Shown piece by piece: positions 1 to 34,716 of a stretch of 34,716 nucleotides of DNA (position 1 is the stretch's first letter; the number at the start of each line of letters is the position of its first letter). This DNA comes from Planctomycetales bacterium (GTDB lineage: Bacteria > Omnitrophota > Gorgyraeia > Zapsychrales > Zapsychraceae). The translations under genes were made by a program, and so were the position numbers. The notes beneath the pieces are model-generated. The model saw only the letters and a program-made list of their open reading frames with translations. It was not told the origin of the DNA and did no database searches. Location: NCBI GenBank assembly GCA_005239675.1, contig SBBO01000002.1, forward strand, positions 1 to 34,716. Reading direction: 5' to 3'.

Positions 1-2
1 GT

Positions 3-122
3 GGTGGACATCATGGTGGACCTGGTGGTGGTGGCCCCGGTGGAGGACATCATGGTAAACCCGGTGGCGGTGGTCCTGGTGGCGGAGGCCATGGTGGTGG
101 TCATGGTGGAGCACGTCGATAA
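3..122 (+). CDS. C-terminal end of a Gly/His-rich protein (5' partial)
   Basis: This is the 3' end of a gene that begins before the window. In frame 3 it encodes about 39 residues that are almost only Gly, His and Pro, with repeats of the GGHHGG and GGGGPGGG type, and ends in ARR and a TAA stop. Such tails are low complexity and may bind metal or form a flexible surface extension, but the main domain lies outside the window, so no function is assigned. The frame is chosen because it gives a coherent Gly/His pattern and its stop sits just before a strong terminator. Frame 1 is also open but gives an unnatural Val-rich peptide. Confidence 0.6.
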   Translation, partial: GGHHGGPGGGGPGGGHHGKPGGGGPGGGGHGGGHGGARR

Positions 123-140
123 TCAATTTTTCATATAAAC

Positions 141-176
141 AAAAAAGCCCTGTACCGCATGGTACAGGGCTTTTTT
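141..176. terminator. Bidirectional intrinsic terminator
   Basis: A perfect 10-bp stem (GCCCTGTACC / GGTACAGGGC) with a GCAT loop is flanked by six A on the left and six T on the right, so it forms a GC-rich hairpin with a U tract in both directions. It can end the Gly/His-rich gene on the plus strand and the four-gene minus-strand operon that finishes at 258. Confidence 0.93.
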
Positions 177-257
177 GTGGTGTGCCCGGGTTAGACTAAA
201 AGCATGCTGATAAAGGGTTGGGCACCGAACTCTCTATGGACAGCTTCAAGATGAGCT

Positions 258-536
258 CTAAGCAACAAGCTTGTCGAATTCCGCCACGGTCATGGCCGGG
301 GCGGTGGTAAAGCCAATCCCCGTTGCTTTGGCCAGTTCGGTTGAAACCTTGAAGGCCTTGGCGGTATCCGGTAGGTCGCAAACGAATATGAGGTCATGGC
401 AGCCCAAGAGGGCATAGGAAGCTAGGACCTTGCCACCAAGTTTACCAACAATTTCGCTTGCTTTTTGTGTGCGCTGAGCACTAATGCCTTTAATGGCTTC
501 TGTGTTGTACTTTCCGAACATCAAGAATGTGGCCAT
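258..536 (-). CDS. GYD domain-containing protein
   Basis: A small 92-residue protein of the GYD family, a ferredoxin-like alpha/beta fold whose biochemical role is unknown. The opening residues (MATFLMFGKY), the central KASEIVGKLGGKV segment and the LLGCHDLIFVCDLPD stretch match the usual family layout, and the length is normal. It is the last gene of a minus-strand operon, 24 bp after bcp. A strong AAGGGGG ribosome-binding site lies about 6 nt before the ATG. There is no signal peptide or membrane segment, so it should be cytoplasmic. The family call is fairly firm; no function is claimed. Confidence 0.8.
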   Translation of the reverse strand: MATFLMFGKYNTEAIKGISAQRTQKASEIVGKLGGKVLASYALLGCHDLIFVCDLPDTAKAFKVSTELAKATGIGFTTAPAMTVAEFDKLVA

Positions 537-560
537 ATTATACCCCCTTCTTATTTTAGG

Positions 561-1043
561 TTAAGGTTTTGATTTAAGTTCTTTTAACGCTATCAGGATT
601 TGGGCATGATGACCCTGCGGCGTGACGCGTTCAAATATCTTGGCAATTCGACCTTGTTTGTTAATAAGAAAGGTGGTGCGCCCAACCCCTTGATATTTCT
701 TGCCGTACATATTTTTTTCTACTAATACACCATAATCAGCGCACGTCTTTTTGCGCTCATCGCTTAACAAAAGAAAGGGAAGCTGGAATTTCTTGCTGAA
801 TTTTTGGTGACTAGTAACTGAATCTGGGCTGACGCCTAAAACGACCGCCTCTTGTTTTTCGAAATCCTTAATCCAATCACGGAACCCACAGGCCTCAACC
901 GTACAACCGGGCGTGTCGTCCTTGGGATAGAAATAGAGGACCAAGTTCTTCTTATCCTTAAAATCAGCCAACGTCAACTCTTCGCCATTACTAGCTGGCA
1001 ATTGGAAGGCTGGTGCCTTGTCGTCTATATTGAGTTGTCCCAT
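561..1043 (-). CDS. bcp: Thioredoxin-dependent peroxiredoxin Bcp/PrxQ
   Basis: A cytoplasmic thiol peroxidase that reduces hydrogen peroxide and organic hydroperoxides with electrons from thioredoxin or a similar donor. The 160-residue length is typical. The thioredoxin fold carries the peroxidatic motif TPGCTVEAC, with peroxidatic Cys47 and a likely resolving Cys52 five residues later, which is the PrxQ atypical 2-Cys arrangement. The GRTTFLINKQGRI strand near residue 121 is also characteristic. It lies 12 bp after the PHP phosphatase gene and 24 bp before the GYD gene, all on the minus strand, with an AAAGG ribosome-binding site. It is one of several peroxide-handling genes in the window. 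Confidence 0.93.
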   Translation of the reverse strand: MGQLNIDDKAPAFQLPASNGEELTLADFKDKKNLVLYFYPKDDTPGCTVEACGFRDWIKDFEKQEAVVLGVSPDSVTSHQKFSKKFQLPFLLLSDERKKTCADYGVLVEKNMYGKKYQGVGRTTFLINKQGRIAKIFERVTPQGHHAQILIALKELKSKP

Positions 1044-1055
1044 GTTATCAACCTT

Positions 1056-1862
1056 TTATTGGATGGGAAGTTTTTTGTAGATTCTTCGATTTTTAAACAA
1101 CACATACTCTTGATAACCCGCCTGAAGGGCTAATTGTACTGCTTGGTCATAATCACAGCCAACCTCTTGGGGTTTATGCGCATCGGATCCAAAAGTCAGC
1201 GGCACCCCTGCCCGGCAGTAGATGGTCAAATCCCGCAGGGCAGGATACATCTCACCTACGGTCTTGCGCCGGCCAGAGGTATTGATTTCGATGGCTACAC
1301 CAGTCTCCTTGAATACCTCGGCAGTTTTTTGGATTTCGACACTCATGTCTTCGGTCGGCTGATGTCCGAATTTCTTGACTAGATCCGGATGGGCGATGAT
1401 GTTAAAAAGGCCGGCACTCGCCGAGGCCCGCAAGAGCTCGAAATAATCGCGGTATACCTTATTGACATCATGTTCATCCCATTTTTGCCGTTCTTGCGGA
1501 TTATCAAAACCCCAGTCCTTGATAAAGTGGACAGAGCCGATCACGTAATCATAGGGGTAGGCATCCAATATTGTTTTTGTCTTGTGTTCATAGTCGGGAA
1601 TAAAATCTGCCTCGATGCCGATGCGAATCTTGAGTTGGCCATTAAATTGCGCACGCACCGCTTCGATCATGGCATGGTAAATGGACAACTCGTCTATGGT
1701 CATCGTGATGCCGGGCAGGGGTTTGACGATAAAAGGGGCATGGTCGGAAAATCCGATTTCTTTGAGGCCTACCTTGACGGCCTGCTTGGCGTATTCAGAA
1801 GGGTTGCCGGTGGCATGCCCGCACAAGGGGGTGTGCATGTGGTAATCGCAGATCGGTATCAT
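1056..1862 (-). CDS. hisK: PHP-family histidinol-phosphatase (HisK/HisJ type)
   Basis: A metal-dependent phosphoesterase of the PHP superfamily, most like the histidinol-phosphate phosphatases that perform the penultimate step of histidine synthesis. At 268 residues it has the family length. Metal-binding motifs in order: DYHMH (H8, H10), GH (H16), SDH (D40, H41), E84, H112, AHPD (H158, D160) and the terminal GSDAH (D227, H229). Its ATG overlaps the stop of the upstream TPR gene by 4 nt (ATGA), indicating translational coupling. No other histidine gene is nearby, so another phosphoester substrate is possible; the PHP fold is firm, the substrate less so. Confidence 0.82.
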   Translation of the reverse strand: MIPICDYHMHTPLCGHATGNPSEYAKQAVKVGLKEIGFSDHAPFIVKPLPGITMTIDELSIYHAMIEAVRAQFNGQLKIRIGIEADFIPDYEHKTKTILDAYPYDYVIGSVHFIKDWGFDNPQERQKWDEHDVNKVYRDYFELLRASASAGLFNIIAHPDLVKKFGHQPTEDMSVEIQKTAEVFKETGVAIEINTSGRRKTVGEMYPALRDLTIYCRAGVPLTFGSDAHKPQEVGCDYDQAVQLALQAGYQEYVLFKNRRIYKKLPIQ

Positions 1863-3562
1863 CGTCGATTTAAGATTTCCATTCTTTTTTGCCGCGCCAG
1901 GACGTTGGCCGGGTTGAGGTGCAGGGCAGCATCCAAATCTGCTAGTGCTTGCGGAATTTCTTCGCGTAGTAGATACGTCATTGCCCTGTTTACCAACGCG
2001 TCTATGTAGGATGGATCAATTTCCAACGCCTTGGTGTAGTCGACAATTCCCCGCGAGGTGTCATCTGCTAACACATACGCGTTGCCGCGGTTATTATGGG
2101 CCTTGGCCTGGCGCGGGTCTAATCGCAAGGTCGTTGTAAAATCTCGGATGGCCGAATCATGTTGGTGAAAATACATAAGGACATTGCCCCGCTCTAGATA
2201 TCCTTTGGGATCATTAGGCGCTAGCTTGACGACCTGAGAAATATCCTCAAGCGCAAGCTCATAGCGTCCCAGCTCGCTTGAGGCATGGGCTCGGTTGTAA
2301 TATCCAAGGGGTGATTGAGGAAATTGGCGAATCACGTCGCTCCAAAGCGTGTAACTATTCTTCCAGGTATGAACGCGCTGCCAACTGAAGAACGATAGAT
2401 AGAGAAGGTAGATGGGAAATAGCATTCGCATCAACCACCGGCCGTTGATTAAATGAGGTGATTGGTCTATGTCTTTGGTCAAATGACAATAGAATTTGGC
2501 CAAAAGTAGGAATACCCCCAGGGAGGGAAGATAGGTGAAGCGGTCGTAGATGATTGAATCATTGATTTTGATCAAATGCAGTAGCGGTACCATGGGAATG
2601 ACGAAAAATAAGATAGTAAACAAGGTTTCACGTCCGAGGTTACGGTATTTTTTCCAAAGCAGCCATCCACCGAACACCATGGCAACCGAAACCATGTAGA
2701 CCCCAGCAGGAAGCCAGAGACCGCTTTTGACTGGCAGCGGATAGAAGCAGGAGACCGTAACAGGAAAAATGAGTTTACACAGATACAGAAAGATCGCATA
2801 TAAGGAGAGGAACGGCCGGTCGATGGCGCTGAATAATTCCGTGGCAGGAAAGTCCCGCAGCGTTTTAATGGCTGTCCAGGTGAAACTTCCCAGCCAGGCA
2901 GCGCAGGCTAGAAACGGGATTTTTTCGATAAATATCTTGCGCTTCATGGGCCGCTGAAAGTAATAATCCAGAAGGATGAGGACCAATGGTATCATGACCG
3001 CGGAGGCCTTGGCCAATTGGCTTAAGATGGAACAAAAGAAGCTTAACATATAGTACCATTGTTTATGGGCGTGGTTTCGAATGTAGCTGATCCAAGAAAG
3101 AAGGGCCACTAGATAAAATAAGGTACTTAAGACATCCTTGCGACCGGTAATCCATGCTACCGGTTCGATATGCAGCGGGTGGATAGCAAAGAGAAGCGTT
3201 GCGATCACTGCGATGGCTGGTTGCCGGAACAAAGTCCGTGTTAGCGCAAAGACTAGGACAACGTTGATGAGATGCAAAAGTAGATTATTTAAATGGTAGA
3301 TACGGGCTGTTAGCCCGAACCAGGAATACTCCAGCGCATGGGTCAATAGTGTTAGCGGATGGTATTTGCCGTTGAAGTGTTTGGTAAAGATCTCCTTAAT
3401 CGAGTCGGGAGATAATCGTTGGATCAGCGGATTTTCGATAAGATATTGGGGGTCATCCCAATTGGTCAGGCCATTATCTAGGGCGGGAAGGAAGACCAGT
3501 ATCGTTATGGCAAGAATGCCAATGACGATCCATGATGAGAGATTTGTTTGTCTGGGTGGCAT
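1859..3562 (-). CDS. Multi-pass membrane protein with C-terminal TPRs, TMTC-like
   Basis: A 567-residue integral membrane protein. The N-terminal 400 residues hold about ten hydrophobic segments and the loop pattern of the TMTC/PMT-like GT-C superfamily: an early luminal NWDDPQYL acidic motif (residues 34-41) and [18 protein letters not shown] near 130-147. The last ~140 residues form about four tetratricopeptide repeats ([44 protein letters not shown]). Related proteins are thought to transfer sugars from lipid carriers, but the bacterial members are not well characterised, so a glycosyltransferase role is inference. It heads the minus-strand operon. Its ATG coincides with the start predicted from an extended -10 element, so its mRNA is probably leaderless. 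Confidence 0.78.
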
Positions 3563-3577
3563 AAAACGATTATAGCA
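3562..3577 (-). promoter_or_regulatory. Extended -10 promoter of the TPR-protein operon
   Basis: On the minus strand TGCTATAAT (3577-3569) is a perfect -10 hexamer with the TGn extension. Six bases follow and the predicted +1 is the A of the ATG at 3562. No good -35 is seen, as expected for an extended -10 promoter. There is no ribosome-binding site. The fit to a leaderless start is exact. Confidence 0.75.
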
Positions 3578-3640
3578 TGTTTATATAAACGACATAATTT
3601 TTTATGGATTAACGTTGCGTCAAGGCAGGTAAAGACGTAT

Positions 3641-3669
3641 TTGACAGGGTCATACCCCTATGCTATCAT
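3641..3669 (+). promoter_or_regulatory. Promoter of the folE operon
   Basis: A consensus TTGACA (3641-3646), 17-bp spacer and TATCAT (3664-3669). The predicted start is near 3676, directly before an in-frame GTG at 3677, while the ATG at 3668 lies inside the -10 box. This favours a leaderless folE mRNA starting at GTG. It is back-to-back with the promoter of the TPR gene. Confidence 0.75.
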
Positions 3670-4216
3670 GCGTCCCGTGGAAGAATACTACAAAAAAATC
3701 ATCAAGGCTATCGGAGAGAATCCGCAGCGTCCTGGCCTCAAAGAGACCCCCCGGCGCGCCGCCTTAGCCTTCCAATATCTCACCAGCGGCTATAATCAAG
3801 AGGTCCACAAGATCATCAATAACGCTATTTTTCTTTCCGACAATGATGAGATGATCATCGTTAAGGATATTGAATTGTATTCTCTCTGCGAACATCATTT
3901 GCTTCCGTTTTTTGGCAAGTGTCACATCGGATATCTAGCGGGTGGCAAAATCATTGGCCTTTCCAAGGTGGCACGGGTTGTTGATATCTTTGCCCGCCGC
4001 CTACAGGTTCAGGAGAATTTGACTCGGCAGATCGCGGAGATATTGATGGAACACATTGGCGCTAAAGGGGTCGGGGTGGTCATTGAGGCGCAGCACCTGT
4101 GCATGATGATGCGTGGGGTAGAGAAACAGAACTCCATCATGAAGACATCCTGCATGCTGGGCGCGTTTCGTAAAGAAAGCTCCACGCGGGCAGAATTTTT
4201 GAGCTTGATCCGCTGA
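3668..4216 (+). CDS. folE: GTP cyclohydrolase I
   Basis: Converts GTP to 7,8-dihydroneopterin triphosphate, the first step of folate and tetrahydropterin synthesis. The zinc ligands are visible: Cys74 and His77 in LCEHHLLPF, and Cys145 in HLCMMMRG. The [20 protein letters not shown] core and the MLGAFR and EFLSLIR end are standard for the type I enzyme. Length from this ATG is 182 residues, normal for the compact form. The frame stays open to 3548, but that extension overlaps the divergent gene and carries no family sequence. Promoter position suggests the true start may be the GTG at 3677. It is the first gene of a pterin operon and is followed 14 bp later by a pteridine-reductase-like gene. 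Confidence 0.96.
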
Positions 4217-4230
4217 TCTTTTTTCCTTCC

Positions 4231-4965
4231 ATGACCCTAAAATCCCCCGGACGAAAAGTGGCCCTCGTGACTGGTGGTGCCAAGCGCATTGGGAAAGAGA
4301 TCTCCTGTGCGTTGGCCAAAGCTGGATACGCCATTGCGTTACATTATGGCCGTTCTCGCGCGCAGGCCCAAGAGACCTCTCGCGCCATATGCAAAAACGG
4401 TGGCGCCTGCATGATATTTGCTTGTGACCTTGGCCAAGCGCGCGCCGTAGAGGAGCTTATACCGCGGGTCATTCAAGAGTTCGGCCGGATAGACACCCTT
4501 ATCAACAATGCCTCGATTTTTGAAAAATCTAATTTGGCGCAAGGTGATTTTGGCCTCTGGGAGCGGCATTGGGCTGTTAATTTGAGCGCACCATATATTT
4601 TAATGCGATCCTTTGCCCAGAGAGTAGTGGGTCAAGGGAGCATTATCAATATCCTGGACAGGCATATCGTTAGAAACAAAACGTCGTATGCAGCGTATCT
4701 CTTGTCAAAAAAGGCCCTGGCTGAATTGACCAAGATGGCGGCTCTTGAGTTTGCCCCGCGCGTGCGCGTCAATGCGGTCGCGCCGGGTCTTATTTTGCCG
4801 TTAGGCTCCCAAAAGACAGATTATCTGGACCGGCTGGCCAGGCACGTGCCGTTACGCCGCAAAGGCAACCCAGCCCATATCGCCCATGCTGTTTTATTCT
4901 TACTGGAAAATGATTATGTGACCGGACAAGTTATTTTCGAGGATGGGGGGGAGCATTTGATTTAG
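4231..4965 (+). CDS. folM: Pteridine reductase-like SDR (FolM/PTR1 type)
   Basis: A 244-residue short-chain dehydrogenase predicted to reduce dihydropterins or dihydrofolate with NADPH. The cofactor motif is TGGAKRIG (14-21) with an Arg in the TGxxxRxG pattern of pteridine reductases. The usual catalytic Ser is replaced by Asp143, followed by Tyr156 and Lys160 (Y-x3-K), which is the Asp/Tyr/Lys set of PTR1 and FolM. NNAS (92-95) and the GQVIFEDGG end are normal SDR features. It lies between folE and a folX-like gene, so a role as dihydromonapterin reductase or backup dihydrofolate reductase is strongly suggested. An ordinary SDR for another substrate is the alternative. Confidence 0.82.
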   Translation: MTLKSPGRKVALVTGGAKRIGKEISCALAKAGYAIALHYGRSRAQAQETSRAICKNGGACMIFACDLGQARAVEELIPRVIQEFGRIDTLINNASIFEKSNLAQGDFGLWERHWAVNLSAPYILMRSFAQRVVGQGSIINILDRHIVRNKTSYAAYLLSKKALAELTKMAALEFAPRVRVNAVAPGLILPLGSQKTDYLDRLARHVPLRRKGNPAHIAHAVLFLLENDYVTGQVIFEDGGEHLI

Positions 4966-5005
4966 CCCCTCATGCCTTGGCAATGATGGGGTAGGGGAGT
5001 ACGTT

Positions 5006-5383
5006 ATGATGGCTAAGATACGAATAACCAATTTACGATTGCGCACGGTCATCGGCATTAACGACTGGGAGCGAGAGGCCAAGCAGGACGTGGTGATTAA
5101 TATCGCGCTGGATTATGATGCCACCAAGGCCATCGCCCAAGATGATTTAAGCAAAGCGATCGATTACAAGGCCTTAACCAAGAGAATCGTTAACGAGGTT
5201 GAGGCCTCCCAGTTTTTTCTTTTGGAGAAATTAGCTGACCAGATACTAGGCATCGTGACAGAACACCAAACTATTCATGAGGCCATGATAAGAGTGGACA
5301 AGCCGCAGGCCCTGCGTTTTGCCGATTCGGTCTGTGTTGAGCTGAACTGGTCGAGACAGGCTAATGCCACGTCACAAAAATGA
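5006..5383 (+). CDS. folX: Dihydroneopterin aldolase / dihydroneopterin triphosphate epimerase (FolB/FolX family)
   Basis: A 125-residue protein of the tunnel-fold pterin family. From memory it resembles E. coli FolX more than FolB: IRITNLRLRTVIGI, QDVVINIALDYD, AIDYKALTKRI, FLLEKLADQIL and ALRFADSV all have close FolX counterparts. FolX epimerises dihydroneopterin triphosphate to the monapterin form; FolB cleaves dihydroneopterin to the substrate of FolK. Since folK overlaps its stop by 4 nt and no second folB is in view, it might do either or both reactions. A GGGGAG ribosome-binding site precedes the first of two tandem ATGs. Family certain, exact reaction open. Confidence 0.82.
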   Translation: MMAKIRITNLRLRTVIGINDWEREAKQDVVINIALDYDATKAIAQDDLSKAIDYKALTKRIVNEVEASQFFLLEKLADQILGIVTEHQTIHEAMIRVDKPQALRFADSVCVELNWSRQANATSQK

Positions 5384-5784
5384 ACCAGGTCATTATCGGC
5401 GTTGGATCGAATATCGAACCGCGCAAGAATATAACCAAGGCCAAGGCGATCTTGGCCAGGGACTTTGAGTTGGCGGCTGAATCCGCCTTTGTTCGTACCA
5501 AGCCCGTGGGGTATACGCGCCAAGCTGATTTTCTAAATGGCGCTGTCCTTCTCCATACGGATTGGACGCAAGGACGTCTGCGCCGGCATCTTAAAGCTAT
5601 TGAAGGCGTCTTGGGCCGGCCCCACCAGCAACAGGGCCGGCGCCGGATGTTACAAAGGTCTGGCCCTAGGACCTTGGATCTGGACATTGTTGTCTGGAAC
5701 GGTAAGGTGGTTGATCGTGATTTCTACGAGAGGGATTATCTGAAAAGGGCTGTTCTGGAGTTAGAGCCGGGTTTACAATATTAA
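5380..5784 (+). CDS. folK: HPPK, 6-hydroxymethyl-dihydropterin pyrophosphokinase
   Basis: Transfers pyrophosphate from ATP to 6-hydroxymethyl-7,8-dihydropterin, giving the substrate of dihydropteroate synthase. The opening IIGVGSNIEPRKNI, the central FLNGAVLL (residues 48-55), the short GRRR loop and the signature GPRTLDLDIVVW (95-106), with its two Mg-binding Asp, are all present. At 134 residues it is shorter than the ~160 of E. coli FolK, mainly at the C-terminus after LELEPGL. It overlaps folX by an ATGA and is followed 3 bp later by fabG. No folP is seen in the window. Confidence 0.93.
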   Translation: MNQVIIGVGSNIEPRKNITKAKAILARDFELAAESAFVRTKPVGYTRQADFLNGAVLLHTDWTQGRLRRHLKAIEGVLGRPHQQQGRRRMLQRSGPRTLDLDIVVWNGKVVDRDFYERDYLKRAVLELEPGLQY

Positions 5785-5787
5785 GGG

Positions 5788-6576
5788 ATGCCATTATTGG
5801 GTATGAAGTTCAAAGATAAAGTGGTTGTTGTCACTGGATCTACGCGTGGCATTGGCCGTCAGATTGCCCAAGCGTTTGCGCGGGAAGGAGCTGTGGTCAT
5901 GATCCTAGGTCGAAACGCTGCTGGCGCCGATGAGGTACGTGATGAACTCCGTCGGGAAGGCCTATGCGCCGAAAGTTTTGCCTGTGATGTGACCAATGGC
6001 GAAAATGTGCGCGAAATCATCAATAAAATTCTTGACAAATATAAGTGCATTGATATATTAATTAACAACGCTGGTATTACAAAAGATAATCTTTTGCTTC
6101 GGATGAGCGAACAGGACTGGGATGAGGTCATGGGCGTCAATCTGAAAGGAGTTTTTAACTGTACCAAGATTATCGCCAAGGCAATGTTGAAAAGCGCTGC
6201 CAAAGCCGCAAATCAATCCACTGGATGGGCTTGCGGTAAGATTATCAATATCTCTTCGATCATTGGAATTGTCGGAAACATAGGTCAGGCCAATTATGCG
6301 GCCAGCAAGGCCGGTATTATTGGTTTTACTAAGGCCGTGGCCCGGGAGCTGGCATCCCGCAGGATTACCGTGAATGCGGTGGCACCGGGATATATCGATA
6401 CTGATATGACCGCCCAATTAAAGGAAGGCGTCCGTAACGAAATTCTTAAGAACATTCCTTTAGGGCGTTTAGGAGCCGCCAACGACGTTGCTAGCGTATG
6501 TCTATTTCTGGCTTCGCCTGAGGCAGATTATATCACGGGACAGACGTTATCTGTTGATGGTGGAATGGCGATTTGA
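5788..6576 (+). CDS. fabG: 3-oxoacyl-[acyl-carrier-protein] reductase
   Basis: An SDR that reduces 3-oxoacyl-ACP with NADPH in each round of fatty acid elongation. It shows TGSTRGIG for cofactor binding, NNAG, the catalytic Ser in NISSIIG, Y-x3-K in NYAASKAG, and the VAPGYIDTDMTAQL and GQTLSVDGGM ends typical of FabG. The annotated ATG gives 262 residues; an internal ATG at 5803 (MKFKDKVVVV) gives the more usual N-terminus and is equally possible. The gene closes the pterin operon, 3 bp after folK, and precedes acpP and fabF, so it links the folate and fatty-acid blocks. Confidence 0.9.
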   Translation: MPLLGMKFKDKVVVVTGSTRGIGRQIAQAFAREGAVVMILGRNAAGADEVRDELRREGLCAESFACDVTNGENVREIINKILDKYKCIDILINNAGITKDNLLLRMSEQDWDEVMGVNLKGVFNCTKIIAKAMLKSAAKAANQSTGWACGKIINISSIIGIVGNIGQANYAASKAGIIGFTKAVARELASRRITVNAVAPGYIDTDMTAQLKEGVRNEILKNIPLGRLGAANDVASVCLFLASPEADYITGQTLSVDGGMAI

Positions 6577-6697
6577 TCGTACAAAGGCCAATATTTACGG
6601 GACAAAGTGAACGTAGCTATTGGGTTGAATTAGAATTCGCACAATGATTTGTTCACCGTGTTCCATTAATCATGTGCTTATTTAAGGAGGCGAAGCA

Positions 6698-6937
6698 ATG
6701 GCAGTCCAAGAAAAAGTTAATTCTATCATTGCCGAACAGCTCGGCGTCAAGCTTGAAGAGGTAACGCCGGAGGCGTCATTTATCGATGATTTAGGAGCAG
6801 ATTCCTTGGATACGGTTGAGTTGATTATGGCGCTGGAAGAGGAGTTCAGCATTGAAATTCCTGATGAAGATGCAGAAAAGATGACGACCGTCGGTGACGT
6901 TGTCCGGTATATAGAGGAAAAGGCAGTCAAGAAATAA
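6698..6937 (+). CDS. acpP: Acyl carrier protein
   Basis: A 79-residue acidic helical carrier that holds growing acyl chains on a 4'-phosphopantetheine arm. The attachment site is Ser36 in GADSLDTVE, inside a standard ACP sequence with the [21 protein letters not shown] region. A perfect AAGGAGG ribosome-binding site sits at 6684-6690, 7 nt before the ATG. It lies between fabG and fabF, the common fatty-acid gene order. The 121-bp gap upstream suggests its own promoter, though no convincing one was located. Confidence 0.97.
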
Positions 6938-6969
6938 GCCGCTTTATATTTTTTATTTTTATCTAATAC

Positions 6970-6994
6970 ACACCTCGGTATCTTGCCGGGGTGT
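6970..6994 (+). terminator. Hairpin after acpP, possible weak terminator
   Basis: ACACCTCGG and CCGGGGTGT can form a 9-bp stem with one G-U pair around a 7-nt loop, followed by TGTTATTC, a poor U tract. It lies between acpP and fabF and may cause partial termination, raising acpP mRNA above fabF. Confidence 0.45.
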
Positions 6995-7009
6995 TGTTAT
7001 TCATGCGCT

Positions 7010-8254
7010 ATGACGAAAAGACGAGTTGTCATCACTGGTTTGGGCGTTCTCTCTCCTGTGGGGTCTGGTCTTGAGAAATTCTGGAAGTCCATTATTGAGG
7101 GTAAGAGCGGCATACGTCCTATCACCCATTTTGATGCCTCCAAACTGGATTCTCGCATCGCTGGAGATGTTGTTGATTACAATCCCTTGGAACACTTTAA
7201 TTCCAAGGAGATCCGCCATCTGGCACGCTTTGTGCAGTTTGCCTGTGTCGCTAGCCGCGAGGCCATCCGTCATGCCAAGATCGATCTGCAAAAACTTGAC
7301 CTGGAACGCGTGGGGGTCATCGTTGGTTCTGGTATTGGTAGTATTGAAACCATCGAGCATGAATATCAAAGGGTCTTAGAAAAGGGTCCATCCCGAATTA
7401 CTCCGCATTTTATTCCGAAGATCATTATCAACGAAGCCGCTGGCCAGGTGTCCATTGACACTGGTGCACGTGGGCCAGTCACGTGTGTGGCGACTGCTTG
7501 TTCTACGGCAACCAATGCCATCGGCGATGCGTTTCGTTTTATCCAGTATGGCGATGCGGATGTCATGATCGCTGGTGGTACCGAGAGCGCGACAACCATC
7601 TTAGGGATGGGCGGTTTCTGCGCCCTTAAGGCGTTAAGTCAGCGTAATGATGCGCCGGAAAAGGCCTCACGCCCCTTTGACCTGCATCGCGATGGGTTTG
7701 TCATGGCGGAAGGAGCTGGTATAGCGATCTTGGAGAGCCTGGAACATGCGCGCAAACGGGGGGCAATGATCTTGGCAGAGATGGTCGGTTACGGGCGTAC
7801 CTCAGATGCGTACCACATTACCGCCCCGCAGACATCTGGAGCAGGCGCTGCCAAGGCGATGGAGGTTGCGATCAAAGATGCCGGACTGACGCCCCAAGAT
7901 ATTTCTTATATTAATGCTCATGGGACCTCGACTGCGCTCAACGACAAGGTCGAGACCTTGGCGGTCAAAAATATTTTTGGTGAATACGCTAAGAAAGTCT
8001 TCATCAGTTCCACTAAGTCAATGACTGGGCATTTGTTGGGCGCTGCTGGTGCTGTAGAATTTGCTGCCAGCGTCTTAGCCATTCGCGATGGTATCATTCC
8101 TCCCACGATCAATTACCAGACACCCGACCCGGATTGCGATTTGGACTATGTGCCGAATGTTGCCCGCCGACTAAAGACAAATGTGGTCATGTCCAATTCC
8201 CTGGGCTTCGGTGGCCACAACGCCACGGTCGTCGTTAAGAGATTTCAGGAATAG
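7010..8254 (+). CDS. fabF: 3-oxoacyl-ACP synthase II (KAS II)
   Basis: Condenses malonyl-ACP with acyl-ACP during fatty acid elongation. From this ATG the protein is 414 residues, the standard KAS II length. The catalytic triad is complete: Cys164 in VATACSTATNA, one His in NAHGTSTALND and another in KSMTGHLLGAAGA. The N-terminus RRVVITGLGVLSPVG supports the start at 7010 rather than an upstream in-frame ATG at 6983, which lies inside the acpP hairpin. No ribosome-binding site is seen. A TGTTATTCA sequence at 6995-7003 would, as an extended -10, place the transcript start at the ATG, but this is weak. Confidence 0.95.
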   Translation: MTKRRVVITGLGVLSPVGSGLEKFWKSIIEGKSGIRPITHFDASKLDSRIAGDVVDYNPLEHFNSKEIRHLARFVQFACVASREAIRHAKIDLQKLDLERVGVIVGSGIGSIETIEHEYQRVLEKGPSRITPHFIPKIIINEAAGQVSIDTGARGPVTCVATACSTATNAIGDAFRFIQYGDADVMIAGGTESATTILGMGGFCALKALSQRNDAPEKASRPFDLHRDGFVMAEGAGIAILESLEHARKRGAMILAEMVGYGRTSDAYHITAPQTSGAGAAKAMEVAIKDAGLTPQDISYINAHGTSTALNDKVETLAVKNIFGEYAKKVFISSTKSMTGHLLGAAGAVEFAASVLAIRDGIIPPTINYQTPDPDCDLDYVPNVARRLKTNVVMSNSLGFGGHNATVVVKRFQE

Positions 8255-8298
8255 TTCTTTTCAAGCCTCATGATTAAATAATCAATCAAGGATAAGAG

Positions 8299-9357
8299 AT
8301 GAAGACGTATAAAATTGCAGTGATCCCCGGTGATGGGACCGGCCCAGAGGTTGTCTGCGAAGGGCTAAAGGTTTTACAGTCCGCGGCGCAAAGATACAGA
8401 TTTAAATACCAAACCATTTCTTACGATTTCGGCGGCGAGCGTTATTTAAAGACCAAGGAGGTCCTGCCGGAATCCGCCATTAAAGAGCTCAAGACATTTG
8501 ATGCAATTTATCTGGGCGCCATAGGCCACCCAGATGTTAAGCCTGGCATATTAGAAAAGGGAATCCTTTTGAAGCTGCGTTTTGATTTGGATCAGTACAT
8601 CAACCTGCGTCCGGTTAGGCTTTACGATGAACGATTCTGTCCATTGAAAAATAAGGGACCCAAGGACATTGATTTTGTGGTCGTACGCGAGAATTCTGAG
8701 GGGCTTTATAAAGGGTTGGGAGAATTTCAGAAGAAGGGGACCAAAGAAGAGGTCGCTATCCAAGTTTCGCACAACACCCGCCAGGGAATTGAGCGCTGCA
8801 TCCATTATGCCTTTGAGTATACGCGCAAAAACCGTCAACGCAAAGAATTGACCCTGTGTGGCAAAACGAACGTATTGACCTACGCCTTTGATCTTTGGGA
8901 GCGGACTTTTTATGAGGTGGCTAAAGAATATCCAGATGTTAAGACGCAATATACGCACGTCGATGCCACAACCATGTGGTTTGTGAAGAATCCGGAATGG
9001 TTTGATGTGATCGTGACTGACAATATGTTTGGTGATATTATTACTGACTTGGGTGCTATGATTCAGGGCGGGATGGGCATCGCTGCCGGAGGCAATATCA
9101 ATCCGCGGGGCGTTTCTATGTTTGAACCCATCGGCGGCTCAGCACCGAAATACACGGGTCAGAATGTGATTAACCCACTCGCCGCTATTTGTGCCATGTC
9201 GATGCTGTTACATCAAATTGGAGAATACCCCGCCGCTCAATCTATCGAGGATTCCGTTATGATGGTTGTGCGCACCCGGTTAAAAGACCTCGCCGCTGGC
9301 AAGATGGGGTATTCGACGAGCGAGGTGGGGGATTTAGTGGTAAATGGGTTGAAATGA
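8299..9357 (+). CDS. leuB: 3-isopropylmalate dehydrogenase-like enzyme
   Basis: An NAD-dependent beta-decarboxylating dehydrogenase, 352 residues. It opens with [13 protein letters not shown], has the substrate-binding Arg region [17 protein letters not shown], the [13 protein letters not shown] loop, a Lys-Thr-Asn segment ([13 protein letters not shown]), the metal-binding Asp in [15 protein letters not shown], and ends with [13 protein letters not shown]. The SEG loop resembles actinobacterial-type LeuB and tartrate dehydrogenases rather than enterobacterial LeuB, so specificity is not certain. Leucine synthesis is supported only loosely by an ilvBN operon elsewhere in the window; no other leu gene is present. 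It is followed 14 bp later by asd, and a GGATAAG ribosome-binding site precedes the ATG. Confidence 0.82.
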
Positions 9358-9371
9358 GTTAGAGGTCTTTT

Positions 9372-10385
9372 ATGCATAAATACAATATCGCCGTTATTGG
9401 TGTTGGGGCCGTTGGAGAAGAGATGTTGCGTGTTTTAAGGCAGCGTTATTTTCCCATCAACCAATTGAAGGTCTTTGCCCGTAGCAGTCGCACGATGGTG
9501 GTCGACGGTCAGAGTTATCCGGTGGAAGCACTGCGGGAGAATTCTTTTGATGGTATAGAGATTGCTCTTTTTGCGGGGACTGAAGGCGAGAAGGGCGCAG
9601 CGGTGACTTTTGCCCCTCATGCGATCAGGGCGGGTTGTATCGTGATTGATAACGGGGCAGATTTTCGGATGCGTCCTGATGTGCCGCTAGTCGTACCAGA
9701 GGCCAACGCATCCGATGTCAAGAAGCACCATGGGATCATTGCTAATCCCAACTGTTCGACTATTCAAATGGTCGTGGCGCTCGCACCCATCAAGAAGAAA
9801 GCAGGCCTCAGGCGCATTATTGTCGCCACGTATCAGGCCGTATCTGGCAGCGGACGCGGTGGAGTCGTTCAGGTCGAAGAAGAGTTTCGGGCATGGGCAG
9901 ATCAGTCGGGTAGAGAGGTCCCTTGCCATATGGACCAGCGCATCGCCTTTAATTTATTTCCCCATATTGGCAGTTTCAATGAGGAAGGTTATACGACTGA
10001 AGAGATGAAGCTCGTTCATGAGACCCATAAGATCTTTCATGATAACAAAATCAAGATAACAGCAACGGTCGTGCGTGTGCCGGTTAGGACCGGCCACAGC
10101 GAAGCGGTCTACCTTGAAACTGTTCAACCCATTGCCCCCCAGAAGGTACGTCAGCTCTTGAAGAAATCCCCAGGGGTGACTGTCCTAGATGACCCCCCAA
10201 ACAAGGTATACCCTATGCCCATTGATGCTGAAGGCAAGGACGACGTCTTCGTTGGGCGCATCCGTCGCGACCCAGCGGTTAAGAATGGCTTGTGGCTATG
10301 GGTTGTGTCCGACAACCTGCGCAAAGGGGCCGCGACCAACGCTGTGCAGATTGCGGAAGAATTGATTAAGCAGAAATTAGTGTAG
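9372..10385 (+). CDS. asd: Aspartate-semialdehyde dehydrogenase
   Basis: Reduces aspartyl phosphate to aspartate semialdehyde, the branch point for lysine/diaminopimelate, threonine and methionine. The Rossmann N-terminus IAVIGVGAVGEEMLRVL is followed by the active-site Cys128 in NPNCSTIQM, the QAVSGSGRGG loop, the substrate-binding RVPVRTGHSEAV segment and the conserved end LWVVSDNLRKGAATNAVQIAE. At 337 residues it is of normal length. It sits between the leuB-like gene (14 bp) and truA (6 bp), so the three are probably co-transcribed. Confidence 0.95.
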   Translation: MHKYNIAVIGVGAVGEEMLRVLRQRYFPINQLKVFARSSRTMVVDGQSYPVEALRENSFDGIEIALFAGTEGEKGAAVTFAPHAIRAGCIVIDNGADFRMRPDVPLVVPEANASDVKKHHGIIANPNCSTIQMVVALAPIKKKAGLRRIIVATYQAVSGSGRGGVVQVEEEFRAWADQSGREVPCHMDQRIAFNLFPHIGSFNEEGYTTEEMKLVHETHKIFHDNKIKITATVVRVPVRTGHSEAVYLETVQPIAPQKVRQLLKKSPGVTVLDDPPNKVYPMPIDAEGKDDVFVGRIRRDPAVKNGLWLWVVSDNLRKGAATNAVQIAEELIKQKLV

Positions 10386-10391
10386 AGTCAA

Positions 10392-11138
10392 GTGCGCAAT
10401 ATTAAACTCACCATAGAATACGAAGGTACGCATTTTAGCGGTTGGCAAATCCAGGGGAAAAGACAGCGCACCGTTGCCGGCCAAATAGAAAAAACCCTCA
10501 AGAAACTTTTCCGTAAAAATATCCGTTTAATTGGCTCTGGTCGCACGGATAGCGGGGTGCACGCCTTAGGGCAGGTGGCGAATTTTAAAGTCGACTCAAC
10601 TCTAACAACCCAGAGAATCAAGCACGCGCTTAATGCCCACTTACCTGAGGATATCGTTGTTTGGAAGGTTGAAGAAGTTGCTTTCAATTTCCATGCCCAA
10701 TATAGTGCACGTTTTAAGACTTACCGTTATACCATTTTAAATCGCGATGCCCGTAGCGTTCTCACGCGTCATTTTTGTCTATCGTATCCCTATCCATTAA
10801 ATATTTCTGCGATGCGCGTAGAGGCCAAAGCGCTTTTGGGCCGTCATGATTTTAAATCTTTTCAGGCCGTCAACCCCGCACGCGATGAAAAGACAACCAC
10901 GGTGCGCACCATCCATAAGATTTCCATCAAAAAGGGTGGTGATTTTATTTATATAGATATCACTGCCAACGGTTTTCTCTATAAGATGGTGCGCAATATT
11001 GTGGGAACGTTGTTAGAGGTTGGCTGCGGTCGGTTGCCCAAAGGAGGCATTAAAATTATTTTAGCTAAGAAAAACCGCGTCTTTGCAGGGGATACCGCTA
11101 AGGCACAAGGATTAACGCTCGTGGAAGTCAACTATTGA
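10392..11138 (+). CDS. truA: tRNA pseudouridine(38-40) synthase
   Basis: Isomerises uridines 38-40 in the anticodon arm of many tRNAs. The catalytic Asp53 lies in the signature GSGRTDSGVHALGQVA, and the RFKTYRYTI, FLYKMVRNIVGTL and KAQGLTLVEV blocks follow in the usual order. Length is 248 residues. It starts with GTG at 10392, 6 bp after asd, with no clear ribosome-binding site, so it may be translated by coupling. It precedes rplM-rpsI, a gene order common in bacteria, but a separate promoter lies in the 113-bp gap. Confidence 0.96.
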   Translation: MRNIKLTIEYEGTHFSGWQIQGKRQRTVAGQIEKTLKKLFRKNIRLIGSGRTDSGVHALGQVANFKVDSTLTTQRIKHALNAHLPEDIVVWKVEEVAFNFHAQYSARFKTYRYTILNRDARSVLTRHFCLSYPYPLNISAMRVEAKALLGRHDFKSFQAVNPARDEKTTTVRTIHKISIKKGGDFIYIDITANGFLYKMVRNIVGTLLEVGCGRLPKGGIKIILAKKNRVFAGDTAKAQGLTLVEVNY

Positions 11139-11214
11139 TTGAGTTAAAATTTGAATAAAAAGGTTAGGGGGTAAGGATCAATGGTATCATTCCCAAAAAA
11201 CGCTAAAATTTACA

Positions 11215-11242
11215 TTGACAGTCAGGGATAAGATGCTATACT
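11215..11242 (+). promoter_or_regulatory. Promoter of rplM-rpsI
   Basis: TTGACA (11215-11220), a 16-bp spacer and TATACT (11237-11242). The predicted start near 11249 leaves a 3-nt leader before the ATG at 11252, and no ribosome-binding site is present, so rplM is probably read from a leaderless message. Confidence 0.8.
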
Positions 11243-11251
11243 ACTCCCTCT

Positions 11252-11686
11252 ATGACGCACAAGACATACATGGCGCAGCCGGGCAAGGTCGATTGCCGGT
11301 GTTACCTGATCGATGCTAAGGATAAGGTCCTGGGACGAGTGGCAACTAAGGCCGCGACGATATTGCGCGGTAAACATAAACCCATTTATACCCCTCACGT
11401 GGATACCGGTGATCAAGTCGTTATTATCAATGCGGATAAGGTGCGCGTCACAGGCAATAAATACCGAGAAAAGGAATATCAGTATTACACCGGGTTTCAT
11501 GGTGGACGTAAGACCGTACGCTTCGATGAATTAATTCAAACCAGACCAACCCAGGTATTGCGACTAGCTATTACCCGGATGATTCCATCAGGGCCGTTGG
11601 GTAATCAGGTTAAGAGGAAATTAAGGATTTATGCTGGAGAGAAACACCCTCACCAGGCGCAGAAGCCGATATCTCTGGCGATATAA
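11252..11686 (+). CDS. rplM: 50S ribosomal protein L13
   Basis: A primary assembly protein of the large ribosomal subunit, 144 residues. It has the expected CYLIDAKDKVLGRVATKAATILRGK start, the YTPHVDTGDQVVIINA core, the YYTGFHGGRK loop and the MIPSGPLGNQVKRKLRIYAG end. The ATG at 11252 fits the promoter position; a second in-frame ATG at 11270 would give a shorter N-terminus. It is followed by rpsI in the usual pair, 23 bp apart. Confidence 0.98.
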   Translation: MTHKTYMAQPGKVDCRCYLIDAKDKVLGRVATKAATILRGKHKPIYTPHVDTGDQVVIINADKVRVTGNKYREKEYQYYTGFHGGRKTVRFDELIQTRPTQVLRLAITRMIPSGPLGNQVKRKLRIYAGEKHPHQAQKPISLAI

Positions 11687-11709
11687 ATTACTTTAAAGGA
11701 GCTTATAGA

Positions 11710-12105
11710 ATGGTTGAGGTTGTAAGATATGCAGCAACCGGAAGGAGAAAGACATCGGTTGCCCGCGTGTGCCTGACGCCTGGGACTGGACAGATCAGGA
11801 TCAATGGTGCCGCGCTTGAGCAATATTTCACTAGTGAGACCCATCAGCTTGTTGTGGCAGAGCCATTAAAGGTGACGAATACGGCAGGAAAATTCGATAT
11901 CGATGTAAAGGTCAGCGGTGGTGGCATGACCGGGCAAGTTGGCGCGCTTCGCTTAGGCCTGGCGCGTGCCTTGGCGATGTGCGATCCGGGGACAAAGACA
12001 GTCTTGAAAAAGGCAGATATGTTGCGCAGAGACTCAAGAATGAAGGAGAGAAAAAAGCCGGGTCAGAAGGGGGCACGTAAGAAGTTCCAGTGGGTTAAGC
12101 GGTAA
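11710..12105 (+). CDS. rpsI: 30S ribosomal protein S9
   Basis: A small-subunit protein whose C-terminal tail reaches the decoding-site tRNA. The 131-residue sequence has AATGRRKTSVARVCLTPG, the VSGGGMTGQVGALRLGLARAL core and the basic RRDSRMKERKKPGQKGARK tail. It ends in FQWVKR where FQFSKR is usual, but the terminal Lys-Arg that touches tRNA is kept. A clear AAAGGAGC ribosome-binding site precedes the ATG, in contrast to leaderless rplM upstream. Confidence 0.98.
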   Translation: MVEVVRYAATGRRKTSVARVCLTPGTGQIRINGAALEQYFTSETHQLVVAEPLKVTNTAGKFDIDVKVSGGGMTGQVGALRLGLARALAMCDPGTKTVLKKADMLRRDSRMKERKKPGQKGARKKFQWVKR

Positions 12106-12132
12106 GGGTATAGAAAATTCTAAGGTAAACTT

Positions 12133-12176
12133 AAACCTATCTGTCTTGTATCCGATGTTGACCAGATAGGTTTTTT
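12133..12176 (+). terminator. Intrinsic terminator after rpsI
   Basis: An 11-bp stem (AAACCTATCTG / CAGATAGGTTT) with a 19-nt loop, followed by further T. It lies 27 bp after the rpsI stop and should end the rplM-rpsI transcript. The long loop is unusual but the stem is perfect. Confidence 0.8.
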
Positions 12177-12491
12177 ATTGATCTTCCCAGAAACTATATT
12201 TCAGTCATTGGTGTAGACTAAGGTACATCCCGCGCCATGGCGGCGTTTTGTTTGGTAATTTATCGACGGTTTTCCAGTAATAAAGAGCCATAGGGAAGGC
12301 CAAGCGATTTTTTGAAGCGCCGGTCTTTAAACATTATGCCGTGGCCAATGGTATCTGTCGGCTTTTGTTCAACCAGCCTTGGCATTGGGATGAATCTTTG
12401 GGACAACCTCCAGATTGAAGACAGCTATGGTTAAAGTTTGGTTATATCCGTTAGTCTGAAAAATTTTAGGGAAGTTCCATATAGGAAATTA
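12177..12491. other. Long intergenic stretch without a recognised gene
   Basis: About 315 bp separate the rpsI terminator from the aquaporin promoter. No tRNA or transposon end was seen. On the minus strand 12385-12260 can encode a 41-residue peptide (MPRLVEQKPTD... ending LLLENRR), preceded by more open frame without an ATG. It resembles coding sequence in composition but matches nothing I recognise and may be a decayed gene fragment. Confidence 0.35.
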
Positions 12492-12519
12492 TTGACAAAT
12501 AAATCAAACGGTATAAGAT
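12492..12519 (+). promoter_or_regulatory. Promoter of the aquaporin gene
   Basis: A perfect TTGACA (12492-12497), a 16-bp spacer and TAAGAT (12514-12519). The predicted start near 12526 lies 4 nt before the ATG at 12530. No ribosome-binding site fits in between, so the message is probably leaderless. Confidence 0.68.
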
Positions 12520-12529
12520 AAAACCGCCT

Positions 12530-13192
12530 ATGAACACTAAGGCCTTTTTAGCCGAATTCATCGGGACCTTCGCACTGATCTTTGTGGGCGTGGGTGCTAT
12601 TGCAAGTAATCATCTTAATGGCGGACAGATTGGTCTCGTTGGCATTGCGTTGGCGCATGGATTGACGATTGCCGTTATGGTGAGCGCGACTGCTGCGGTG
12701 AGCGGCGGGCATCTCAATCCGGCAGTCACCATAGGACTGTGGAGTGCCCGTAAGATTGACATCAAAGATGTCATCACTTACGTTGCCGCTCAGTGTTGGG
12801 GAGCCATCACAGCTGCGATCCTGATTAAAGGATGCGTTCCTGCTGGCGTCTTGGCGGTCGTGGGCATGGGAACACCAATGCTCGGCGATGGGGTTAGCGC
12901 TCCGATGGGATTCTTGACAGAGATCATCCTGACCTTCTTTTTAGTCTTGGCGGTGTATGGGACAGCAGTGGATAGCCGCGCCCCGAGAGTTGGGGGGTTG
13001 TTTATTGGGTTGACCGTTACCTTGGGCATCCTGGTGGGGGGTCCTATTACAGGTGCCGCGATGAATCCTGCCCGTTATCTTGGGCCAGCGCTTTTGGGCG
13101 GCGGGCTTGAGCTTTGGTGGTTATATTGGGCTGGGCCGGTCATTGGAGGTATTTTAGCTGCGGTGTTTTATAAAAAATGTTTAGAGGGTTAA
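12530..13192 (+). CDS. Aquaporin (MIP family) with a TIP-like selectivity filter
   Basis: A six-helix membrane channel, 220 residues, with both half-helix NPA motifs: HLNPAVT (N63-A65) and MNPARYLGPA (N179-R182). Aligning on the NPA motifs with E. coli AqpZ (Phe43, His174, Thr183, Arg189) gives His43, Ile167, Ala176 and Arg182 for the aromatic/arginine filter. That H-I-A-R set is characteristic of plant tonoplast aquaporins, many of which pass ammonia, urea or hydrogen peroxide as well as water. It is therefore not a strict AqpZ water channel, and the filter is unlike that of GlpF. It is followed 66 bp later by tpx and sod, so peroxide passage is an attractive but unproven role. Confidence 0.88.
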   Translation: MNTKAFLAEFIGTFALIFVGVGAIASNHLNGGQIGLVGIALAHGLTIAVMVSATAAVSGGHLNPAVTIGLWSARKIDIKDVITYVAAQCWGAITAAILIKGCVPAGVLAVVGMGTPMLGDGVSAPMGFLTEIILTFFLVLAVYGTAVDSRAPRVGGLFIGLTVTLGILVGGPITGAAMNPARYLGPALLGGGLELWWLYWAGPVIGGILAAVFYKKCLEG

Positions 13193-13226
13193 ACAAGAAA
13201 AGGTATTTTATTAAACAGTTTTCATT

Positions 13227-13244
13227 TCACCATCACTATGGTGA
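13227..13244 (+). promoter_or_regulatory. Palindrome upstream of tpx, possible operator
   Basis: TCACCAT-CACT-ATGGTGA is a perfect 7-bp inverted repeat ending 14 bp before the tpx ATG, just ahead of its AAGGGAG ribosome-binding site. It may be a repressor site or an mRNA hairpin near the translation start. It does not match the PerR or OxyR consensus I know. Confidence 0.4.
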
Positions 13245-13258
13245 GAAGGGAGTAGGGC

Positions 13259-13771
13259 ATGCCAGGAGTTGTTAATGCTGTTACAATGAGAGGAAAGCCT
13301 TTGACATTAACCGGCAATGATGTCCAGGTCGGGCAGTCCGCACCCGATTGTACGCTAATCGCCAATGACCTTTCCGAGTTTAAATTATCCTCTCTCAAGG
13401 GCAAGAAGGTGATCATCTCGGCTGTGCCATCGTTGGACACCCCTGTCTGTGATACGCAAACCAGACGGTTCAATCAGGAGGCGACCGGCTTAGGTAGCGA
13501 CATCGTTGTCTTAACGGTTAGCATGGATTTGCCCTTCGCGCAGAAACGCTGGTGCGGGGCTGCTGGTATGACCCGCGTTCAGACGCTTTCTGACCATCGC
13601 GAAGGCGCTTTCGGCAAGGCGTATGGTATCTTGGTAAGCGGGTTGCGTCTCCTTGCCCGGGCAGTCTTTGTTGTAGATGCCAAAGGGATCCTGCAGCACA
13701 AACAGATCGTTGAGGAAATCACGACGGAGCCTAATTACGAAAAGGCCTTACAAGCTGTTAGAAATTTATAA
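13259..13771 (+). CDS. tpx: Thiol peroxidase Tpx
   Basis: An atypical 2-Cys peroxiredoxin that removes lipid and alkyl hydroperoxides with thioredoxin as donor. At 170 residues it shows the N-terminal TMRGKPLTLTGN hairpin particular to Tpx, peroxidatic Cys64 in SLDTPVCDTQTRRFN and resolving Cys99 in FAQKRWCGAAG. It follows the aquaporin gene and is 27 bp upstream of the superoxide dismutase gene, forming an oxidative-stress pair. A GGGAG ribosome-binding site is present. Confidence 0.97.
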   Translation: MPGVVNAVTMRGKPLTLTGNDVQVGQSAPDCTLIANDLSEFKLSSLKGKKVIISAVPSLDTPVCDTQTRRFNQEATGLGSDIVVLTVSMDLPFAQKRWCGAAGMTRVQTLSDHREGAFGKAYGILVSGLRLLARAVFVVDAKGILQHKQIVEEITTEPNYEKALQAVRNL

Positions 13772-13798
13772 TTTTTGTATTAAAAAAGGAGGCATATT

Positions 13799-14431
13799 AT
13801 GGCTTTTACATTACCGAATTTATCATACAGCCCTGATGCGCTCGAGCCACATATTGATGCACAAACAATGCAGATTCATCACGGCAAACACCATGCAGCA
13901 TACGTGAATAATCTCAATAAGGCCCTCGAAGGCAATGCCAGCCTTCAGCCTAGGACGCTTGAGGAATTGATTTCTAAGATATCAACCATCCCCGAAAATA
14001 TCCGCGCCGCTGTGCGTAATAATGGCGGAGGCCACTGGAACCATTCGTTATTTTGGGAAACAATTGGCCCTAGGGCCGGTGGTCAGCCGGGTGATGAATT
14101 GGCCGAGGCCATCAAAAACGATTTTGGCAGTTTTGAGATATTTAAAGAAAAATTTTCTAATGCAGCCACCACGCGCTTCGGTAGCGGCTGGGCCTGGCTT
14201 ACCATTAGTGGCGGAAAGCTCTGCGTCTGTTCGACTCCTAACCAGGATAATCCCTTGATGGATGTGGCTGAATGCAGGGGAATTCCGATTGTTGGGCTCG
14301 ATGTCTGGGAACATGCCTACTACTTAAAATATCAAAATCGCCGTCCTGAATATATTGCAGCATTCTGGAATATCATCAACTGGAATGCCGTGAACCAGCG
14401 TTACAAAACCCTACTTCAAAAATCAAAATAG
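13799..14431 (+). CDS. sodA: Superoxide dismutase, Mn/Fe family (Mn-type residues)
   Basis: Converts superoxide to oxygen and hydrogen peroxide in the cytoplasm (no signal peptide). The 210-residue protein has metal ligands in [26 protein letters not shown] and [14 protein letters not shown]. The Gly before GHWNHSLFW and the Gln in PNQDNPLMD follow the Mn-type pattern, whereas iron enzymes place their Gln in the N-terminal domain, so Mn or cambialistic use is likely. A strong AAAGGAGG ribosome-binding site precedes the ATG. Co-transcription with tpx makes sense because the peroxide produced is then removed. Confidence 0.96.
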
Positions 14432-14457
14432 ATTTGAGTCAAAAACACGAAAATCTC

Positions 14458-14486
14458 TTGACGGCAGTATTTTTTCAACATACTAT
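14458..14486 (+). promoter_or_regulatory. Promoter of nrdAB
   Basis: TTGACG (14458-14463), a 17-bp spacer and TACTAT (14481-14486). The predicted start near 14493 gives an untranslated leader of about 140 nt before nrdA, which has its own TAAGGAGG ribosome-binding site. Confidence 0.72.
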
Positions 14487-14495
14487 ATATTGTGT
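14480..14495 (+). promoter_or_regulatory. NrdR box
   Basis: ATACTATATATTGTGT differs at a single base from the palindromic NrdR consensus ACACTATATATTGTGT. It covers the -10 hexamer of the nrdAB promoter, so NrdR binding would block polymerase when dNTP/ATP levels are high. Tandem boxes are usual; a good second one was not found. Confidence 0.85.
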
Positions 14496-14631
14496 TATAT
14501 AAAAATTTTATTCAAGATATTGTATGCTCGTCTTATTAAATTGTCACGTCTGATCCATTCTCCAGATCTCAGCATGTCATATATTAATCGTAAATCCCAG
14601 CTATTTTTTTGCTCTAAGGAGGAATCACCGC

Positions 14632-17600
14632 ATGGTTCACGAAAAAATAACCGCTGATTTTGAAATAAAGGTCCAGAAGCGTAACGGCCAGATTGTTGCT
14701 TTTAACGAACTGCGTGTCAAAAAAGCCATTGGGAATGCCTTTAAAGAGCAGACAGGTCTCCCGCGCGAGGTGGAACTGTCCATCGAAATGGCACGCGATG
14801 TCGAAAAGATAGCATGTGATGTTTTTGTTGTGCTCAAAGAACGTCTGCACGACCAGCCTTACGTGACCGTAGAAGAGATTCAAGATGAAGTCATTCGACA
14901 GCTGTATGAACAAGGGTTTCCAGAGACAGCACAACTCTATGCTAATTACCGCAAACAGCACGCAAATCGTAGGGCATTATTTGAATTGTATTCCACGACC
15001 AAGCGTGACGGTAAGGTGGTTTCTTTTAAGTCGGACAAGATTACCCTCGCCATCGCCAAAGCCCTCCGGGCGCATAATCATGGCATCCTGACCGAGGCAC
15101 TCTTAGAGCGTGCGCGTCAGATTTCTGCTGGGGTTATCGCTGATATTCGCTCGCAATGGCCCGAAGGCAGGTGTCTTAATATCGAAGAAATCCAGGACTT
15201 CGTTGAAAAGAATTTGATGAAGGCCGGCTACAACGATATCGCATACCGTTACATCGCTTACCGAGAGGAGCGCGCCAAAGTTCGGCGCACCAAACAAGAA
15301 TCTCATCGCGGGTTAGAGGTTTCTTATGAGTGGATCAAGGATATCCGGCATAAGACCAAGGATGGCCAGCAGGTACCGTTGCCGTTGGATGAGATTCGAT
15401 TTCAGATCGAGCTGTGCAGCCAGGGACTTGGGCAGGTTTCGATAGAAGATATATTCAAGGAAACTGCTAAGAATTATTTTAATGACATGACTGCCGAGGA
15501 AATCATGACTGCCCAGATCATGGCAGCGAGATCATTTATCGAGAAGGAGCCGCAATACACATTTGCGGCTGCAAGGCTTTTATTGTTGAAACTTTATGCA
15601 GAGGCGATCGGCCGGCCGGTCAGTTTTGATGGAATGAAAATGGAATACGCTACTTATTTTGTCTCCTATATTCACAAGGCGGTCGAGTTGGAGTTGTTAA
15701 GTTCGGATCTCTTGCAGTTTGATTTGAAATTATTAGGACACCACCTAAAGCACAAACGGGATTTTCTTTTTCATTATATGGGTCTGCAGACGCTCTACGA
15801 CCGTTATTTCCTCCATTGGGAGAAACGGCGCATGGAATTACCTCAGATCTTTTGGATGCGGGTTGCCATGGGCCTAGCCAAACAGGAAGGCGCTAAAAAG
15901 AACGAGAAGGCAATGGAATTTTACGATGTGTTGTCTACGTTCCGGTTTACTTGCTCGACACCGACTTTGTTTAATTCTGGCACGCGCCATTCCCAGCTTT
16001 CTTCCTGCTTTCTGACAACCATCGAAGATGACCTGACACACATCTTTAAATGCGTCCAGGATGATGCCATGCTCTCCAAGTGGAGTGGAGGGTTGGGTAA
16101 TGACTGGACCAATGTGCGCGCCTTGGGGGCACGTATTAAAGGAACGAACGGCCGTAGCCAGGGCGTTATTCCCTTCATGAAAGTTGCCAACGATACTGCT
16201 TTGGCTGTTAATCAAGGGGGCAAGCGCCAGGGGGCCATGTGCGCGTATCTGGAAGTCTGGCATATGGACATCGAGGATTTCTTGGAGTTACGTAAGAATA
16301 CTGGCGATGAACGTCGACGCACCCACGACATGCATACCGCTGTCTGGATTCCGGATCTATTCATGAAGCGGGTCAAGGAGAATGGGGATTGGGCGCTTTT
16401 CAGCCCCGATGAAGTGCCTAATTTGCATCATATCTACGGCCGCGAATTTGAGCGCTGGTACAGCGAATACGAACAAAGGGCCTGTGAGGGGAAGATGAAA
16501 CAATACAAGATCGTCTCTGCCCTCCAGTTATGGCGTAAGATGCTGAATATGCTTTTTGAGACGGGCCATCCCTGGATTACCTGGAAAGACCCTTCCAATA
16601 TCCGTTCCCCCCAGGATCATGTGGGGGTGGTGCACAGTTCCAATTTATGCACCGAGATCTTGCTGAATACCTCTAAATATGAGACCGCAGTGTGTAATCT
16701 GGGATCGATCAATTTGGCTACACATACTACGCCCCAAGGGTTGGATTATACGAAGCTTAAAGAGACTATCCACACGGCGGTAAGGATGCTGGATAGTGTT
16801 ATTGATATTAATTTTTATCCAACCACTGAGGCCCAGATCGCTAACCAAAGGCATCGTCCTATCGGTTTAGGATTGATGGGTTTCCAGGACGCACTCTTTA
16901 TTCGCAACATCAGTTATGCCTCTCAGGAGGCCATGGAATTCGCTGATGAGACCATGGAGGCTATTTCTTATTACGCTATTTCTGCCTCTATTGCCTTGGC
17001 CAAGGAGCGTGGACCCTACAGCACTTATCGCGGGTCAAAATGGGACCGGGGACTGCTGCCCATAGATACCCTTGCCCTCTTAGAACAGGAGCGAGGTGGG
17101 TATCTGACGGTCGACCGCTCTTGTCGAATGGACTGGACGCCCATCCGCCAGGAGTTAAAGCAACACGGCATCCGCAATAGCCTGGTTATGGCCATTGCCC
17201 CAACAGCCACGATCGGCAACATCATTGGCGTGACAGCCTCTATTGAACCGATTTACAAGAATATCTTCGTTAAAAGCAATCTCTCCGGTGAATTTACCGT
17301 TGTCAACGAATTTCTTGTTGAGGATTTAAAGAAGCTTGGGCTCTGGGATGAGGAGATGATCAATGATCTTAAGTATTTCGATGGCAGCGTCCAAGAAATT
17401 GGGCGTATCCCCACAGAATTGAAGCGCAAGTACGCTACTGCCTTTGAGATTGAATATGAGTGGTTGATTGAGGCGGCGAGCCGTCGGCAGAAATGGATCG
17501 ATATGGGCCAGTCGCTTAATCTCTACCAGGCCAAGCCCAGCGGTAAAAAGGTGAGCGACATGTATATGTTCGCCTGGGAAAAGGGATTGAAGACCACTTA

Positions 17601-17802
17601 TTATCTGCGCTCCATGGGCGCAACCCGCATTGAGAAATCGACGCTTGATATTACCAAATACGATAATGTGGTTGGCAAGCGTGAGCGTGATGAGTTCGGC
17701 CGTATCGTTGATACAGTAGGGACAATGCCCGCTCAACAAGCACACCCCTCCTCGATGAGTCTTAGCAAGGAACATAAAGAAGATTGTGAGGCCTGTCAAT
17801 AA
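14632..17802 (+). CDS. nrdA: Class I ribonucleotide reductase, alpha subunit
   Basis: Reduces ribonucleoside diphosphates to deoxy forms using a radical generated in NrdB. At 1056 residues it is much longer than E. coli NrdA (761), because the N-terminus carries three ATP-cone domains: about 12-110, 122-215 and 240-328, the third being the one equivalent to the E. coli cone. The catalytic core has [10 protein letters not shown], an active-site Cys in SSCFL, NLCTE (Asn, Cys, Glu), [11 protein letters not shown] and the Tyr-Tyr radical pair in TTYYLRS. The C-terminal thioredoxin-exchange pair is Cys1052/Cys1055. Three cones resemble chlamydial NrdA. nrdB follows, 13 bp after the stop. Confidence 0.97.
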
Positions 17803-17815
17803 GAGAGGAAGTTGT

Positions 17816-18880
17816 ATGTCTACGAACTGTTCATCCAGACAATCGATGCAGCAAATGACCCGAGAGCGGATCACGCTCGAGAACAAAAGAATTATTAACA
17901 ACGACCGCACCGTCGACTGCAATCAGCTGGTCCCCATCAAATACAAATGGGCTTGGCATTATTATCTGGATGGCTGTGCGAATAACTGGATGCCGACGGA
18001 GGTTTCCATGCAGCGTGATATCGAGCAATGGAAGGACCCTAAGGCATTTACCTCTCAAGAACGCCACGTTATCAAACGTGTTTTAGGATTTTTTGCAACA
18101 GCGGAGTCATTGGTCGGTAACAACCTCGTCTTGGCGGTGTACCGTTGCGTGGATAATCCTGAGTGCCGGCAGTATTTGTTGCGCCAGGCCTTTGAAGAGG
18201 CCGTTCATATCCATACGTTTCAGTACATCGTGCAGTCGCTTTCCCTCGATGAAGGCGAGATGTTCAATATGTATCGTGAGGTCGAGGCGATTTACAAAAA
18301 AGATGAGCACGCGATGAGCTGTACCGCAGGGGTCCTTGATCCAAGCTTAGATACCAAGACACCCCAAGGCCTACAGACATTGCTCAAGAATTTGATTGGA
18401 CTCTATGTCATTACCGAAGGGATCTTTTTCTATGGCGGGTTTGTCACTATGCTCTCGTTTGGCCGACAGAACCGCCTCCCCGGCACCTGCGAACAGATCC
18501 AATATATCCTGCGCGATGAAAGCATCCACATGAATTTCGGGATTGAGTTGGTGAACACGATCGTTGATGAAAATCCAAAAGTTTGGACAGAAGATTTTAA
18601 AGCAGAGATGACTAATTTTATCAAGCGTGCTGTCAAGCTCGAACTGGATTACATCCGCGACTGTCTTCCCGACGGCATCTTAGGCCTTAACCACAATCTC
18701 CTGCAGGACTATGTGCAGTACTTGGCCGACCGGCGTTTTGAGAGGCTGCGTTTACCTCAGCAATACCATTCCGGCAATCCATTTCCCTGGATGAGTGAAG
18801 TGATTGATCTTAAGAAAGAAAAGAATTTTTTTGAAACCCGCGTGACCGAATATCAAACCGGTGGCGCCTTAGAATGGTGA
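17816..18880 (+). CDS. nrdB: Class Ic ribonucleotide reductase, beta subunit (Mn/Fe type)
   Basis: Generates the oxidant for NrdA. The 354-residue protein closely follows Chlamydia NrdB ([44 protein letters not shown]). Metal ligands include Glu97 (Asp in E. coli), Glu128 and His131. At the position of the E. coli radical Tyr122 there is Phe135 (VHIHTF). Phe plus the Asp-to-Glu change are the hallmarks of class Ic enzymes, which use a Mn(IV)/Fe(III) cofactor and no tyrosyl radical. The start at 17816 has a GAGAGGAAG ribosome-binding site; the frame extends to 17786 inside nrdA. The stop codon lies inside a 16-bp hairpin. Confidence 0.96.
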
Positions 18881-18911
18881 TTTGTTCTGCCAGAAGGCAG
18901 AACAAATCACC
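18876..18911 (+). repeat. Perfect 16-bp inverted repeat at the nrdB stop codon
   Basis: GGTGATTTGTTCTGCC, an AGAA loop, then the exact reverse complement. The nrdB TGA stop (18878-18880) lies in the left arm. No T tract follows, so it is not a canonical terminator; RNA 3'-end protection or factor-assisted termination are options. The loop is a GNRA-like tetraloop shifted by one base (AGAA). Confidence 0.85.
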
Positions 18912-18939
18912 CTAAGCGTCGTATTAAATTTATTAGATT

Positions 18940-19377
18940 ATGCCCTGTTCCGATAGCTCTTCTAGTATTGCGATTCGTTTGGACCACGAAGAGAGGTTTC
19001 TGTCCTTCGATTTTGCCAAGATTACCTGTGGCAGGGAGATTACAGCGACAACAGGGTACGATAAGTATTGTGTGGGCAAGACTCTCCAGGAGTTGATTGC
19101 GCTTCCTTACGCCAAGGTCGTCAGTGATTTGAAAAGTGAGGATGAAGAAACACGTTTTATTTTGTACCTAGAGTGGGATGCGTTGCGTTCGGCGATCGCC
19201 CAATATCTGGGGATAGAAGATAACGACATTGACGCGAACCGCTGCCATATTTCAGGGATTAGCTACGATATTGAGGGTCTCGAGATCGCGATGGTGATCT
19301 TGCCACCAAAAGAATTGCCGAAGATTTTACCGTGCAGTTTAGCAAACAGTGATGAGAAAGAATCTGCAACCATTTAA
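18940..19377 (+). CDS. Hypothetical protein with degenerate NifU/IscU-like pattern
   Basis: A 145-residue soluble protein I do not recognise as a defined family. The central part resembles the Fe-S scaffold fold of IscU/NifU: ITCGREITATTGY aligns with the second-Cys region GCGSAIASS of IscU, GKTLQELIAL with GKSLDEAEAI, and the helix WDALRSAIAQYLG with AEDAIKAAIADY. Only the middle scaffold Cys is kept; the last one is replaced by a hydrophobic residue and the first is not evident. It is thus probably not a cluster scaffold in the usual sense, and may be a regulator or assembly helper. It lies 59 bp after nrdB, whose product needs metal loading; a link is only inferred. No ribosome-binding site is seen. 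Confidence 0.6.
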   Translation: MPCSDSSSSIAIRLDHEERFLSFDFAKITCGREITATTGYDKYCVGKTLQELIALPYAKVVSDLKSEDEETRFILYLEWDALRSAIAQYLGIEDNDIDANRCHISGISYDIEGLEIAMVILPPKELPKILPCSLANSDEKESATI

Positions 19378-19402
19378 GGGGTCGACTTCCCACCGACTAT
19401 TG

Positions 19403-19918
19403 TTACGTTGCCTCTTTGCCCTTTGCCATCACCAGTTTGCCGGAACGAACCATTTCGACAATCCCAAATTTTTTTAGTTTCTCTTCCAGGGCATCCAATT
19501 CTTCAGTCGTGCCGGTCTGGCCGATAATGAGGGCACCGTTGCTGTCATCAAGGATATGCGCGTGGGGTTTGACCAACTTGCGGATGACAGATCTTTGCGA
19601 GGGAGAGCCACCCTTAACTTTAAGCAACATATATTCCCTGTCAATGGCATCTTGGCGGGTATGCTCGCCGCAGTGAATAACATCAATTAATTTGGCGGTT
19701 TGTTTGATGATTTGGTCGAGCGTCTCTGGATTGCCAGAGGCAGTAATGGTCATACGTGAGAACTTAGGGTTTACACTAGGGGAAACGACCAGCGCGTCAA
19801 TATTAAATCCACGTCGGGCAAATACCTGCGTGCAACGGACCAACACCCCAGGTTTATTGGCAACGAGCATGCTGATGGTGTGCATATCTTTACGTTGTTG
19901 AATGGTTCCTTGGCTCAT
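19403..19918 (-). CDS. ilvN: Acetolactate synthase regulatory (small) subunit
   Basis: The regulatory subunit of acetohydroxyacid synthase, which mediates valine feedback on the first common step of valine, leucine and isoleucine synthesis. The 171-residue protein has an N-terminal ACT domain (MHTISMLVANKPGVLVRCTQVFARRG, about 12-37, to residue 85) and the C-terminal domain with SRMTITASG, REYMLLKVKG and MVRSGKLVMAKG. Its length is the long form (IvH-like) rather than the ~95-residue IlvN of E. coli. It is 6 bp after ilvB and ends convergently with the NifU-like gene. Confidence 0.96.
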   Translation of the reverse strand: MSQGTIQQRKDMHTISMLVANKPGVLVRCTQVFARRGFNIDALVVSPSVNPKFSRMTITASGNPETLDQIIKQTAKLIDVIHCGEHTRQDAIDREYMLLKVKGGSPSQRSVIRKLVKPHAHILDDSNGALIIGQTGTTEELDALEEKLKKFGIVEMVRSGKLVMAKGKEAT

Positions 19919-19924
19919 TGTCTT

Positions 19925-21667
19925 TTATGTACTTCCCGTCGGTTTCTCTAGTTTCTTATCCTTGCTGGGTGGTTCAATAATCATTTCATAAGCGGACTTA
20001 CCTGCCGGGATCATTGGAAACACGTTATCTTCCTTGATGACTTCCGCGTGAATCACCACCGGGCCGTTAAATTCGATTGCCTCTTTTAATTTTGCGTGAC
20101 ATTCTTGGACATCGCCGATGTGAATGCCCTTGATCTTGTAGGCTTCGGCAAGTTTTACGAAATCAGGGTTGCCTTCCAAATCCACCCCTGAAAGGCGGTT
20201 GTCGAAAAAGAGTTCCTGCCACTGGCGCACCATACCTAAATATTTATTGTCAATGATGAGCACCTTGACGGGAAGTTTGTTATTGTAGACGGTTGACAAT
20301 TCGTAAAAGGTCATTTGAAATCCACCGTCACCCACGACCGCAATAACCAGGTCCTTTGGTCGCCCGAACTGGGCACCGATAGCGGCGGGAAATCCGAATC
20401 CCATGGTGCCTGCCCCGCCTGAAGAAAGCCAGTTCTGGCCCTTGATGCTTAAGTTAAATTGTGCCGACCACATCTGGTGCTGGCCGACATCGGTTGTGAT
20501 GATCGCATTGCCCTGAGTGATTTCTTGCAGTGCGTGCAATACATATTGTGCCGTGAGGCCCCCTTCTTGGGTGAACTTTAAGGGGTATTGCTGACGGTAA
20601 CCGTCTAATTCTTTGAGCCAGTCTCGGGTGTCGCAGGGCTTGACATATTTAATTAATTCTTCAACAATGAAACGCGCGTCACCTACACAGCTGGCATCTG
20701 GTTGGATGATCTTTCCCATTTCTGCTGGGTCAATGTCGATGTGAATCTTTTTGGCACCGATGCAGAATTTTTGCGGGTTGCCGTTGATGCGGTCGTCCCA
20801 GCGCGAGCCAATCGAACAGATCAAATCGCAGCGGGTGAGCGCCTTGTTGGCGTAGGCAGTCCCGTGCATGCCTAGCATTCCCAAAGACAGCGGATCTGTC
20901 TCGGGGAATTCGCCTTTGCCCAACAAGGTATTGGTCACCGGGCTATTGAGTTTATAGGCTAGTCTTTTGATGGCGTTACCAGCCCGCGATAAGACAGCCC
21001 CATGGCCGATGAGAAGCAGCGGTCGTTTCGATTCAGTAAATAGTTTGGCAATTTTTTTGATATCTGACAAACGCCCTTTCCCGGAGACCTTATATCCGGG
21101 AAGGTCCATGTCTGGATCTAAGGTGCTGCCGATAAAAGATCCAGAGGTTACATCCTTGGGCAGATCGATCAGTACGGGGCCGGGACGGCCTGTATTGGTG
21201 ATATAAAAGGCCTCCTTGACAACACGGGGGATGTCGTTGGTGTTTCTAACTAAATAGCTGTGTTTTACAATCGGCATGGTGATGCCGAAGATATCTGCCT
21301 CTTGGAAGGCGTCTTTGCCCAGCATGGGACTGATGGTCTGTCCAGTGAGAACGATCATAGGGACAGAATCCATGTGCGCGGTCATGATGCCAGTCACGGT
21401 ATTAGTTGCCCCCGGGCCACTGGTAACCAAGACTACCCCAGGCCTGCCTGTTGCGCGGGCATAGCCGTCGGCAATATGGGTGGCACCCTGTTCGTGGCGC
21501 ACTAAAATAAGTTTGATCTTGGAGCCGACCAGGGCGTCAAAGATAGGAATGGCCGCGCCACCGGAAAGCCCCCAGATGTATTCCACCCCGAAGTTTTCCA
21601 GGCATTGAATGAGAGCCTCGGCCCCGTTTATTGGTTTTTTGGATTTTATCTTTGGCGTAGATGACAT
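19925..21667 (-). CDS. ilvB: Acetolactate synthase catalytic (large) subunit
   Basis: A thiamine-diphosphate and FAD enzyme that joins pyruvate with pyruvate or 2-ketobutyrate. The 580-residue protein has the catalytic Glu in RHEQGATHIADGYARATG, the SGPGATN loop, the FAD-binding central domain and the ThDP motif GDGGFQMT... through IIDNKYLGMVRQWQ. The chosen start (MSSTPKIK) is 13 codons inside the longest frame; it lies 3 nt after the transcription start predicted from the promoter, and the excluded 13 residues overlap that promoter. It forms an operon with ilvN. Confidence 0.96.
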   Translation of the reverse strand: MSSTPKIKSKKPINGAEALIQCLENFGVEYIWGLSGGAAIPIFDALVGSKIKLILVRHEQGATHIADGYARATGRPGVVLVTSGPGATNTVTGIMTAHMDSVPMIVLTGQTISPMLGKDAFQEADIFGITMPIVKHSYLVRNTNDIPRVVKEAFYITNTGRPGPVLIDLPKDVTSGSFIGSTLDPDMDLPGYKVSGKGRLSDIKKIAKLFTESKRPLLLIGHGAVLSRAGNAIKRLAYKLNSPVTNTLLGKGEFPETDPLSLGMLGMHGTAYANKALTRCDLICSIGSRWDDRINGNPQKFCIGAKKIHIDIDPAEMGKIIQPDASCVGDARFIVEELIKYVKPCDTRDWLKELDGYRQQYPLKFTQEGGLTAQYVLHALQEITQGNAIITTDVGQHQMWSAQFNLSIKGQNWLSSGGAGTMGFGFPAAIGAQFGRPKDLVIAVVGDGGFQMTFYELSTVYNNKLPVKVLIIDNKYLGMVRQWQELFFDNRLSGVDLEGNPDFVKLAEAYKIKGIHIGDVQECHAKLKEAIEFNGPVVIHAEVIKEDNVFPMIPAGKSAYEMIIEPPSKDKKLEKPTGST

Positions 21668-21676
21668 AGAGGCAAC

Positions 21677-21706
21677 ATAGTAACACGATAATGTCGTCAA
21701 AATCAA
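21677..21706 (-). promoter_or_regulatory. Promoter of ilvBN
   Basis: On the minus strand TTGATT (21706-21701), an 18-bp spacer and TACTAT (21682-21677). The predicted start near 21670 is 3 nt before the ATG at 21667, another leaderless configuration. It is divergent from the promoter of the PP-loop gene. Confidence 0.62.
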
Positions 21707-21733
21707 GTTAAATTCAATCTTGAACTTATCGCC

Positions 21734-21762
21734 TTGAATTTATCACTAAAAAAAGTTAAAAT
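21734..21762 (+). promoter_or_regulatory. Promoter of the PP-loop/mrp operon
   Basis: TTGAAT (21734-21739), a 17-bp spacer and TAAAAT (21757-21762). The predicted start near 21769 leaves a leader of about 20 nt before the ATG at 21790, with no clear ribosome-binding site. Confidence 0.6.
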
Positions 21763-21789
21763 AGCCGCGATAGGTTTTAATTAAACAGT

Positions 21790-22821
21790 ATGGAAGATCC
21801 CAATCCCATGATCGCTGAAGTTGTTTCTAAGAAAGTTAAGGCCGTCGGTCTTATCTCCGGAGGTTTGGACAGTATTGTAGCCGCTAAGATCATTAAAGAT
21901 TTAGATGTGGAGGTTTGTGGGGTCTATTTTGCTATGCCCTGGGGTTGCTGTGACAAGACCAAGGCTATTGAGGCCGCCATGACCATAGGTATTTCGTTTA
22001 TTGTGTTGCAGCTCGATGAGCGATATCTGGAGGTCGTTCGCAGCCCTCAGCATGGTCGCGGGGTTGCGCTCAACCCATGCGTCGATTGTCGGATTCATAT
22101 GTTTTCCCGTGCCGGGCAGTATATGCGCCATATCGGAGCAGATTTTGTATTTACCGGTGAAGTCCTGGGACAACGGCCAATGTCCCAGATGCGTCATAGC
22201 ATGAAAAAAATCGAGCAGGGGGCGAATTTGGAAGGTCGACTGCTGCGGCCTTTGTCCGCGCACCTTCTAGAACCAACGGTTCCAGAACAGGAAGGGCTCA
22301 TTGACCGCAGTCGTCTGTTGGGACTAAGCGGGCGTTCCCGCAAGGAGCAGATTGATTTAGCCAAGCAATTGCACCTGACGACATATAATCAACCCGCCGG
22401 TGGGTGTCTTTTGACTGACGACCACTTCGCGCGACGCATGCAGGATACACTCGACCACGGCTACCGTAACTTTCGCGAGACCATCGCCCTTAAATGGGGA
22501 CGGCATTTTCGTTTGACACCGGAGTTTAAGGCGGTCCTCGGTCGCGATGCAGAGGAAAATGAATCCTTGGTGAGCCATGCCCACCGCGATGATTACATCA
22601 TGCAATTGCGTGATCATCCGGGGGGCATATTGATTTTAAAAGGTCACAATCCTTCTTCCGAGATCCTAGCGACCGCGGGTGGCCTGATTCAGAAATTTTC
22701 TCGTTACAAAGAGCAGCCACCGCATGAAGTCAACTATTGGCCATGCCATGACAAAAATGATATCCGCTGCATCCTCGCAAGACCTCTGGACGATGCTGAA
22801 ATAGAGAGGGTGCGTCTTTAA
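21790..22821 (+). CDS. PP-loop thiouridylase-like protein with C-terminal NFACT-R domain
   Basis: A 343-residue fusion. The N-terminal half is a PP-loop ATPase with SGGLDS (23-28) and a CVDC pair (Cys97, Cys100), as in ThiI/MnmA-like enzymes that adenylate a tRNA base and insert sulfur. The C-terminal ~110 residues (about 225-335) carry the NFACT-R-like signature VLGRDAEENESLV, DDYIMQLRDHPGG and PSSEILATAGGLIQKFSRY. NFACT-R domains occur in ribosome-quality-control proteins and have been described fused to PP-loop thiouridine synthases. The protein lacks a THUMP domain. It is probably a tRNA or rRNA thiolation enzyme; the target is unknown. The Mrp-like gene follows after 2 bp. A start at the ATG of Met7 is possible. 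Confidence 0.75.
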   Translation: MEDPNPMIAEVVSKKVKAVGLISGGLDSIVAAKIIKDLDVEVCGVYFAMPWGCCDKTKAIEAAMTIGISFIVLQLDERYLEVVRSPQHGRGVALNPCVDCRIHMFSRAGQYMRHIGADFVFTGEVLGQRPMSQMRHSMKKIEQGANLEGRLLRPLSAHLLEPTVPEQEGLIDRSRLLGLSGRSRKEQIDLAKQLHLTTYNQPAGGCLLTDDHFARRMQDTLDHGYRNFRETIALKWGRHFRLTPEFKAVLGRDAEENESLVSHAHRDDYIMQLRDHPGGILILKGHNPSSEILATAGGLIQKFSRYKEQPPHEVNYWPCHDKNDIRCILARPLDDAEIERVRL

Positions 22822-22823
22822 TC

Positions 22824-23894
22824 ATGCCTGAACAAGAAAGTACGCTAGAAAACGTCCAACGCATTATCGCCGTCTCTTCCTGCAAGGGAGGGGTTGGTAA
22901 ATCAACGGTTGCGGCGTATTTGGCGAGGGCGCTGGCGAACCGTCCGCTGAGGGTAGGGCTCCTCGATAGCGACCTTTATGGTCCATCGATCCCAACATTA
23001 TTTAATCTGCTTCACGCACCTGTTACGCTTAATGCCAATAAATTATTTGTGCCTATCGAACAAGAAGGGCTTAAGCTCATGAGCCTTGGTTTTGTCTTGG
23101 GCGATAACCCAGCGGTCATGCGCGGGCCGATGGTGACCAATTACATCCACAGGATCTTACATCAAACCGACTGGGGAGAGCTGGATTATCTCTTGATTGA
23201 TATGCCGCCAGGGACAGGGGATATCCAGTTGACGCTGACCCAGTCGGCACGCCTGAACGGTGCTGTCATCGTCACCACACCGCACACATTATCTTTAATT
23301 GATGTTGCGCGTGGGATTTTGATGTTCGAGAAAGTCAATGTCCCCATTCTTGGCGTGGTGGAAAATATGGCGTATTTTGTATGCGATGATTGTGGTAAGC
23401 ACCACGATATCTTCGGTTCTTATGCGAGTCGGTCTTTAGAGGGACGTTTTGGTATTGAGACCTTGGCCCAATGGCCGCTTATGTCCTCATTAATCCAACC
23501 GATTGACCAAACAGTGGCTAGATCGATATTGATTCAAGAGACCGCTGATCGGTTGGTCACGGTATTGGAGAAAAAGAGTCTTGCGCAACCAGAGATTCCG
23601 GTGACGACCTTTGACGCCGCGTATGTGATCCTTAGCTGGACTGATGGAAGGCAAGTGCGCGTTAGTAATCGCGACTTACGTTTAAGTTGTTCCTGTGCCT
23701 TATGCCTGGAGGATGCTCGTTCTAAAAAGACTTTGCAAGAAAGAAAAATACGCCCTGACATCGCACCCCGCCTTATTACCCCGTTGGGCAATTACGCGGT
23801 CAATATCACTTGGAACGACGGTCACTCCTCAGGGATTTATCCGTACCAGAACATTATTGAAGAGGCAAAAAAATGGGCAAGAGGTAAGGAGTAG
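22824..23894 (+). CDS. mrp: Mrp/NBP35-type Fe-S carrier ATPase fused to DUF971
   Basis: A deviant Walker P-loop ATPase that carries or transfers Fe-S clusters. It shows CKGGVGKST (20-28), DSDLYGPSIP, RGPMV, DMPPGTGD and a CDDC pair (FVCDDCGKHHDIFG) that can hold a cluster between two subunits. After residue ~255 a DUF971 (gamma-butyrobetaine hydroxylase N-terminal-like) domain follows, with LSWTDGRQVRVSNRDLRLSCSCALC and INWNDGHSSGIYPY-like sequence. Such fusions occur in several phyla and may guide client choice. Being 2 bp after the PP-loop gene, it may supply a cluster to that thiolation enzyme. Length is 356 residues. Confidence 0.93.
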   Translation: MPEQESTLENVQRIIAVSSCKGGVGKSTVAAYLARALANRPLRVGLLDSDLYGPSIPTLFNLLHAPVTLNANKLFVPIEQEGLKLMSLGFVLGDNPAVMRGPMVTNYIHRILHQTDWGELDYLLIDMPPGTGDIQLTLTQSARLNGAVIVTTPHTLSLIDVARGILMFEKVNVPILGVVENMAYFVCDDCGKHHDIFGSYASRSLEGRFGIETLAQWPLMSSLIQPIDQTVARSILIQETADRLVTVLEKKSLAQPEIPVTTFDAAYVILSWTDGRQVRVSNRDLRLSCSCALCLEDARSKKTLQERKIRPDIAPRLITPLGNYAVNITWNDGHSSGIYPYQNIIEEAKKWARGKE

Positions 23895-23916
23895 TCCTTA
23901 ACCATTCATCTTGCTA

Positions 23917-24225
23917 TTAGCCCAGTATCTTCTTTAATTCTCCATTTTCATCCAATTCCGTTATGATGTCACAGCCGCCGATGAATTCGCCATTGACATA
24001 AAGCTGGGGGATGGTGGGCCAGTCGGCGTATTCTTTGATCCCCTGTCGGATTGTTTCATCTTCCAGTACATTGCAGGATTTAAAGGGGGCGTGGTATTTG
24101 CGCAGGATATCGACTGTCCGAGCCGAGAAACCACACTGCGGGGCATCCGGCGTCCCCTTCATGTAGAGCATTATCTTGTTGCCCTTGATATCTTTTTCTA
24201 TTATTTGACGAATAGTTTCGTCCAT
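23917..24225 (-). CDS. grxD: Monothiol glutaredoxin, CGFS type (Grx4)
   Basis: Binds a [2Fe-2S] cluster with glutathione as a dimer or with a BolA partner, and passes it to apoproteins. The 102-residue sequence has Lys23 (KGTPDAPQCGFS), active Cys31, the WPTIPQLYVNGEFIGGCDI segment that binds glutathione, and the ELDENGELKKIL tail, all standard for Grx4. It is the last gene of the glutathione operon, 24 bp after bolA, with an AAAGGAGA ribosome-binding site. Its direct linkage to bolA supports the heterodimer role. Confidence 0.97.
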   Translation of the reverse strand: MDETIRQIIEKDIKGNKIMLYMKGTPDAPQCGFSARTVDILRKYHAPFKSCNVLEDETIRQGIKEYADWPTIPQLYVNGEFIGGCDIITELDENGELKKILG

Positions 24226-24249
24226 CGCGTTTCTCCTTTCACTCTATAA

Positions 24250-24513
24250 CTATAATAAGGGGTACTGATCTTTTATTTGTTCCCATTTTTGTGGCGTGAA
24301 TGTCTTTAGCCCTAGCGCGTGCATGCTGCCGGCAAAGGCCGATTCCAGAGGCTTGGTGACCATTTGGTGTTGTTTGATCAAAGGAATCCCTTCAAATGCC
24401 GGGCTGATCACGATCGCCTCCAGGTGTCGACCGTCACCCATAGGGTCCAGTACATGGGCCGTTGCCTGGGGGATGGCGCGCTCAATAATCTTTTGGATGT
24501 CTTGGGGTATCAT
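24250..24513 (-). CDS. bolA: BolA family protein (IbaG/YrbA-like)
   Basis: A small (87 residues) class II KH-like protein that pairs with CGFS glutaredoxins to hold a [2Fe-2S] cluster. It has DPMGDGRHLEAIVISPAFEG, the conserved QHQMV and the invariant His in MHALGLKTFTP. The HLEAIV form with PMGDG is the IbaG/BolA2 branch rather than stress-morphogen BolA1. The ATG at 24513 has a GAGG ribosome-binding site 5 nt upstream; a GTG at 24534 overlapping the previous stop is less likely. It lies between the two glutaredoxin genes. Confidence 0.93.
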   Translation of the reverse strand: MIPQDIQKIIERAIPQATAHVLDPMGDGRHLEAIVISPAFEGIPLIKQHQMVTKPLESAFAGSMHALGLKTFTPQKWEQIKDQYPLL

Positions 24514-24533
24514 GATGCCCTCGTAGAATATCA

Positions 24534-24791
24534 CTATTTGCCCGGTGGTGTCGCGCCTTTGTAGTTATCTCTTAACCACTTAATGATATCATCCGACTCG
24601 TACATCGCCTTGCCATCGATGACCAGGCACGGCACCTGCGGCTTACCACCAATCTTGATTAATTCCTCACGCACGGCTGGGCTTTGGTCGTTATTTTTAA
24701 GCGGAATGGCAATGCCACTATGTTCCATAAAGGTTAGGACCTTCTGGCAGTAGGGGCACGACGGTTTGTAGTAGAGTTTTAACCCAGACAT
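24534..24791 (-). CDS. grxC: Dithiol glutaredoxin
   Basis: A classical glutathione-dependent oxidoreductase that reduces protein disulfides and mixed disulfides. The 85-residue protein has the active site CPYC (Cys12, Cys15), the cis-Pro segment PQVPCLVIDG, and the glutathione-binding YESDDIIKWL region. A Cys directly after the cis-Pro is less common. It follows gshB by 6 bp, so the enzyme and its substrate are made together. The gene symbol denotes the class only. Confidence 0.92.
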   Translation of the reverse strand: MSGLKLYYKPSCPYCQKVLTFMEHSGIAIPLKNNDQSPAVREELIKIGGKPQVPCLVIDGKAMYESDDIIKWLRDNYKGATPPGK

Positions 24792-24797
24792 AATATT

Positions 24798-25760
24798 TTA
24801 TTCTATCATAGGACGAGATTTTGATTGGTCAACCAAATTCTGAACGAAATCAAGGATCTCCTCTTCCCCGTGCCTATTGTTCAAGGCGTTTATTTCCTGC
24901 AGCCCGGTGGGGGATGTGACATTGACCTCAATGAGATACCCTCCCATGATATCGATTCCAACGAGATATAGTCCTAAATTTTGCAGGTACGGCTTTAAAA
25001 CGGCGATGATCTCGTCATCGCGTGAGGTGATTTTTGTTCTTAAGGGTCTTCCTCCGGCAAAGAAATTATTACGGTGATCATCTGCAGCGTGCATTCGTAG
25101 TACGGCCCCCAACGGTTCACCATTAAGCAAGAGAATCCGTTTGTCGCCCTGACTGGATTCAGGGACAAATTTCTGTAGGACGATATCTTTTTGCCAGTTG
25201 TTAGATAATGTCTCTAAGGCAACTTTAGCGTTCGCTCCAGCATGCTGGATATGAAAAACGGATTGTCCACCAAATCCGCTGGTTGGTTTCGCGATGATAT
25301 CTTTTTCTTTTTCCAGGAAATCCATCAGGTCTTTGCGGTTGCGCCCCACCAGCGTTGGAGGGATAAGGGAGGTAAATTGGGTCACCCATATCTTTTCATT
25401 GACGGCGCGGATCCCTGCAGGGCGGTTGATAACCGGAATATGCCTTGGCAGAAGATCCAGCAACCACATATTAAGAAGATATTGTTCATCAAAAGGTGGG
25501 TCGCTACGCACAAAGACACAATCGACATCACCTTGCGTAAGGACCACGGTCTTGTGTTTTATGAAGGGGCTTTCGGCAACCGGCTGCGGGGTCACTCTGA
25601 GCGCATGGAAATGCAAGGTGTCCTTAATCCGTGTTATTCCACCATCAGGCAAGAAAAAGACCTGGTGCCCCCGTCGGTGGGCGCCAAGCATCAGGATAAA
25701 GGAGGTGTCCTTCTCCATGATGACGGTGTCCAGCGGATCCATGAGGAACACACAATTCAT
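24798..25760 (-). CDS. gshB: Glutathione synthetase
   Basis: Adds glycine to gamma-glutamylcysteine using ATP. It is a 320-residue ATP-grasp enzyme of the proteobacterial/cyanobacterial type, with MDPLDTVIMEKDTSFILM at the start (cf. E. coli MDP...KDSSFAM), VFVRSDPPFDEQYL, AKPTSGFGGQSV, and the metal-binding end LIEVNVTSPTGLQEI. Its ATG overlaps the gshA stop by 4 nt. Together with gshA it gives full glutathione synthesis, which is patchy outside Proteobacteria and Cyanobacteria. Confidence 0.96.
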   Translation of the reverse strand: MNCVFLMDPLDTVIMEKDTSFILMLGAHRRGHQVFFLPDGGITRIKDTLHFHALRVTPQPVAESPFIKHKTVVLTQGDVDCVFVRSDPPFDEQYLLNMWLLDLLPRHIPVINRPAGIRAVNEKIWVTQFTSLIPPTLVGRNRKDLMDFLEKEKDIIAKPTSGFGGQSVFHIQHAGANAKVALETLSNNWQKDIVLQKFVPESSQGDKRILLLNGEPLGAVLRMHAADDHRNNFFAGGRPLRTKITSRDDEIIAVLKPYLQNLGLYLVGIDIMGGYLIEVNVTSPTGLQEINALNNRHGEEEILDFVQNLVDQSKSRPMIE

Positions 25761-27067
25761 TCTCTATTCTTTGCCTCCAAACAGACAATCTCCCGATGTG
25801 CGGCGATCGTGGCGATGCGCGCCAGTAATCGGTATATATCGAACACGTTGACATCGTGATGCACACCGCAATCACCGTATTTCTTAAGGTGCGGGCACAT
25901 CTTCTGGAGGGCCATGCCGGGGCTATTGAGATTATCGCGTTCGCCCTTACCGGCGTGTGAACGATAAAATCCACCGACAAAATTATTTTCTATTTGATAG
26001 ACGCAGACCTCACAGACCTCTTGGCCGATATGATACATGGTCGGCACACCCTCCTGCAGAAGATATCGATGGATTACCTGGGCGCCTTTGCCCTTGTAGA
26101 GTTTGTTACGGTCTTTGCGATTCAAATGGCGCAGGTCTTCAGGGTTTTCAATAGGTATAACCCCCATACCGTAGGTCCCCCGGTCGGCTTTGACGATGAT
26201 ATAGGGTTTTTCACTGATCCGGTGCTCTTTGTATTTCGTCTCAATCTCCTGGAAGAGTTTTTTTGCCGCATCGGCGAGTTTAGCTCGATCTGTCTCGCTA
26301 TTGATATTAACGTCGTTCACCACGCTAAAAAGGCACGAGATCAGCCACGGATCCAACTTTAGCAGGCGCGCGAATTCATTGAGAAGATTGGCAGCATAGC
26401 TAAAGTGATGGGATTTTAACCGCGCGTGCCAACCCGCCTGTAGGGAAGGGTAAATGGGGATGTTGGCCTTATGTAAGATTTCAGGGATGCCGGTTGTCAG
26501 GTCATTATTCATGATGATGAGATCAAAATGCTTATCTTCGCTGGTGTATTCTGACAAAATCTTTTGTAGACAGTAAATCCTGATTGGTTGACCCGTTGCC
26601 GTTTTGAGCTCAATAGAGTGCACGTCTTCGCAGAATGACGGCTGAACAGTCAAGAACGTGGCAACCTTGACATTGAATCCGGCCTGTTGGATGATTTGCT
26701 GCAGGATGTGCACATTTTCTAGGTACCAGGTGTTGCGTGTGTGTTCTTCAGCAATAATGAGGATTTCTTTTCCCCCCGGCGCCCGGCGTAGGATCGCCTT
26801 CTGCATGAATTTGACTGAATCAGCAAGGCCATGTTCGCACAGGTTGTTGAATCCCGCTGGAAAGAGATTGGTATCGACCACGGCCATTTTAAATCCAGAA
26901 TCACGGATATCGAGGGATGAATAGAGAGGAAGCTCCGTAGAACATTCATGGTTATTAATCCAGCGATGGATGGCTTCCCGATGTGTCCGGATACGTTCCA
27001 GGATTAGTAAAATGGTGGATGGCGTCTCCATTGTGTTGAGTTTGTTCATGGCAATTTTTTCATCCAT
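25757..27067 (-). CDS. gshA: Glutamate-cysteine ligase, Acidithiobacillus-type family
   Basis: Forms gamma-glutamylcysteine, the first step in glutathione synthesis. The 436-residue sequence matches the less common bacterial gshA family typified by Acidithiobacillus ferrooxidans (TIGR02049): SLDIRDSGFKMAVVDTNLFPAGFNNLC near residues 51-77, NNDLTTGIPEIL, IIVKADRGTYGMGVI (ATP-grasp-like loop), and the GVHHDVNVFDIYRLLARIA end. It is unrelated in sequence to E. coli GshA. It heads a five-gene minus-strand operon; the start at 27067 has an AAAGGA site close to the ATG, and Met7 (27049) is an alternative. A good promoter lies 29 nt before the ATG. Confidence 0.93.
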   Translation of the reverse strand: MDEKIAMNKLNTMETPSTILLILERIRTHREAIHRWINNHECSTELPLYSSLDIRDSGFKMAVVDTNLFPAGFNNLCEHGLADSVKFMQKAILRRAPGGKEILIIAEEHTRNTWYLENVHILQQIIQQAGFNVKVATFLTVQPSFCEDVHSIELKTATGQPIRIYCLQKILSEYTSEDKHFDLIIMNNDLTTGIPEILHKANIPIYPSLQAGWHARLKSHHFSYAANLLNEFARLLKLDPWLISCLFSVVNDVNINSETDRAKLADAAKKLFQEIETKYKEHRISEKPYIIVKADRGTYGMGVIPIENPEDLRHLNRKDRNKLYKGKGAQVIHRYLLQEGVPTMYHIGQEVCEVCVYQIENNFVGGFYRSHAGKGERDNLNSPGMALQKMCPHLKKYGDCGVHHDVNVFDIYRLLARIATIAAHREIVCLEAKNRE

Positions 27068-27102
27068 CCTTTGTGCTTTGGGCAGATGAATCTTCTACCA
27101 TT

Positions 27103-27131
27103 ATTATGCCCGAATCCTGTTGAAATGTCGA
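27103..27131 (-). promoter_or_regulatory. Promoter of the glutathione operon
   Basis: On the minus strand TCGACA (27131-27126), a 17-bp spacer and CATAAT (27108-27103), each one base from consensus. The predicted start near 27096 gives a 29-nt leader before gshA, with an AAAGGA site. This one is leadered, unlike the dusB and ilvB promoters. Confidence 0.7.
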
Positions 27132-27180
27132 GTTAGAAAGATGTGCGTGAGGTAGCGTGGGGTGGAAACCCAAAGACGTT

Positions 27181-27951
27181 TTATGTCCTTAGTTTGTAAC
27201 CGATACCAAAGAGATAGACGGTGGCAAGGAATAAAACAACAGCGAGGATAAGAGAGGTAATGGCACAGATTAAAACGTTGGCATCGGACACACCGGTTAT
27301 GCTGTAACGCATGCCGTTGACGAGATAAAACATGGGATTTAAGTGCGACCAATGTTGGATGGCCTCAGGGAGCATCGTCAGTGGATGAAACACCCCTCCT
27401 AGTAAAACTAAGGGCATGATGATATAAATGTTCCAAAGGCTTAACATCCCAAAATCCTCAGCCCACAGTGCGCCCATCATGCCGGCGCAGGAAAAGATTA
27501 TCGAGATGGTGAGGATAAAATAGAACAGTATAAACGGGTGTTGGATGGTCAGTGGGGCAAATAAGAGCCCGACGGCGTAAACCCCCATGCATACTATTAC
27601 GGCACGCGCAACCCCTCCTACCAAGAGTCCTAGGACCATTTCCAAGTAAGAGAGGGGCGAGAGCAGTACTTCCTGGATGTGATTGTGCCAACGGCCAATA
27701 AAAAGCGATGAGGTGGTATTTTCATAGGCGCTAGCAATGAGATGCATCGTCATAAGGCCCGGCACAAGAAATTTAATATACGAAAGGCCAGTTGCGCTCA
27801 TATCAATGCGCCCTGCGATGGCAACCCCAAAAATGTACATAAACAGGATTGAGGCCATGAGCGGCGGAAAGATCGTCTGGGAGGCGACGGATAGAAACCG
27901 CAGGATTTCCCGTTTGGATAATGCCAGGACACCGATGGGATTGGTAATCAT
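27181..27951 (-). CDS. yadH: ABC-2 type transporter permease (YadH-like)
   Basis: A 256-residue inner-membrane permease with about six hydrophobic helices (near 23-43, 58-78, 105-130, 137-165, 172-192 and 228-250) and the ABC-2 features YENTTSSLFIGRWHNHIQEVLLSPLS and PLVLLGGVFHPLTMLPEAIQHWSHLNPMFY. Both are close to what I recall of E. coli YadH. It partners the ATPase encoded 39 bp upstream. YadGH is a conserved exporter without a settled substrate, so none is proposed. Confidence 0.88.
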   Translation of the reverse strand: MITNPIGVLALSKREILRFLSVASQTIFPPLMASILFMYIFGVAIAGRIDMSATGLSYIKFLVPGLMTMHLIASAYENTTSSLFIGRWHNHIQEVLLSPLSYLEMVLGLLVGGVARAVIVCMGVYAVGLLFAPLTIQHPFILFYFILTISIIFSCAGMMGALWAEDFGMLSLWNIYIIMPLVLLGGVFHPLTMLPEAIQHWSHLNPMFYLVNGMRYSITGVSDANVLICAITSLILAVVLFLATVYLFGIGYKLRT

Positions 27952-27990
27952 CGCACTGTATTTTGTTGTACGTATTGCGTACGGCTTTTA

Positions 27991-28719
27991 TTATTCCAGC
28001 CCTGTTACTTCTAAAAACACCGCCTCCAGCGATTTATCTTGGAGGATTTCTTGCTTGTTACCGATACGCACGATGCGGCCATGGTTGATAATGCCGATTG
28101 TCTTGCAGAGCCTCTCGGCTTCTTCCATGTAATGGGTCGTCAAAAAGATCGTCTTGCCTTCGTTGTTGAGTTGTGTCAGATAGTCCCAGATGAGAAATTT
28201 CAGTTCTAAATCGCAGCCGGCGGTTGGTTCATCCAAGATAAGGATTTCCGGATCATGGATGAGCGCTCGGCACAAGAGCAGGCGTTTTTTCATACCGCTA
28301 GAGAGGGCGCGATGTTTCACATTGCGTCTTTCAATGAGTTGAAAGCGTTTAAGGAGCTCATCGGCACGATGCGCCGCCTCTTGGGGAAGAACGCCAAAAT
28401 AGCCGGCCTGATATACCAGTAGTTGATGGATGGTTAGAAACGGGTCAAAGTTGAATTCTTGGGCGCAAAGCCCAATGAGCCGTCGCGTGCGGGTGTATTC
28501 TGTGGTGGTGCTATACCCAAAGGCCCTCACCTGACCGTGCTGAAAATTGGAGAGGCCAGTCACGACGTTGATCGTGGTAGTTTTTCCTGCACCATTAGGC
28601 CCTAGGAAGGCAAAGAAATCACCGCGCTTGACTTCAAAGGAAATATCATTCAAGGCCCGCAGTTTGCCGTAATATTTCGTCAGGTTCTGAATGGAAATAG
28701 CTCGTTCTGAGTCGCGCAT
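27991..28719 (-). CDS. yadG: ABC transporter ATP-binding protein (YadG-like)
   Basis: The ATPase of the same exporter, 242 residues. Walker A is LGPNGAGKTTT (39-49), the Q-loop lies in LCAQEFNFD, Walker B is ILILDEPTAG, and the H-loop is TTHYMEEAERLC. The signature reads LSSGMKKR instead of the usual LSGGMKRR, a Gly-to-Ser change in the C-loop that should still work. The ATG at 28719 is preferred; the frame extends two codons to a TTG at 28725. It lies 12 bp after the disulfide reductase gene. Confidence 0.92.
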   Translation of the reverse strand: MRDSERAISIQNLTKYYGKLRALNDISFEVKRGDFFAFLGPNGAGKTTTINVVTGLSNFQHGQVRAFGYSTTTEYTRTRRLIGLCAQEFNFDPFLTIHQLLVYQAGYFGVLPQEAAHRADELLKRFQLIERRNVKHRALSSGMKKRLLLCRALIHDPEILILDEPTAGCDLELKFLIWDYLTQLNNEGKTIFLTTHYMEEAERLCKTIGIINHGRIVRIGNKQEILQDKSLEAVFLEVTGLE

Positions 28720-28731
28720 GGTCAATGGGCA

Positions 28732-30141
28732 CTATTGCCGCTGGACCGCCAGAGATTTTTGCTCCTCTAGCGCTGCCTGAGCCTTGCGGGCGGCATTGCG
28801 CACAACCTCAGGAAGCGCGGGATGAATATAGATCATGTTCAGAAGATCATCGAGTGTGCCGTTTTTATTCATGAAGGCAATCAGGATATGAATCATATCC
28901 GAGGCCTCCTCTCCTACAATATGGGCGCCGAGGATTTTTCGTGTTTTGCCCTCCACCAGTATTTTACAAAAACCATGATCAGAAAGCAAAGCCATTCCCA
29001 TGCCGCTATTTTTGTAATGGCTCAGGCCCACGACATAATCCACCCCTTCTTTTTTAAGTTGATCTTCCGTCTTGCCGACCCCGGCAATCTGCGGATAGGA
29101 AAAGACCGCGTGGGGGACCGGGGGGTACTGTAACGGCGTATCGGTTTTTTCAATAAACAACATGCGAAAAAGATGCTCTCCTTCAAAATTAACCGTGTGG
29201 CGGTATAGATAATTTCCGACACAGTCACCCAGGGCATAGACGTTATCTACGCTAGTGCGTAGGTGACTGTCGACACGGATAAACCCGTCGTTCGTCAATC
29301 GGATATCCGTATGTTCCAATCCTAAATTATCTGTATTAGGCGTAACCCCTGTTGCGATGAGGAGCGCATCAGCGGTTAGCTGTGCCGTGCGGTTATCCTC
29401 GGTCTTATAGGTAACCCTGAATAATCCGTTATGGTGCTCCACCTTGGTGGGGATGGCAGCGCAATGGACGGTACATAGTTGCGTAAAGATCCGTGTGAAT
29501 TCTGTGGCCACTTGAGTATCTTCCTTACGCAACAAGCGGCTACGCACCAGGAAATCGACTTCACATCCCAGCGCCCGATACGCGAAGCCCAGCTCAACGG
29601 CGATGTAGCCGGCCCCGATGACGATCAGGCGTTGGGGTAATCGAGCGTTGCGTAGGGCTTCGGTGCTGGTGAGAAATGGGGTGCCGGATAGACCATCGAT
29701 GGGGGGGATATGCGGCCGCGCGCCGACGGCAATAAAGATTTTATCAGCGCTGATACATTCGCCATTTACCTCCAGGGTTTCATTGTTGATGAAACGCGCT
29801 GGTGCATGATAAAAATCGATATTGGGGTTACGTTGGTAGCTCGTCTCAATAGAGTCGGAATCAGCATCCACGGTGCGACTGATGCGGGTGATGAGCCGCG
29901 CGAAGTCCACCTGAAAGGCTGGATTTAGGTGAATATCAAATTTCTTCATTTCATGCAAGTGATGGGCCATATACGCGGGATAGATGAGCATCTTGGATGG
30001 GATACAGCCGCGGTTTAGGCAGGTGCCACCCAAGCGATCTTTTTCGATACAGGCTACCTTATATCCCATCTTGGCTGCTGGTGTGATGATTTTGGAGCCG
30101 CCGCCAGAACCAATGACAATGACGTCGTATTTTTTCATCAA
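28732..30141 (-). CDS. lpd: Flavin pyridine nucleotide-disulfide oxidoreductase (dihydrolipoamide dehydrogenase-like)
   Basis: A 469-residue class I disulfide reductase: FAD-binding VIVIGSGGGSKI, redox-active disulfide Cys41/Cys46 in GGTCLNRGCIPSK, NAD-binding VIGAGYIAVELGFAYRALG, second FAD motif VYALGDC, and the catalytic His440/Glu445 in HPALPE of the dimer interface. The GGTCLNRGC form is lipoamide dehydrogenase or mercuric reductase-like; glutathione reductases normally have GGTCVNVGC. No 2-oxoacid dehydrogenase genes are near, so it may be an orphan reductase for a low-molecular thiol. It lies 12 bp after dusB and before the ABC genes. Confidence 0.8.
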   Translation of the reverse strand: MMKKYDVIVIGSGGGSKIITPAAKMGYKVACIEKDRLGGTCLNRGCIPSKMLIYPAYMAHHLHEMKKFDIHLNPAFQVDFARLITRISRTVDADSDSIETSYQRNPNIDFYHAPARFINNETLEVNGECISADKIFIAVGARPHIPPIDGLSGTPFLTSTEALRNARLPQRLIVIGAGYIAVELGFAYRALGCEVDFLVRSRLLRKEDTQVATEFTRIFTQLCTVHCAAIPTKVEHHNGLFRVTYKTEDNRTAQLTADALLIATGVTPNTDNLGLEHTDIRLTNDGFIRVDSHLRTSVDNVYALGDCVGNYLYRHTVNFEGEHLFRMLFIEKTDTPLQYPPVPHAVFSYPQIAGVGKTEDQLKKEGVDYVVGLSHYKNSGMGMALLSDHGFCKILVEGKTRKILGAHIVGEEASDMIHILIAFMNKNGTLDDLLNMIYIHPALPEVVRNAARKAQAALEEQKSLAVQRQ

Positions 30142-30153
30142 GAGAATCTCGCG

Positions 30154-31134
30154 TTAAATGGATTGAACATGGCACGCCTCTTGAGTCATAAATTCATGTA
30201 GACAGTCGATAATCTGATTTAGATCCATGAGTTGCATTAATTCCTGACGGAGCTGATGGATATGAGGTATTCCTTTCAAATAGGCAGCATAGTATTTGCG
30301 AAAAGAGATAATGCTATGAGGCGCCCCGTTATGGTGTGCGAAGAGTCTTAAGTGTTCGATGCATCGATTAATCCGTTCGTTGAGGGTGGGGGGAGATAAA
30401 TGGCATCTGGTTGTAAGGTAATGTTTGGCCTGACAGAAAATCCAAGGGTTGCTTATTGCGCCCCGGCCGATCATCACCCCATCGCAGCCGATAGCGAACA
30501 GTTGCTCGACATCTTCAGGGGTGGCGACATCTCCGTTGCCGATCACGGGAATTTCGACCGCTTTTTTTATTTTTTCCAGCCACTGCCAATCCGCCTTGCC
30601 GCTGTGGGCTTGGCTACGCGTTCGACAATGGATAGCAATCGCCTTGGCACCGGCCCCTTCGACCATGCGCGCGACATCCTCAATGATAATGCTGTCGGTA
30701 TCCCATCCCAGTCGTGTCTTGACAGTGACTGGCAGGCGGGTTGCCTTGACTGTTGCGGTCACGATTTTTTCAAAACGGGGCAGATCTTTCAGAAGCGCTG
30801 CCCCGCACCCATGGGCAACAATGTTTTTAACCCAGCAGCCGCAGTTGATGTCGATAAAATCCGGCTCTAAGCCCTCTGCGCGCCCTGCGGCCTGGGACAT
30901 CGAATCCTCGCTGCCGCCAAAGAGCTGAATGGCAATAGGACGCTCTGCTTGAGTAATTTTAATTTTATCTAGGGCCTTGTGGCTGTCGCGGATAATGGCA
31001 TCACTACTGGTAAACTCCGTGTAGACGATATCGGCCCCTAGCCGTTTGCAGATTATGCGAAAAGCGGTGTCGGTGACATCCTCCATGGGCGCTAGGATGA
31101 CAGGTTTATCGATATCGATGGTGCCAATTTTCAT
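30154..31134 (-). CDS. dusB: tRNA-dihydrouridine synthase (DusB-like)
   Basis: A flavin enzyme that reduces specific uridines in tRNA. The 326-residue TIM barrel opens with PVILAPMEDVTDTAFR, then VYTEFTSSDAI, IQLFGG, the catalytic-Cys region DINCGCWVKNIVAHGCGAALL (Cys100), VTVKTRLGW, IHCRTRSQAHSG, IGNGDV and GCDGVMIGRGAISNPW. The usual GCP is GCW here, an odd change right after the catalytic Cys. The start at 31134 (MKIGTIDI) rather than 31155 is set by its promoter: TATAAT followed by 7 nt, which predicts a start 1 nt before this ATG. It heads a four-gene operon. Confidence 0.93.
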   Translation of the reverse strand: MKIGTIDIDKPVILAPMEDVTDTAFRIICKRLGADIVYTEFTSSDAIIRDSHKALDKIKITQAERPIAIQLFGGSEDSMSQAAGRAEGLEPDFIDINCGCWVKNIVAHGCGAALLKDLPRFEKIVTATVKATRLPVTVKTRLGWDTDSIIIEDVARMVEGAGAKAIAIHCRTRSQAHSGKADWQWLEKIKKAVEIPVIGNGDVATPEDVEQLFAIGCDGVMIGRGAISNPWIFCQAKHYLTTRCHLSPPTLNERINRCIEHLRLFAHHNGAPHSIISFRKYYAAYLKGIPHIHQLRQELMQLMDLNQIIDCLHEFMTQEACHVQSI

Positions 31135-31141
31135 TGACAGG

Positions 31142-31169
31142 ATTATATACGACATACACGGTAAATCAA
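31142..31169 (-). promoter_or_regulatory. Promoter of the dusB operon
   Basis: On the minus strand TTGATT (31169-31164), a 16-bp spacer and a perfect TATAAT (31147-31142). The predicted start at 31135 is 1 nt before the ATG at 31134, so dusB should be leaderless. Confidence 0.8.
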
Positions 31170-31175
31170 TTGATT
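31164..31175. promoter_or_regulatory. 12-bp palindrome forming both divergent -35 boxes
   Basis: AATCAATTGATT is a perfect palindrome. Read on the minus strand its half is the -35 (TTGATT) of dusB, and read on the plus strand its other half is the -35 of the divergent promoter at 31170-31198. It may simply be abutting -35 boxes or a shared regulator site. Confidence 0.6.
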
Positions 31176-31198
31176 TTTCTGTGTTCCATCAGTATACT
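31170..31198 (+). promoter_or_regulatory. Divergent promoter toward the TrpD2-like gene
   Basis: TTGATT (31170-31175), a 17-bp spacer and TATACT (31193-31198). The predicted start at 31205 is 1 nt before an ATG at 31206 that opens a 41-codon frame, and about 193 nt before the TrpD2-like ATG. Confidence 0.65.
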
Positions 31199-31205
31199 TA
31201 AAAAA

Positions 31206-31331
31206 ATGACCTGCGTTGTTGCTGGGCACACCATTGCGGTGAATAAACCTTTACTGATCAGATTCACCATCGTTGTCAATGCCAAGTTTCTGAAGCGGAC
31301 TTCAAGGGCAAACGAAGGAATTTGGCATTGA
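31206..31331 (+). CDS. Possible leaderless 41-residue small ORF
   Basis: An ATG placed 1 nt after the start predicted from the divergent promoter opens a 41-codon frame (MTCVVAGHTIAVNKPLLIRF..., ending NEGIWH). I do not recognise the product. It has a short hydrophobic part and a basic end. Its second half lies within a long inverted repeat, and its TGA stop (31329-31331) falls in the right arm. It could be a leader peptide that controls the TrpD2-like gene 66 bp later, a real small protein, or chance in a structured RNA leader. Confidence 0.4.
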   Translation: MTCVVAGHTIAVNKPLLIRFTIVVNAKFLKRTSRANEGIWH

Positions 31332-31390
31332 CCGGTTATCTTTTGTTCTTAGGTCGCAGGCTCATCGTTCCTCTGACCCAGGGACCTTAG
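31238..31390 (+). ncRNA. Structured RNA leader before the TrpD2-like gene (candidate)
   Basis: Inverted repeats follow one another on the predicted transcript: GGTGAAT/ATTCACC (31238-31244 with 31262-31268); GTCAATGCCAAGTT with AATTTGGCATTGAC (31275-31288 with 31319-31332, one G-U pair) enclosing TGAAG-CGGA-CTTCA (31291-31304); and AGGTC/GACCT (31351-31355 with 31383-31387) next to the TrpD2-like start. No known riboswitch was recognised. Confidence 0.45.
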
Positions 31391-31397
31391 AGATAAT

Positions 31398-32672
31398 ATG
31401 ACGAGCATTAATTTTTTATCCACGGCCATTGCTGAGGGTATCAAGGCCGTAGGGATTGGCAAGAGGGGAAGCAAGGCCTTGACCCCCGAATTGGTTCAGG
31501 CTATTGTCCTTGAGTTAAAGGCAGGCCATGTCCCCGCGGTCGTCCAAGGCGCGTTTTTTGGTGGATTAATCACTAAAGGGGTAAGTCCAACGGAAATGGC
31601 ATTGGAGGAGGCCCTAGCGCCTGGGATTTTGAATAATTTTTCAGGATTGGTGAATTATCTTGCCGGTGATGCGCCAGCGCCGATTCAGGAGATGTGCGTG
31701 CGCTTGCTGCGTCAGGAGATGTTGGATGAAAGGGACGCGAAGAGATTAGGTGATTTTTTATTCTCGGTGCATCCAGGCGACGGCGCACGGGGATTGGCAG
31801 CAGCTATCATGCGCGTTCGCTATGAAACAACCGAAGAATACGTGGGGATTCTACGTAGTATCCAAGAGACGATCGACTCACCCTTTCGCGAACCGGTACC
31901 ATTAGGCGAACCTATTGTGCAGATCGCAGAACCGTTTGATGGGGTAGACCATTCGTATATGGTGACTCCTTTGCTGGCGCGCCATATTCAAGGGCAAGGC
32001 TTCCGAGCGGTCAGTCTTGTTGGACGCAACAGTGGCCCCAAGCGTGGCAATAATTTGTTGGATTTAATCAACGCCCTGGGAGGGACTTTCCTTGAAGGTA
32101 ACAAGGGCCTGGGCGCCGCAAAACCAATTTTGGGTTGGTATATCCATCAGCAAAATATGTCGCCAGCACTCGACCGTTGGGTTGAATTACGTCGGCAGAT
32201 CATCAAGCGCCCATTTTTATCTACGCTGGAGCGGTTGGTGAATCCAGTCGGGACCGATATCCTCATCGCATCGGCCTTTCATCCGCCCTATGGCGAAAAG
32301 ATGCTTACGGTATCCGAGCGCTTTGGGTATCCGGGTATCGTTATCGTGCGTAACGGTCTGGAAGGGACACTGGCATTCCCGCTGAAGCGTAGCGTCAAGG
32401 TGTTGTGTTCTGCCAGACAGCTGGATGGTCATTATGTGCGTCGGGAGATTGAATTTAGTCCAGAAGAATATTTGAATATCCGCGTTGACCTAGAAGAGAA
32501 ATTTGAGCAGCCTTCTTTGTCAGAGAATGTGCGGCTTATCAAGGCATATATAGAACAGGGGAGAACTAATTATCACTTGTTTGATTGGCGCGTTGAGGCG
32601 ACCTGCGCTGGCCTTGGTCGGGCTATGGGATGGATTAGAAACAGCTCATCGTTTATAGGGGATCGTCCTTAA
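31398..32672 (+). CDS. Anthranilate phosphoribosyltransferase-like protein (TrpD2/YbiB type)
   Basis: A 424-residue protein related to the glycosyl transferase family 3 fold. The N-terminal helical part (LTPELVQAIVLELKAGHVPAVVQGAFFGGLITKGVSP) looks like the TrpD small domain; later blocks include HSYMVTPLLARHI, LVGRNSGPKRGNNLLDLINALGG and RPFLSTLERLVNPVG. It lacks the standard TrpD phosphoribosyl-binding GTGGD motif, so it is unlikely to make tryptophan. E. coli YbiB (TrpD2) is a related nucleic-acid-binding protein, but this one is about 100 residues longer. There are no trp genes around. The start has no ribosome-binding site and follows a structured leader. Confidence 0.65.
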   Translation: MTSINFLSTAIAEGIKAVGIGKRGSKALTPELVQAIVLELKAGHVPAVVQGAFFGGLITKGVSPTEMALEEALAPGILNNFSGLVNYLAGDAPAPIQEMCVRLLRQEMLDERDAKRLGDFLFSVHPGDGARGLAAAIMRVRYETTEEYVGILRSIQETIDSPFREPVPLGEPIVQIAEPFDGVDHSYMVTPLLARHIQGQGFRAVSLVGRNSGPKRGNNLLDLINALGGTFLEGNKGLGAAKPILGWYIHQQNMSPALDRWVELRRQIIKRPFLSTLERLVNPVGTDILIASAFHPPYGEKMLTVSERFGYPGIVIVRNGLEGTLAFPLKRSVKVLCSARQLDGHYVRREIEFSPEEYLNIRVDLEEKFEQPSLSENVRLIKAYIEQGRTNYHLFDWRVEATCAGLGRAMGWIRNSSSFIGDRP

Positions 32673-32723
32673 TCTTTTGTTTACGTGGGGCGCGCCGCAC
32701 TATGGAAAAGCTACAGCATTCAT

Positions 32724-34010
32724 ATGATTAAGCCAACCATTTCTTTTTACACCCTGGGTTGTCGGTTGAATCACAGTGAGACAACGGTCTTAGAACGTTC
32801 TTTTGAGGCTCATGGATACACCATTGTGGATTTCGAGAAACCCGCGGATGTCGTTATCATTAATACTTGCACGGTTACCGAAAATGGCGACGCCGATACA
32901 CGTTATGTTGTCAATAAAATCAATCGTCTTAACCCGCATGCCCGTATCGCGCTTATCGGTTGTCAGGCCCAGATGCAGAAGGAGCGATTGGCACAATTTC
33001 CTAATGTCCGTTGGGTCGTGGGTAACGCCCGTAAGATGGATTTAGCCGGCATTATGGGAGAAGATAGCCCCGCGGATGGTGTTCAGGTTATTGTGCCTCC
33101 TATCCCTCGGGGGAGCTTTACTGTCCCCCTGGCTGGTATTGATCGCCGGCGCGCCCGCGCGAATCTGAAGATTCAGGATGGTTGCGATTTTTTTTGTTCG
33201 TTTTGTGAGATTCCCTACGCGCGCGGGCGCGCCCGGAGTCGGCAATTCGACGATATCCTCAGCGAGGCCAGGGCCCTTGTTGCCGCTGGGCACAAGGAGT
33301 TAGTCTTAACGGGAATCAATGTGGGGACCTATCAATATAAAGGCTATGCCCTGACAGATGTGATTACTGCCCTGGAAGATATCGCAGGCCTTGCCCGTAT
33401 CCGTATCTCTTCGATTGAACCAACGACCATTTCCTTAACGCTCTTGAAAAAAATGGTCGATGGTGGCAAGCTATGCCGTTATCTGCATGTGCCCTTGCAG
33501 AGTGCCAGTAATGATATCCTCAAGAAGATGAAACGTAAATACTCTGCGCAGGAATTTAAAGAGTTTTTGGGGACTGCGTGTGCGATGGTTCCCTGCATCG
33601 GCATCGGCACGGATTTGATCGTTGGATTTCCCGGTGAAACTGAGGCAGATTTTCAAGAGTCCCTTAGGGCATTGCGTGACTGGCCGATACATTACGCGCA
33701 CGTCTTTAGCTATTCACAACGTACCATGGCCCAGAGTCGGCATTTTGTCAATAAGGTCCCTCCCGAGGTGATCCAGGAGCGCAGTCAAATCTTGCGGGAC
33801 ACAAGCCAGCGCAAGCGCCGGTTGTTTATGCAGGCGCTGGTGGGCACCCGTGTCTTTGTTCTTGTCGAGCAGAACAAAGACGGGTATTGGCAGGGACTAA
33901 CCGATCATTACGTGCGGGTGCATATTGCCTCGAATCGTTTTTTGGCCAATGAATTAACGCAGGTACACATTGAGGCTATTGAGGACGCCGCCGCTGTTGG
34001 CCGCATCTAA
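32724..34010 (+). CDS. mtaB: tRNA t6A37 methylthiotransferase MtaB
   Basis: A radical-SAM enzyme that converts t6A37 to ms2t6A37 in tRNAs reading ANN codons. The N-terminal UPF0004 domain has three cluster Cys (13, 49, 80 in LGCRLN, NTCTVTE and IGCQAQM); the radical-SAM motif is Cys154, 158 and 161 (CDFFCSFCEIPYARG); a TRAM domain occupies roughly the last 60 residues. Length from this ATG is 428. The frame extends to 32685, but MIKPTISFYTLGCRLN is the usual N-terminus. It lies 51 bp after the TrpD2-like gene and 25 bp before the TIR-like gene. Confidence 0.93.
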   Translation: MIKPTISFYTLGCRLNHSETTVLERSFEAHGYTIVDFEKPADVVIINTCTVTENGDADTRYVVNKINRLNPHARIALIGCQAQMQKERLAQFPNVRWVVGNARKMDLAGIMGEDSPADGVQVIVPPIPRGSFTVPLAGIDRRRARANLKIQDGCDFFCSFCEIPYARGRARSRQFDDILSEARALVAAGHKELVLTGINVGTYQYKGYALTDVITALEDIAGLARIRISSIEPTTISLTLLKKMVDGGKLCRYLHVPLQSASNDILKKMKRKYSAQEFKEFLGTACAMVPCIGIGTDLIVGFPGETEADFQESLRALRDWPIHYAHVFSYSQRTMAQSRHFVNKVPPEVIQERSQILRDTSQRKRRLFMQALVGTRVFVLVEQNKDGYWQGLTDHYVRVHIASNRFLANELTQVHIEAIEDAAAVGRI

Positions 34011-34035
34011 GTGGAAGGACTAGGGAATATTGTCC

Positions 34036-34542
34036 ATGACAGAAGACCATAAAATCGATCGTGAAACATCTTCAATACCCATCTCCAGTGTTGGTAAACC
34101 AGGGCGTGTCTGTGTCACTTACGGGCGCGATGTCATCATGAATAGGCAGGTGGTGTCGCTTATCCGCGGCCTTGGCATTGAGCCGATTATCATGCAGGAC
34201 AAGGAATATGCCAAGAAACCGCTGATTGAATTCTCCGTCGCCTACCCGGATATCAACTTTGTCATTGTGATCCTCTCTGCTGATGACTGGGTTTATCCTA
34301 AAGACGGTAAGCCCAAAGAGGCAGTTTTACGTGCCGATCAAAAGATCGTTTTTCATCTGGGGTATTGGATCGGTAAGCTGGGGCGTGACCGCGTGTTTGT
34401 CCTTATTTACGACCAGCGCAGTTTTCGGTTGCCCACAGACTATTTAGACGCCATCTACACGCCGTTGGATAAGGAAGGGTTATGGAAAAAGGAGTTGCTA
34501 GAGCGGTTTGGGCGTATTGGATGGACCGTAAAACTTCCCTAA
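34036..34542 (+). CDS. TIR-like nucleotide-binding domain protein (PF10137 type)
   Basis: A 168-residue protein whose residues 25-168 follow the PF10137 TIR-like family found in CBASS/Pycsar effectors and other predicted NAD-cleaving proteins: VCVTYGRD, SLIRGLGIEPIIM, INFVIVILSADDW, a RADQKIVFHLGYWIGKLGRDRV block, LPTDYLDAIYTPLD, then W and LLERFGRIGW. In the family this block normally reads VFELGYFIGKLGR; here the Glu is His107. If that Glu is catalytic, the protein is inactive or altered. No sensor or nucleotide cyclase is adjacent, so a defence role is unsupported by context. The start at ATG 34036 is preferred over a TTG two codons earlier. Confidence 0.75.
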   Translation: MTEDHKIDRETSSIPISSVGKPGRVCVTYGRDVIMNRQVVSLIRGLGIEPIIMQDKEYAKKPLIEFSVAYPDINFVIVILSADDWVYPKDGKPKEAVLRADQKIVFHLGYWIGKLGRDRVFVLIYDQRSFRLPTDYLDAIYTPLDKEGLWKKELLERFGRIGWTVKLP

Positions 34543-34716
34543 GAATCTACTTGGGCAAAAGAAAGACGCTCGCTCGCCCGTACATCGCCATTCCAATATC
34601 ATTGTCCATACAAAACATTTTTTAGGGAACGGTCAATAGATCGTTACCCCCCTTGCTGAGTAAAAGATGCTTCCAACGGAGGAGTTGATCTAGGTCAACC
34701 GGAGGAACCATCAATA
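34543..34716. other. 3' intergenic region, probably upstream of a gene beyond the window
   Basis: No gene is visible. Near the end there is an FNR-type palindrome (34685-34698) followed by GGAGG at 34701-34705, a likely ribosome-binding site for a start codon just past the window end. Confidence 0.45.
34685..34698 (+). promoter_or_regulatory. FNR/ANR/DNR-like box
   Basis: TTGAT-CTAG-GTCAA fits the TTGAT-N4-(A/G)TCAA site of the Crp/FNR family. It is centred only about 9 bp before a GGAGG ribosome-binding site, a position where binding would repress rather than activate unless the promoter is elsewhere. Confidence 0.45.

Follow-up and report, generated by a model that had tools for sequence, protein, structure and literature searches.

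A short structured intergenic repeat, probably mobile, precedes the trpD2 gene of a member of Candidatus Omnitrophota

Among the described small repeats with which the element reported here can be compared, the Yersinia palindromic sequence YPAL/RU-2 is 168 bp long, carries internal inverted repeats and has recently been mobile; it has no terminal TA, is not A+T-rich and shows variable target duplications (PMC2229807). The enterobacterial repetitive intergenic consensus (ERIC/IRU) possesses terminal inverted repeats and a terminal TA, and the NEMIS/Correia elements possess terminal inverted repeats of 24 bp together with a terminal TA (PMC2229807). The BOX elements of Streptococcus pneumoniae are composed of modular structured blocks, with many copies in one species and few in its relatives (PMC3049150). 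We analysed a stretch of 34,716 nucleotides, referred to as the window, which comprises positions 1-34,716 of contig SBBO01000002.1 (assembly GCA_005239675.1; this genome is designated G000). With a probability that we put at about 0.8, the leader of its trpD2 gene arose when a mobile repeat was inserted before the gene; the copy there is degenerate, and the repeat, which is short, intergenic and non-coding, is confined to a small group of Omnitrophota.

The trpD2 gene is TrpD2/YbiB-like: its NCBIfam matches (YbiB/PRK07394, below the cut-off) and its PDB matches (1v8g and 7y3p) point to YbiB and anthranilate phosphoribosyltransferase. The likely promoter of the divergent neighbour, dusB, abuts the trpD2 promoter and faces away from it; in the minus-strand direction it is situated downstream of the element (Table 1). 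The hexamers of the trpD2 promoter and their spacing are identical in G004, which belongs to the same genus, and in G017 (L007), G032, G028 and others. The trpD2 homologue of another genome (L013/L024, G021:C62) is split by ~1.5 kb of DNA, a fragment that looks IS110-like by eye. Farther along the window, positions 34030-34542 of the plus strand encode a protein with a CAP12/Pycsar effector TIR domain (PF10137); it adjoins mtaB and is possibly a stand-alone nucleotide-sensing defence effector.

Table 1. Positions of the features at the trpD2 locus, numbered from the first letter of the window.
Feature	Position	Strand	Basis or remark
dusB (tRNA-dihydrouridine synthase), divergent neighbour	30154..31155	-	Pfam Dus, TIGR00737
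Likely dusB promoter, TTGATT-N16-TATAAT	31142..31169	-	Sequence; equivalent sequence in G004
trpD2 promoter, TTGATT-N17-TATACT	31170..31198	+	Conserved in relatives
ATGAC, left copy of the putative target duplication	31206..31210	+	Ancestral start-codon position, 7 nt past the -10 box
41-codon ORF	31206..31331	+	Opened at the first ATGAC copy
Inserted element, 187 bp	31211..31397	- (constrained RNA strand)	Absent from the G004 orthologue; ATGAC/ATGAC flanks; dispersed copies
Conserved core	31220..31358	-	Covariance model match, 94 bits
Basal helix extension	31266..31340	-	Sense GAUAACCG (31333-31340) with CGAUGGU (31266-31272)
Long covarying stem	31275..31332 (arms 31275-31291, 31316-31332)	-	Covariation among copies
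Third hairpin	31335..31397	+	Located where other copies have the upstream stem
TrpD2/YbiB-like gene	31398..32672	+	Starts with ATGAC, the right copy of the putative duplication

G004 shows conservation of the divergent dus gene, of the two promoters and of the trpD2 gene start, and it lacks the insert; its TATACT -10 box is followed by 7 nt and then by ATGAC, which provides the start codon. The window has the same succession of TATACT, 7 nt and ATGAC, after which come 187 bp containing hairpins and then a second ATGAC, the present start. Counted from this start to the conserved Ala-Ile residues, the N-terminal reading frame is as long as that of G004. Among the relatives in which the trpD2 promoter was recognised, the distance from the -10 box to the ATG is 7 nt in G004 and mostly 8-52 nt in the others, compared with 199 nt in the window. 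Most simply, these sequences are read as the insertion of 187 bp accompanied by a target duplication of 5 bp. A five-base match at the ends of the insert has a chance of ~1 in 1000, but the ATGAC/ATGAC pair, matched by the G004 site, is a single case. Eleven other copies had no target duplication at their ends and no direct repeat better than those in shuffled sequences, so that the duplication is only suggested. The ends of the insert (CTGCGTTG... and ...GAGATAAT) are not inverted repeats; since a search for terminal inverted repeats found none, the element is not classed as a MITE in the strict sense.

A BLAST search with the insert matched its core repeatedly, both within the genus and in G020 (best E 4.9e-11), and a covariance model yielded 31 matches with E<1e-8 in nine genomes, 16 of these matches being in G001. 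When 384 genomes drawn from the phylum were searched, seven carried the element at E<=1e-4. An HMM built without the window copy (nhmmer) recovered that copy at 31348-31227 of the minus strand with E=1.9e-17. The family was found only in Candidatus Omnitrophota, in which the named relatives are MAGs, several of them from groundwater; collections of viral contigs, phages and plasmids contained no match to the element. Rfam gave no match for the window at the gathering threshold, and a permissive E-value applied to eight loci with canonical copies returned only two sub-threshold microRNA matches, both ascribed to chance. The copies, which were located by sequence search, are short, non-coding, multiple and intergenic, as in a small mobile intergenic repeat (MITE-like in the broad sense). 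The genes adjoining them are unrelated (Alginate_exp, SDF, holB, hisH, PadR, polyprenyl synthetase and sulphite reductase), for which reason a riboswitch of one pathway was rejected.

Several further matches deserve mention. The genome to which the window belongs has a truncated copy that lies between acyP and ligA (L003 1192-1245, G000:C46). In another family of the order, two inverted copies lie ~650 bp apart (L083 291-436 and 1082-1230, G080:C4) with a small ORF-bearing stretch between them, and at L060, L066 and L094 other small palindromic repeats are nested inside copies of the element. A weak match of the covariance model (L091, G000:C45:23167-23279) reads TTGACA-N17-TATAAA and was set aside as probably an ordinary promoter; the matches in G008 and G009 are probably due to chance.

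Empty sites in close relatives were observed at four loci, namely trpD2, hisB-hisH, moeB and tmk-holB (the names moeB, tmk, hisB and hisH were read from translations and Pfam matches, not from curated annotation). G001 has the element at hisB-hisH, a site that is empty in G004 and G000, and at tmk-holB, which is empty in G000, G003 and G005. The leader of the moeB/ThiF-like gene contains the element in both G001 and G002, in opposite orientations, and is empty in G000, G004 and G005. At two loci the element sits between the -10 box and the start codon. The moeB leaders of G005 and G004 (L118 and L120, two species) have tandem TACGAGATACGAGATACG-type repeats upstream of moeB.

Read in the RNA sense, the element starts with an optional upstream stem and a spacer, followed by AAAGGUCACCGGUC, the variable covarying stem and GACAACGAUGGCGAAU; a variable stretch of ~10 bases separates these from AAAGGUUUAAUCGCCGG, and the tail stops near GGUUAUCCGUUA. 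The core measures ~130 bp and the element 187 bp in the window, rising to ~300 bp with the optional upstream stem, which occurs as two recurring sequence types in G001 and has an unrelated sequence in the window. Within the long stem, 50 cells were changed on both sides as opposed to 11.8 after shuffling, with a covariation score of 0.373 versus 0.187, and no slid register scored above 0.08. This alignment was fitted to the covariance model; the same double changes appear in the MAFFT alignments A1 and A2. In the basal helix extension, the window copy has A-U at a position held by G-C in other copies. In the minus-sense MAFFT alignment, the Watson-Crick pair cells include 24 GU versus 2 AC, and one pair is U-G in 19 of 19 copies. 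The sense-strand fold is of lower energy in 23 of 26 copies (Wilcoxon p=3e-6, an optimistic value since the copies are related). Because of the excess of GU over AC and these fold energies, we take the minus strand, antisense to trpD2 and running towards dusB, to be the conserved RNA strand. The window copy on its own folds better on the plus strand (z of -2.55 versus -1.34) and is degenerate. In many copies (L086, L092, L098, L100, L066, L087, L089 and L094), the core is preceded by a further repeat, AGGTTTAGCCATATTATCATTCGCTC...GAACTCGCTCGGTGATAATATGGCTAAACCT, whose outer stem likewise shows paired variation.

The initial annotation of this leader had described three hairpins, and all are present: a 7-bp hairpin (GGTGAAT/ATTCACC at 31238-31244 and 31262-31268, plus strand), a long inverted repeat with arms of 17 nt that are 88% complementary, and a third hairpin that ends right before the ATG at 31398. 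Folding of 31205-31400 with RNAfold, which it had recommended, gave -61.3 kcal/mol (z=-2.75), and only one of 200 dinucleotide shuffles was as good. Their conservation is uneven. The long repeat is conserved as a structure with strong covariation. The 7-bp hairpin was rejected as a conserved helix, since its 3' arm is free to vary in other copies (GCC, ACC or TCC) and its 5' arm is a constant GGC; at the place of the third hairpin, a stem is found in many copies but not all, and its sequence is unrelated. The ribosome-binding site reported as missing is indeed not apparent, with no clear Shine-Dalgarno sequence before trpD2, and this weakness or absence is considered ancestral because the leader is only 7 nt long in the closest relative. 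The small ORF proposed as a partner for an attenuator does exist; nevertheless, it runs from the first ATGAC into inserted DNA. Its start corresponds to the position of the trpD2 start in the same-genus relative, and no protein family matched it.

The initial annotation had considered an undescribed cis-regulatory RNA, and a riboswitch or attenuator of trpD2 would be in keeping with the stable fold of the plus strand and with the third hairpin, which on the trpD2 mRNA covers the bases immediately preceding the start codon. This reading is largely refuted by the empty orthologous sites, in that G004 and other relatives retain the promoter and have no insert whose orientation could be conserved; moreover, covariation is seen only among dispersed copies that lie beside unrelated genes in both orientations, and wobble and fold asymmetry assign it to the minus strand and not to that of the mRNA. 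At the trpD2 locus the flanking genes are conserved and the arms are not, which is the pattern that the annotation itself had set against its proposal. What survives of that proposal is an undescribed, covarying structured element, while a function as leader RNA or attenuator of trpD2 is extremely improbable. Regulation might alternatively concern the gene downstream on the minus strand (dusB here, many others elsewhere), the element being a general 5'-UTR module that spreads by regulating. The next gene is codirectional with the sense RNA in ~16 of 21 copies, mildly above the half expected by chance in a tally of naive ORF calls with one ORF corrected by hand; it is often 10-60 nt away and, in several copies, preceded by a Shine-Dalgarno-like sequence. 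Against this, the primary dusB transcript should not contain the element because the likely dusB promoter lies beyond it, the adjoining genes share no pathway, the moeB copies of G001 and G002 are oppositely oriented, and several copies are convergent to or downstream of genes, which leaves such a module very unlikely.

A palindromic repeat acting at the level of DNA (REPIN/IS200-605-like or another MITE), in which pairing would matter only as a single-stranded DNA hairpin during transposition, is compatible with dispersed, intergenic copies in both orientations and with empty sites, and Y1 transposases occur in six of the nine genomes. We nonetheless judge it rather unlikely: the excess of GU over AC on one strand and the universal U-G pair fit RNA better, terminal inverted repeats are lacking, and no Y1 transposase was found in G000, G004 and G080, although the MAGs are incomplete. 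No GTTRRRY-type core was evident when the element was compared by eye with integron attC sites and IS200/605 ends. The presumed selection of a folded RNA from one strand, the lack of terminal inverted repeats and the two landings between a -10 box and a start codon are our reasons for considering a bacterial element mobilised through RNA, short retro-like (SINE-like) or otherwise, whose RNA may be the mobile or targeting form; this we hold to be quite doubtful. A reverse transcriptase (RVT_1) is present in only two of the nine genomes, the MAGs being incomplete.

The most likely type of element is a MITE/ERIC/YPAL-like small mobile repeat whose transcript folds. It entered the trpD2 transcription unit at its very beginning, past the -10 box and ahead of the start codon, and ATGAC was probably duplicated in the process, so that the start codon was kept. 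Movement may depend on a transposase-like enzyme acting in trans, although no mobiliser was constant across the nine genomes, which are incomplete MAGs. Transcription in the element's own sense (minus in the window) would yield an RNA whose frame is constant and whose long stem drifts in sequence and keeps its pairing, and it is presumably this RNA form that selection sees. The insertion has turned an almost leaderless trpD2 into a gene with a ~190-nt hairpin leader and an upstream ORF; on its mRNA, the first ATG (31206) would open the 41-codon ORF, and the true start would stand directly behind the third hairpin. Owing to this hairpin leader and upstream ORF, translation of trpD2 is expected to be lowered or altered.

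A limited search of the literature yielded no account of an element of this kind in Omnitrophota, and with the present family a phylum that has hardly been studied gains a covarying structured repeat not listed in Rfam. The moeB copies in two species demonstrate that one 5' leader can receive such an element in both orientations, and the trpD2 pair, with a 7-nt leader in one genome and a 199-nt hairpin leader plus upstream ORF in the other, offers a natural experiment on the consequences of such an insertion for a gene that had almost no leader. A word of caution also follows: a leader that folds well but is not conserved beyond one genome may represent an inserted repeat viewed on the wrong strand. 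Compared by description, YPAL/RU-2 is the closest known repeat in its size, its internal inverted repeats and its lack of terminal repeats, and the two also agree in not being A+T-rich and in their recent mobility, whereas the Omnitrophota element differs in its host, its long, freely drifting covarying stems and its optional upstream stem modules. Unlike ERIC/IRU, it shows no terminal inverted repeats or terminal TA, and the 24-bp terminal inverted repeats and terminal TA of NEMIS/Correia were not seen either; it is similar to ERIC/IRU as a short intergenic repeat that is transcribed with neighbouring genes and folds into stem-loops, and to NEMIS/Correia in inserting near genes, whose mRNAs such elements can join (PMC2229807). 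The termini of BOX elements pair together (PMC3049150), whereas in the present element the conserved helix lies in the interior and the ends were not seen to pair, and the hosts are unrelated. Like BOX elements, the Omnitrophota element consists of modular structured blocks that are abundant in one species and few in its relatives, and it is in their spread and modular stems that both ERIC and BOX resemble it.
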